A stretch of DNA of 64,000 bases from Strigamia acuminata. Its lineage: Eukaryota > Arthropoda > Chilopoda > Geophilomorpha > Linotaeniidae. The position numbers were made by a program, and so were the translations under genes. Below are positions 1 to 64,000 of this stretch, piece by piece. The stretch spans positions 8,542,501 through 8,606,500 of the forward strand of contig OX442318.1 of assembly GCA_949358305.1 (NCBI GenBank). The letters are read 5' to 3'. Position 1 is the stretch's first letter; each line of letters opens with the position of its first letter. Below the pieces are notes generated by a model. The model searched no databases. It was not told the DNA's origin and was given only the letters and a program-made list of their open reading frames with translations.

Positions 1-180
1 ATTACTAAACTTGAAATTAATCAAAACCCAAACCCAAAAAACACTCAAAATATGAAGACACTTAAATCATATACAAATCATTTAAATTCCCTTTTAAAAT
101 TGGCTTTCCTGTCCTATTCCATTGGAAAACTCACTAGTTTTTACAAAATAGAAAAGATCCGGTTCGATTTCATCAACATT

Positions 181-747
181 CTAAATTGGGGCGCGTTCAA
201 ACCCAATCTGAATGTGACGCCGGTGGTTGCAGCAAATGTCCAGAGAATTTCGAGAGAATAGGTGAAGGCTGCTATCACTTTTCAATCGTAAGTGGTAATT
301 ACATAAACTCAATTAAATACTGTGCAAAACTGGATGCAGATCCCATAAGCATCGAAACGGTTGCAGAATCGACGAGAATTAGTCTTAATGTTTACTATAA
401 AAAAAAATTCACCAAGTTCGTACTGCTGAAATATTGTTTGTTACAGCAACACTTCAAATGTAGACCGAATCGGCTACTGGACTTCGGGCAAGGAAGTTAG
501 CGACGTAAATGACAACGTGTGGTTCAAGAATTGGTGTAAAAACGAACTGAGCAATAAAGCCACGATAGGATATTGCGTGTACATAATGAATTGGGATGGT
601 GGAAACATTTGTTGGAGTGATCATCTGTGTGACGACGGCGTCATCACACAGATGATCACACTAATGATAATGGAGCAAGATTACATTTTCTATGTGAATT
701 CACACCGTTTCCAATTAAGAACTAATATGATACCGCTACACAAATAA
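181..747 (+). pseudogene. Broken CTLD gene copy, paralogue of the second CTLD of the 2.4-6.2 kb gene
   Basis: Two blocks match the last two exons of the two-CTLD gene at 2371-6205. Positions 181-411 cover the N-terminal CTLD half (cysteine-rich linker, then CYHFS) and 464-about 735 the C-terminal half (YWTSG, NWC, CWSD). Three changes break it. The 5' splice site, GTAAGT in the intact paralogue (5879), reads CCAAGT at 412. About ten residues before the NWC motif are missing. A 23-base insertion after 636 shifts the frame, so the conserved LCE ending is lost. No signal-peptide exon is visible in the 180 bases before it. Remnant status is well supported. Transcription cannot be judged. Confidence 0.8.
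617..659. repeat. 43-base near-perfect palindrome inside the broken CTLD exon
   Basis: The right arm is a reverse copy of the adjoining coding bases around GATCATCTGTGTGACGAC, with one mismatch. The intact paralogue lacks it, so it is a local inverted (templated) insertion. Confidence 0.85.
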
Positions 748-1058
748 CATTTACACATTAAAATATAATGGGTTTAGTATATGATCATCTTGCACTTACT
801 ATTAGTACCACACAATGAATTGCAAGCCAGTTTATGTGCATTAAAATCCATTGTTTGATGTTATAAGATATAAAATAGCATCCGCATCCTTTAAATTAAT
901 GTACCAATTAATTAACAACATATTGTCTCAGATAATATTATTTCACTTAATTACGGATCTAACAAAAATGTTAAAACAAATGTTAAAATAAACTACGTTT
1001 CTCACGTTATCTGATTTTATCTTCACGTTTTCCCAATAATTTTTTTGTCAACATCTCA
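748..1058. other. AT-rich spacer
   Basis: No coding potential, RNA gene or recognisable repeat seen. Confidence 0.5.
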
Positions 1059-1311
1059 CAATTTACACTAAAATTTACACAATTTATACAAAATTTACAC
1101 AATTTATACAAAATTTACACAATTTATACAAAATTTACACAATTTATACAAAATTTACACAATTTATACAAAATTTACACAATTTATACAAAATTTACAC
1201 AATTTATACAAAATTTACACAATTTATACAAAATTTACACAATTTATACAAAATTTACACAATTTATACAAAATTTACACAATTTATACAAAATTTACAC
1301 AATTTACACTA
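1059..1311. repeat. 20-bp tandem repeat, about 12 copies
   Basis: The unit AATTTATACAAAATTTACAC repeats almost without change. A slightly different edge unit occurs at each end. Confidence 0.95.
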
Positions 1312-2319
1312 AAACCAGTTTATTATTTAACCGGTGGTCAGAAAAATACAAAAAGGCCTTAGGATCCTAATGCAGGTACGTTGAATTTATTGCAGTTGTC
1401 CGTTTGTCTCTACCTGCTATAGTTTTTGAGACGTGGATGCGGACAGACAGACGGACAGACATAACCGTTTTAATAAACTTTGTAAACATCAGGTTTAGAA
1501 GTCTAATAAAAGCCTTTAACAAGTAATATAAAAAACTACGTTTTGGAAAAAAGCTTTTAAATTGGTTTTTTTAAATCGCCGCCAGAGTGCGCTACTACCG
1601 CAGTTTGCAAAAAAAACTTTCAACAAAGTACTTTTTCTAAATAATATTTAAAAAAATATATATGGGCAGATAGGAATTTTTGTTATAATCAGGTTTTGCC
1701 TGGTTTCAGACTTTTTGGAATCTTTTTTAGTATCGAAAACATCAAAATTCGTATCGGCGAACATTTTGGCATCCATTAAAAGACACGGGTTCCGTCAGGT
1801 GGCGCTGCGGTTTGAAAAGTTACATTACAGGTCACGTGACCGGACGTTGAACCTGACACACACACGCACACCCACACACAAACGTTCAAGTCAAGTTAAA
1901 CAAAAGCCTTTAATAACGCTTGACCAGAAGTGGTGTAAAAGTGTCATAAATTATCTAATATACCCCTTTGTTCCCTTGCTCTTGTATTTGTGACTACCAA
2001 AAATTACAACAAACTTGTTCTCAACCAAACAGAAATGCTTTATTTTCACAAAATGAGCACTATAAACAAAAAATAGCAGTTCGGCTCTTATTCAAAAACT
2101 GCTATTACGATATTCAAAACCAGGTTTAATTTATTTAATCGCCCAGCCTAAGAATTAGAATGGAATTCAGGATGTTAGTGGAAATAATAGCCTAGCAAAT
2201 GAATACGAACGAATTACAGCAACATAGAACAAAGAAAGAAATAAAACATTTATTAGTTAACTGGCGTGGCCATTAAACATATTTCTGTCATTAAATTTAT
2301 AAGTCTCACACAATAAGGA
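1312..2319. other. Spacer with a dispersed repeat and a CA-rich tract
   Basis: Positions about 1500-1625, including the GCCGCCAGAGTGCGCTACTA segment, recur in inverted orientation at about 54985-55075. A CA-rich microsatellite lies at 1855-1880. No gene found. Confidence 0.45.
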
Positions 2320-2327
2320 TATATAAG
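2320..2327 (+). promoter_or_regulatory. TATA box of the two-CTLD gene
   Basis: TATATAAG lies 51 bases before the ATG at 2371, which allows a transcription start near 2350. The surrounding 100 bases resemble the sequence before the related gene at 55416. Confidence 0.55.
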
Positions 2328-2370
2328 AGGAACTGGTACATTCATATTATAGTTTCTTCACTTTGACACC

Positions 2371-5300
2371 ATGGCTGCTGGCAAATTAAAGTTTCGTAAG
2401 TTATTTTTCATAAGCTATTAGTCTGAAAATGCTAAGTTTGTAATTCTTCTTAGTGACCAGTACTGTTTTAACATATTACACACCTTGAGACCCTTTTTAA
2501 GGTCAAGGCCCCCAAATATTTTCATTGATGTCCTTTGTCACTTTGTGCTTAGCGGCACTATTTCAGGCACACAATGAGTAAGATCTGATGTCGATGCAAT
2601 ATAGAAAGTCTAAATTTCTATATCGTATTGATATCACTGAAAAGACCACAGATTCCTGATAGAATCCACACAGAAATCTATTTCTTAGTGATAAAGAATC
2701 CAAAACATATGCTATATCAAGTTAGTGTGGTATTTCTGCTGTATTAAATCGATATCAATAGTTGACCACCAATAGTTGGCAAGTGACACAATAAATCGGT
2801 TCGTTATAACGAATGTTCGGTATATCAATTCTTTTTGCCAAAAAAATGGCGTACTATATTTTTTGGATCTTTTAACATTTGAAATTTCTCAGAAACTATT
2901 TCTCACAAGTAAAAATGGTTTTAGGAGCATTTAAAGGATTGTTAGAGCTATCATTTCGTTAAAAGTTTTTTGGAAAAAAATGAATAGTTAAAGAGAAAAA
3001 AATTAAAAACTCCAAAAAGTGACTATTTACAATATTTCTCATAACTTGTAAACCGAATGAGATAAAATTAAAAACTAAACAGATTTGAGACCGTCTATAC
3101 CTCAAGAAACCTTTCTAATTTGGATGTATGGATCTCCAAGGCCCTCAAAAAAAGGTGTAATGGAGCTAGCTATGTTAAGTGGTAGACAACCACTATTTTT
3201 AGAAAAATCGTGGCAAGCACAACTGTTGACGAATCGAAACAAAACTTTAGCATTAAAGCATTATTGTGTCGTACTATAACATGTTATAACATGTCGATGA
3301 AATGAACCGACCCACGACTTAAAAAAACGATGAATCAGATATACTAGTAGACTATTAGTAGACTAGTAGACTATATAAAAATTCCAAATAATTTTCAAAA
3401 AGTAACTACATAACATAAGTTATGCACTCAAATACTATGAGTCATGCTAACCTGGTGGATAGCATTGGTCCTAGAGGATAGCATTGGTCCTAGAGGATAG
3501 CATTGGTCCTAGAGGATAGCATTGGTCCTAGAGGATAGCATTGGTCCTAGAGGATAGCATTGGTCCTAGAGGATAGCATTGGTCCTAGAGGATAGCATTG
3601 GTCCTAAAGGATAGCATTGGTCCTAGTGGATGGCATTGGTCCTAGGGGATGGCATTGGTCCTAGTAGATGGCATTGGTCCTAGTGAATGGCATTGGTCCT
3701 AGTGGATGGCATTGGTCCTAGTGGATTGCATTGGTCCTAGTGGATGGCATTGGTCCTAGTGGATAGCATTGGTCCTAGTGGATAGCATTGGTCCTAGTGG
3801 ATGGCATTGGTCCTAGTGGATGGCATTGGTCCTAGGGGATGGCATTGGTCCTAGTAGATGGCATTGGTCCTAGTGAATGGCATTGGTCCTAGTGAATGGC
3901 ATTGGTCCTAGTGGATGGCATTGGTCCTAGTGGATTGCATTGGTCCTAGTGGATGGCATTGGTCCTAGTGGATAGCATTGGTCCTAGTGGATGGCATTGG
4001 TCCTAGTGGATGGCATTGGTCCTAGTGGATGGCATTGGTCCTAGTGGATGGCATTGGTCCTAGTGGATTGCATTGGTCCTAGTGGATGGCATTGGTCCTA
4101 GTGGATGGCATTGGTCCTAGTGGATTGCATTGGTCCTAGTGGATGGCATTGGTCCTAGTGGATGGCATTGGTCCCAAAGGATGGCATTGGTCCTAGTGGA
4201 TGGCATTGGTCCTAGGGGATGGCATTGGTCCTAGTGGATGGCATTGGTCCTAGTGGATGGCATTGGTCTTAAGTTTAGAACAAATGGTTCCAGGTTCAAG
4301 ACTGGCAAAGACAATGTTAAGGAAAAAGAAAACTAAAAAGTTAAAATAAATGTAAATAAAAATCTTATAAAACATGCAAAATCTGTAGAAATCAATGGAA
4401 ACTAATTGCTAAATGGTATTTGTAAAAATAATATAAGTTCAAAATTAAACAGTTTAAATAAAAAAAAATTGAGCTAGTATATTTAAAATTTCACAATTGA
4501 AAATGTTTGTATAGTTATCGTTAAAAAAAATCTTGTAAATGGTCACTTTACTAGATTACAAATATGTTTAGAAAAAACGTACTTTCAATTGTTTGTAAAT
4601 CTAATTTCCAAACTTGTAAAATTCATCTCCCCTTCATCTGGATTTTTTTCCAGTGATGTAAATGCTCGTTGCACTAAACCGAAAACACGCAATAAACAAT
4701 GATTAGACATTTACATCTACACAATACAAGAATTTCTAACAAGATCAATATTTCCGGTTAACCGGTTGATTGATATGCATACCGCAGCATGCTGCAGTCA
4801 ACATTTTTATAATATAACTTCATAACTCAAAACTGCTAACCTGCAAACGCAAAAATTTGTAAGCTTTCTTATGAATTAATACAACACTCATACGGTTACA
4901 ACTTGACATTTTGTAACACACAAGTACCCCTCCGCAAACTCTCTATTCTATAAGTTATACAATTAAACTTTACAAGTGAAACGTTAAATTTTTTTCAGTA
5001 CTCATCATTTGCTGTATGTTTGGAGATGCGATCGCTGACGGTAAATGCCCCAATAACTTCATACAGCTTGGCGAATCGTGTTACCATTTTTCAGAAGAGA
5101 CTGGTAACTATTTTGACGGAATATCATATTGTGCTAACTTACATACGCAGCTTGTAAGCATCCAGACAGAGTCCGAATCAAACCTTATCAATAGTCACAT
5201 TGCAAGCATCAGTAAGTAGCCTCAACTAGAAAATAATGTAGAATTTGTGCACAAAACATGCTAAAAAATTAAGATTATTTACATGCTGGTTAAAACTAAT

Positions 5301-6205
5301 CAGGAGTGCTTCTTTTGTAAAAAAAAAAAAAAAATTTTTGTGCAAATTTTCCATACAAATTCTCCGAAACGGCGTACAAGCAAATAAATAAATCTTCGTT
5401 ACTGTACTTTCGGCAGCCAATCAAGATTTTTGGACCAGTGGTAAGGATTTAGTTCGAACGGGCAAATTTTATTGGCTCGCCACAGGACAAGCTTTTGACA
5501 AACCTAATTGGTGTCCCGGTGAACCAAACTCCACTCCGGATAGAGAAACTTGTGTTCACATCCACGAAATCAAGAATAAAATTTGTTTGTCTGACTTCAA
5601 TTGTGTCCGGCGACGTGGGGAAGAATCACCTGGATTTCTTTGTGAATCTAAATTGGGGCGCGTTCAAACCCAATCTGAATGTGACGCTGGTGGTTGCAGC
5701 AAATGTCCAGAGAATTTCGAGAGAATAGATGAAGGCTGCTATCACTTTTCAGCTGTAAGTGGTACTTTCCTAAAGTCAATTAAATACTGTTCAAAATTGG
5801 ATGCTTACCCTATAAGTGTCGACACGGCTGCAAAATCGTCGAGAATTAGTCTACAAATTTACCACAAAAATAAATTCAGTAAGTTCGCACTGCTAAAATA
5901 TTGTTTGATGTATAGATTGTTACAGCAACATTTCAAATTTAGACAAAATCGGCTACTGGACTTCGGGCAAGGAAGTTCTCTTTGGAGATAGCTCCATCTG
6001 GTTAGGGACAGGAAAAGATATCACATTCAAGAATTGGTGTAAAGGCGAACCGAGCAAAAAAGGCTCCGTAGGATATTGCGTGAACATAATGAATTGGGAT
6101 GGTGGAAACGTTTGTTGGGATGATCATCTGTGTGACGACACTAATGGTTATGGAGCAAGATTACATTTTCTTTGTGAATACATACGGATTCCAATTAAGA
6201 ACTAA
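2371..6205 (+). CDS. Secreted protein with two C-type lectin-like domains
   Basis: Four exons: 2371-2395, 4999-5211, 5417-5878 and 5943-6205, all phase-1 introns, total 963 bases (320 residues). Exon 1 plus the start of exon 2 give a signal peptide with a LLIICC core. CTLD1 runs from KCPNNF through FWTSG to FLCE. A short linker leads to CTLD2 (KCPENF to FLCE). Each domain has the family's extra cysteines (NWC and C before the WND position). CTLD1 keeps EPN but has LSD in place of WND. CTLD2 has EPS and WDD. Calcium-dependent sugar binding is therefore doubtful, and a recognition or scaffold role is inference. Intron 1 is 2.6 kb and holds a 19-bp minisatellite. The closest relative in architecture is the gene at 55416-62245. 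The last acceptor (5941-5942) is weak, but the next upstream AG would create a stop. Confidence 0.85.
3454..4270. repeat. 19-bp minisatellite, about 43 copies, inside intron 1
   Basis: The unit is GGATAGCATTGGTCCTAGA, or the GGATGGC...CTAGT variant. The first nine units are nearly identical and later ones are mixed. A multi-unit block starting with the GGGGATGGC and GTAGATGGC variants occurs at about 3645 and again at about 3835, so a larger block was duplicated. Confidence 0.95.
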
Positions 6206-7041
6206 TTTGATACCGCTACAGAAATAACATATTTATACATTAAAAAATATATATATTTAATGGGTTCGTATATGAATCAATGTTTTGCGACAATTGGTAC
6301 ATTTGTGGTAAGATATAATGTTAAAAAAAACCACTATGGAAATGCCAACGTCAGATTAATCAAGTATTAAAATCACATTGATTCTTGCTTGTGTGTGTAA
6401 ATATAAAAAAAATAAAAGAATAAATTTGAAAAAATGTGAATGTTTCTCATTAAATGTGCTCCATATATCTTGTAACCATTTTATTCACCTGTATCACTTT
6501 TTATGATGCCGCTCCTGCAGCGCTACCTGGTTGTTTTGCATATTAAACACCAGAATTGCAAAAGAAAAGCAACCAATAAACAATTCAAAAATTGTTTGCT
6601 TTCATAACAAAAGCAACCAATAAACTAAAAAAAAATGTATGTTGATATGAAAACAATATAAAACTCAATTTGGCAAATAAAATAAACATTTTATTGTAAA
6701 ATCCAAAAGAAATGACAGCATTCAAATAATTAGAATACCAGAAAACAATTTAACAATTTAACCCTGTTAACCGGAAGTTAACCCCGTTTTTGGGGTTGAC
6801 CACCATCTATTTTCCATGTATCTTCGCGTGTCACCACCGATTTACTTTGTTAAAATTTCAACGATTAAATAAGTTAGTGAAGTTATAATTTCGAATTGTT
6901 TATTTGCATGTATCGCAATCGCCATAAGATTTGTTTCGACGTCTTGAAAGAGGGCGACTCTTAATCGGTAAAATACGGTAATCATAACAATTTTTATTAC
7001 TTTTTTTTATAAAACTTCCACCACTTTGTTCAAACACCGAA
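6206..7041. other. Intergenic DNA with MITE remnants
   Basis: AATAAA-like polyadenylation candidates occur near 6409-6421. Positions about 6545-6700 (ACACCAGAATTG, CAACCAATAAAC, TAAACATTTTATT) match the interior of the MITE at 63102. Positions 6945-6980 match the end of the repeat at 18478-18665. Confidence 0.4.
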
Positions 7042-7712
7042 TTAGTCGACCATCACAGTAGGTCTAAACTCACACAAAAACTTTATTTTCGTATTTTTGC
7101 TCATATCACTACTGTGACAATCTTTATCATTCCAACAATAAAATCCGTTGTGAAAATAAATTAAGTGAATGCATCTTTCGTTATTGCCTAGATTGTTGGG
7201 TTCTCTTGGACACCAACCTATATACGGCATTTCCCTTAACCCATATATCCATACGTAGTCTTCACCCACATGTACCTTAGTAGACGAAGTCCAATAAGAA
7301 GCTTCTTCTGAAATCACAAAATAACAAGCACACAGAAAGAATCAACAACCACTTGTCATATTTCTGCTCGCCTAATTATCTACTTACTCATATTGTGCAT
7401 TTGATCAATATGTTTCCCAATTGCCTCACTTTCTTCTTTCGTTTCGAGCATTACTGAATCCGCATCCATTTTTCCGCAGTAAGCCACTGCATCGAACCAG
7501 TCCCCACTTTCTTCCGAAAAGTGGTAACAGCTGGTATGCACTTTAACGAACTTGTCAGGACAAGCGGTGATCTCACCATCCACACAAGCGTTGGTCGGCG
7601 TGCACCAAAAGCAGCACACGACAATCGCTAACACTGAAAACATCAACTCCATAAGCAAATTGCAAGTGATAAAGATTACAAACTTACGAAAAATCAACGT
7701 AGTGTCAACCAT
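7042..7712 (-). CDS. Secreted single-CTLD lectin-like protein
   Basis: Exons read leftwards: 7688-7712, 7388-7633 and 7042-7307; 537 bases, 178 residues. Intron 1 is only 54 bases. The 25-base first exon and the start of exon 2 make a signal peptide (LLAIVVCCFW). The CTLD has CYHFSEESGDWFDAVAYC, YWTSS, GWCPREPN, CWNDKDC and FLCEF. EPN and WND are both present, the combination used by mannose-type sites in characterised CTLDs. It ends shortly after the CTLD with no membrane segment, so it is probably secreted. Same exon pattern as the gene at 53589-54364 on the other strand, its nearest structural relative. Confidence 0.88.
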
Positions 7713-8138
7713 ATTGGAAAAATAATAACCGATACGTTGTTGATTTGTTTTATTTAATTTTGCTTTCAATGTTAAACAATGAGTTGTAAAGCAAGTTTAT
7801 GGTTGATTAAAACATTACATCAACCGTAAATTAATATTGAAATCACCTACTGCGAACATTCTAGATTAGTACCTTATGGTTTAAAAAATACATTAAAATT
7901 ATGTTAATGCATTAAATAACACATGTCGTAATACAATGAAAATTCAAAGGGGCACAATTATTATTGTGCTGCAACATAGAACCATAAACCAAGAATAACA
8001 TGGACATTTTCGAAGAAATGAAATTCGAAGAAGTGATAGAATCACAGATCTGTCCGCAAGTTCAATGCATTTTGCCACCGATGGCGCCACAAAAAAAAGC
8101 ACGGTATTCTGGGATGACAACAGCTAACAAACATGCTT

Positions 8139-8560
8139 GTTCTCTTGTTGAACTCAAAAAGGCCCCCAAATCCCATTGGTCGAGCCTCATGACTACTAAC
8201 TCCAGACTGTATACTACCACGAGAAGAAGTAGTTTTGATTTTTATTTATTTTTGTGATTGTTACGACCATTTAAGTTGATATAATTTTGATTTTTCTTAT
8301 TAAGAAATGTTATTTGCATTTATGAAATATATTTTTGTGCACATATAAATGTAAAACTCATGTTTGTTCTGTTTATTGGTTGCTTTGTCTGGAAAGCACA
8401 TAATTTTGAAATTTTGGCAGTTGCTTAGGCAATCGATTACAATGTCTGTACATTGTAATGCAATTCTGGAGTTCGGGTCTATTTTTTTTGGATCATTACA
8501 CCAGTAAAATGGCTCGACCAATGGGATTTAGGGATCTTTTTGAGTTCAACAAGAATATAG
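8139..8560. mobile_element. MITE, family A
   Basis: Terminal inverted repeats of about 45 bases, a degenerate TTCTCTTGTTGAACTC at left and GAGTTCAACAAGAATATAG at right. The interior matches the copies at 14317 and 56332. No coding capacity. 7713-8138 to its left holds nothing recognised. Confidence 0.75.
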
Positions 8561-9375
8561 ATTGCAAGCAATGCATGACATACGATTGCTGTCATCCAAT
8601 CAGCGCACAGAACAACGAATCAATAGAAAATAACACACGGATGCATCTCCATATTATCCTTGGTTCCTGGTAGAAACGTTGTTTGTTGTGTTTACATAGT
8701 TATGGTTGTGTGAACTTGTTAATTCCCGTCAATAGATGGCGCTGGAGGATGTATTTGCAATCACAAAACAATAGTAAAGGGTGTCTGCAAGCCCATGCAT
8801 CCATTTGAAATGAGCAAATAAAATAAAAGGTTACTACTGACTCTGACTGTATCTGGATATTTTATTTTGTGTAGTGTAGTTGAAAAACATGATGTCCATA
8901 GAATATCCAATTGGTATTCCAATTCTAGCCCAGTGACATGTTCATGTAACATTGTGTGGAAACTGACGCTAAAACGTGGTCGCTAAAACCAGATTCGATT
9001 TTTGGGCGAAAACGTCGACTAAAACACGAAGTTTATATTTTTATTCGCCAAATCATCGCCTTGTTTGTGACGATGTTGCCTGTCCGAATAATAATTTTTT
9101 CCCCACATATAAAAATTATTAAAAATGTTAAAATGTGTTAATTCATCTTTCACTTTCTAACACTTTATTACTGCAATAAATTAGTGTACTGATTTAATGT
9201 ACGCTGGTGTTATTTGATACCAATGTCTGTATCGTGCGATATCATACAATAGATTTTAATGGACCTTAACCTGATACGCAATTAATTGGCCTACTATTGC
9301 CAGTGCAGTGACACATTGTGTGTGAAGCCACACAATCAACACAGACCTAAACTTCTTAGGTCTGTGTCGATTGTG
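8561..9375. other. Spacer, no gene seen
   Basis: AT-rich. A short GCTAAAAC motif cluster at 8967-9020 resembles the repeat at 59004-59300. Short open frames show no family signature. Confidence 0.4.
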
Positions 9376-9807
9376 TATACTCTGACCAACCCTTAGAAGA
9401 GGACCAGTTCCTATTAGCCAAGCCTATTCACTGGTGTAGGGCTACATAAAAGTAGGCCATCTTCCCATCTAGCAAACGCTCGAGTTACGGGAAGCTATTT
9501 TGTGTCCAGACTAAACAAGCAATCATAACATTCAAAAACAGCTTGACAAAGCAACTCATAAATTGAACGAACTGAACAATCATGTATTTTGAAGAAGTTA
9601 CAGCAAAAAACATTGCTTCCAGACTTTTTAAAACATTATATTATTTAATATAAGTAAATTTACATCATTTCAAACACATAACATAATCAAATTAATTAAT
9701 ACCACAACAAAACTACTTTTCCTGGTGGAAGTATACAGGCAACAGTTAGGAGTAGACAGGCTCGGCCAATAGGAACTGGTCCCCTTCTAAGGGTTGGTCA
9801 GAGTATA
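9376..9807. mobile_element. MITE, family B
   Basis: Ends TATACTCTGACCAACCCTTA and its inverse at 9788-9807. Interior matches the copies at 18676 and 58380. About 430 bases, no open frame of note. Confidence 0.85.
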
Positions 9808-9974
9808 GTTTTAACGTTAATTGTATGATTTCATACAATGTTAATAAATGGGTCCTCAGCTAGAGAGACCAAGCGCTTAAAGCGCTGCTCTCAAAAGCTA
9901 GGAGAGAGCGTAGCAATTGATGTTGATCACTTCAAATCCCAAACAGTTCTAACCTGCTCAACTTAATTTGTCCA

Positions 9975-10440
9975 GCAGGTAAGCTCTGTTTTCCCCCTAT
10001 TCAACCAAGTTAATCAATCCAGTCATATCAAGTGCAATCACAGCTTGGTGGCGACTGGTGAGTGATTTTGGAAACTCGTGTCAACTGGTGAGGAAATTCG
10101 GAAATTTAAACACAACACTAAGCGTGAAGACTCGCTGCTTTTCAGCGCAGTCCGGGTGCGTAACAATATGGTAATTGTATAATATTCTTCGACTGTCGAC
10201 GCTAACTAAATCCGAGTCCAATTTTCCGAAGACTCACTTTTCTTTCCTTCAATTCCCAGGCTGATTTGAAAGTAGAAACAACCCTTGTATAGTCTAATAA
10301 AACAGAGTACATTTGCTCTTAAGCCCCTTTGTGTAAACCCCAACTTCAACAACACAAATTTCAGCAGCGGTCTAGCAACCGGGGGTGCAGCGCGTGCAGT
10401 TGTAGCGGGCCCACGAGCTTAGAGAGCCCATAGAGATTGA
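9975..10440 (+). repeat. Dispersed repeat of unknown type, possibly a solo LTR
   Basis: GTAAGCTCTGTTTTCCCC and, further on, ACTCGCTGCTTTTCAGCGC with GCGTAACAATAT recur in the same order at 50631-50790. An AATAAA-like signal lies near 10297. Both copies lie near fragments of the same CTLD subfamily. LTR identity is not demonstrated. Confidence 0.35.
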
Positions 10441-10569
10441 AAAAAAAAGTACCATGTACGGAAAATCGTAGCTACGGCTCTACTAAAGGGCCCATCAACC
10501 CAACGTGCACACGCAAGCAACATTTAACAAAAAGGTCCAAATTTTCCCAGGTTTTGCACGCAGAAACTT

Positions 10570-10725
10570 TACAATAAGAATCCTATCAATTTCGTTAAAC
10601 TGCACAAGGGTTGTTATTACTTTTCAAATCAGATTGGGGACTGGATGGAAGCAATGCAATCCTTAGGAAAATTGCACTCAAATTTAGTTAGCATCGAAAC
10701 GGCTGAAGAATATTATGCAACTGTG
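10570..10725 (+). pseudogene. CTLD N-terminal exon fragment
   Basis: Reads NFVKLHKGCYYFSNQIGDW, then a stretch ending SIETAEEYYA before a stop. One family cysteine is replaced (serine after AMQ). No signal exon or C-terminal half is nearby. A relic. Confidence 0.75.
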
Positions 10726-11282
10726 TGAAAATGAGCTGTGGCGCTTGCTATTAATACAGCACAAAGAAATAAATATCAGTTTATGGTCCATTAAAATCTA
10801 TTGTGAGATATTGTTATCAAATAGCATCCGGCTCCTGTAAATCAATACACTATAATTTACTTAATAACATATTGTTTCTGTTAATCACGGATTTGAATTT
10901 TAATTACCTTTGGTGTTTGTTGTAGCTAACTTATGCCATGTTCACACCTAAACCACTTTTGTAGAAAAGCCGCCAATTTTGTAGAAAACCTGTGTTGGCG
11001 GACTTTTCTACACCGCAAGTCGAAGAAAAGTTTTCTTAAACTTGACGTCACAACTGCAAAACACGCCCCATTGTGTCATGTGACTAGTTTTGGGCTGACG
11101 TTCACACAAAATGGCTGCCAACAGCAAGTTAAAACGGCATGACACTTGCAACAAAACTATTCTTAAATGTGAACAACTGATTTTAGATTTGTAGAACTTA
11201 GACTAATAGAATATCATAAGTTCTAGAAAAGTGGTTTAAGTGTGAACCTCTGCATTACTGTAGTTTAAAATAACTTCCAACA
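10726..11282. other. Spacer, no gene seen
   Basis: No lectin half-exon or RNA gene recognised. GTAGAAAAG-type motifs recur and may be a degraded MITE. Confidence 0.35.
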
Positions 11283-11490
11283 AACTGCCATTTAGCATGT
11301 TTACATGTATTCAGTTGTCTAGAAAAGTGAAAATCTGAGTATTACTTTTCTGGAAAACTAATCATGTAAAGAAACCGGTTTTCCAGAAAAGACAGACTTA
11401 TTCAATAACTAAATTCCAGTTGTACGAGATAGAGTTAGGGCGATTTGCGCATTGCAAACTGCATTGCAAACTGCAACTAAACATCTGTGT
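11283..11490. mobile_element. Left part of a MITE, family E
   Basis: Matches the left 200 bases of the complete copy at 40890-41470, including TTTACATG near the end and CTAGAAAAGTGAAAAT. Its right part lies at 12775-12990, beyond the lectin gene. Confidence 0.7.
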
Positions 11491-11765
11491 TGACCATAAA
11501 ATTTCGTACCCATTATTAAAAATGCTACTAATAATAAACTTAAGCCTCAATTCATTCAATATCCTAATTTATTTAATACGGAGTAATACATAATTCATTG
11601 ATATTATTTCACTTAATCATGGATAAAATACAAATTTAAAAATAAATCTACTGTTGTCGTTATATTTTGTTGTTGTTGTTTTTGTTTCCTTTTCCTTCAA
11701 CCACTTCTTAGAAAATGATGAATTAATACAATTTCAAATTTCTCAGAACTTTTAACTTATCTGGA

Positions 11766-11859
11766 TTTGTAATCTGTGAAATGATAAAAACAATTGTTGG
11801 AAAAATGAGAAGATTCTCATTTTTCCAACAATTGTTTTTATCATTTCACAGATTACAAA
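11766..11859. repeat. Inverted duplication, about 46-base arms
   Basis: The arms run from TTTGTAATCTGTGAAATGAT to its inverse ending GATTACAAA. The duplicated locus upstream of the next lectin has only the right arm (14867-14917), so the two copies differ by this fold-back. Confidence 0.9.
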
Positions 11860-11902
11860 CCCAGCATTCACTTAGTAATTCCTATCTTACAGTTATCAAA
11901 CC

Positions 11903-12506
11903 ATGACTTCAAGAATCCTCTTTTTTGGTAAAACATATTGCCAATTCCATACATACATTTCAGTTTATTAACAATATATTAACCATTTCAGTGTTTGCCA
12001 TTTCCTGTCTTTGGCGTGTTACCAATGCCTGTGCTGACGGCTTTGTCCGCCTGGATAAAGGTTGTTACTACTTTTCCAGCGAGAATTCAATCAGCTGGAT
12101 AGATGCACTCACCCACTGTGAAAAGCTGAACTCACAGTTAGTGAGCATCGAGACAGTAGAGGAATCTTTCGCAATAAATCTTCACTTGTACCGCAAACAT
12201 GGCCATAGTATGTACCCCTCCAATCCCAATCTAAAAAATTTTAATTTAATCTAATTTCCAGATAAAGCTGCTTACTGGACTTCGGGTTCCGATATCCATC
12301 GACAAGGTTATTACGTCTGGATGACCAAAGGAAGACCATTTACTTATGCAAACTGGTGTCACAATGAACCAGACAATGACGAAGGAAATGAAGATTGTAT
12401 CCATCTGATTCATCAGTCGAACGGAAACACTTGTTGGAATGATGCTAAATGTTGGGCCACTCACGTGTATGACCAAATACCAATGCGGTTCATTTGCGAG
12501 CAATGA
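11903..12506 (+). CDS. Secreted single-CTLD lectin-like protein, copy 1
   Basis: Exons 11903-11927, 11992-12207 and 12262-12506; 486 bases, 161 residues. Signal peptide MTSRILFFVFAISCLW. CTLD motifs: GCYYFSSENSISW, YWTSG, NWCHNEPDNDEGNEDC, CWNDAKC, FICEQ at the very end. The EPN tripeptide is EPD here, with WND kept, so sugar preference may differ. A 1.18-kb segment (about 11546-12727) is shared with the locus of copy 2 at 14959-15538. Here that segment sits between the two halves of a family E MITE. Confidence 0.9.
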
Positions 12507-12774
12507 TACTAAGGTGCGTCCAAAAAGTCTGTGGAATAACTAAAAATTTGAAAAAAATTAACTTCCAATATTTTGATTTAATTTTCCTTTCAGGATTACT
12601 AAATATACGACTCAAGTAATGTCTGATTAAATTTTCCGACTAATTCAATAAAATGTATTTAAAATATCAACAATGAATGAAGAAACAAGTGTCCAAAAAG
12701 TCTGTCGAATTTAACAATTAACAAATTTCTTAGTTTTATACCAAATTTTAACGCTTCTTGCTTTTTGCAGAAGT

Positions 12775-12990
12775 TACATGAGATAAATTTGATTAGTTTA
12801 GCGGCTGAAATAGATCGACAACCATTTTGTTGTTCCACAGATAATCAAAATGCATTATGGTTAATTCACATATGACGTCAAGTTTACTAGAGAAATAACG
12901 CTATGTAAACGCACATGGTTAACTGGACAAATAAAATCCGAATTTTCACTTACTTGGAAAACTGTTATCATGTAAACATAGTGATTGATT
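12775..12990. mobile_element. Right part of a MITE, family E
   Basis: Matches the right end of the 40890-41470 copy: GCTGAAAT.GATC, CCATTTTGTTGTTCCA, CATATGACGTCA, ATCATGTAAACAT. The central 200 bases of the full element are replaced by the lectin segment. Confidence 0.7.
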
Positions 12991-13419
12991 ATATTAACAA
13001 CTTTAATCAAAGACAAGATTTCACAAAACTAGCTGCAAGAGAGCGCATGAATTTGCAAAAATATGCAAAATCTGCAAAATCAAGCGATTTGTTTTGACGT
13101 AGAACTACGGCTAAGAGAACAATCCTCGAAACGGAAATGGAAACCAGCGCCGACAACGGAACAATGTAAACCGACTCCAAAAACAAATAACAATGAAGCA
13201 AATAACAATAAAACCACAACAAACTTAATAACAAATGAAATTTTTAACAACTAATGTGCATTTTCTACCTTAAAGATATAGAGCTAGACTGTCCCTTTAT
13301 GAAGAAATTGTCAGAACCGTAGTTGTCCGTAAGTTGAAGAATTACTGTGTATTCAAGTTCTTAGTTCCAGTTTTTAATTATATATTCACCCAAAATGTCC
13401 ATTTGCTTTACCTAAGATA
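12991..13419. other. Spacer, no gene seen
   Basis: No recognisable domain or repeat. Weak open frames on both strands lack any family signature. Confidence 0.35.
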
Positions 13420-13679
13420 CAAGGGCTTTATGTTCTTCGGCAGTTTCAATGCCAACTACATCTGCGTCCAATCGTCCTGAAAAATCCCTTGCATCAAGCC
13501 TGTATCACAAGAAAAGTGATAACACCATTGTGCAATTTAATAAAATCTGTAGGACAACAAGTCCTATGCATTGACCTAAACAAGGTAGATAGAAAATTTC
13601 AGTGACTAAGAATACAAAGCAAAATCTAACAACAATAGCAGGTGCCAAATGAACAAATTTCCAAAAGCTCAACTTCATT
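13420..13679 (-). pseudogene. Broken CTLD gene copy, relative of the gene at 17021-19748
   Basis: Begins MKLSFWKFVHLAPAIVV, a signal-anchor-like start shared with the 19748 gene (FVLLITEI / FVFLVTEI). It continues into PTDFIKLHNG only after a frame change, and has stops and shifts in the CYHFS region and after it. The C-terminal half is absent. Confidence 0.75.
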
Positions 13680-13975
13680 TTCACTACAGTAACAAAAATA
13701 TTGTGGTAAGATCTTAATCTAAATTTCACTCAAAAGTGTGCCAATGCACATAGAATTGGAAATCAGTTTATGGTTCATTGTAAAGATATGGCAAGATATC
13801 AAATAACATCCTTATATCTCAATTCATTCAATATCCTAATTTATTTAATAATACATGGTTCATTCATATTATTTCACTTAATCATGGATCTAATACAAAT
13901 TTAAAAATAAACCTATTGTTGTCGTTATATTTTGTTGTTGTTGTTTTTGTTTCCTTTTCCTTCAACCTCTTCTTA

Positions 13976-14830
13976 CAAGCAGACCACAGGAGTGTGTAAT
14001 TCACAATGGTTAAAATTATTTTTAAATAAAGTAATCACATGACCTGAGCAATGTTTCTTTCAAATATTTAAATGCAACGCTCTCTCACATTGTTACAAAC
14101 AGTCACAACACACAAGATTCTTTACTGCGTGTTGAAACACTATTTTTTGACTTTGAGTAAAAAGGTCAAATGTATTACTACATTTGGTGATTAGTCTATA
14201 CTACTCTAGAACTCGAAGTAATTTACAATGGCATCACAACTTGGTTCACCAACATGACTGCCTGCATGAAGACAATAATAGTTTGAAGTGGTGGTCCAGT
14301 GTTTAAGGCAATGAACTATACTCTTGTTCCGACTTAAAAAGGTGGCCTTCTCCCATTGGCCGAGCTGTATCACTGGTGTAGTGATCCAAAAATATAGACC
14401 CAAACACCAGAAATGCATTACAATTTACAGACATTGTAATCGATTGCCTAGGTAACAGCCAAAATTTCAAAATTGTTTGCTTTCCAGACAAAGCAACCAA
14501 TAAAACTTTATTTCCTAAATGGAAATAACATTTTATAATAAAATACAATTAAAATTATATAAATTTAAGTGGTCATAATAATCTAAAAAATAAATAAAAA
14601 TAAAAAACTACTTCTCCTAGTGGTAGTAATATAGACTGGAGTTAGGAGTAATGCGGCTCGGCCAATGGGAGAAGACCATCCTTTTGAATCGAACAACAGT
14701 ATAGGAATCTTTCCACACAGGTGTTGTCTGTGAAAATTTTTACTTTTATTTTTTATTTATTTTTTACAATAATTTTAATGTTTGTAATTTTATATTTGTT
14801 AAAAAATTAAAATTAATTGCATTAAAATTT
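13976..14830 (+). mobile_element. Single arm of the fold-back element, split by a family A MITE
   Basis: 13976-14316 and 14704-14830 together match one arm of the palindrome at 31235-32228: CACATTGTTACAAACAGT, GTTCACCAACATGACTGCCT, GAATCTTTCCACACAGG. The tRNA-like B box is deleted here. The element itself lies in a gap within the duplicated lectin locus. Confidence 0.8.
14317..14703. mobile_element. MITE, family A, nested in the fold-back arm
   Basis: Ends TATACTCTTGTTCCGACTTA and an imperfect inverse at 14684-14703, with a CCCATTGGCCGAGC subterminal block. The host sequence is continuous with the other fold-back copies when these 387 bases are removed. Confidence 0.9.
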
Positions 14831-14958
14831 TCTGAAAACAAGTACAAAATTATCTTATCTTACTTAATCTTCTCATTTTTCCAACAATTGTTTTTATCAT
14901 TTCACAGATTACAAACCCAGTATTCAACTAGTAATTCCTATCTTACAGTTATCAAACC

Positions 14959-15538
14959 ATGACTTCAAGAATCCTCTCTTTTGGTAAAACATATTGCCAA
15001 TTCCATACATACATTTTAGTTTATTAACAATTTATTAACCATTTCAGTGTTTGCCATTTCCTGTCTTTGGCGTGTTACCAATGCCTGTGCTGACGGCTTT
15101 GTCCGCCTGGATAAAGGTTGTTACTACTTTTCCAGCGAGAATTCAATCAGCTGGATAGATGCACTCACCCACTGTGGAAAGCTGAACTCACAGTTAGTGA
15201 GCATCGAGACAGTAGAGGAATCTTTCGCAATAAATCTTCACTTGTACCACAAACATGGCCATAGTATGTACTCCTCCGATCCCATTCTAAAACATTTTAA
15301 TTTAATATAATTTCTAGATAGAACTGCTTACTGGACTTCGGGTTCCGATATCTATCGAGAAGGTTATTACGTCTGGATGACCAAAGGAAGACCATTTACT
15401 TATACAAACTGGTGTCACAATGAACCAAACAATGACGGAAATGAAGATTGTATCCAACTGATTCATCAGTCGAGCGGAAACACTTGTTGGAATGATGCTA
15501 AATGTTGGGACACAATGCGGTTCATTTGCGAGCAATGA
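14959..15538 (+). CDS. Secreted single-CTLD lectin-like protein, copy 2
   Basis: Exons 14959-14983, 15048-15263 and 15318-15538; 462 bases, 153 residues. Nearly identical to copy 1 (11903-12506), including introns, which points to recent duplication. Differences: NWCHNEPNNDGNEDC, so a true EPN here; two residues fewer in that loop; and a deletion of eight residues before MRFICEQ that keeps the frame. WND is intact. The start and signal peptide are as in copy 1. Confidence 0.9.
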
Positions 15539-16306
15539 TACTAAGGTGCCTCCAAAAAGTCTGTGGAATGACTAAAATTTAAAAAAAAAATTAATTTCCA
15601 ATATTTTGATTGGATTTTCATTTTAGGATTACTAAATATACGACTCAAGTAATGTCTGATTAAATTTTCAGACTGATTCAATAAAATTTAATTTAAATAT
15701 CAACAATGAATGAAAAAACAGGTGTCCAAAAAGTCTGTGGAATTTAACAATTAACAAATTTTTTTAACAATAGATTGAAAATATTTTTTTTTTATCGACC
15801 AATTGTTTCCATTATGTTTTATTACTTCAAAAACACGATTTTCCATAAATACAATTAATTTTTCCAGTTTCAGAAAAGATAATACCCCAGTATTCGTCAA
15901 TCACTTACATATAGAAAAATAATTAAGTTGTACTGGCTCACTCGGCCAGAAAAAAAAGATTAAAATGTTAATAAATTTGTTTTACTTTCCTTGAACAAGT
16001 GAGTCTGAGGCGACGGTTATGACAATTAAAAATTCAAATTCAAAAGATTCGGAATCAATTTGGGAGGATTCAGAAATAATCTAATGCAAATCAACAGGAG
16101 CTGTTGCGAGATATTGTGAGATCATAATCAAATCTGAGATTTGGGATTCCATAATAGGGATAAACGGGATTCGGAAGGATTCGAAATGCCCCTGAATAGC
16201 GTTTCTCAGTTCCAAGCATATCAAACTTTCTGGTTCTTTTGGTCTTGAGAAAGTTTAAGGTAATTATCATACCCCTCGAACATAAGTCTACGTTTTACTG
16301 GAACAA
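15539..16306. other. 3' flank of the duplicated locus and unassigned DNA
   Basis: Homology with the copy 1 locus ends near 15762. Beyond it no gene or named repeat is seen. Confidence 0.35.
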
Positions 16307-16955
16307 TCGAACATCGTTACAACAAACCACAATATAACAAATTTTTAGTTATAACTAGGGTTAGGGTAAATGCATAAATGCATAAGAATTATTTTTATTC
16401 AATAAAAAGCCGAAATTGGCTATAAATGCAGATTTTCCAAAAATCAGAAATAAATGCATTAATCGCCATTTTTCCCGAAAAAACGGCAATTTTTGCCTTT
16501 TTTTAAAGACACGTATCGTGTACATATGCTGTTCAGAAAACTGAGGACTTCGCCAAAAACAGACACCAGAGGAAGTCACTAAATTAGTGGCTGGAAAAAG
16601 TGTTAAGAAATAAGCAAATAAAAAATTTAAAAATGTATAAAAAAATGAATTGAAATTACTAATTATAATTCATTTACATCAAGAACACTTTGAAACGGCA
16701 TTCAGTTGTTATTTAACACCTGATCTCAATCGAATAAATTTTCTTATTTTGCATATTTTTATCTTTATTTTGCATAAAATGGAATGTTTAGTGCATATTT
16801 TATGCACATAAAACGAATTGTATTTGCATAAATATCCGTTGTCTAGTTATAACGAACCACGATGTAACGAATTTTTCATTATAACGAATACTTAAAAATG
16901 GCTCGATTGTTTGGTTGGCCATAGAACACCACGTTAAAAAAATTTGATATAAAAA
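16307..16955. mobile_element. MITE family D copies flanking an inserted repeat
   Basis: GTTATAACGAACCAC-type sequence occurs at 16307-16356 and again at 16845-16950. Between them lies a separate AT-rich element (about 16357-16845) with GCATAAATGCAT near its left end and GCATAAATATCC near its right end. Confidence 0.55.
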
Positions 16956-17020
16956 GAAACACAACATTTAGTTAGTCCAAATTAAAAATTTTTAATCTCG
17001 AGAAATGTGTAAAATCAAAA

Positions 17021-19748
17021 TTATTTTACAATTATAGTTGGTCGATATTCACACAAAAAATGTATTGGGTATTTTTCGTACGCCAATTCGTGACTACAAT
17101 TATTAGCATTCCAACAAATGTTTCCAGTATCAAAAGCAGTTATGTGAACGCAATATTCTTGTATAGGATTGATGGTGTTAGGTTCGCCCTCACACCAATG
17201 TAAGTAAGTTAAGTGTTTTCCATTGGCGATCCAAGCAAACTCACAGTGAGTAGTATACAATTTACTACCTGAGGTCCAGTATGAAAATTTTTCTGAAATT
17301 TTAAAATCATTGTTGTATATTATTATGTTCACTAAATGCATTTGGTACTGCAAAACTTGTAGAAAAAAAAAACACTACTATAACGACGCAATCTAAAGTC
17401 TGTTTCATGGTAAGTGTGGCACTCCTATTGCCTAATGACATAAACAGCATTGGCTGGAGTATAACGATAGTATAACCTGTTCTTTTGTTATGTGGCGTAC
17501 AGCCAATGGGGATGATGTATATCCCATTAGCCAATAGGAGAAGTGCCACACTTACACAGAAACAGACTTTACACACCTGCATGGTACAAAATCCAGCATC
17601 CAATCAGATGCTACAGTATTTTCATTCTTTGTATAGTTGAACTTCGTCATAAAGAACCGCGATATAACGAATTTTTAGTTATAATGAATACTTAAAAATG
17701 GCTTGGTTGATTGGTTGGTCATAGAACACCATGTTAAAAAAAATTGATTTAACAAACTTACGTTTTTCGGGTCTCTTGAGTTTCGTTATAACGAGGCTCG
17801 ACCAGTACAGCATACATTATAATAATAAGTATTGTGTATTACTGTGCACAAGGGCTATCAACCCCATTCTCAATTCAATCCTGCCGTCAACTACCCAGTT
17901 AATAGAGAGGTTCTGCCAAGTGTAGGACCGGAACGGCAACTTGTAGAGTAAGCTCCGCCCACCCGTTGCCTCACCGTTGCCATTGTTTTCACAACGACTG
18001 GACCCGCCATTACACGTTGCAATCGCGCACACAACGTGAAGCTTAGCTCCACCCCATGACATCAGCACAAAAAGTGATGACGTTTCGGCTTTCCAGAAGT
18101 CAGCCATTCCCGTCTAACGCCTGGCAGAACCTCTCTAATATTCCTTACAAAAGTGTTTGGAAATTACTAAGATGATGCTCACAAATGAGGATTTGACCAG
18201 GAGACATACAGAAGAGCTACAATCATGTGAAACGCAACTTCAACAACCACGAGTAGTTATCAAAACAACTTACAAGGACGGTTGATCAACAGCAGAAAAC
18301 AAAAATGTGGTCACCCAGGGGCTAGCAGTTAGTCAAAAATAAATGCAGGGGGTTTCGGCAAGGGGCGCTAGCCCCCCTTGTTAGGCATTCTTAGGAATTC
18401 GCAACAACAAAATTGCGCAACCGCGGAATGAATAAGCGCGAACGAATAAGCGCGGAATAGTTTTCCGCGCCAGGTATTGTAATTCGTTACATTTGTTTAA
18501 TGTAACAAACAAAGTTTTGAACATCACGAACAAAGCGAACGTTCATCGTTCGAGAGATTAAATACGAAAACAATACTGTACTTTTGCCAAAAATACGGTA
18601 TTATTGGTATCTCAGCCGCGGCTACTATTTGAGGGCAACTCTTAATCGGTAAAATACGGTATGCTATGTCTCATCTATACTCTGGCTCACCGTTAGAAGT
18701 ACACCAGTTCCTATTGGCTGAGCCTGTTTACTCCTAACTGTTGCCTGTATACTTCCACCAGGAAAAGTAGGCTTGTTGTGATTTTAATTGGTTTGATTAT
18801 TTTAGGTGTTTGAAATGGTGTAAATTAACTTATATTTAATAATATAATGTTTTAAAAAGTCTGGAAGCAATGTTTTACGCCGTTACTTTTTCAAAATACA
18901 TGATTGTTCAGTTCGTTAAGTTTATTGGTTGCTATTTCAAGCGGTTTTTGAATGTTATGATTGATTGTTTAGTCCCGTAACTCGAGCGTTTGTATTTTAG
19001 CCTACTTTTATGTAGCCCTACACTAGTGAATAAGCTCAGCCAATAGGAACTGGTGTGCTTCTAACGGTGAGCCAGAGTATAGAAAAGACGTGTCTACAAG
19101 TTTGATAGTTAGAAATATGGAAGCATGTTGCTTTATTGCGCCACACGGATTGAGAAACACTAGTCCAAGTGGTCATCGAGTCATGGTCGGCTTCTCCGCA
19201 TGTCATCTCGGTCAAATCAACATGTTAGCTTCACCAGAGAGATTATATTTCTAACTCATTCCTTTTTTTAATTTTATTTTTCTCTTTCCTCCCCGATGCC
19301 ACGTCTAAATTTCGATAATTTTGGCCCAATTGTGTCAAAAATTCCTCTACCCATGTCTCAATTTAAAATACTGGACAAATAGAGTTTATTTATGTTCTCG
19401 TTTTCAGATTTAAATTATATACTCACGCAAATCAGGGTGTGCATAAATGTGTAACTCAATTGCATAATATTCCTCTGCTGTTTCCAAGCTAGCAGCATCA
19501 GCATTCATTTTTGCACAGTATTTCAATCCATCCATCCAGTTACCTTTCTGGGTTGAAAAATGATAGCAACCCTTGTCAATTTTAATAAAATCGGCTGGAC
19601 ATTTGCTGAATTTTCCTGGTTTGCAACTGTCGGATACAACAAACCGCAAATAGCAAATTTCAGTGATTAAGAGTACAAAGCAAACTCTAATAGCAATAAC
19701 ACGTGCCAATGGTCCATATTTTCCAAAACTCGACTTGATTTTCATCAT
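17021..19748 (-). CDS. Single-CTLD lectin-like protein with long transposon-filled intron
   Basis: Exons read leftwards: 19427-19748 and 17021-17292; 594 bases, 197 residues. Unlike its neighbours, the signal peptide and N-terminal CTLD half share one exon. The hydrophobic run VIAIRVCFVLLITEI starts near residue 17, so it could be a signal peptide or an anchor. CTLD motifs: GCYHFSTQKGNWMDGLKYC, YWTSG, HWCEGEPNT, CWNANNC, FLCEY. EPN is present, WND reads WNA, so calcium binding may be weakened. The 2.1-kb intron contains at least four MITEs. Pairing of the two exons across that intron rests on matching phase 1, frame and family order. ATG at 19745 is an equally good start. Confidence 0.75.
17395..17570. 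mobile_element. Short MITE in the lectin intron
   Basis: About 38-base inverted ends: AGTCTGTTTCATGGTAAGTG and its imperfect inverse, with a CCTATTGGCTAATGGG-like core. Confidence 0.8.
17636..17803. mobile_element. MITE, family D
   Basis: About 170 bases with GTTATAACGAGGCTCGACC at the right end. Interior CATAGAACACCATGTTAAAA matches the copies at 50451 and 51605. Confidence 0.8.
17898..18142. mobile_element. MITE with AGAGAGGTTCTGCCA ends
   Basis: Inverted ends AATAGAGAGGTTCTGCCA and TGGCAGAACCTCTCTAAT enclose a GC-richer 210-base core. The open frame across it is not a gene of known type. Confidence 0.75.
18360..18665. repeat. Dispersed repeats (CCCCTTGTTAGGC and ATACGGTA types)
   Basis: 18360-18410 matches motifs at 37297-37350 and 59090-59140. 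18478-18665 is an inverted relative of 63840-64000 (AATACGGTATT, GCCGCGGCTACTATTTGA). Confidence 0.55.
18676..19081. mobile_element. MITE, family B
   Basis: Inverted ends TATACTCTGGCTCACCGTTA over about 48 bases. Inside the intron of the 17021-19748 gene. Confidence 0.9.
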
Positions 19749-20224
19749 AATGAGAACAAATATTCTAGCAAGATCTCGTGTCTATGTTAGTCGTGTAATT
19801 TCACAAAAATGTGTCCTTGAACTTAATGTTAATACTACATATTGAATTGTATACCTATTTATGATCCATTAAAATCCATTGTTGAATGTTATAAGACATA
19901 AACTAGCATCCTTTAAATCAATACACTCATTTATTTAATAACGCATTGTATCGGGTGATATTATTTTATTTAATCAAGGATCTAATAAAAATATTAAAAT
20001 AAAGGGTTTCTTTACGACCATTGATGCAACGGAAATAAAAACCAGCGCCATCTCATAATGGGAATTTTTAATGTGACAGCCGCGCCATCTCTTGATGGGA
20101 ACTTACAAAACTAAACACACCAAGAGATATGGCGCTGGAAAAAACCCTCCCTATGCAGTGTGTGAGCGACACGCGACCGCAAGAAATAGCTCGCTGACCA
20201 GTCGAAACCAGAATAACCATATAA
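19749..20224. other. Spacer upstream of the - strand lectin
   Basis: GCGCCATCTC-type short repeats at 20050-20140. No TATA box stands out. No gene seen. Confidence 0.35.
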
Positions 20225-20408
20225 CACATGTTTATTGGTTACTTTGTCTGGAATTTTGAATTTTTGGCCGCTGCCTAGGCAATCGATTACAATGTCTGTA
20301 CATTGCTTGCAATTCTGGTGTTTGGCTCTACTTTTTCGGATCACTACACCAGTAAATTGGCTCGACCAATGGGACTGAGTGTCCTTTTTGAGTTGAGCCA
20401 GAATATAT
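20225..20408. mobile_element. Partial MITE, family A
   Basis: Only one end and the adjoining interior (CAATCGATTACAATGTCTGTAC...CACTACACCAGT) are present. Confidence 0.65.
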
Positions 20409-20525
20409 GTGCGTTTTTTATTGTTTTTTTTATTGCAGCCCGTTTTCTTGCCGTGTGCAGAGAAAGACGTAGTTCTATGTCAAAATGAATAAAATGTTTT
20501 AAATATTGATTCAACACACCAGTTT

Positions 20526-20788
20526 TTAAGGCCACAAGTGTTTGAACTCGTATTTGTTCTCCACAACTGGTTCGATTTCACATATGTAATGTATAAGACG
20601 GTCGTCACGTGTCATTAAACACTCGTCAGCTTCCGAACAAGAAACACCAAAGTAATTTTCTTGATATGTCTTGTCAACACAACGTTCTGGCAATCCCACA
20701 TTCAGCATGCCATTACACCAGTTGGTATACGTCAAAGATTCCCAAGTGGATGTCCAAATAAAATCATAGTGTGCACTTGCAGCAATTT
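20526..20788 (-). pseudogene. Orphan CTLD C-terminal exon
   Basis: Opens with a phase-1 acceptor at 20789-20790 and reads FIWTSTWESLTYTNWC, then a cysteine pattern ending in YICE, like exon 4 of the 36-47 kb lectins. The EPN site is replaced by MLN and the WND position by SEA. No matching N-terminal exons are found within reach. The exon itself is open, so exon shuffling or a distant partner remains possible. Confidence 0.6.
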
Positions 20789-20904
20789 CTATATAATAAA
20801 TAATCCACATGTCAAAATGCAGTTTTGTTCCGCGGTTACTTCGTAACCTCAGTGGTGTAACTGCAAGAGACTTTGCGAAATGATACTTGTGGGTTATACA
20901 GGGC

Positions 20905-21030
20905 AATTCAAAAGTCTGGACACACCTTTTTTTCTTGAAAATGACTGAAGATAGATCAATTCAATTGATGTGGTCTTATATCAAGTTGATGGCGACCTTA
21001 AAGTCAAGCTATAATCTTAGCAGGGGTGGA
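20905..21030. repeat. Fragment of a TATACAGGG-type element
   Basis: TATACAGGGCAATTCAAAAG resembles the termini at 45385-45410 (inverted) and 51033-51060. Otherwise degraded. Confidence 0.35.
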
Positions 21031-21273
21031 CAAAACTAAAATTAATTCTGGAGCCAGCCTCTTGAGTCAGCATATTGTTATGGGTCCAGACCGCATGGCC
21101 GGCCTAAACATGCAATGAGAGCAAGAGTTTACAAATCCTCTCACTAGATGGCATTAATCTTAAGTATGTATGTGATGACGCTCGACCCGACTGGTTTACT
21201 CCTGGAATGGGTAAACTGAGCCTACCTATTGGCACCAGAACTCAGAAAGGTTAGTTCTGTCTGGCGACATCAT

Positions 21274-22118
21274 GTACAACCCCAAGCCAAAATATTGGAA
21301 TACTCGGATTTTGTCAGTATTCCATGTTCCTCAAATGGGCTAGAAACAAAAGTTTCAAAGTTAAGCAAATATCCACAAAAATACTTTGAAAACATGTTTA
21401 ATTGGCTTTATTTTAAGCAAAAAAAATTTTAAAAAGGTGAGATATTTATCCCACTATCCACAAAAACGTCTGTGACAAAATATTAGAATCACAAAAGTGT
21501 TGAGACAAAAAATTAGAATAATTTGCAAAAATTAGCAAAACATCATTCCACGTGACCAAATTGCCGCAAATAACCTCAAACAATGTGCACACATTATCAC
21601 TAAATTAAAATGGGTGCCAACAATGACATCTCCATGGAGAAACGAGAGCAGATTGTCTAACTTAATGCAGCCGGTCGTAAACAATGATCAATTGCAACAA
21701 TTGTAGGGTGCAGTGAATCTGCAGTTTCCAAAACAATAAAGCAGAGTACCTCTGGACAAGGACTGAACACCATGCGGCACTATAGTGGATGAAAACGTAA
21801 AACAACACCACGAGATGACCGCAAACTTCATTCAATTGTAATGAATAACCGTTTCAAATCATCTAAAATTCATCACGCACAGTGGAAAAAAATGGAATAA
21901 ATGTCTCCCAACGTACAACACTGCGTCGTTTACATGAATTTCAGTTGGCACCTCGTGTTCCCAAACGAAAAACACTTCTAAGCAGCAAGTAGCTGAAAAG
22001 AAGACTTGAGTGGTGCAAGGCAAGGATACATTTGACCCCAGACCAATGGGCAACGATTCTCTGCAGCAATGAATCAAAATTTAACTTATATTATGGGGAC
22101 CAGGGTCCACGAGTTTAG
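21274..22118 (+). pseudogene. Tc1-like DNA transposon remnant
   Basis: 21274-21530 is an inverted match of 35770-36040, so it is a terminal repeat. Downstream, broken frames carry Tc1 transposase signatures: PRDDRKLHSIV, a TTLRRLHEF helix-turn-helix end, RLEWCKARI and SKFNLYYGDQGPRVW, the last corresponding to the second part of the catalytic core. Multiple stops. The 3' third and the right terminus are missing. Tc1/mariner assignment is firm, activity is excluded. Confidence 0.85.
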
Positions 22119-22172
22119 TGGGCAAAACATGAAATGTACAATAAAAACTGTTTGAAGAAGTGTGTAAAATTT

Positions 22173-22250
22173 CCAGCTATACTCTGTCTGACCTTAAGAG
22201 TAAAGAAAAATCCCCCTTTCTTTGAGGCCTTTTCACTGGTGTAGTGATAC
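22173..22250. mobile_element. One end of a MITE of the A/B/C type
   Basis: TATACTCTGTCTGACCTTAA, then CACTGGTGTAGTGATACC. The opposite end is not found. Confidence 0.6.
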
Positions 22251-22490
22251 CAAAAAGTAGAAAAAGTAGAAAAAGTAGAAAAAGTAAAAAAAGTAGTGCA
22301 GGAAGACCACACTTGCATCATCTGCCTGACAGAGCCCAGGAATACACTTCTGATGCCGTGCAAACATCAGAAATGCTGTAGTGGTTGCAGCGAGCGTCTG
22401 ATGCGTGGTGAAGACAATAACGCTGCATTTGTCCCCAGGTGCCCCACATGCCCGGCCGAGGTCGGCTACATAATAGTTGCTTTCATTTAA
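22248..22490 (+). CDS. RING-finger fragment (C3HC4-like)
   Basis: An open frame runs from the codon after a stop at 22245 to a stop at 22488. It starts in an in-frame lysine/valine/glutamate repeat (GTAGAAAAA units), followed by a RING pattern: CIIC, then CKHQKCCSGC, then CPTC. Such RING domains act as E3 ubiquitin ligase modules, often at protein C-termini, and this one ends 13 residues after the last cysteine. There is no ATG, no BIR or other partner domain, and a MITE end lies directly upstream. It may be a 3' exon or a captured gene piece. The purine-rich upstream DNA is a poor splice acceptor. Confidence 0.55.
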   Translation, partial: YQKVEKVEKVEKVKKVVQEDHTCIICLTEPRNTLLMPCKHQKCCSGCSERLMRGEDNNAAFVPRCPTCPAEVGYIIVAFI

Positions 22491-22519
22491 AATTAAAAAC
22501 ACCAAAACACCAAGTAATA

Positions 22520-22920
22520 AGATTGAATAACAGCAAACGACCCAAACTTGAAGTTGATTAACAGCAAAAGACCCAAATTTACAGTTAAATAACAGCAAAA
22601 GACCCAAATTTACAGTTGAATAACAGCAAAATACAGAAACTTAAAAGTAAACAACAGCTAACTATAATTAGAAATCAATTGAATAACAGCAAAAAACCGA
22701 ATGAATAACTGCAAAATAGTCAAATTAAAAATTGAATAACAGCAAAATACCATTGAAAACACCTAATACTGCAATTGAATAGCCGCAAAATAATAACTTT
22801 CTTTGCGCACTAGACCAATGTCATTGTTATGCACCGACATTGATTAAGTGCAAAAAACACAATTATTGTTGATTAACTGCAATTGAATAACAGCAAAATC
22901 CGCTTTTGCTGTTATTCAGT
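22520..22920. repeat. Degenerate tandem array of AATAACAGCAAAA units
   Basis: Roughly ten units of 30-45 bases. It ends in a small fold-back, AATAACAGCAAAATCC against TTTTGCTGTTATTCA. Confidence 0.75.
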
Positions 22921-23038
22921 TTGCTGCACTTACCACGTCCCGAACAATACACCAGGTTTTAATAAAACCTCAGGTTTTATTAAGCCTAATAATCTTAAAA
23001 TAAAGTAAATAAACAATGGTATTTTGGTATGTTATTTT

Positions 23039-23290
23039 CGGGTCAGATCGTTTAGTCGATGGTCGTCTAGTCGACGACAGCGAATAAACGTTCATTTTGT
23101 CGACGGTACTTCTAGTCGACCAATATTTTCTCCACGGAATTTTTTTGGTCGTCTAGTCGACGACAGCAAATAAACGTTCATTTTGTCGACGGTACTTCTA
23201 GTCGACCAATATTTTCTCCACGGAATTTTTTTGGTCGTCTAGTCGACTAACTTAAAGGTTACGTTTAGTCGACGGTACATCTTGTTGACG
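23039..23290. repeat. GTCGAC-rich direct repeats
   Basis: A block of about 100 bases (GGTCGTCTAGTCGACGACAGC ... CTCCACGGAATTTT) is present twice in tandem, followed by more GTCGAC motifs. Similar motifs return at 23875-23915. Confidence 0.8.
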
Positions 23291-23294
23291 CACG

Positions 23295-23615
23295 TCTTGT
23301 CGACGTTACAGTTTGTGGAGTTACTTGTGGGCCAAAATTTTGTAAGCTCATCAAATAAACCCTCCTGAGTCCGAAAATGACACTCAAAAGTGTTGGAAAT
23401 AAACCTAACATTAACCTAACCTAACCTGGCCTGGCCTATTCTAAGTTAGGTTAAAGATAGGCTAAGCCAGGTTAGGTTAGGTTATGGTCAGGTTAATTTC
23501 CAACACTTTTGAGTGTCATTTTCGGACTCAGGAGGCTTTATTTGATAAGTTTACAAAATTTTGGCCCATTCCGAAGCGGGCCATATTCTAAAGTAACTCC
23601 ACAAACTGTAACGTC
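23295..23615. mobile_element. Fold-back element with CCTAA-rich centre
   Basis: Arms of about 110 bases (CGTTACAGTTTGTGGAGTTA, AAAATGACACTCAAAAGTGT) are inverted around a core with AACCTAACCTAACC and its inverse. No coding content. Confidence 0.8.
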
Positions 23616-24582
23616 GTAAAATGTACATCTTCAAATAATATTTAAGGGGCCCATTGATTAGTAGTTGCGCCACTGCTTATCTTCTTGTTAAAATTGATTT
23701 TATCCAATGAGATTTTCATAGAATGAACACTTAGAGCAACTATTTTTCCTACAGATGGCTACATAGCAGCTACAATAGCCATTAAAATATTAGCTGAATA
23801 GTTCTGCAGTGGTAGAAAATCACACTTAGTCGCAACTAGTCACTAGCTACATTCGTTTCTTTACACTTTTCACTTAGTCGACGCCGTTTAGTCGACGCCG
23901 TTTAGTCGACAAGGACCTTCTCCGGTGTTCTATATGCAACTTGCAATCCTCCTCTAAAACGATTTTTCTCGTTCTTTTTTAGCCTAAACGCATTCTAGTT
24001 CATCTGTCGATCCGCCTGGAATTGGAACGTCGTCACAACGGGTGTCGTTTCACTATCAGCTTCACCTGAAGAACCTGAAATACTTTCACCATCTTTTCGA
24101 AGTCTGGAACACGATTTATAACGTTACACAATTGGACTCGGATGCAGTGGTGTTGATAAAATGAGGATTTGGGACGAGTCGTGACAAACATGCAGGAACT
24201 GAACTGCAGTGGTTCACAACAATACACAGTCGCGTGCAGATGACTCCACGTGCAAAAATCAACACTTTTATGGAACATTCTAGAATAATTAAACAATGCT
24301 AATCATTCGAAAATATATTTATGGTAACAAAATATCACATGTTCATCTTAATCGGTGCAACTGTTGTGTCCTTGTAGTGAATATAGACTAATTATCAGGA
24401 TTTCATAAGATGCTTCAAAGTAGAAACATACTATGAGACCACAGAGATGCTAACAGAATTTCATTGGTTTCATTGTGGGCTGCAATTCTTCCAAAAAAAA
24501 ACTGTAACGCTCAAGCTATAGTTTGTGAAACTTTAATTCCATTTTTTATTTTAATTTCTAATTTTTGTACTCAAAACAGTCT

Positions 24583-24799
24583 CGACGAAGCGACTCGCCA
24601 AATTACGTGGGAAATCCTCAAGTTCGGTGCATCGAACGTGCATAGAGTAAATAAATTGATTTATGACTGGAATGATTAATTTTTTTTTTAAATATACAAG
24701 TAATGTCACAATTTTATTTTGATTAATTTCTTTATTTTTAATAGGAAAAATCGATGACTGTCACGCCGATGCTGATTGTCCATTCGATCGGTGTGAATA
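24583..24799 (+). CDS. Possible last two exons of a small cysteine-rich protein gene
   Basis: A candidate exon at about 24583-24633, followed by a candidate final exon at 24747-24799 (acceptor AATAG), would encode a short tail with cysteine spacing CIER..., DDCHADADCPFDRCE and a stop. An AATAAA signal follows near 24897. Base composition in the first block is less AT-rich than its surroundings. The donor (GTGCAT) is weak and no upstream exon or signal peptide is found, so this is tentative. No family recognised. Confidence 0.25.
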
Positions 24800-24899
24800 A
24801 CTAGTGCGCCAGATATTAGTATACAAATAATTGAATTGAAATAAGTGAATAATTGAATAATTGAATGATTTATTAAAATGACGTGTACGATTAAACAAT

Positions 24900-26749
24900 A
24901 AAAACAAATCTTAATGAATGAATGAATGACTACATTATTATAATTTATTCTCGGTTTTCCATCAGGTTACAATTAAACTGGTTACGGTTATGAATCATTT
25001 TCTCAACAGAAATCATCGATCCTAAACAAATATTTTACTTTTACAGAGATTCGCCCAAAACTGACAAGTGAGTAGTTAAGTACTCCGTAATAAATATCTG
25101 TAGAAATATCTGTTACTGCGATTAATAAAATAATTCTATAGGCTTCCAAGGTGAAAGCGTGAAGATTTTAGTTGATTCTGAATTTATTTGCCTGAATCCG
25201 ACATTGAATATTATTGCATTCACCATGATGATAGCTTATAACAACGAATAAGGCTTTGATTTAGTGCACGATTCAATGTTATTTGAAAGTAATTCATCAC
25301 TCATGACCAATTATTCCATCTTTGATTGATTTTTACGTTTAATTTAGATATCCTGACCGAAGTAATCAAAATTTAATGAGTTAAAATCCATTTTGTGCGA
25401 CAAGAAAAACTGAGATGGATAATTATCCCGTTTGGAGCAAGGACATTTATGGTACAGGTAATTGGACACTGAATAAATATATGTCAGGTTAAATAAATGT
25501 AATTATAATTTGTGTATATCCGTGGTGACCAAATTTTGGAAACAAAAACCGAGAAATCCATTAGCGATACAAAATTGCCCAGAATTACCAATATATATCG
25601 GTTGTAGTGCGAACCAGTACTCTTTGGTATGAACATTTTATAACTCTAGCATCTTATTATGATTGCAGAAAACGTTTGTGTTCGTGTATAATTTCGGCAT
25701 GAATTAAACCAGTTAAACTACTCTTATTACTATGAGCAATTGATAGGTTTTTATAAACCCGGGCATTTTTGCGCCCCGTGATTTAAAATGCTTTTACAAT
25801 GGCCATTGGCACACAAAGGAAATAAAGAAACAAAATTTCAGTACAATGCTGTCAATTGTTTTTGTTAATTAATCAGTTTATTATTGTTTATTACGGAGTA
25901 CATTATTTTAACATTATTAGGGCTAATTAGGCATAGGCGTATTAGACGAATTATAAATCATTTGCACTTAATGCTGAGTATGAATCTAGAACAAGAATGA
26001 ATTTGTTAATTTTTATTTTAAGGAATTTAATATAGAACAGCTAAAATATTAATTTAAGATTTTTAGAAACTTGTATTTTATTTTAGGCCTATTTAAGTTG
26101 ATAAAACGAATCCGTCTAGTTGGCGGACGATACTCAACGGAGATGGGAGCATAACGTACAGAGCCGTCCTCTATTTAGCTACATCCGGGCTTGAAAAGTG
26201 CTTTTGACCTCACTTCGCGCTGAGCTTTCGGGAAGGGTTGACCTCCCGTTGTGCTCCGTAAATTTTGATCAATTTTTTTTGTATAAAAAGGTAAACACTT
26301 CAATCATCATTGTAAAACAACGAATTTTAACGGGAAAAGTACTGAATTGTCAAGTTTAGCAAAATATTTCGTTTTAATCTGATTTTCTCAAAATTTTTTG
26401 ACAATTTTGTTGAAGATTTTTTGAAAATTTTTGAAAGGTTTTGAAAATTTTTTGAAATGTTTTGAAATTGTCGTGAATAGTATAATTTATTATTTACACG
26501 ATGTGAACTAGCAAAAAAAACAAATTCCTACATTTTTCATCGGTCTTCCATCTTTTTTCTAAAATAAATCGATAAAAAATTACAAAAATTTAACAACCGT
26601 TATCAGACGACGGGGTTCACACCAGTTATCACGGACTCTCATTTTCTTTGCTTTGTTGAACAATTTTCTTTATTTTTACGAAACATTTATTGATTGATTA
26701 AATTATTTAAAATAAAGTAATATGGTATAAGTGTGTATAATCATGATTA
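24900..26749. other. Unassigned AT-rich DNA
   Basis: No CTLD, transposon protein, RNA gene or tandem array recognised. A GC-richer island at 26110-26260 has no open frame of note. Confidence 0.4.
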
Positions 26750-29405
26750 TTTTGTTTTTTTTGTCTATTTTCTCTTTTAGCTCATTTAAAGGTAAATTGT
26801 GTCTTAAAATTATGCTTGTTTTTTCTTGTCTATTTTCTCTTTTAGCTCATTTAAAGGTAAATTGTGTTTAATTATGCTTGTTTTTTCTTGTCTATTTTCT
26901 CTTTTAGCTCATTTAAAGGTAAATTGTGTTTAATTATGCTTGTTTTTTCTTGTCTATTTTCTCTTTTAGCTCATTTAAAGGTAAATTGTGTCTTAAAATT
27001 ATGCTTGTTTTTTCTTGTCTATTTTCTCTTTTAGCTCATTTAAAGGTAAATTGTGTTTAATTATGCTTGTTTTTTCTTGTCTATTTTCTCTTTTAGCTCA
27101 TTTAAAGGTAAATTGTGTTTAATTATGCTTGTTTTTTCTTGTCTATTTTCTCTTTTAGCTCATTTAAAGGTAAATTGTGTTTAATTATGCTTGTTTTTTC
27201 TTGTCTATTTTCTCTTTTAGCTCATTTAAAGGTAAATTGTGTTTAATTATGCTTGTTTTTTCTTGTCTATTTTCTCTTTTAGCTCATTTAAAGGTAAATT
27301 GTGTTTAATTATGCTTGTTTTTTCTTGTCTATTTTCTCTTTTAGCTCATTTAAAGGTAAATTGTGTTTAATTATGCTTGTTTTTGCTTGTCTATTTTCTC
27401 TTTTAGCTCATTTAAAGGTAAATTGTGTCTTTAATTATGCTTGTTTTTTCTTGTCTATTTTCTCTTTTAGCTCATTTAAAGGTAAATTGTGTCTTAAAAT
27501 TATGCTTGTTTTTTCTTGTCTATTTTCTCTTTTAGCTCATTTAAAGGTAAATTGTGTTTAATTATGCTTGTTTTTTCTTGTCTATTTTCTCTTTTAGCTC
27601 ATTTAAAGGTAAATTGTGTTTAATTATGCTTGTTTTTGCTTGTCTATTTTCTCTTTTAGCTCATTTAAAGGTAAATTGTGTCTTTAATTATGCTTGTTTT
27701 TTCTTGTCTATTTTCTCTTTTAGCTCATTTAAAGGTAAATTGTGTCTTAAAATTATGCTTGTTTTTTCTTGTCTATTTTCTCTTTTAGCTCATTTAAAGG
27801 TAAATTGTGTTTAATTATGCTTGTTTTTTCTTGTCTATTTTCTCTTTTAGCTCATTTAAAGGTAAATTGTGTTTAACTATGCTTGTTTTTTCTTGTCTAT
27901 TTTCTCTTTTAGCTCATTTAAAGGTAAATTGTGTTTAATTATGCTTGTTTTTTCTTGTCTATTTTCTCTTTTAGCTCATTTAAAGGTAAATTGTGTTTAA
28001 TTATGCTTGTTTTTTCTTGTCTATTTTCTCTTTTAGCTCATTTAAAGGTAAATTGTGTTTAATTATGCTTGTTTTTTCTTGTCTATTTTCTCTTTTAGCT
28101 CATTTAAAGGTAAATTGTGTTTAACTATGCTTGTTTTTTCTTGTCTATTTTCTCTTTTAGCTCATTTAAAGGTAAATTGTGTTTAACTATGCTTGTTTTT
28201 TCTTGTCTATTTTCTCTTTTAGCTCATTTAAAGGTAAATTGTGTTTAATTATGCTTGTTTTTTCTTGTCTATTTTCTCTTTTAGCTCATTTAAAGGTAAA
28301 TTGTGTTTAATTATGCTTGTTTTTTCTTGTCTATTTTCTCTTTTAGCTCATTTAAAGGTAAATTGTGTTTAATTATGCTTGTTTTTTCTTGTCTATTTTC
28401 TCTTTTAGCTCATTTAAAGGTAAATTGTGTTTAACTATGCTTGTTTTTTCTTGTCTATTTTCTCTTTTAGCTCATTTAAAGGTAAATTGTGTTTAATTAT
28501 GCTTGTTTTTTCTTGTCTATTTTCTCTTTTAGCTCATTTAAAGGTAAATTGTGTTTAATTATGCTTGTTTTTGCTTGTCTATTTTCTCTTTTAGCTCATT
28601 TAAAGGTAAATTGTGTCTTTAATTATGCTTGTTTTTTCTTGTCTATTTTCTCTTTTAGCTCATTTAAAGGTAAATTGTGTCTTAAAATTATGCTTGTTTT
28701 TTCTTGTCTATTTTCTCTTTTAGCTCATTTAAAGGTAAATTGTGTTTAATTATGCTTGTTTTTGCTTGTCTATTTTCTCTTTTAGCTCATTTAAAGGTAA
28801 ATTGTGTTTAATTATGCTTGTTTTTTCTTGTCTATTTTCTCTTTTAGCTCATTTAAAGGTAAATTGTGTTTAATTATGCTTGTTTTTGCTTGTCTATTTT
28901 CTCTTTTAGCTCATTTAAAGGTAAATTGTGTTTAATTATGCTTGTTTTTGCTTGTCTATTTTCTCTTTTAGCTCATTTAAAGGTAAATTGTGTTTAATTA
29001 TGCTTGTTTTTTCTTGTCTATTTTCTCTTTTAGCTCATTTAAAGGTAAATTGTGTTTAATTATGCTTGTTTTTGCTTGTCTATTTTCTCTTTTAGCTCAT
29101 TTAAAGGTAAATTGTGTTTAATTATGCTTGTTTTTTCTTGTCTATTTTCTCTTTTAGCTCATTTAAAGGTAAATTGTGTTTAATTATGCTTGTTTTTGCT
29201 TGTCTATTTTCTCTTTTAGCTCATTTAAAGGTAAATTGTGTCTTTAATTATGCTTGTTTTTTCTTGTCTATTTTCTCTTTTAGCTCATTTAAAGGTAAAT
29301 TGTGTGTTTAATTGTGCTTGTTTTTTCTTGTCTATTTTCTCTTTTAGCTCATTTAAAGGTAAATTGTGTGTTTAATTGTGCTTGTTTTTACTTGTCTATT
29401 TTCTC
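26750..29405 (+). repeat. 62-bp minisatellite, about 43 copies
   Basis: The basic unit is 62 bases, with 64- and 65-base variants (GTGTCTTTAATT and GTGTCTTAAAATT). Units are almost identical, so the array is young or homogenised. A 253-base higher-order block (62+62+64+65) occurs three times, starting at 27301, 27554 and 28489. Every unit contains TTTTCTCTTTTAG, then CTCATTTAAAG, then GTAAATTG. Open frames across the array are by-products of the repeat. Confidence 0.97.
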
Positions 29406-29470
29406 GCGCCGAAACATCGCACTCGTAATTGCGCATCAAACTTGCGCAAATCAATGCAAAATGATGTGGA

Positions 29471-29748
29471 TAGTGTTGAGGAACGATGCCAATTATTAAT
29501 AGACTTCTCTAGAAAATAGATGAACCTTTAATCTAACTTAAAATCCATACTTTACATGAGGTTTATCATTTCAGCATGGGGGCTGCCATCTTGGCTGCCT
29601 TGTCATCATGAGAAAAGTAGAGAGAAGTGAAGTCTGCCCCTCTAGTGACAGATTAAGTAACCTCTCATAAGTCACCAGTGGACTCTGGTGACTGAATTGC
29701 ACAGTATAACAGCACAACTTACAGAGATCTATAAGTGACATTAACAAA
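29471..29748 (-). repeat. Possible 3' LTR of the copia element
   Basis: Lies just beyond the RNase H end. Read on -, it starts near TGTTAATGTC and ends CCTCAACA, compatible with TG...CA ends. No second copy exists in the window to prove it. Confidence 0.3.
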
Positions 29749-29750
29749 AT

Positions 29751-30585
29751 ATTCACAATTGTTAAATTATAAATAGATACATCGGCGACATTTAAATCAC
29801 CAGGAACTTTAGTTAATTTAAATATGCCGCCTAAATACCATTCACGCAGAAAATAGAATTTAACTCTAGTATGTTTAGTACGACTGTTTTCCAGATTGTT
29901 CTCAGCAAATTGAATTGTCGCCAGTGCATCGGAATAAATTACAGGAGTTGAAATATCATCAAATAATCGACAATTTTCGCAAACAGCACCTAACCAATAG
30001 GTTTCGCGCACACAGTCAACTAGAGACACGTACTCAGCCTCCATTGTGCTTGTAGCAACGTTAGACTGTTTTCGACAATTCCACACAATAGGCGCCCCAC
30101 CTACGTAAACAATAAATCCACCGAAACTTCGGCAGGTAGTGGGGTCAGACGTCTAAGATGCATCTGTATATGCTCATAAATGTTCCGAATTACACTGCAA
30201 CAAGTCAATCCTGTTATGAGATGTATTGCAAACGTATTGCAAAACTTGCAACAACGCTTTAACATGTCTTTCCGTATGAGCACCGTTAAATTGAGACGAT
30301 ACAATTATAGAATACAGAATATCCGGCCTAGTACGGGATGCAAGGAACAATAGTGACCCTATTAAAGATCTATATGGAAAATCATTTGGTTTCACGTTTG
30401 CATTTCGCACTAATGTAGTATTGGGTGTTACGGTCACTTTAACTAAATAATTAGGAACAATTTTAAATCGTTTACAAAGCTTTCGACTATATTCGAACTG
30501 TGACATGAACACTATTGTTTTCTCTAGTAAACTCGACCCCTAAGAGTACTTTAATCGGACCCAACTCAACGATAATAAAGCATGA
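29751..30585 (-). pseudogene. Copia RT C-terminus and RNase H
   Basis: Two overlapping broken frames. The first has FPYRSLIGSLLFLASRTRPD, typical of the copia RT-RNase H connection. The second has ATSTMEAEYVSL, TRETYWL-like ETYWL, IYSDALATIQFAEN and KHTRVKFYFLRE, the acidic and histidine landmarks of copia RNase H. It ends at GDLNVAD. A frameshift joins the two. Confidence 0.88.
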
Positions 30586-30610
30586 AGATATTCGCTTAAT
30601 AATCTCCCTT

Positions 30611-31234
30611 TTAATGTCCGGCGTCGATGAAAACAATCATATCGTCTACATAAACTAGTAGTACTGCTTTGTTGTCAAATAAATACACACAATTACATCC
30701 TCGTAGTTTGTAGAAGCCTATTTTCTGTAGCGATTCGTCTAACTTTTGGTGCCACATTCTTCCAGATTGGTGCAACCCATACAGAGCCTTCTTAAGAAAC
30801 CACACATCATTAGGTCCTGATGATGTGACTCCTAATGGTATAAACATATAAATCGACTTATCCAGGTCTCCGTAGAGGTAAGCGCACTTGACATCAATGT
30901 GTTTGTCCGACTAACCACGTAAAACCACGAGTAAACAGAAGAAAAGACGAATTAGCACAGAATTGACGACGGGAGAAAACACCACGTCGAAATCAATCTC
31001 TAGAGTTTGCCGGAATCCTTGCGCAACTAACCTTGCGCGATATCGAACTACTTCTCCAAACTCGTTCCACTTTCGTTTGAAGATCCATCTGTTGCCCAAT
31101 ATGGTTCGGTTCTTCGACTTCTCTACGACGTCATAAACATCACGCTCGATAAATGTAGAAAGCTCCTCATTCATGGCTTCCTGCCATTCTTTCTTCTGAG
31201 GTGATTTTATTGCTTCTGCATATGTCCTCGGCTC
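30611..31234 (-). pseudogene. Copia reverse transcriptase
   Basis: The N-terminal part has AYAEAIKSP-like TYAEAIKSPQKKEWQEAM, NRWIFKRKWNEFGEVVRYRA and RLVAQGF. After a break come LKKALYGLHQSGRMW and the catalytic YVDDM. A stop and frame change near 30850-30910 separate the two parts. Template copying would require an intact frame, so it is inactive here. Confidence 0.93.
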
Positions 31235-32228
31235 ACAAGGAGACCGCAAGAGTGTGTAATCCACAATTGTTAAAATTGTTTGTAAATAAAGCATTCACAT
31301 CACCTAAACAATCTATTTTTCTCATATTAAAATGCACCTCTCTCTCACATTGTTACAAACAGTAACAACACACAGGATTCCTTGCTGTGTGTTGAAACAC
31401 CATTTTTTGATATTTTGAGTAAAAAGGTCAAGTGTAGCACTACATTTGGTGATTAGCTTGTTCAAACCTTACTCTGGAACCCAGGTAATTTGATATCACA
31501 TGACATATGACATCACAACTTTGTTCACCAACATGACTGCCTGCATGAAGCAGCAATAGTGTGTTGTGGTGGCTCAGTGGTTAAGGTAATGAATCAGGAA
31601 TCTTTCCACACAGGTTCAAATCCTGTTGTTGGTGAAAATTTTTACTTTTATTTTTTCTTTATTTTTAGCAGTAAAGTTAATGTTTGTTATTTTATATTTG
31701 TTTTTAAAAAATTTTAATTAATTAATTTAATATAATTAAAATTATAAAAAAAAATTTTAAAAAAAATATAAAATAACAAACATTAACTTTACTGCTAAAA
31801 ATAAAGAAAAAATAAAAGTAAAAATTTTCACCAACAACAGGATTTGAACCTGTGTGGAAAGATTCCTGATTCATTACCTTAACCACTGAGCCACCACAAC
31901 ACACTATTGCTGCTTCATGCAGGCAGTCATGTTGGTGAACAAAGTTGTGATGTCATATGTCATGTGATATCAAATTACCTGGGTTCCAGAGTAAGGTTTG
32001 AACAAGCTAATCACCAAATGTAGTGCTACACTTGACCTTTTTACTCAAAATATCAAAAAATGGTGTTTCAACACACAGCAAGGAATCCTGTGTGTTGTTA
32101 CTGTTTGTAACAATGTGAGAGAGAGGTGCATTTTAATATAAGAAAAATAGATTGTTTAGGTGATGTGAATGCTTTATTTACAAACAATTTTAACCATTGT
32201 GGATTACACACTCTTGCGGTCTCCTTGT
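31235..32228. mobile_element. 1-kb palindromic fold-back element with tRNA-like boxes
   Basis: Two near-identical arms of about 490 bases meet at about 31731. Ends read ACAAGGAGACCGCAAGAGTG and its inverse. Each arm contains TGGCTCAGTGG (31570-31580 in the left arm), a pol III A-box match, and GGTTCAAATCC (31613-31623), a B-box match inside a 5-bp T-arm-like stem. The acceptor stem does not pair, so it is tRNA-derived rather than a tRNA gene. Inserted between the MBD-like and RT segments of the copia element. A single arm occurs at 13976-14830. Confidence 0.9.
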
Positions 32229-32693
32229 CAGCAATGGTAAGATGTGCTCGAGGCTGTCTTCTAGTGACATTACTTGGTAAAGTCAGCTCATCGTCTTCTG
32301 ACTCCAAAGATTGACATGGTAAAAGTTCTTTATGTTGCTCTATCGAAGTGAAAATGAACTTTGACTTGTCATAAGGAATTTCAAGTTGCCTGCACTCTTC
32401 TACATCTGCGTAACTCCTAAGTCGTCTTCCTGTGAGAGAAAAGTAATAAACATCGATTTCCCCTCTTGTGACACCGCTCTGCCTGACGTGTTCTTCAAGT
32501 CTCCATTTCTTATAAATAGATTTTCCGCCAATTAAACGCCAAATAAACACAGGCGCTTCCGGTTTCCTCTGAGCTTCTTTCGAAAGTGCATCCAAACTAG
32601 GCGATCGTCTTCTCATGGGATCTGGAAAAACGACAGGTTCAGACTGGTTGCTGGTGGCAGGTGTCGGCTTAAGTATAGACTTAGGTGGTGATG
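32229..32693 (-). pseudogene. MBD (methyl-CpG-binding)-like segment of the copia polyprotein
   Basis: Open on - between two insertions, in the position of the integrase-RT linker. From the methionine at 32616, residues 1-33 are a basic linker. Residues about 34-91 (32344-32517) read as an MBD: W38, RQSG at 45-48, GEIDVYYFS at 52-60, GRRLRS at 63-68 and FIFT at 87-90. R45, D55, Y57 and R67 fall where MeCP2 has R111, D121, Y123 and R133, which contact methylated CpG. An acidic, serine-rich tail follows (SLESEDDEL). MBDs bind methylated DNA in chromatin. A targeting role for the integration complex is inference, by analogy with the Ty5 targeting domain found in the same place. No stops inside the segment itself. 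Confidence 0.75.
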
Positions 32694-32695
32694 TA

Positions 32696-33285
32696 CCATA
32701 TTACCCCGCTTATTGCTGCATGCCGGTGTAGTGCGCGTATTACCGGCATGCCGATAAACCCCGTTTTTAACGGCATGCCAGTGTAAATGAGTACGAATTT
32801 TTTTTTCACCGTATCGGTACATCAATTATACGTCCATTATACGTTTGCTTCTTCACCACAGTGTTTGTTAGCTTTGACTTTATTCGTTTTTTTCCAACAA
32901 TGGACGTGGTTACTACAGCAACAAACAAACGGAAGCGGTTTAGCTACAGTATAGCGTTGATTTTAAAATCAATGCCTTGAAACTTCTTGCAGAATTAAAT
33001 AACAACTTATCAGCTACTGCTAAATCGCTTAATGTATCGAGATCGTCTGTTCAAGATTGGGCAAAACAAAAAGAAGAACTGTTGGCGTGCAGTTCTGCTA
33101 GAGAATTTAATGCTAAAAGATGCCGACAAATTAAGCCTGAGTAAAGGAAAGTTTCCTTTACTGGAAGAAAGTTTGGTGTCGTGGATTAAAGAGGAGAGAA
33201 AAATTGGGTACACTTTTTACGCGCGATTTGAAAACCGTCATAAACCCATGCCCAACGGCATGCAGCAATAGGCGGGGTAATATGG
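32696..33285 (+). mobile_element. Non-autonomous pogo-like transposon
   Basis: 590 bases with ends CCATATTACCCCGC and its inverse over about 30 bases, flanked by a TA target duplication (32694-32695 and 33286-33287). It carries a decayed N-terminal piece of a pogo/Tigger transposase: KRKRFSYS, LKLLAELNNNLSATAKSLNV, VQDWAKQKEELL, then after a frameshift KFPLLEESLVSWIKEER. This is the CENP-B-type DNA-binding region. The catalytic domain is absent. It interrupts the copia polyprotein after the integrase. Confidence 0.85.
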
Positions 33286-33287
33286 TA

Positions 33288-34850
33288 TGTTCCTTTGTCG
33301 GTGAAGCAGCTTGCTGTCTTGGAGGTGATTGGGGTGGCGAGCTCCTTTTAGAAGAATTTGATTCGTCACTGCTACTCGAATCGTAGTCATCATGGAACTT
33401 TGGCACTATAAAATAGTCATCTTGATGACCTCCCAATTTCTCGACATCCTGCAAGTTCTTAACTTCTCCCAATTTCTTGTGGAAATCCCGATACAACACA
33501 GATTCGTCTATTTTCAAATGTTTTGTTTCTGTGATTCGGTTCATGTCCGGATAGCCCAATGTGTCAATCGCATAACCGACTAGTACACCTCGCCATGCAT
33601 TGGGTTCAAGTTTGCCACGTTGTTTTGAAGGAATGTTCACAAAACACTGTGATCCGGGACGACGTAAATGACGGAGCGATAGGCGACGTTTCCTCCACAA
33701 CACGTATGGAATCTCGTAATTGACGCGAGAATGTGGAAACCGATTTTTCAGGTACGTGAAAGTAACTGCCAGTTCTGCGCATAGTCTATCAGGCAATCCG
33801 GTTTCATCTAGCATCGATCTTACGCCTTCGAAAATCGTCCTATTAAAGCGTTCCGCCGATCCAATCATTTCGGCTGAATACGGATTCCTTCTGCAATAAC
33901 ATATTTAGTGAATTCATTCGAAATAAACTCTCCACCACGATCTGTTCGGATTGCTTTGATCTTTTTTTCAGAAGTACGCTGAACAAATGGCACAAAGTCT
34001 TTAAACACTTGAAAAACTACGCTTTTTCTTGCCATTGGGAATACCCAAGCATATCTTGTGGCATCATCGATGATGGTTAATAAATAACTAGCTCCTCCAC
34101 TCGATGGCACACTGCATCCATATGTAGCAGTTCCAAGGGATCTGATGCAACACGATCATCCTTTCGTGGAAATGAGGCTCTCGTTGATTTCGAACGTGAA
34201 CAAGAATTACACAAAAACTTCTTATCTAAATTGCAATTGTCAACACCAAATACTTTGGGATTCTCAGAAAGTTTCTTAATTGATTGGACATTCATATGAG
34301 CCAATCTGGAATGCCATAATCTCATCTTATCTTTAGCTTTTACTTGATTTGCGCTTTTAAATTCGCACACATTACTAATTTTCTCCCTATTCTTGTTATT
34401 ATTGGACTTTTGCGCATTATTCATGTCACATTCCCAACTAACAGTAGGGAATAAGTCACCAAAAACACTTAAATTAGTAAATATTTCAATACAATCATTA
34501 TTCGAGACACTTGATGGCTTTTGTTTACTATCATTATTTGAAACATTATTGGATACATTTAGCGGTTTTTGCTTTATCTTTTCCTTAGCAGGAGGTTCAT
34601 TTACGTGTGCAATTACATTAGATAATTTTTGAACAGTTTCATCAAAATAATAAAGCCCATCTTGTAAAGATCCTTTCATCACTGCTAATGTGGCATTTTT
34701 ATCAAAAACCGTCAATGTTCCATTTCCAATACCAATTTTATAACCAGCTAAATCCATACGAGACACTGAGATCAGATTGGTTGAGAACTGAGACGCATAA
34801 TAGACATTTTTCAATGTTATTGATTCAGTAGTTTTGCCAATATTTGCCAA
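33288..34850 (-). pseudogene. Copia integrase
   Basis: 34850-34077 has the zinc-binding LWHSRLAHMN ... CNSCSRSK, then the first catalytic aspartate in HMDAVC. 34110-33865 has LLTIIDDATRYAWVF and IRTDRGGEF (second aspartate). 33868-33288 has GSAERFNRT (glutamate), VNIPSKQRGKLEPNAWRGV and a serine-rich acidic tail. Two frameshifts separate the three blocks. DD(35)E residues are all still readable. The tail leads, across the pogo insertion, into the MBD-like segment. Confidence 0.92.
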
Positions 34851-34980
34851 CTGTACAACTTCCAGTCAAGGTTGAGGAACCTTGACCCAATGCTAATTGA
34901 AAAGGAGTAATTTCATTAAATTCTTTGAAATCATCTCTATTAAAGCAAACATGGTCTGTTGCGCCAAAGTCAATAATTCA
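34851..34980 (-). pseudogene. Copia protease, mutated active site
   Basis: The expected DSGATDH reads DFGATDH, preceded by a stop. The downstream FNEITPFQLALGQGS fits copia protease. The serine-to-phenylalanine change at the active-site motif and the stop would each disable it. Confidence 0.8.
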
Positions 34981-35612
34981 ATCCTCACCCTTACAACTTG
35001 TGCCAAAAGAAACAACAGGTATTTTAGGCCTTTTAGGAGCCAATGCATAAAACATCACTTTGTCCTTTTGAACTTTACTTGCAGACGGATTTTTACGTCT
35101 GTTTTTACTTTTTGACCTCGAATTGGAACCGCTGTCTTGTCTTGAATTTTCCCGACGCTGTTGTGGATGGGGGCATCTACTCGCGTAATGTCCAAGTTCA
35201 TTACAGTTGTAGCACGTGATTTCACTAATGTCGCGTTTCGACTGTCCGGAAGCACGATCCCCCGTTGAATATGCCTTGTTATCGGGTTTAGATCCGACTA
35301 ATCCGCCGTCGTTGTATTTCAGACGTGCGTATTCTGACATCAATTGTTCCGCAACCTTTTTCGGTGTGAATTCTGGGTCTCCCCAGTGATAAATCGAGAA
35401 TACTGCTTGGCTGTACGCTGCCGGAAGAAAATCTAAATACTGATACGCACAATGGGTATCCGAAACGTCTTCCTTCATGTCCTTTAGCTGCCGTCGAGCT
35501 CGGTCAACTCTAGAAATGAAGACGCCCATTTCCTCATCGTTTTCCATTCGCATCTGTAAAAAGTCCCGGCGCATCCGTGCTTGCCTGGCTCTCGAACTGG
35601 GTTTTTCAACAT
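34978..35612 (-). pseudogene. Copia gag, 5'-truncated
   Basis: Continuous frame of about 210 residues with MRRDFLQMRM, VSDTHCAYQYLDFLP and a CCHC knuckle, CYNCNELGHYASRCP, followed by an arginine/serine-rich tail. The N-terminal part is lost at the junction with the Tc1-like fragment. Confidence 0.9.
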
Positions 35613-35619
35613 GACCTGA

Positions 35620-36040
35620 CTCTCGCTCATGGTGTGGGCCTCTATTACTAGTGAGCAGTGTAAGAAGTTAGTGGACTTGATGCCGCGACGAGTGAAGACT
35701 GTGATTGATGCAAAAGGAGGACCAACCAAATACTAAATGCTGTCATTCCTTAAATGAGTGGGATAGATAAGATTTCTGTCTCTTTTCACAATTATTCTAA
35801 TTTTTTGTCTCAACACTTTTGTGATTCTAATGTTTTGTCACAGACGTTTTTGTGGATAGTGGGATAAATATCTCACCTTTTTAAGATTTTTTTTTGCTTA
35901 AAATAAAGCCAATTAAACATGTTTTCAAAGTATTTTTGTGGATATTTGTTTAACTTTGAAACTTTTGTTTCTAGCCCATTTGAGGAACATGGAATACTGA
36001 CAAAATCCGAGTATTCCAATATTTTGGCTTGGGGTTGTAC
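35620..36040 (-). mobile_element. Tc1-like terminal fragment
   Basis: 35770-36040 is the inverted partner of 21274-21530 (GGCTTGGGGTTGTAC end). The inner part has GGTTGGTCCTCCTTTTGCAT on -, with no transposase domain. It abuts truncated copia gag. Confidence 0.75.
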
Positions 36041-36240
36041 AGTCGTGTTCAAAAAAACTGGACCCTAACTCTAGGCTGGCAATTGAAATTGTGAGTAATT
36101 TCGTGTTTTGCCACTAGCTTAAACATCAGACGTCAATAGGTGATAATACTTGTATACCTTTGACTGCTATAAGCTTACTAGTATTATCACCTGTATTATC
36201 GGTAATGATCTGTAATAATGCAGATCTTAAGTTATAATTA
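36041..36240. repeat. Dispersed repeat ending CGTGTTCAAAAAAACTGGA
   Basis: Inverted relative of 42490-42690 (CCAGTTTTTTTGAACACGG; ATTACTCAC; ATTGCCAGC). Confidence 0.6.
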
Positions 36241-36344
36241 TACCATACGTTATTAAGATATATTTACAACTCAGCTTCATAAGCTTTTAATCCATAAGTA
36301 CCATTCTGTAAACTCTCTATTAAGCACGATTAAACGGTGCTTAC

Positions 36345-36765
36345 TTGCAAAAAAGCCGGACGTCCAATATTCAGAATTCACCTCAGTCTTTTCTATGAAC
36401 ACAAGTTTGAGCAACAATACAAAATAGCCATCTCTGCCTTAGATGAGAACTATACTTGCCTTGCAGTAGTATCATGTGAGAGAAAATTGTTTCCGACTCT
36501 TCCTCAGTTTCAATACTCAAAAGGGATGATTGCTTTTGAGTACATTTTTTGGATGCTTCAATCCAGTTTACTCTTTCTTGAGAGAAGTGATAACAACCAC
36601 TTCCCAAGGCAATAAATCCATCAGGACATTTTACACACCAGCAAAATGAAGTGATGCAAAACATGATGAATAAAGCTAAGAGAAAAATTCATTTGAAAAT
36701 GTACCACAAAATTAACACACATTTAAAATTTAACTTAAACTTTTCTTACATAAAATTACCCACAT
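36345..36765 (-). pseudogene. Truncated CTLD lectin gene lacking its last exon
   Basis: Exons 36750-36765 (MWVIL start), 36460-36675 (216 bases) and 36345-36392 (48 bases) are open and in frame. They encode a signal peptide (SLFIMFCITSFCW), GCYHFSQERVNWIEASKKC and YWTSG. The exon 2 donor is GCAAGT, a GC-AG intron. No C-terminal CTLD exon follows to the left, where Tc1 and copia DNA begins within 310 bases, so exon 4 has been lost or displaced. Otherwise it matches the 37606-38356 gene exon for exon. Confidence 0.75.
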
Positions 36766-37189
36766 AATTTGCCCACAAGTTCAAATAAAGAACAATAACA
36801 ATATATTTCCACATTTTCTTTCCCTTAACTGATTATTTTTATCACAGTTTCAAATGTTAAGTGAGCACAAAAGTGCAATTAAATGTTGAAATTTACAGGA
36901 AATCAAAGATTGAAATGTGAAATCACTAATCATACAAAAACAAAACTCACTGACCATTGAAAATTAAAAACAGCCTTAGCAATGATTCTCTGTAATGTAA
37001 ACATTATGTCTAAAATGTAGTTTCCAATGCAATATCAAAACTCTTGTAAATCTTATGCTTCAGTGAGAAAACAACAATAAAATTATCGGAAACATCCTAT
37101 ATGCCCAGTAAGCTATCCTACAATAGAAATGCCTGGACACATGACTTGTTCGAACAGAACACCTCCTAGCCAGTCCCCCCCCGAAGTGG
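36766..37189. other. Promoter-side spacer
   Basis: No gene or named repeat seen. AT-rich. Confidence 0.35.
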
Positions 37190-37445
37190 GTTAATTTCAT
37201 CGAATTCCGTTTCCTCGAATTCAGTTTCCTCGAATTCCGTTTCATCGAATTCAGTTTCGATTACCTAAATATGATGACTTTTTTCTTTTCTCCTAAGAAA
37301 TGCCTAACAAGAGGGACTATGGCCCCCCTTAAACCCCCCAACCTCCCGTTAACTGTTTTTTTTTGTCTGCACGCTGCGAAACCCATTTGCCACTTTCAGA
37401 CTTCGGGATTCGAGGAAACAGGATTCAATGAAATGAACCCATCCG
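37190..37445. mobile_element. MITE with GAATTCAGTTTC repeats in its end
   Basis: Left end GGGTTAATTTCATCGAATTC, right end an imperfect inverse (GAGGAAACAGGATTCAATGA). The left arm has four tandem 16-base variants. Confidence 0.65.
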
Positions 37446-37605
37446 GAGCTGACCTCGGGGTCATTGGTGTGTGTCAGTGACGTAGGACACCCTTGGATAG
37501 CCAAGCGGTCACAGGATTAAGCTTCAATGGGTCTTACAAATAAATAATTCTTATAGACACTAAAATTTCTTATTTATTAATTCATTCATTCCACCACACG
37601 AAAAC

Positions 37606-38356
37606 TTATATTTCATGGATAGATATCTCATAAGCAATTTTATCATCATCCTTCGACGCAGTCGCTTCGGCTTCGGCTTCGCAAATGAAATGCATGGGAT
37701 GCTTGCTGTGGGTCGTTGAATGAAGACAACCTCTGTCATTCCAACAAGCCTTTGTGTGCGGAGCTTCAACATTTGTCAAGTGAACGCAGAATTCGTCATT
37801 CTCCCAATTATTTGGTTCACCACGACACCAGGCGGTGTAAGTAAAAGGTTCCCAAGACGAAGCCCAAACAAATTCGGCTTTGCGTGGACCCGAAACCTCT
37901 GCAAAACGATTCAATAAAAATACAAACAAATCTCTTAACAAATTTCAAGTTTACTTGCTAAAAAGCCAGACGTCCAATAATTGACAGCGATTTTCCTTTC
38001 AGCTAAAAAGAAAATCCTTATAAATACTATAAAACCATAAATGGGCATTTCTTAACCATTTTCCTTTACTGCCTGCTTGAAAGTTACCATTGCTTCTTCT
38101 TCAGTTTCAATGGCCAAAAGAGTTGCATCCATTTCGAAACATTTGATTTCCGCTTCTACCCAGGTTGCCGGTTCGTCGGAATAGTAGTAACAACGACCTT
38201 CCAAGTCCAAGAATCCTTTAGGACATTCAACACACAACCCCATCGAATGCGTGCAAAACACGACGAATACAACTTTTAAAAAGATCAAAAATTAATTAAA
38301 ATCTAAAAAAAAGAAAATATTTAATAAAATATTTTCTTACCTAAAATGGTCCGCAT
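37606..38356 (-). CDS. Secreted single-CTLD lectin-like protein with IHEI tail
   Basis: Exons leftwards: 38341-38356, 38057-38272, 37955-38002 and 37606-37898; 573 bases, 190 residues. Signal peptide MRTILVVFVVFCTHSMG. CTLD: RCYYYSDEPATWVEAEIKC, YWTSG, AWCRGEPNNWENDEFC, CWNDRGC, FICEAE. EPN, the following acidic residue and WND make a complete mannose-type site by comparison with mannose-binding protein. The tail is acidic and ends DDDKIAYEISIHEI, shared with the 45508-46949 gene. No membrane segment. The donor after exon 2 is GTTAAG, somewhat weak. Confidence 0.88.
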
Positions 38357-39328
38357 GATACCAGTAGTTGAAGCAAAGTGAATAGTTCGATAAAGATTGT
38401 TTCAGTTATGTATTTTTACACTTGCGCGACATTCATCAAATGGCAAATGTCATACTTACAAGTTAGTGGAAACATGCATTATCAGCCTTCCCACATTCCT
38501 AAATTCTTAAATGTCAATTTTCTGCGATATTGTGATATTGCCTCGCATCGCTTTTGCAATGTCAGAGACTATACTCTGAACCGATATAACGTTGACCTAT
38601 TTCCCAATTGGTTGAGCCGTATTACGCCTAACTATTTGACTGCTCTACTACACAGAGAAGTAGTTCTGTTTTTTTTTTCAATGAATTTCAGTGTATAAAG
38701 TGATTAGAATGATGGTTTATATTTTTTTAAAAGATCAATCAAATAATGTCAGCATGTTTTGTTGGTTTCCAGTAGATTCAAGACTGATGCAGATAGGTTC
38801 TTAAAAGACTCACCGGAATAGAATTCTGGTTATTTTTGGGTAACCCCTCGTATAAAGATTAAACCAGGAGAGTTCCGCTACAAATTTTATTAGTTCCAAC
38901 CGTTCACACCAAGTGAGGTGTGGAATAAACATTCTAATATTACTATGTTTATACGCACCGAATATTTTGAATGGTCAATAATTCGAGTGGTGAAAAAATC
39001 AAATTGTTGTGTTTACATGCAGAAAATAATTCGTGATCACTTTCGGTTTTCGACCAATGGGGATGTGCCGAAAGCGATGCGCGCATGCGCAATAAAAATA
39101 GTTCGAGTTCACTCTAATTAAACAACCTTCTGCGAGGGACTATTCACTACTCGAATAATCCTTGTCATCCCTGTTTACATGACAGTTGTGCGCACGACAT
39201 ATTTCATCTCACTCGAATTATTCCAAAATTTTACGCTTATTATCAAATGTACAAAAACCAGCATCAATTTTACAGCAAAAAAAAAAAACAAGAAAATGTT
39301 GTTTTAATAATTCCACTATGTAATTATA
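38357..39328. other. Spacer with MITE remnants
   Basis: 38568-38690 is one end of a family C MITE (TATACTCTGAACCGATATAA). 38890-39230 has GTTTACATG motifs near both ends and ATAATTCGAGTGG against CACTCGAATTATT, suggesting another MITE. No gene seen. Confidence 0.5.
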
Positions 39329-40331
39329 CTAAGAGTAGGACAAAAATGTATAGAAGACCAAAGCCACCAAAATACTGGCGCCACCATGCAGAACAACCCC
39401 TGAACTAACAAGTTTCTCTACTTTCCCTGTTTCTTCTACTTCGTTGTTTTCCAAATTCGTGTATTTCATACTGTTATCACATTCCACAGGTGGCAAATAC
39501 GGTTCAGTTTCGCATATGTAATGCATGGGATGTCTGCTGTGTGTCGTTGACTCCCAGCAACCTCTGTCGTTCCAACAAGCTTTGGTGTTGTGGGATTGGA
39601 GATTTGTCAAGTGGATGCAATCCTCGTCGTTCATCCAGTTGTTTGGCTCACCATGACACCAGGCAGTGTAAGTCAAAGGCTCCCAGGTCGACGACCAAAC
39701 AAACTGAGAATTTCGTCTAGCCGAAACTCCTAAAAAGTGGCCATTAAATAAATCTCATGCAGATGTTAGAAAATTTCAATTTTACTTGTCCCGGATGTCC
39801 AATACCCAAACGGCTCTTTCTTCACTAGAAAGAAAATCATTACAAAATATAAGATGCCATTTTGACAGAAATTTCAAACTGTTTTTGAAAAATTTGTACA
39901 TTCTACAACTAAAAAGTGCACTTGTGTGTCTACAAGTAAAAAGTGCATTTTTGTGTCTAAAAAGTGCATTTTTGCATCTAAAAAGTGCATTTTTGTGTCC
40001 AAAAAGTGCATTTTTGTGTCCAAAAAGAGAATTTTGTTGTTACCATTTTCCTTGACTGCTTGATTAAAAACTAACATTGCTTCTTCCTCGGTTTGAATGC
40101 TCAAAAGAAACGATTGCATGTGAATACATTTCTTTGATGCTTCTATCCTATTTGCTGTTTCTGTGGAGAAGTAGTAACAGCGACCACCCAAGTCAATAAA
40201 TTTATCTGGACATTCAACACACCACCCCAACGAGAGTGTACAGCAGATGATGTGTAAAACTGACAATAAAAAAATTGATTTTAAATATTGAAAATTCAAT
40301 TTCCAGTTTTCTTACCCAAAAAGGTTTTCAT
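39329..40331 (-). CDS. Membrane-anchored single-CTLD lectin-like protein
   Basis: Exons leftwards: 40316-40331, 40044-40259, 39786-39824 and 39329-39729; 672 bases, 223 residues. Signal peptide with VLHIICCTLSLGW. CTLD: RCYYFSTETANRIEASKKC, YWTSG, AWCHGEPNNWMNDEDC, CWNDRGC, YICETE. A complete EPN/WND site. After the CTLD come a spacer and a hydrophobic end (GASILVALVFYTFL) with no basic cytoplasmic tail, which fits a GPI anchor signal better than a transmembrane helix. The NWIEA tryptophan of its relatives is NRIEA. Intron 2 starts with an in-frame 21-bp repeat. Confidence 0.87.
39908..40035. repeat. 21-bp minisatellite in intron 2
   Basis: About six units of AAAAAGTGCATTTTTGTGTC plus one base. 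Read from exon 2 without splicing, it encodes repeats of FLDTKMH. Confidence 0.9.
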
Positions 40332-40889
40332 GGTTTTTCTTCCAGAAGTTCAAACAAATAATAATAGTTTGATAAAGAGTTGGCTTTTTTTATTTCCATT
40401 CCATGACATTATCAAATGGGAAATGAGCGTAATCTATTATTTAGAAACTTGCGTATTAACTAACCTCTTGACATTTTCAAATGTCAAGAGAAGGTGGGAA
40501 ACAAAATGGATTAGATATTTGATTACAAATTAAGCAATTGTGACTAAATCATGTTTCTAGTTGCTTGGCTCACATCACTCCAGCAGATAGAAATATTGCT
40601 CTACGTTAATCTGGCCATGGTTACGTACAGTAAAAACCACAATTTCCAGAAAACATTGCAATGATGTTTGGTAACAGCATATGACTAAACTTATTAATTT
40701 TCTGCATTGGTCAAAGGTTTGCATTTTTTGCGATCGCTCATTGCTCCATTGGTCATTTCATTCGCAGTATGTTGTTACCGTATTCTAGAAATTCTTTTGT
40801 ATTTTTCTAAAGTACTTTTAGAAATTTTTGATGTTGACACATTTTAACGCTGCCTTATTGTAATGTTGGGAATTGATTGAGCCATCATT

Positions 40890-41470
40890 TACCATGATTA
40901 CACGTACCCAGTTATCTGGATAAGTGAAAATGCGAATTTTACTTTTCTAGAAAACTGATCATGTAAACAAATCAGTTTTCTAGAAAAGACAGACTTATCT
41001 GGAAAACTAAATTCCATTTGTACGAGCTAGATTTTAGCATTTTGCGCATTGAAAACTGCATGTAAACACCCGTGGATGCGAAAATTCAAAAACTTGATCG
41101 AGATATCCTCGAATCGTTGTAGTAAAAATACGTTAGACCTACGTACCAACAACATTTGGTATCGAAATCAATGTGAAATGAGCTAAAACCACCATTTTTG
41201 GGATCAGAATTTGCATATTAGGCACCATTGCAAAGATTCGAGCAAACACCTCTTTCCTAACCACCATTTCATTTGTTTGGCTGTATGGCTGAAATGGATC
41301 AACCGCCATTTTGTTGTTCCAGATAATCAAAGGGCAGTATGGGTAATTCTCATATGACGTCATGTTTACCAGAAAACTAACATCATGTAAACGCAAACGA
41401 TTATCCAGATAAATAAAATCCGAATATTCACTTATCTGGAAAACTGTGACCATGTAAACATGGTAATTGT
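40890..41470. mobile_element. Complete MITE, family E
   Basis: Ends TTACCATGATTACACG and CATGTAAACATGGTAA. Subterminal TATCTGGATAAGTGAAAAT occurs inverted at the right. Reference for the split copy around 11903-12506. Confidence 0.8.
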
Positions 41471-42182
41471 TGTGACTGCATGGTCTTATTCAGGGCAACC
41501 AAGGGACAAGATACCCTAGGGTGAGATGCACGCTCACATAAATAACAACTAGGGACTCTAGATTGTTGGTTTGGTGGCCTTTAATCCGTTGTCTAGGGGC
41601 TGGAGATCTCCAGAAGCAACTTTTTATGTGGCATATAAGTGTATTTACTAGTATGTGATTAAATAAAGCACACTACTGACGGTGATAGCAAGATCGAAAG
41701 ATCTTTGACGAAAAATAGTAACTTCTAGTTTTGTTTAACAGTTATTAATATTAAAGAAAACAAAACTAGAAGTTACTATTAGAATAATGGCATTAACAGT
41801 TCTTAATATTAAAGAAATATTATTCCACTTCTAAGAAACAACTTCTATTTTACAAATTGAACACTTACAATTACTAAGGCAAAAAGATACAGAAACCCTT
41901 TGTTTCCAGCTTTTATTATGCAAACTAGCTTACATTTTCCCGCTATCAATACAATAAAAAATCACTTTATGTAAATGCAACAAAAAGAATAAATATTCAG
42001 CTAAATTCTATCAAGATATATTTAATTCTGGAAGAATAAGACACTTATCCTCCTTACGGCAGAAGTGAAGAAGGCATCAGAAGATCACTTATTACAGCTC
42101 CACAGCACTTACAGCACGAATTGATCTCCTTTTCAATTCCATTCAAATTTTTAAAAAAAATTTCTGTGTGTTAAAAAAAAAA
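41471..42182. other. Spacer with a local inverted duplication
   Basis: 41714-41780 is a hairpin with 22-base arms (AATAGTAACTTCTAGTTTTG). The loop sequence is repeated nearby at about 41798. No gene seen. Confidence 0.6.
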
Positions 42183-42690
42183 ATGGCTACATTCATGTGC
42201 AATATGAACGTATTATTTTCATGATGCGCTGTGATTGGTTGAAAGATGCATTGAGATAAATTGAAGAAAATACTCGGTTCAGTCCATGTTGCTGCAAAGG
42301 TTAGCTTTGGTCAAGGAGGGGCTTAGCCCCCCCTCCCCCCCTTGTAAGAAAAAAAGAAGAGAAACCCTCGAAAACATCGTCTTGAGAAAACATGCATTGA
42401 GGAAACGAATCGACATCAATAGATGTCAACCAATAACAGAACATCATTAAAATAATTCATTCATGTCGGACGTGAACGCAGCCACTGCCTAAAAAAATTA
42501 GCTGTCCACTGTATACTGGCATTAGCAGGAGATAATACAGCCTTGTCTTCAGTGATTCTTTCATAATTAGGTGAGTAGATTATCACCTGTTGATGTCTAG
42601 TGTTTTACCTAGTGGCAAAACATGAAATTACTCACTATTTTAATTGCCAGCATACAGTGGTCATCCAGTTTTTTTGAACACGGTTGTACA
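42183..42690. mobile_element. MITE family G plus adjoining dispersed repeat
   Basis: 42183-42488: ends ATGGCTACATTCATGT and ATGTCGGACGTGAACGCAGC, also seen at 46085-46255. 42490-42690 is the inverted relative of 36041-36240. Confidence 0.65.
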
Positions 42691-42726
42691 TTTAACCAAA
42701 TACAACAAAATGCTTTAACTCTCATC

Positions 42727-44122
42727 CTATAATTGTACTACCAAACACGTATACAAGCATGCAAACAAAAGAATAACGGCAACCCCCGGCGTACCAATGC
42801 CTGAACTAACAAGTTCTTCTGCTTCCCCCTTCTCCTCCATACTGTTACTGCTTCCCGAAGTAATTGATTCGCTACTTTCCCAATGTGTAACTTCGTTAGT
42901 TTTCAAAGTAGTGGTTTCTGTACAATCTTCGCATTCTACCGGAGCCAAAACTTCTTCGGCTTCACATATATAATGCATGGGGTGTTTGCTGTGAGTTGTG
43001 GAGTCTAAACAGCCTCTGTCGTTCCAACAAGCTTGCTTGTTGTGGGGTTCAAGGTTTGTCAGGTGGACACAATACTCATCAGTGTCCCAATTATTCGGTT
43101 CACCGCCACACCAGCTGGTATAAGTGAAAGGCTCCCAGGTTGACGCCCAAACAAATTGAGGCTTTCGTAACTTCGAAACTCCTACAAAATAGTTATAAAC
43201 ACCCGCACCAATTAAAAAGGAGATCACTACACTCCAAACCGGTACTACGTTGCCCTAACTCCTATTGGTTGGGCCAGATTACGCCTATCTGTGGACTGTG
43301 CTCTACTGCGCGAAAAAGTGCCACTACACCAGTGAGATGGCTCAACCAATAGGAGTTAGGACAACGTTGTACCGGTTTGGAGTATAAGGTGCCCTAAGGA
43401 TATCCATAAAATCTCTAACAGCGACGAAATAAAACCTAATCGCATACAATGGGGTGGCCATTTTGGTTCAATTTTTCACACACACAAATTGAATGTTTTG
43501 AGTCAAAAATTGAACGTTTTGAGTCAAAAACTGAACGTTTTGAGTCAAAAACTAAATATTTTAGGTCAAAAATTGAAAGTTTTGGGTCAAAAATTGAAAG
43601 TTTTGGGTCAAAAATTGAATGTTTTGGGTCAAAAAGTCAATGTTTTATGAATAAAAATGAATATTTGGTCATTTGAGACCAAAATAGGATATCCTTAGTG
43701 GGCTATGCTTTTAAAATTAACATTTTACTTTTTCCAGACGTCCAATACCCAATTGGCTTATTGTTCACTAGAAATAAAATCATTATAAACAAATTGTGTC
43801 ATGTCCCCACATGAGCAGAAATTACCATTGAGCTTTAATGCTTGACTGAAAATTACTGCTGCTTTTTCCTCAGTTTGGATGCTCAAAAGAGATGATTCGA
43901 TTGCAGCACATTTTCTTAGCGCTTCTACCCAGTTTGCTGTATCATTAGAAAAGTGGTAACATCGACCCTCCAAATCAACAAACTCATCAGGGCATTCAAC
44001 ACACGACCCGAATATGGGTAAGGAAAACACAATACATAAAACTAGAAAATAAAAATTAATTGAAAATATTTAAAAAAAAATTCAATTCACTTTCAAATTT
44101 CCATACCCAAAATGATCCTCAT
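42727..44122 (-). CDS. Membrane-anchored single-CTLD lectin-like protein
   Basis: Exons leftwards: 44107-44122, 43826-44041, 43729-43767 and 42727-43181; 726 bases, 241 residues, the longest single-CTLD member. Signal peptide with VLCIVFSLPIFG. CTLD: RCYHFSNDTANWVEALRKC, YWTSG, SWCGGEPNNWDTDEYC, CWNDRGC, YICEAE; a complete EPN/WND site. The stalk is rich in threonine, serine and glutamate and leads to GVAVILLFACLYTCLVVQL at the end, a GPI-signal-like hydrophobic C-terminus. It is the closest relative of the 39329-40331 gene. Intron 3 holds a MITE and a 21-bp minisatellite. Confidence 0.88.
43230..43386. mobile_element. Short MITE, family C type, in intron 3
   Basis: About 45-base inverted ends around ACTCCAAACCGGTAC and GTACCGGTTTGGAGT-like sequence, with CCTATTGGTTGGGCC inside. 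Confidence 0.85.
43488..43650. repeat. 21-bp minisatellite in intron 3
   Basis: About seven units of TTTTGGGTCAAAAATTGAAA plus one base. Confidence 0.9.
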
Positions 44123-44702
44123 GATTATAATTTTGATGTAATGAATTGAGTTTCTTCAACTGTTGGAATTTATAGCATTTCACACGTCCTTGTAGAAGAA
44201 GGTGTTATAAGCTGAAATTTCCAACCAATAACAAACTCAAAATATTAATCAACTTTCCTCATCTGAATTACGTGACATCATAGAATTACAAATATGGGTA
44301 ATCTGAGGGGAAATTTCCATGTTAACCTTTTCACATTTTTAAATGTCAGTGAATTTTAATTAAATTATTTTTTTTTAAATCAAAGTAAATTTCCCCTTTC
44401 ATTTCCAAGAAATATCCAATTTCCTAAAATTACAAACCTGAGAAAAATTCTTATAATTCTACCGGTAAATAACTCTTCAATCTATATTGTTGATAATCTT
44501 AAATTGAAAGTGAAAGTGAATTAATCAGCCAAGCCATTTAGACCTCATATAAACTATATGAGACACATTGAGCAGATTTCTCATTTTGCCCCCTAAAGTA
44601 TAGGGCCATTCAAGAACATTGTTTTGAATAAAGCTGAAAGCTTTACTCAAAACATGGTTTTTCATGGTTTTCATGGTTTTTGCCTAAAAATCTTTCCTTA
44701 AA
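44123..44702. other. Promoter-side spacer
   Basis: No gene. A short ATGGTTTTCATGGTTTT direct repeat at 44650-44680. Confidence 0.35.
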
Positions 44703-44998
44703 TACCGTACATCTTCAATAGTGCCCCCTGCCCATTTTTTTTACCCCGCCGCGCGCAATTGGAGGCCCGTGCGATATTAGAGGCCGCAGGTTATTTATAC
44801 GAACGAAAAACAGCAAAAAAGTGTGACAAATGAAACGTTTTCCATACGTTTTGGTAATTTTCTGACAAAACGTATGCAAAATGTTTTGAACCCGCGCGTT
44901 GTTCGAGGTCCGCGCGCTATTTACAACAAAGATTTTTACCCCGCGCATTAATTGAGGTCCGCGGGCAAATAGAGACCAGCAGACAATTGGAAGATATA
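44703..44998. mobile_element. MITE with ACCGTACATCTTCAA end
   Basis: GC-richer, with CCGCGCGC motifs. Left end TACCGTACATCTTC, right end GGAAGATATACAGTA. A partial copy lies at 62264-62400. Confidence 0.65.
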
Positions 44999-45169
44999 CA
45001 GTATCTATTTTCCAAGCACTACTAATTATTAAACATTAATTTGTACATTCAATTATGAATCAAACTAGTGTAACAATTTAATTGTCACCGATGTTGCATT
45101 ACATCACACACTCGACTCAATAACAAATCTTTTAATCTTTTCATTTTAAAAAAAATATTTAATTTAAGA

Positions 45170-45410
45170 TAACTAACGAAGTTGGTTAGTACTAATTCGA
45201 TGGTGTTCTACAACCTTGTAATTTTGCTGTATCTTAAACCGTTTAAAAAGTACCTTTAAGATGACCTTCCAAGTCAAATTTAAGATCACGACTGGATAGC
45301 CCACCATCGACTTCCTATTCGACCACATTATTAGAATTGATATATCTTCAGTCATTTTCAAGAAAAAAAATGTTTTCAGACTTTTAACTCACCCTGTATA
45401 CACCGTATAC
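45170..45410. repeat. TATACAGGG-type element
   Basis: Shares ATTTTGCTGTATCTTAAACC with the inverted copy at 51190-51240, and ends near CACCCTGTATA. Confidence 0.55.
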
Positions 45411-45507
45411 ATTCTGTAAAATTCAAAATTGACTAAAAGTAAGTAGACAAGCAAAAAATTACAATTTATTTCCACTTGATTTCATACAGTCGCATAAAAA
45501 ATAAAAT

Positions 45508-46949
45508 TTATATTTCATGGATGGTTATCTCATAAGCAATTTTTTCATCCTCGGTCTCATATCTATCAGGTTTACAATCTTTGCATTTTTGACAAGTTTC
45601 GCATTCTAAAGCAGGTGAAAGCGCTTCAGTCTCGCAAATGTAATGCATAGGATACTTGCGATGTGTCGTTGAATGAACACAACCTCTATCATTCCAACAA
45701 GCTCTGCTGTTATGTCGTTGAAGCCATGTCAAGTGGACGCAATACTCGTCATTATCCCAATTATTTGGTTCGCCATTACACCAAGCAGTATAGGTGAAAG
45801 GTTCCCAGGTCGAAGTCCAAACAAACGCAGGTTTTTTGATATTTGAAACTTCTATTAAACGATTTAAAAAATACTCAAAAAGGAGCTACATATCTTTACC
45901 CAAGTAAAATCGTCATTGGACCAATAGTTATTGACATTTAGTTGGTGTTGCTGCTTATCTTAGGTTATGCACAGTATTTACAGTCGGCTTTACGCAGTGT
46001 ACTGTTGGCTTTATGGGGTACTCCATCGGCTTTATGGGGTACTCCATCGGCTTAAAGCAGTACACCTTCGGCTTTAAGCAATGGCAGTGGCTACGTTCAC
46101 GTCCGACATGAACGCATTATTTTCAAGGTGTGCTGTGATTGGCTGAGATCTATTGATGTCGATTCGTTTTCTCAAAGTAAGTTTTCTCAAACTCAATGTT
46201 CTCGAGGTTTTAGCTTCTTTTTTTCTTACACGTCGGATGTGAACTTAGCCACTATGTTAAGCAATATATCTTCAACTTTATACAGTATAACTTCGACTTT
46301 ACGCAGTATAACTTCGGCTTTACGCAGTATAAATTCAGCTTTACGTCGTATATTAAATTATACCTTCAGATTCATATAATGCTGCATGTGTATGCCGTTA
46401 TTCCTCCAGCTTCTTATGATTACGGCACTGCTAATAGTGTAATTTAAAGCGGTAAAAAATTTTCTCTATTTAAAATTAGATGACCCTACGACAATTCACT
46501 AAACCAACTAAATACCATCTACTGGTAATTGTGGGAGTATTAAAATTCAAACTTTACTTGTAAGCATGCCAGATGTCCAATACCCTATTTCTTGATCTTT
46601 CACTAAAAATGAAATCATTAGAAAATCGAATGACACTCTAAATGAGCACAAGTTACCATTCAGCTTGACTGCCTGCTTGAAAACTAACATTGCTTCTTCC
46701 TCAGTTTGAACAGCCAAAAGTGATGCTTCCATTTCATTACATTTTCTTGAAGATTCTAACCAGGTAGCTGTTTCCCTGGAGAAGTAGTAACAACGCCCCT
46801 CCAAGTCATCAAAACCTTCTGGGCATTCAACACAGAACCCCAAAGAATGTGTGCAGAAAATGATGAATACAACTACCAGAAGAAAACAGCTAAATCTGTG
46901 AACATTTAATCTAATTTCAAGTATTTCCCTTACCTAAAATAGTCTTCAT
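45508..46949 (-). CDS. Secreted single-CTLD lectin-like protein with IHEI tail
   Basis: Exons leftwards: 46934-46949, 46657-46872, 46558-46602 and 45508-45851; 621 bases, 206 residues. Signal peptide MKTILVVFIIFCTHSLG. CTLD: RCYYFSRETATWLESSRKC, YWTSG, AWCNGEPNNWDNDEYC, CWNDRGC, YICETE; a complete EPN/WND site. The tail adds a CETCQKCKDCK cysteine cluster and ends EDEKIAYEITIHEI, nearly the same end as the 37606-38356 gene. No membrane segment. Intron 3 carries a 21-bp minisatellite split by a MITE. Confidence 0.88.
45965..46375. repeat. 21-bp minisatellite split by a family G MITE
   Basis: Units like TTCGGCTTTACGCAGTATAA run from about 45965 to 46083, are interrupted by the MITE at about 46085-46255 (GTGGCTACGTTCACGTCCGA end), and resume to about 46375. 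Confidence 0.8.
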
Positions 46950-47460
46950 GGTTCTGTTCCACAAGTACACACCAAATCTGATAATGTGTTGTTAAGTTGG
47001 CTTCTTTTATTTCAATTTCATGACATTATCAAATGGCAAATGAGCATAGACAAAGTTTAACATTTTTAAATGTCAATGTAAATAGAGTGTCGTAATCACA
47101 TTTGATTGTACAAGTACCCTAATCAAATTATATTTTTAATGTTAAGTGGGCACAATTTCTGCGCACTTGAAAACTAAAGCGCAATGCACCATTATCTCAT
47201 AACATTATCGCATTTTGAAATGTCAATTGAAGTATATTTCAGATGTCACAAACGTGCTGTTTTATTCAGCTTTAGGACCAGGGGCTCAAGCACAAAACGT
47301 CTAAAAAACTAAGTAATCTAGAACAGGGTTTCTCAAACTTTTTAGCATTGCGACCCATTTTTAATAAAGGCAATCTTCCGCGCCCCACTTCATCATCAGT
47401 GCATTAAATTTTTCCAAAAAAAACTACTGTACGTATACTTAAGAGAAAAAAAAGAATTAC
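46950..47460. other. Spacer; possible hAT-like end
   Basis: CAGGGTTTCTCAAACTTTTT at 47325-47344, followed by GCGACCC, resembles ends of hAT-derived MITEs. No gene seen. Confidence 0.35.
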
Positions 47461-47726
47461 CATTTAGTGTTACTGCAAGAGAGAAAATTGCAGCTGATTC
47501 TTCCTCAGTTTCAATACTCAAAAGAGTTGAATTTAAATTAGCACATTTTCTTGTTGCTTTAACCAAGTTGCCGATTCTTCAGCGAAGTGGTAACAACCAG
47601 TTCCTAAGTGTCCAAACCCATCCGGACATTCAAGACACAAGCAGTGCATATGTCCACAAGTGATAAATAAAACTTGTTAAAAATTTAATTTAATTTTTAT
47701 TTTTTCTTACCCAAAATGAGCCTCAT
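47461..47726 (-). pseudogene. CTLD lectin remnant, exons 1-2 only
   Basis: Exon 1 47711-47726 (MRLIL) and exon 2 47461-47672 (212 instead of 216 bases). It reads LECPDGFGHLGTGCYHF and, after a one-base loss following ATWL, RKCANLNSTLLSIETEEES in the shifted frame. No exons 3-4 to the left. Confidence 0.85.
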
Positions 47727-48179
47727 TGTTGCCATAAAGTCAAACCAGATATGTTAAGTCTGGTATTAAGTTTGTTTCTTTTATTTCAATTTTTATGATA
47801 ATTATTAAATGGCAAGTAGACATCATAAAATGGCAAGTGGGCATTATAAAATGGCAAGTGAGCATTTTCCAATGCCAATCACATTTGATTAAATTTTAGT
47901 GATAAAATTGTTCAATTTTAAAAGGGAACTAAATCAAAATAAAAGCATTTCCTATTTTATAGGAGTAGAGTTCACGACATTTTTAAATTTGTCCACAAAA
48001 TTCATAATTAATTGGATACGATGCTCAGTGTTTGGATGCGAAGCGTGCTAATTCTTCAAGAAGACAGAACAAATTTGTAAAATAAACTCGAAATTCATAC
48101 AGAAAACATAGTACTCCGTATAATTTTATGATAACCTAAATCAGATATAACGATGATAACCCATTGAAATAAAGTGAAA

Positions 48180-48540
48180 ATCACAAGAAAATCACTAAAA
48201 ATCACTGGAAATCTCAAGAAAATCACTAAAAATCACTGAAAATCCCAAGAAAATCACTAAAAATCACTGAAAATCCCAAGAAAATCACTGAAAATCACTA
48301 GAAAATCACTGAAAATCATAAGAAAATCACAAAAAAATCACTGAAAATCACAAGAAAATCACTGAAAATCACAAGAAAATCACAAAAAAAATTATGAAAA
48401 TTAAAAGAAAGTCACTGGAAATCACAAGAAAGTCACTGGAAATCACAAGAAAGTCACTGGAAATCACAAGAAAGTCACTGGAAATCACAAGAAAGTCACT
48501 GCAAATCACAAGAAAGTCACTGCAAATCACAAAAACAAAA
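48180..48540. repeat. 21-bp-based minisatellite
   Basis: Right half: five or more units of AGAAAGTCACTGGAAATCAC plus one base. Left half: diverged AAAATCACT units. Confidence 0.9.
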
Positions 48541-49954
48541 AAATCACCCAAAATCATCGACTAAAATTCATTGTAATAAGAAATCACGCAAAATTAGCCT
48601 ATAATTCACACAAATAAGAAGGAAACCACCCAAAAATTATCCAAAATTCATGAAAATATACAGAAAATCACGCAAAACGAACCAAAAATCCATGAATTAA
48701 TCAAAATCCGGTACACAAATAGCATAAATATTTCCCACAATTATAATTCCAGTTCTATAATTAAAAAAATTCATTCCCCGTGGTGAATTTTGCATTTTTG
48801 ATTCAAATATAATATACAACGCCCCTCCACAAAAATAACAATTTGATTCAAAGAAAACAATGATAAATTAATATTTAAAAAAATAAAAGTACTTACAGTT
48901 AGTTCAATGTTGAATTATTACATCACACTGTCACAGATTCACGGTCACACATTTCTAAGTCTAGTTCCAGTTTCATGTTTAGAAGTCTTATAGGTAAGAA
49001 GAAAAATATCCGAAGCACAACGATCGGATGATTTTGGGTTGAAACTTCACTCAGAATTCTTATAATGTTATAATCACAACACATTCCGAAGATGTCCGGG
49101 TTGGACGTCCGCCATTGTCCTTGTCCTATTGAAACAGTCCCGCAGAAACGGGAATCTTCGATGAAGTTTTTGCGAGTTTTTGTAATTTCGTTTACTCTTT
49201 TTTTCTGAAATAATATTAAAAATAAACATTAAAATTATTTAAACAAAAATAGAAAAAATTAAATAAATAAATTTCGGCATTAGTTCCGGATCTGACGAGG
49301 AATCTGAGTTATTAACTGAGTCGTTTATTGGTCGCTAGATGTCAGCCATATAAAAATAAAAATATCCCTAAAATAGAAATACAAACGGATAATTAATAAT
49401 TTTTAAAAAAAAATTAGTAGCTGCATTCAAAAATTAAAATAACAATTTTAGTTTAAGTGTATTTTAAGTTTTAACATGGGTTTAAACAGGAAATGATGTC
49501 ATTTTTGGTTTGAAGTAAAACACAAAATATTTTAGTTTTTGAATGCAGCTAGTTTTTCCTTCGTTTTATTTGCCATTTGTAAGTAAAAATTTTAATAAAT
49601 AAAATATTTTCTTGATGGAAATTTACAATGCATTTTTTTTATTGCAATGTAGTGACTGCTAGTTGAATTTGATTCATTTCTATACAACACTTTGCAGTCT
49701 GTGAGATAATAAAAGAAAAAATTATTTGCAAAAACCAAATAAAAATTATTTTAACATTTTTAATAGATCCGTGATAAAAAAGTGAAATAATACCAACTTA
49801 AACATATATTATTACTTGTAAATATATTAGTGTATTTATTTACAGGATACGGCTGCTATTTGATATCTTACAATAACTTACAATGGATTTTAATAGGAAC
49901 ATAAACCGATATGCAATCCATTGTGTAATATTAATATCAGTGCCAGAGCACATT
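48541..49954. other. Unassigned AT-rich DNA
   Basis: No coding region, RNA or named element recognised. 49640-49950 resembles sequence near 10740-10900 and 840-990 (AATAGCATCCG...ATTATTTCACTTAAT), a dispersed repeat or a shared lectin 3' flank. Confidence 0.4.
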
Positions 49955-50150
49955 TTCACACAATTGAATATTATTCTTCAGCCGTTTCGATGCTAACCGA
50001 ATCTGCGTTCAATTTTCCACTAAATCGCATTGCTTTCATGCAGTTCTTAGTCCGATTTGAAAAGTAGTAGCAACCTTTATGCAGTTTAATGAAATCAGTA
50101 GAACAATTCGTATAAACAGTTCCAGTATGCAAACCCCGGGTTCACGTACA
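49955..50150 (-). pseudogene. CTLD N-terminal exon fragment
   Basis: Reads CSTDFIKLHKGCYYFSN, then SVSIETAEE and a stop. Close to the fragments at 10570 and 50278. No other exons. Confidence 0.75.
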
Positions 50151-50277
50151 AGTTGAGTTGTGGATAATCTGAGCCGTTAACAGATGCTATTGCTGTTAGA
50201 TGTTGCTTCAGATTCTTAACCACTTTGCTGTCTGAACTATAAGTTTGCACAGAGGGACTTTACAGCACATGTCTTAC

Positions 50278-50405
50278 CAATTCTGTTAAATTACACAAAA
50301 GTTGTTTCCACTTTCCAAATCAAACTGGGTACTGGATGGAAGCAAAGCAATTGTGTGGACAATTAAACTCAGATTCAGTTAGGTTCGGGACAGGAGAAGA
50401 ATAAT
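50278..50405 (+). pseudogene. CTLD N-terminal exon fragment
   Basis: Reads NSVKLHKSCFHFPNQTGYW, then LCGQLNSDSV and a stop after GEE. Head-to-head with the - strand fragment 130 bases to its left. Confidence 0.7.
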
Positions 50406-50450
50406 AAAATTGAAACAAAAATTAGCCATGTCACTTTGCTGTTAATGCAG

Positions 50451-50615
50451 TCGAGCCTCGTTATAACGAATCGCAAGGGACCCAAAAAAAAATGCTTTGT
50501 TATAATGAAAGTTCGTTATATAAAAATTTTTTAACACGGTGTTGTATGGCAAACCAACCCACCAAATCATTTTTAAGTATTCGTTAAATAGAGATTCGTT
50601 ATAACAAGGTTCGAT
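50451..50615. mobile_element. MITE, family D
   Basis: TCGAGCCTCGTTATAACGAA at left, ATAACAAGGTTCGA at right. Confidence 0.85.
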
Positions 50616-50630
50616 CATATTACAAGTAAG

Positions 50631-50800
50631 CTCTGTTTTCCCCTGCTGACTAAAGTTGGCTGATCCGATGGTGTTGAGTGCAAATGCAAGTCAACGCCAT
50701 CTAGGGAGAGCTTTTACAAACTCGGACTTAAAATTGCGCGTTTGGACTCGCTGCTTTTCAGCGCGGTTCGGGCGCGTAACAATATCAGTTTAAAATTAAT
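50631..50800 (+). repeat. Second copy of the 9975-10440 dispersed repeat
   Basis: GTAAGCTCTGTTTTCCCC at the start and ACTCGCTGCTTTTCAGCGC near the end. Confidence 0.55.
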
Positions 50801-51032
50801 CCTACGATATTGTTATCCCTGTATTTCTTCGATTTTTAGTTACACTTTTTTCCCGTAAAAACATCTCTAAAAACAGGGTGCGTCTAACAGGGCCCTGAAC
50901 TTGGCATAGGCAACCCAGCGTAGAAATACAGATGAACTAAATCAGCACTTCTCAAAATGGTGGTCTATGGTCTGGTGCCGATCCTCGAGCAATAGGATGT
51001 TAGTCCGCAACTTGGTAGTTGAAATGCAAAGA

Positions 51033-51240
51033 TTATACAGGGTGTTCTAAAAGTCTGGTCCCCTCCAAATATTTCCTGAGCAATTGCATCTAGACCAACT
51101 TTGATGAAAGGATCGTATAGGAAGTTGGGTGCTAACAATCCAATGATGTCATCAAATTGAACCTTGAAGGTCATTTTCAAGGTCATTCACTTTTAAACCG
51201 TTTAAGATACAGCAAAATTTCCAATTACAAAGTTGTAGAG
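51033..51240. repeat. TATACAGGG-type element
   Basis: Begins TATACAGGGTGTTCTAAAAG. Its right part is an inverted match of 45200-45260. Confidence 0.6.
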
Positions 51241-51604
51241 CACCATCAAATTAGTACTATAAAACTTATCTTAGTTAAAATAAGTTTGGTACTTTAATGT
51301 CCCGATCATACTTTAACTAGTTCCTTAAAAATTTCACCTCAAATGAATATTATTAAACTTTTATTCCCTTTCAGTAGGTATTATAGACTAAATCTTATCT
51401 ACCAAATAAAACATCTAAGCTTATTATAATAACCAAATTCAGTTTATTTAGTCTCCCAGAGTAAGTAACAGGCCGGATTTAAATTTCAGGATATTAGAGA
51501 AAATGATATTCCAACACAATACAAAGTGTTAATTATAACAATAACTTATAATAAAAACATTTATGAATCATTAGTTGTGCAAATATCACACAATGAGGAT
51601 ACAG

Positions 51605-51786
51605 TTCAAACCTCGTTATAACGAACCACAACATAATAAATTTCTTGTTAAAACGAATAGTTAAAAATGGCTTGGTTGCTAGGTTGGCCATAGAACACCA
51701 TGTTAAAAAATTTTGATATAACGAACTTTCGTTATAACGAATCGATTTCTCGAGTCCCTTGCAACTCATCATAACGAGACTCGAAT
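51605..51786. mobile_element. MITE, family D
   Basis: CCTCGTTATAACGAACCACA at left, CATAACGAGACTCGA at right. Confidence 0.85.
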
Positions 51787-51879
51787 GTTTATAAAACTAA
51801 GAACTAGATCAGGGGTCGGCAAGTAATTTTAAGTGGGGTCCGGATACTATTGAAAATTTTTATCGAGGTATAGAAAAAA

Positions 51880-51990
51880 ACACTTAAAAACCTTACTAAA
51901 AACCTAAGAAAACACGTAAAAACCTTACTAAAAACCTAAGAAAACACGTAAAAACCTTACTAAAAATCTAAAAAAAACACTTAAAAACCA
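51880..51990. repeat. 32-bp tandem repeat, about 3 copies
   Basis: Unit AAAAACCTTACTAAAAACCT followed by AAGAAAACACGT. Confidence 0.9.
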
Positions 51991-52044
51991 AATAAACCCC
52001 CCAGTAAACACACAACCCAAAAAATGCTAGTTTTTTTGTGACTA

Positions 52045-52212
52045 CTCTTTTGGACCAGTGGTAAAGATGTACACCGAAATCGCAAGTTTTATTGGCCATC
52101 CACAGGAAAAGCTGTTAGCTTAACAAATTAATGTGAGGACAATCCAGACAACGATTTTAGTGGAGAATTGTGTATTCACATTCAAGTGTACAAAGGAAAA
52201 GCTTGCTGATTG
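52045..52212 (+). pseudogene. CTLD C-terminal exon fragment
   Basis: Reads FWTSGKDVHRNRKFYW, then a stop where NWC is expected, then CEDNPDN and YKGKAC before another stop. Matches CTLD1 exon 3 of the 55416-62245 gene. Confidence 0.8.
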
Positions 52213-53588
52213 AGATTTGTAACCAGAAATAAATGAAAAGACTATAATTGTTACATTTTTCTGAATCTAGAGTTTTCAACCTACCACAAAAGACTATGCA
52301 TGTGTCCTTTGTTTCTATTTTGTCATTAATTCTTATAAAAATTTATTGTAAATTATTTTAAAATAAACAAATGCAATTCTACTATAAAAAAAACAGTTTT
52401 TGATTGTGTAGTTAATAGGTTAAAATGTGCTAATACTGTAATATGCACCACATATAAAAAAAATATCATTATAACACCTTTTTGATTTTTCCTTCTTCTT
52501 TCTCACTGTTATTGCAATCAATGATAGTAAATTTTCTCCATCTTGACAGCGCACGAAAGTAAGAAAAATGATGGCGAAGAATTTTTTTTTCTTTTATATT
52601 TTTTTAAAAAAATTTTTTAAAAAATAAAAAAATGAAAAAATTTCAAATTTTCTTAATTTCCACCATTACGTCGCACGCACGTTCACACTTGGTCCGTCAC
52701 GACGACGTGACATCTCTTTTATGTATTTAAGCGATGTTGGATCGTCTAAGTTTTCAATTTGGTGCGAACATGTCTATCGAGAGCATTCCGAACTATTTGC
52801 GAAATTTGAGGGCTTGTTTGCTGTGTTCGATGGTCAAAACATTCGAAATTATTACGTGATACGGTATCACGCAATACGCACGTTCACTCGATTTTCATAA
52901 GAAACCCCCCAAAATTGAAAAATTGCAGATTATCCTCAAAATTGCGATATTACGGTCGGATTGCGGCAATTGCGGACTTAAAAGATCCTCCAATTGCAAA
53001 AATTAAGCTCTAAAAATGCTCCATTTGAATTGTCGACACTTATGAAAACGTTTTGGAGGACTTTTATTTTCCGCAAAAATAGCATCTTTAGTGATGGGTC
53101 GGTTGCTGGTGCAACCAGCCTTCGCGGCACAGCCAGCACGTGAGTAGATGGGAGACTCCGACCCCTAGACAAATGTATTAAATAAAGCCCAACCACCCAA
53201 CACATGGCAAATTTTTTTTAAATGACAGCAAGAAATACAGGAAACCAGCAAATTGTTTGTTCTTATTCACAATCATTAAACAAAGTTGTGGTGCCCTCAA
53301 ACGTACGCATTTGAGTAAGCACCATATTTCTAAATAATCTAATAAATAAAACTATATTTTAAATTAACTCGGTATATCTGTTTATTTAATGCCGGTACCT
53401 CCATTAGAACCCAAAACCGGATGTTTGCAGTAAACAACATAGAACATAATCTGCGAACAATAGGTAATTTCAATAATATTTTACTGTTGATATAATTTGT
53501 AAGAAACCCTAAACTTATTGTCTAATTTTAAAAGCAAAATAAAACAAGAAAAATTAAAAAAAAACGTATCCGTAATCACTTTTTCGAC
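52213..53588. other. Spacer, no gene seen
   Basis: A/T homopolymer-rich at 52575-52665. A GC-richer stretch at 53090-53170 ends in an AATAAA-type signal but has no open frame. Confidence 0.4.
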
Positions 53589-54364
53589 ATGATTGCCAGT
53601 AAGTTGACTTCTCGTAAACTTATAATCTTATTTACTTGCGATTGCTTATGGAGTTAATATTTTAAGTCTTAGTGATTTTTATCTGCTGCCTTTGGTGTAA
53701 ACCAATCAATGCTTGTGTGGACGGTCGTTACAGCAGTTGTCCTTCAAATTTCATTCGATTGCATAATGGTTGCTATAATTTTTCAACCGATAAAGGGAAC
53801 TGGCGTGAAGCAATCGTCTATTGTGGAGAGATGAATGCGCAGTCAGTGAGCATCGAATCGAAAGAAGAAAATGATGCAATTTACAAACACATCGATACAT
53901 TACACCCGTCAGGTGAGTAGATTGATCCAAGAACTTTTCTCAATTTTCCCAATCAGAATATCTACTGAAACCAAGGAAATTCCGAATACTTCTCCCTGGG
54001 ATTTCCGATAGGCCTACACCCTGCTTGTTAACTCTGCTTAAACAGTTTGTAAATGTGTACTTGTCATTTTGCAATTCCAGAAACAGTCACTTACTGGACT
54101 TCAGGTGTTGATTTAATTCTTGGTTTATATAATTACTATAAAAGCGACTACCGGTGGATATACAATGGAGAGAACGTAAAGTACACAAATTGGTGTCCAG
54201 ATGAACCCAACGATTCTGGTTATGTTGAAAATTGCATTCATTTAGTTCATTTTAAGGATGGATTAAATTGTTGGAATGATAAACATTGTTTCAGTAATAG
54301 ATGGGTAGTGGAAAAGGATATGAGATTTATATGTGAATTCAGACCTCATGTGAAAGTTGCATAA
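53589..54364 (+). CDS. Secreted single-CTLD lectin-like protein
   Basis: Exons 53589-53613, 53667-53912 and 54081-54364; 555 bases, 184 residues. Intron 1 is 53 bases. Signal peptide MIASKLTSLLVIFICCLW. CTLD: GCYNFSTDKGNWREAIVYC, YWTSG, NWCPDEPNDSGYVENC, CWNDKHC, FICEF. EPN and WND are both present. No membrane segment. Exon lengths 25 and 246 equal those of the - strand gene at 7042-7712, and the mature N-termini (NACVDG) match, so the two are close paralogues 46 kb apart on opposite strands. Confidence 0.9.
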
Positions 54365-54419
54365 ATTGTTGTTTGTACAGATTGGTAGAAATTAAAAAAA
54401 AAAAATTGAAAAAAAAAAA

Positions 54420-55090
54420 ATGGTTTTTTGCAAAATGTCGCGCATAATCTTGCAGCAGTACGTACAGAGTACTTGTACTAGCAAACTCGTGCGCTATCTT
54501 GCAGCTAGTCTTGTCAAATCTTGTCTGGCATTAAGGTTATTAATACAATCAATGGCAGCTTGTTGGAAGCAATTTTAAAACTACGTTAGTTTCAACAGAT
54601 GTGAATTGATGGATTGTCGAGGAGAGAAACGAAAACTAAACCATACCGTGTAAGGGTTACTACAGAAGTCGCGTTACAATTTTATTCAATGTTAAAATCG
54701 CTGAGCACCAGGTGGCGCTGTTACAAAACTATCATCATAGAATATCACATTACAATATCAAAACTCACCGAAGGTAAGTTCCATGCAATGATACCGTATT
54801 TCAATTGTGGCTCCGCAAAATGCTATTGCAACTAGCATCGTTTTAAAAAGTGAAAACTTCAGACAAATTTCTCGAACACAAACTGTCAAAGCCATGTACA
54901 GTATTTTGCGGAACACCCCCTAAATTCATCGGTTAATTTTAAGGAAAAAATGCTCTTGACGATAAGATGCAATCACGAAACAATCTGCGGTAGTAGCGCA
55001 CTCTGGCGGCGATTTGAACACCAATATAAAAGCCTTTTTCAAAAACTTGGTTTTTTATATTTACTTGTTGTAAGCATGGTCTTTAGGCCA
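54420..55090. repeat. Dispersed repeat, inverted relative of 1500-1625
   Basis: GCGGTAGTAGCGCACTCTGG at about 54988 is the inverse of 1574-1595. The outer parts have no clear ends. Confidence 0.5.
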
Positions 55091-55415
55091 ATTATGGCTT
55101 GGGTACTGAAATTATGACGCTATACATCTTTTGTGTAAAACAATCTTGACAGCCATCATGTTAAATGCCTGCGGAGAATGTGGTTCACAGTTTAAACTTG
55201 GCATCAAGTTACCAAGTGCAAACTTTAAATATTAGAATCGATTTCAGGATGTCCGAAGAATTAATACAATATACAATACAAATTAATTACAGCAATAGAA
55301 AACAAAAAAAGAAATAAAAAACATTTATTACATATCTGGCATTGTCTTGAAAATATACATACAGGCCATTCATTATTTGTGAAAATACTTCCCTAGCACA
55401 CTTCGCATTGACATC

Positions 55416-58400
55416 ATGACTGCTACAAAATTAAGCGTTCGTAAGTTACATTTACCAAAACAACTGAATTCGAAACTCTTTATAACAAATCGCAAGGAAC
55501 CCGAAAAATCGATTCGTTATAACGAAAATTTGTTATATCGAAATTTTTTAACGTGTTGTTCTATGGCCAGCCAACCAAACCGGCCATTTTTAAAAGCTTT
55601 TATTAAAGACTTTTATTTAACTTGACATGAACGTTTGTTTGTGTGTGGAGTTCAACTTCCGGTTTCAGTAATATCTCAAAAAAAAGAATTAAGAAATTAA
55701 TCATAAGATTGGAAAATTTTTGGTCGACTTTCCAATAAAGATGTAAATTTTTTCTTCTTTTCTTCCTTTTTCACTAAAAATAATTTAAATCAGTACTAGT
55801 TTTTTCCACACTAAGAATTACTAAATTGTGCACTAATGTTTAAAACTGTATCAACAGCCTTTTGGCATTAGATGGCCACAGATAGGATCAAGTGCCTAAG
55901 CTTTGCATGTATAGTTTAATTGTGTTGTTGGAAAACTATTTCATTAATTTGGCAAAGAAAACCAAGACAATGACCAACTTGCCACTCAACAAAACGATTC
56001 TCCCTTAAAATAATCGAAAAAAAAAGCAGATATACTCCTTACAACTGTCCATTTCTTTACGAATGAGACTTTGGCACCTCAAATTCCTTTTCTGAGTAGG
56101 CCATTTGCAATGCGACACCATCTGAGCACACTGCAATCTACATCCCTAGTTACTCTTAATTTGTTGTCAACATTTCGAATCATGTTGGCCCAGCAGTAAA
56201 TTTCCGAAAATGTTACCAATGTTGGAAGAAAATACAGCTGATTGTGGGAATTTAACTTCGTTTATTAATTAGCACACGTCTTGAACGACCTGCACGTGTT
56301 GGTGGCCAAACCCAAAGAGCCTAATCACGTTCTATACTCTTGTTCGACTCAAAAGGGTGGCCTTCTCCCATTGCCGCATTACTCTTAACTCCAGTCTGTA
56401 TTACTACTAGACTTTGACCGATATCGGTATTTTGTAGTATCGCCGATACCGATAATCGGCAACCGAATATCGGCCGATACCGATACCTGCGCCGATATTG
56501 TCCGACCACCCTCCCCCCAACCCCAAAAAGAAAAGAAAAAGAAAATTGCGTACAAAGACGTTTCTAAAACGTATCGTTTTCGTCTAAAACGATACGTTTT
56601 AGAAACGTGGCAATGTCGGTATCGGCCACGCCAAAAAATATCGGATCCGATATCGGTGAATACCAAAATATCGGCCGATAGCCGATACCGGTATCGGTCA
56701 AAGGATAATTACTACCACTAGGAGAAGTAGTTTTTATTTTTATTATGTTTTGTGATTGCTATTACCATTTAAGTTGATACAATTTTAATTGTTTTTTATT
56801 ATAAAATGTTATTTCCATTTAGGAAATAAAGTTTTATGAACAAATAAATGTAAAACTCATGTTTGTTCTGTTTATTGGTTGCTTTGTCTGGAAAACACAA
56901 TATTTTGAAATTTTGGCTGTTACCTAGGCAATCGATTACAATGTCTGTACATTGTAATGCATTTCTGGTGTTTGGGTCTATATTTTTGGATCACTACACC
57001 AGTGATACGGGACGACCAATGGGAGAAGGCCACCCTTTTGAGTCGAACAAGAGTATAGGTGCGCGAGATAAATTACAATCAACTTTCCCTGGTGGGAGAC
57101 CCTTATTCGGGATTTGCATATTGGATCAAGATGACACGCAAAATATAAACACGCAAAATATAAACAACAACCATTACTGAAAAACCGTCACCGAGACATT
57201 TTTTAAAGTGGTGAGGAAAAAAGAAAAGGTAGTGTAGGTCGGCAGTTTAAATAGTGTAGAATAACGTGAGAAATTAAATTTTTTTTGTGAAAAAGTTAGA
57301 ATAACTAGTGTGTAAATAATTTATGACAATTAACGAATTACCCATCTTTAGACTCTTTTAGTTCGAGACCCTAAATCTTTCCAGTTAGTGTTAAGGCTAG
57401 TTCATTAAACTGAGAATTTACCACTAGCTTGGGCTATAAATAGCCGCAAATGAGATTAGGCCTGACAAAACAACAATAGTTCTCCCGACCAATCCCGAGG
57501 CGCGTAACAAACCGCTTTTGACGTCTGATTGGTCGTTACCGGGAAGAAATTCCTGGCGCCATGCACTCTTTCCACTCTTCCCGCTAAATGTTTCTCTTGC
57601 TTTGCGCCCCCCCCCCCCCGGTGGGGCCTTTACGAACCAAGAATCAAATGTCAAATCCCGTGGGATTGTTGTTTTGTTAGGCCTAATCTCAAAGTATAAA
57701 TTCTCATTTTGACTATCTCATTTTGACTATCTCATTTTCACTATCTACATTAATTTCTATCAGTAAATTCTCGTATCAAATACACCTCGCGCTTGAGTAA
57801 TTGTCGGAATTAGGTCAGCACTCATCTTCTTATCAGGCAAGAAGATTCGTGCTGACCTAATTATCCCGTCAATTACACGTCGCGCTCGGTATATTACCTA
57901 TGAGAAGACCATTTGTAGTAATATAAGATTGAAAAGACTTCAAAATTAGTGAAACCTTGGTCTTTTTTTTTAATTGTACATTTCAGTAGTTATCACTTTC
58001 TGTATGATCGGTGTAGTGAGCTGTAACGGTGATTGTCCCAATGATTTCAAACAGCTGGGCGATGCTTGTTACCATTTTTCAACACAGACTGGTACTTTTT
58101 ATGAGGCAATAGAATACTGTCACAACCTAAAGGCGCAGCTTGTAAGCATCGAGTCGGAATCCGAATCACGACTTATTAATGACTACATCATCAAACAAGA
58201 CATCAAAGGTAAGGATACTTAGCTAAAAAATTGTCTCGAATTTGTGCACCAAAAAAATACGGCATTGATTTAAACACCCCACATTTCTGACTCATTAACC
58301 CCCCTAAAATAATTTTAATTTTCCCCACTCAAATTATGGCACTCCCCTAACGTAGCTCAAACGTAGTCTTCACGTCCTCTATACTCTGACTCACTGTTAG

Positions 58401-61400
58401 ATAGAGGGCAGTTTGTATGGCCGAACCATTTCACTGGTGTATGTATACATAAAAGTAGGCCAAAATACAAACGCTCGAGTTACAGGAAACCATTTTGTGC
58501 CCAGACGAAACAATCGGTCATAAAATTCAAAAACAGCTTGACATAGCAACCAATAAACTGAACGAACTGAACAAACAGGTATTTTGATAAAATAACATCA
58601 TAAAACATTGCTTTATGGCTTTTTAAAACAGTTTATTATTAAATAAAAGATAATTAATATCATTCAAACCATTACAATAATCACACAAATTTAAAACACA
58701 AAAAACTAGATTTCCTGGTGGTGGTATACAGGCAACAGTTGGGAGTAAACAAACTCGGCCAATAGGAACTGCCCCCTATCTAACAGTGAGTCAAAGTATA
58801 CACGTAAGCCGAATTTGTCGCTAGACCTGTGGAACATTCACATGCCCTGTGTTTGCTAAGATTTACATATGCAAGCACATGAGAGTTTGCTTGTTATACC
58901 ACCGGAGGCAAAAACTGTTCCTATCGGTCAAAAATGTAAGCACTGGCGCCCATCGAAAGCTAATAGAGGATTGTGTTCACAATGACAAGAAACTGGATCT
59001 CCATCATTTTAGCGATTTCATTTTAGCGATTTCATTTTAGCGACACACCATTTTAACGATTATGTCATTTTAGCGACACAAAAACCTAGATTTAATTCCT
59101 AAGAAGGGCTAACAAGGGGGGGCTGCGCCCCCCCTTGACCCCCCGCGAACCTAACCTTACTGGTTTTTTGATGAAAACCACTTTTTTATCGTGTCGCGTC
59201 GCTAAAACCTAGGTTTTTGTGTCGCTAAAATGACATGTTCGCTAAAATGGGATTTTTTTGTTAAAAATCGCTAAAATGAGCGTCGCTAAAATGACTATAA
59301 CCGAAGAAACTAAATGGGGCACACTGGATAATAATTGGGGGTAAATTTGTTGGAAGGAATAAATATATTAGGGGAAACAAAACTTAGGGGAGTACCATAA
59401 TTTAATTGGGGAGGTTTGAGTGGAGAAAATTAAAATCATTTTAGGAGGTTAAATGAGTCAGAAATGGGGGAAAATAATTTATCGCCAAAAAAATACTAAA
59501 AATTAATATTATTTACAGACGATTAAATCCAAATCAAATTTCCAATTTGTCTGCCTTTTTGTGCCAAATTTCAATACAAATTCTCTGCTAACAAGTAAAA
59601 ATAAATATGGACATTCTTTTCTGACTATACTTTCAGTGGCTCCCAATTTTTGGACCAGTGGTCAACGTGTAGATCGAAATCAAAAGTTTCATTGGTTGTC
59701 CACAGGAAATGTTGCTAACATAACAAATTGGTGCAAAGACAATCCAGAGAACGCATTGAGTGAAGAATTATGTGTTCACATACAATTTTATAAGGGAAAA
59801 GCTTGCTGGCATGACATCGATTGTAAGGTCAACGTATCAGCCCTTACAAATCCTGCAGAATCGATTCGATTTATTTGTGAAAATACATGGCAAGGCGTAA
59901 ATGCCCGTGAGAGTTGCACAGATGGACTTTACTCAAAATGCCCTGATGGCTTCGTTAAATTACATCACGGCTGTTATCACTTTTCTACTACTAAGGGAGG
60001 CTATGACGACGGTAAGGCGTACTGTGCTAAAATATATGCATATTTAGTCAGTATCGAAACTAACGAAGAACAGGAGGCAATTGCATCACATCTCAAAGAA
60101 ATGCATCCTTCGGTTGCAGGTGAGTCCGAAAATATTCATTATTCATTGTATTTATCACTGCCCCATGGGCTTTGTTAACCCCAACAGCCGAGCCTACAAA
60201 GGGGGTTACCAAAGTTTGGTATGGTGTTGTGATACTTAGCATGGGTGTTTGGGGTTTCGACCATGCAAGCCGCAATCTGTGGGACGACTTTCTTAAGGAT
60301 CCAACCTTGTATTTGCACCGAGAACTGGGAAAAACCACAGAAAACCCAGTTGGAGGCGGGTAGCAGATGTTCCTGCCACAGATCAGTATCTTAATCATAC
60401 AAGGATGAGAAAAGCAACCGTATTGTTAGACTGTCGTGACAAGACTGATTTATTCAAACAAAAACATTAAACAGAGAACAAATCTCCCAGAGTGCCGGAA
60501 CTGACCCCCAGGAGGAGCTATGGCTCACAGTCACCCATCCAAGTACTGACCAGACCCAATGCTACTTAACTGTTATGTTCTAATGGGAACATGTGATCAC
60601 CAGGGTGACCAGATCTGGTATAAAAAAACCTGGACGATACATTATTTCTAAGAATAAAAAAAAAAGTCATGCAAGCCGGAAAAAAATTCTGAGCATTACG
60701 TTCAAATGTCATATTTAGAACTGCCAAGTTAATGAACTATATACTCTGAACCGACATAACGTTGTCCGATTTCACTGGTGTAGTGGCACAAAAAAGTAGC
60801 TCAAAACACCAGAATTGTAATCGAACTTCAGACATTGTGGTCGATTCCCTACACTTGTTTCATTGTTAAACACGGGAATTCCTGTTTCTCCAAACCAAAA
60901 TGGGAAATCCCCAGTTCCCTTTTGAAAGTGATATGTTTTGAGTGTCAGCTTAATCTTTTCAAGTTATTAAAATGCTGCCTCGAAAGAGTGAAAGTAGTTG
61001 ACACTTTCCCGTAAATATCATCGTAAATAGGTTTGTGCCCGTTGCCAAAACAACGCTAAGCGCTGTTTTTTTCACAATGACGCAACGCATTGTCCCAAAA
61101 ATACCGCATGGCGTTATTTCATAACAATGCAACGACACAAAAATAACGCGACAATGCTGAACAACGCACTGACGCAACAATACCAAATTTTTTTTTTTTA
61201 ATTTCAAAAAAAAATTACAATTTAAACAGTACACTGCACAAAAAACAATAGAGAGTTTGGGGGATGCATTTTTCCCTTACAGTTAAAGACTATACGGTAT
61301 AAAAATAGTGTAAGGGAAAAATGATAAATTAAGTTTTTGCGAGCTGCACTTTTCCCTTATCACAACACTATTTCAGCCAACTACTGACAGTTAGTAATTT

Positions 61401-62245
61401 TGGGCCTAAAAATTCAATTTGGGGGCGTAAATGTGCAAATTTCTGCATAAAATTCCATTATTATGCCTATAAAGTATGGTTTTAGGCCTAAAATTCAATT
61501 TTGGGCCTCACTTATCATTCAATCTCCGTCATTCGGACTGTGATGTGTTTGATCGGGACAACAAAATAATCGCCATTTGCAATGGGCGAAGCTAACAATA
61601 TAGTGTTCTCAATTCTGATTGGCTGCGCTAATTTTAATTTAGTGTTGAAAACGATACACTAAAGATTTTTCCCTTACGATATGGCACTAAAATAGTGTAT
61701 CGTTGAGCAAAATAAGAGAAAAATGCATCCCGCAAACTCTATTATTGCTACCTTCCGGAATATGACCAATATTTGTCCCGTTATCTTTGCGTTGTTGCAA
61801 AATTATGCGTGTGTTGCGTTATCTTGTGAATGACGCAACGCCTCCCACAGTAAAAATAACGCATATGCCTAGTGTCCCTGTTATCTCTGGTTTATGTTAT
61901 CATATTCTTATAATAGCAAAATATAAATTACTGCTTTTAAATCTTGCTTTTGATTTTAAAATTTTAGAAGACACCCGTTACTACACCTCAGGCTGTAATA
62001 ATTATGACGAGGACAGGCATTATATGTGGATGGCCACTGGACTATATTTGATCAGGTCATACTCAAAATGGTGTGCAAATGAACCTTCATACATGGAATT
62101 CGGCGTGGCCCAACAAAAATGTGTGGCCTTAAAGATTGATTCATCAAGAACAGTTTGTTGGGTTTCCTACTATTGTAGAGCGTACCAAGAGGGAAAGTAT
62201 GATATTCCGTTTGTATGTGAATTCCGACCACCTTTGGTTTTATAG
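55416..62245 (+). CDS. Secreted protein with two C-type lectin-like domains
   Basis: Exons 55416-55440, 57987-58208, 59637-60119 and 61968-62245; 1008 bases, 335 residues, all phase-1 introns. The signal peptide forms across intron 1 (MTATKLSV, then VITFCMIGVV). CTLD1: ACYHFSTQTGTFYEAIEYC, FWTSG, NWCKDNPEN, CWHDIDC, FICEN. CTLD2: GCYHFSTTKGGYDDGKAYC, YYTSG, KWCANEPS, CWVSYYC, FVCEF. Neither domain keeps both EPN and WND, so calcium-dependent sugar binding is unlikely. The long introns hold MITEs and a 5S-derived repeat. Same layout as 2371-6205. Confidence 0.85.
55474..55595. mobile_element. Partial MITE, family D, in intron 1
   Basis: AACAAATCGCAAGGAACCCG, then GTTATAACGAAAATTTG and CTATGGCCAGCCAACC. 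Confidence 0.7.
56332..57058. mobile_element. MITE family A interrupted by another element
   Basis: Ends CTATACTCTTGTTCGACTCA and its inverse, with the interior as in the copy at 8139. 56412-56703 is a nested element with CTTTGACCGATATCGG ends and many CCGATA motifs. Confidence 0.9.
57440..57890. mobile_element. MITE with AGGCCTGACAAAACAACAAT end, and a hairpin
   Basis: 57454-57690: imperfect inverted ends of about 25 bases around a GC-richer core with a poly-C run. 57809-57862: a separate hairpin with TTAGGTCAGCAC arms inside a larger CGCGC-flanked inverted repeat. Confidence 0.7.
58380..58800. mobile_element. MITE, family B, in intron 2
   Basis: TATACTCTGACTCACTGTTA and its inverse. Confidence 0.9.
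59004..59300. mobile_element. Fold-back repeat of TTTTAGCGA motifs
   Basis: CATTTTAGCGATTTCATTTT on the left, with TCGCTAAAATGA on the right. The centre has CCTAAGAAGGGCTAACAAGG, shared with 18395 and 37297. Confidence 0.6.
60180..60605 (-). repeat. 5S rRNA-derived SINE-like repeat
   Basis: 60523-60571 read on - gives AGTTAAGTAGCATTGGGTCT, then GGTCAGTACTTGGATGGGTG, the 3' half (internal promoter region) of 5S rRNA. The remaining sequence has no 5S likeness. Not a full 5S gene. Confidence 0.6.
60741..60860. mobile_element. One end of a family C MITE
   Basis: TATACTCTGAACCGACATAA, then CACTGGTGTAGTGGCACAAA. Confidence 0.65.
61246..61744. mobile_element. MITE with AATAGAGAGTTTG ends, in intron 3
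   Basis: Left GGGGGATGCATTTTTCCCTT and right GAAAAATGCATCCCGCAAAC are inverted. About 500 bases. Confidence 0.75.
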
Positions 62246-63101
62246 TAATTTTCATGTTATACTACGGTACATCTTCCAATTGCCCACGGGCCTCAAATAC
62301 CGCCCGGGGCTCCAGTTGCATGCAGGGGTAAAATAAATTTTGCAAATAATGCGCGGGGTTCTAATTACGCATGGGACACTGTTTGTGAAAACCCATTAGG
62401 TTTTGCATGTAGCATTTAAATAATTAAGTTTAACAAAGTTAAGTGTATTATTATTTTGATTCTTTATTTTATTTATCTCTCCTTAAATTTGTGTTTTTTG
62501 TTTTGAAAAGGGTTGTTATTTTACATCTTGTTCCAATTAGCCCATCTGAATTCTAAGAAAGCACCTGCTTTCACATTCCAGACCAATTACCGTTGTTTAA
62601 TTAATTACCGCATGTTTAATCAGTGTGTTCCTTTCTGGTGCCCACTCAACATTTGTAATATTTTCTCAGTTTGTACCAGTTATTGTTATGTTTGAAATAA
62701 ATACAGAGTAAGTCTTGATAAAATTGTTACCCATTGCAATCCATTTTTCCTTTTCTCCCAAATTTTACATTTAAATTGAATTTTGATATTTCAAATTACT
62801 AACAAACCAGGAATTTAACTAAACTGGTGAATTGCAATTACAATTACAAACAATTAGAGGCCCAAAATTTCCAAAATATACCAACAAAGTGTGATAAATG
62901 AGACGAATTACGTTTCGATTGAAAATGGTAATTTCTATTCGAATGGTGTATATAAGCTTAATTAGAAATTTTTTTTTTAAATTATAGCTGAATAAAAGTA
63001 TAAACCTGCAAAATTTTATTTCTGTTCATTAAACTCTTTTTGAGTTATATCTGATTGAAGTGAGTAACTAGTGTTGGGATCAATAATTTTTATACCCACT
63101 G
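62246..63101. other. 3' flank and spacer
   Basis: 62264-62400 is a partial copy of the 44703 MITE (TACGGTACATCTTCCAATTG). The rest has no gene. Confidence 0.45.
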
Positions 63102-63490
63102 TATACTCAAAACCACCACAACGTTGATGTATTTCCCTATTGGTCGAGCCGTATCACTGGTGTAGTGCCACAAAAAAAGTAGCTCGTAACACCAGAATTG
63201 TATTCTAACTAGGCAGAAACAACCAATAAAAAACAAAACCTTTGTTTACCTGCCAAAAGAAACCAACAAACTATACTTACATTAATTGATTGATTAAAAA
63301 GGGAAAAAGGTTATTTAGCAAATAAAATAAACATTTTATTACCAATTAAATAAAATCCATCAATATAATCACTTTTTATACTTTAGTTCATTGAAAATAA
63401 ACAGAACTACTTTTCCACGTAGCAGAACACAGTACACAGTTTGGCGTAAACAGGCTAAATACATCAACGTTGTGGTGGTTTTATATATAG
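63102..63490. mobile_element. MITE, family C
   Basis: Left TATACTCAAAACCACCACAA, right an imperfect inverse ending GTGGTGGTTTTATATATAG. CACTGGTGTAGTGCCACAAA inside. Confidence 0.8.
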
Positions 63491-64000
63491 TCACTTTTTT
63501 TTACGTAGCTGATGCTAACTTAACAGCGCATTGGCGAAGGACTGCACTGGAAAAGGGTGCCTTACCACCACTCCACTGGTCTCTTCTCTCTAAACCTAAC
63601 AAGGTCTCTCCCACCATTGTGAGCAATATTCTTGTGAACTGCTATCCTTTTTACCATGTGCTTGCCTGGCATTCTCCCGCCCCTAGCAGACCAGAACCAG
63701 ACAGCATAAGTTATTTTAAACCACACCAACCTAATGGTAGGGATAAACATCCGTCCCCTTTAAATAAGAGTTGTTTTAAGAGAGACATGGAGTGTTCTAA
63801 CACCTAAAGCCCGAGCCTAACGATGTCTACTAAAATAATCTCCACGAACCTGCATCATGCACCGATTAAGAGTCACCTTCAAATAGTAGTCGCGGCTGAG
63901 ACACCAAGAATATCGTATTTTTGCAAAAGTACGGTATTGTTTTCATTCGTGACGTTCAGACTTCGTTTTTTACATTAAACAAATGTAACAAACGAAAAAC
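63491..64000. other. Window end; dispersed repeat, no gene accepted
   Basis: 63840-64000 is the inverted relative of 18478-18665. The open frame over 63391-63807 begins within the MITE and has no family signature. Confidence 0.45.

Follow-up and report, generated by a model that had tools for sequence, protein, structure and literature searches.

An MBD2-like methyl-CpG-binding domain in a degraded Ty1/copia element of Strigamia acuminata and in related copies across the genome

The degraded copia element and its MBD

The window analysed here is a whole stretch of 64,000 nucleotides of Strigamia acuminata DNA (contig OX442318.1). It contains the remains of a Ty1/copia element on the minus strand. 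A methyl-CpG-binding domain (MBD), closest to that of MBD2, lies in the linker between the integrase (IN) and the reverse transcriptase (RT) of this element. The copy is a broken relic, with coding pieces spread over several frames, and it is located mid-chromosome, at 0.47 of the chromosome length from the nearer end. The features are given below in window coordinates.

29571..35667, minus strand: coding pieces of the degraded Ty1/copia element (Pfam; two frames below 30540 have no Pfam match and were placed by position)
34978..35667, minus strand: gag, with Retrotran_gag_2 and a CCHC zinc knuckle (38.9 and 29.1 bits)
34077..34865, minus strand: Pol_BBD (below cut-off) and GAG-pre-integrase (21.4 and 41.5 bits)
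33865..34155, minus strand: frame with the rve core of the integrase, recognised by eye
33158..33904, minus strand: C-terminal part of the integrase with SH3_retrovirus, upstream of the MBD (52.7 bits)
32694..33287, no strand: TIR insertion of 0.6 kb that splits IN from the MBD (35-nt arms, 94% complementary)
32098..32700, minus strand: open frame with the MBD; its part below 32233 (3') enters the palindromic insertion
32345..32511, minus strand: MBD2-like methyl-CpG-binding domain in the IN-RT linker (Pfam, PDB sequence match, Foldseek)
31231..32232, no strand: near-perfect palindrome between the MBD and the RT (arms of 493 nt each, 98% complementary, separated by 16 nt)
30611..31294, minus strand: RVT_2 downstream of the MBD, in two frames (30911-31294 and 30611-30910; 66.1 and 74.4 bits)

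The earlier note had read an IN-MBD-RT order in a copia polyprotein. This order was recovered, with SH3_retrovirus upstream and RVT_2 downstream of the MBD. The edges given there for the domain, 32229-32693, nearly coincide with the edges of the two later insertions and have to be narrowed; the domain itself occupies about 32345-32511. The palindrome is a member of a fold-back element family. Its arm recurs at many loci, where it is often paired about 0.9 kb apart (by eye). A tRNA-like box was suspected in the palindrome by eye; ARAGORN found no tRNA.

Profile, sequence and fold comparisons were used to characterize the MBD. With an E of 3.7e-6, the PF01429 profile scored 26.9 bits against the open frame 32098-32700, above its curated cut-off of 21 bits, and profile positions 14-51 of 77 were aligned at 32395-32508. 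The top phmmer match among the PDB sequences was MBD2 (7ao8_C, E 4.1e-6; 6c1a_A, E 6.7e-6), spanning residues 63-117 of the same frame. An AlphaFold model was obtained from 15 aligned MBD pieces, with modest confidence (mean pLDDT 63.9; 44 of 83 residues between 70 and 90). Its best Foldseek match was the MBD2 structure 6c1a_E (E 9.1e-4, probability 1.00, TM 0.43-0.51), which was the one match at E <=0.001. Ranks 1-35 were MBD structures (TM about 0.4-0.6), and ranks 36-41 were BAZ2 TAM domains. The modelled domain is predicted to have an MBD fold. The MBD-like fold that had been proposed for this minus-strand segment is upheld by the profile score above the curated cut-off, and by MBD2 as the best relative in both the PDB sequence and the Foldseek comparisons.

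An Arg, an Asp, a Tyr and a second Arg of the MBD are DNA-contact residues. All four (4/4) are present in the window copy, where they align with the contact residues of MBD2. We take them to correspond to R111, D121, Y123 and R133 of MeCP2, and the claim that none of the four is missing was correct. A search of a phage collection gave no match.

MBD-bearing elements in the genome and the host MBD2/3

Of the 1,092 candidates from a whole-genome search with PF01429, the best 150 were scored and considered. One of them, at C3:20309085, is a BAZ2-like host exon by eye. With the window ORF as query, 49 further places covering the MBD were identified, none of them shared with the PF01429 list; this number does not include hits to the palindrome, to the window copy or to its 78% relative. 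There are at least 198 MBD matches besides the window copy and one recognised host gene, a part of which was read individually. Among the matches listed, the window copy has a single close relative, at 78%.

The order SH3_retrovirus-MBD-RVT_2 was found in 8/8 loci that were Pfam-scanned in pieces (L009, L012, L013, L016, L019, L020, L021 and L022), and the MBD scored 41.7-47.7 bits in these loci. The pieces of L009, L012 and L013 contain the full order of gag2, CCHC, pre-integrase, rve with SH3, and RVT_2. The MBD frame was followed at 18 loci, and 13 of these have stop-free frames of 1,514-1,718 codons. The earlier note had suggested a genome search for intact IN-MBD-RT copies, and such copies exist; a poor MBD score and family copies lacking the segment, which it had named as counter-evidence, were not encountered.

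LTRs were looked for at 19 loci. At five of them (L009, L013, L015, L024 and L028), LTR-like direct repeats share 99.7-100% identity across 304-494 bp, and transposition has therefore been recent at these loci. The 494-bp LTRs of L015 are 100% identical and are flanked by a 5-bp repeat, which was read by eye as a target-site duplication. L016 has a 94-bp repeat match and L011 is a tandem; at the other 12 loci the stretch examined showed no LTR pair. Three intact copies are not CpG-depleted (CpG o/e 0.99-1.14). The absence of CpG depletion fits young elements, and provides no indication of past methylation. A protein search with one L012 piece gave 744 candidates, none at E 1e-3.

Some MBD copies are paired in the same direction at a distance of about 6,264 bp (C4:2572224/2578489, C5:2334209/2340473 and C12:416531/422794). 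L011, the C4 pair, contains a 1,236-bp repeat at 100% identity with a period of 6,265. Either LTR exchange or self-insertion produced tandem elements at these places, or the pairs result from the assembly.

In an alignment of 15 MBD rows, the Arg, the Asp and the second Arg are invariant. The position of the contact tyrosine is variable: Y in nine rows (window copy included), V in three, W in two, and I in one. In the RT tree, the V/W/I types present fall in one subclade of six rows (support 100/99). The ten MBD-bearing rows form one group (100/98) together with L063b, whose MBD content was unread. This group is apart from seven other copia RTs, judged to be without an MBD from mostly shorter frames and from the lack of a scored MBD match within 1.5 kb, and from L013b, whose MBD content was also unread. 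The MBD tree is weakly resolved (1/14 inner branches starred). A phylogeny against the host MBD2/3 had been proposed earlier; in it, 14/14 element MBDs stand apart from the host MBD2/3 and human MBD2, on a branch with support 87/98 that is not starred. The element MBDs share 0.29-0.43 identity with the host MBD2/3, and are very divergent from each other. There are several divergent MBD-copia lineages in S. acuminata. We read these sequences as probably descended from one ancestral copia element that acquired an MBD2/3-type domain a single time, with long divergence afterwards.

One host MBD2/3 gene was recognised by its MBD_C domain (C5:5733100-5739100; L036, L038). Its MBD is split by an intron and followed by MBD_C. 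The element MBDs are the same domain, with MBD2 as their best PDB kin, and they have no break where the intron splits the host gene. The host MBD2/3 has F at the position of the MBD2 contact Y. Mammalian MBD3 also has F at the methyl-contact position. The F occurs in the host protein although the congener S. maritima is reported to methylate its DNA strongly (PMC7343188). In the same report, 0.758 of 719 TEs of S. maritima are highly methylated, which is called an independent gain (PMC7343188); four Dnmt1 and one Dnmt3 are described for this species (PMC4244043). In the S. acuminata genome, 11 cytosine-methyltransferase matches were found, and four loci were read as DNMT1 by eye. The undepleted CpG had raised the idea of a host without DNA methylation; it was dropped given these DNMT1-like loci and the S. 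maritima methylome as reported (PMC7343188).

Chromosomal distribution and flanking sequences

The distribution of the MBD matches was compared with those of other copia and of gypsy-type RVT_1 matches; all sets are the best-scored matches of larger candidate sets, and so represent samples. In the outer 10% of the chromosomes, 88 of 178 MBD matches were located, versus 17 of 147 other copia (p 6e-17). Five groups of the PF01429 list, cut by list order and ORF length and not by residues read per copy, each differ from other copia in end clustering (p 4e-8 to 6e-3). The 49-place window-ORF list also differs from other copia (p 2e-9).

The gypsy-type matches served as a control, and 58 of 142 were located in the outer 10% (versus MBD, p 0.014; without the Y chromosome, p 0.18). 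No Chromo match was found within 8 kb of the gypsy-type RVT_1 matches (0/150), with all 104 Chromo candidates scored. The gypsy-type elements are also end-biased, and therefore the end regions form a compartment for LTR elements in general, where the sampled other copia are scarce. Since the same bias is seen in elements for which no chromodomain was found, the distribution alone is no proof of targeting; end clustering was set aside as such a proof after this control. Part or all of the end bias may be passive retention. The Chromo matches themselves lie repeatedly, on many contigs, in frames of about 321-328 codons or about 373 codons, as a repeated family apart from the gypsy-type RTs, and they are end-biased too (37/88 in the outer 10%).

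The unplaced contigs hold 20/198 MBD, 3/150 other copia and 8/150 gypsy-type matches. In the S. acuminata assembly qcStrAcum1.1, C12 fits X and C13 fits Y (PMC10556566). C13 holds 23/150 of the gypsy-type, 15/198 of the MBD, 4/150 of the other copia and 20/92 of the Chromo matches.

The flanks were selected by eye from the various contigs, always 2.7-3.7 kb downstream of where the match starts; the 20 MBD flanks all come from the PF01429 profile-match list, and mainly represent the V/W/I types. The flanks of the MBD matches contain 6.3 CpG per 100 bp versus 3.1 for other copia (20 versus 20 flanks, p 0.0017). Without three flanks that match element sequence, the values are 6.6 (17 flanks) and 3.1 (20 flanks; p 0.0014). 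The GC content is 0.445 versus 0.340 (p 0.0045), and the CpG o/e is 1.24 versus 1.01 (p 0.081). The flank difference is as much one of GC as of CpG.

Related systems and the proposed role of the MBD

An arthropod retrotransposon family with a captured, functionally active MBD has been described (de Mendoza, Pflueger and Lister, Genome Res 2019;29:1277-1286, doi 10.1101/gr.243774.118), and a paper of 2020 ties this family to S. maritima (PMC7343188); the work is also cited in a paper of 2024. The earlier note knew of no described copia family with an MBD at this place; a family of this kind, reportedly of copia elements, had been described in 2019. The 2019 elements are reportedly copia elements with the MBD between IN and RT. 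Their MBD is said to bind CpG-dense methylated DNA, and their copies are said to lie where CpG is denser than around other LTR elements. A spider reportedly has such elements too. Set beside the 2019 family by description, the elements studied here share the MBD in a retrotransposon polyprotein and the host genus Strigamia. The kind was published in 2019 and has been tied to S. maritima, and therefore the S. acuminata elements are most likely a congeneric member of that family. What differs here is the host species, the divergent lineages with one V/W/I subclade, and the window relic split by two insertions. These lineages and this subclade, together with the preference for chromosome ends and CpG-dense flanks that other copia do not share, are the additions of the present analysis; the lineage diversity and the tyrosine replacement are possibly covered by the 2019 paper already.

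Chromatin readers are also found in other LTR elements. Chromodomains read histone marks. In Ty5, a copia element of yeast, the C-terminus of the integrase contains a segment that targets chromatin, a short peptide that binds a silencing protein. The elements studied here resemble Ty5 as Ty1/copia elements with a putative segment of this sort; however, Ty5 has no MBD fold. Chromoviruses are Ty3/gypsy elements with a chromodomain at the integrase C-terminus (PMC3605345). They likewise have a chromatin reader next to the integrase, but belong to the other superfamily; the window element has the copia order, and an MBD instead of the chromodomain. DNMT-bearing retrotransposons, which are LINE, DIRS and gypsy elements, have also captured a host DNA-methylation protein, in their case the writer enzyme (PMC5890265, PMC6338049). 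The copia of Symbiodinium are without a DNMT domain according to one of these reports (PMC5890265).

Our preferred reading, which we regard as probable, is that the window holds a decayed copy of a copia element whose ancestor captured an MBD2/3-type domain between IN and RT, and that the MBD would bring integration to methylated, CpG-rich TE chromatin. After processing, the MBD would remain joined to the integrase or close to it, and would bind CpG-rich methylated repeat DNA. Once bound, it would tether the integration complex at chromatin rich in TEs and keep it off genes, in the manner of the chromodomains of chromoviruses. In a genus that methylates its TEs, methylated repeat DNA might be a safe landing zone. 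The domain, its place in the element, its conservation over several lineages, the single RT clade and the biases relative to other copia are observations; the binding, the tethering and the causal role of the MBD are what we infer. Steering of integration by the MBD, as the earlier note had proposed, is a plausible idea that the distribution data would fit. The replaced contact tyrosine in one subclade, the end bias of the gypsy-type elements, the flank difference in GC as much as in CpG, the undepleted CpG of the intact copies and the mid-chromosome location of the window copy were counted against the steering explanation.

A less likely explanation, which still deserves some weight, is that the MBD does not aim integration and acts in another step. 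It might bind the element's own methylated copies, displace or mimic the host MBD2/3 silencing complex, or handle nucleic acid in the particle, and the distribution would then be passive. The gypsy-type elements, end-biased with no chromodomain found nearby, are consistent with this; so is the persistence of the clustering in groups where the methyl-contact tyrosine is gone, the groups being those cut by list order and ORF length. However, the MBD directly follows the integrase, like the known targeting modules of chromoviruses and Ty5, and the other copia of the same genome are not end-biased, with 17/147 in the outer 10%. These two points speak against a role outside targeting. Different copia lineages might also have captured host MBDs independently, which we consider improbable. 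The low identity to the host MBD2/3 (0.29-0.43), the strong mutual divergence of the element MBDs and the weak MBD tree with its 1/14 starred inner branches would allow it; but the RTs of the MBD-bearing copies form one clade (100/98), and the domain sits at one and the same place in the scanned loci. The remaining explanation, that a host MBD exon landed in a single copia copy by accident or that the match itself is fortuitous, was rejected as extremely unlikely. The window copy is broken, and the one close relative (78%) among the matches listed would suit a single accident, but at least 198 further scored matches, the same place in 8/8 scanned loci, the intact frames, the absence of a break at the intron point of the host MBD2/3, and the significant Pfam, PDB-sequence and fold matches all speak against it.

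The tyrosine position decides methyl selectivity, according to work on MBD2 and MBD3. The Y-to-F change in MBD3 reportedly gives binding to CpG-dense DNA regardless of methylation. The replaced tyrosine suggests, at the level of sequence, that part of the family may now read CpG density more than methylation. It is a tentative idea, on balance doubtful, that one RT subclade, to which the intact copies read of the V, W and I types belong, switched specificity once (Y to V/W/I, with R, D and R kept), so that it may seek CpG-dense DNA regardless of methylation, with sister lineages still directed to methyl-CpG. If such a switch occurred, it would be a natural paired experiment in integration targeting within one genome.

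Retroelements with a captured methylation reader offer a direct test of whether a mobile element uses the epigenetic map of its host to land. The principle has been published. The S. acuminata genome adds a chromosome-scale host, many intact copies and several lineages, in which copies with and without the methyl-contact tyrosine coexist beside copia apparently without an MBD.

Two other features of the window were observed near the element. Several open frames on the minus strand at 36383-40311 resemble tandem C-type lectin domains by eye, and a repeat array at 27298-28749 contains three occurrences of one 87-codon frame.
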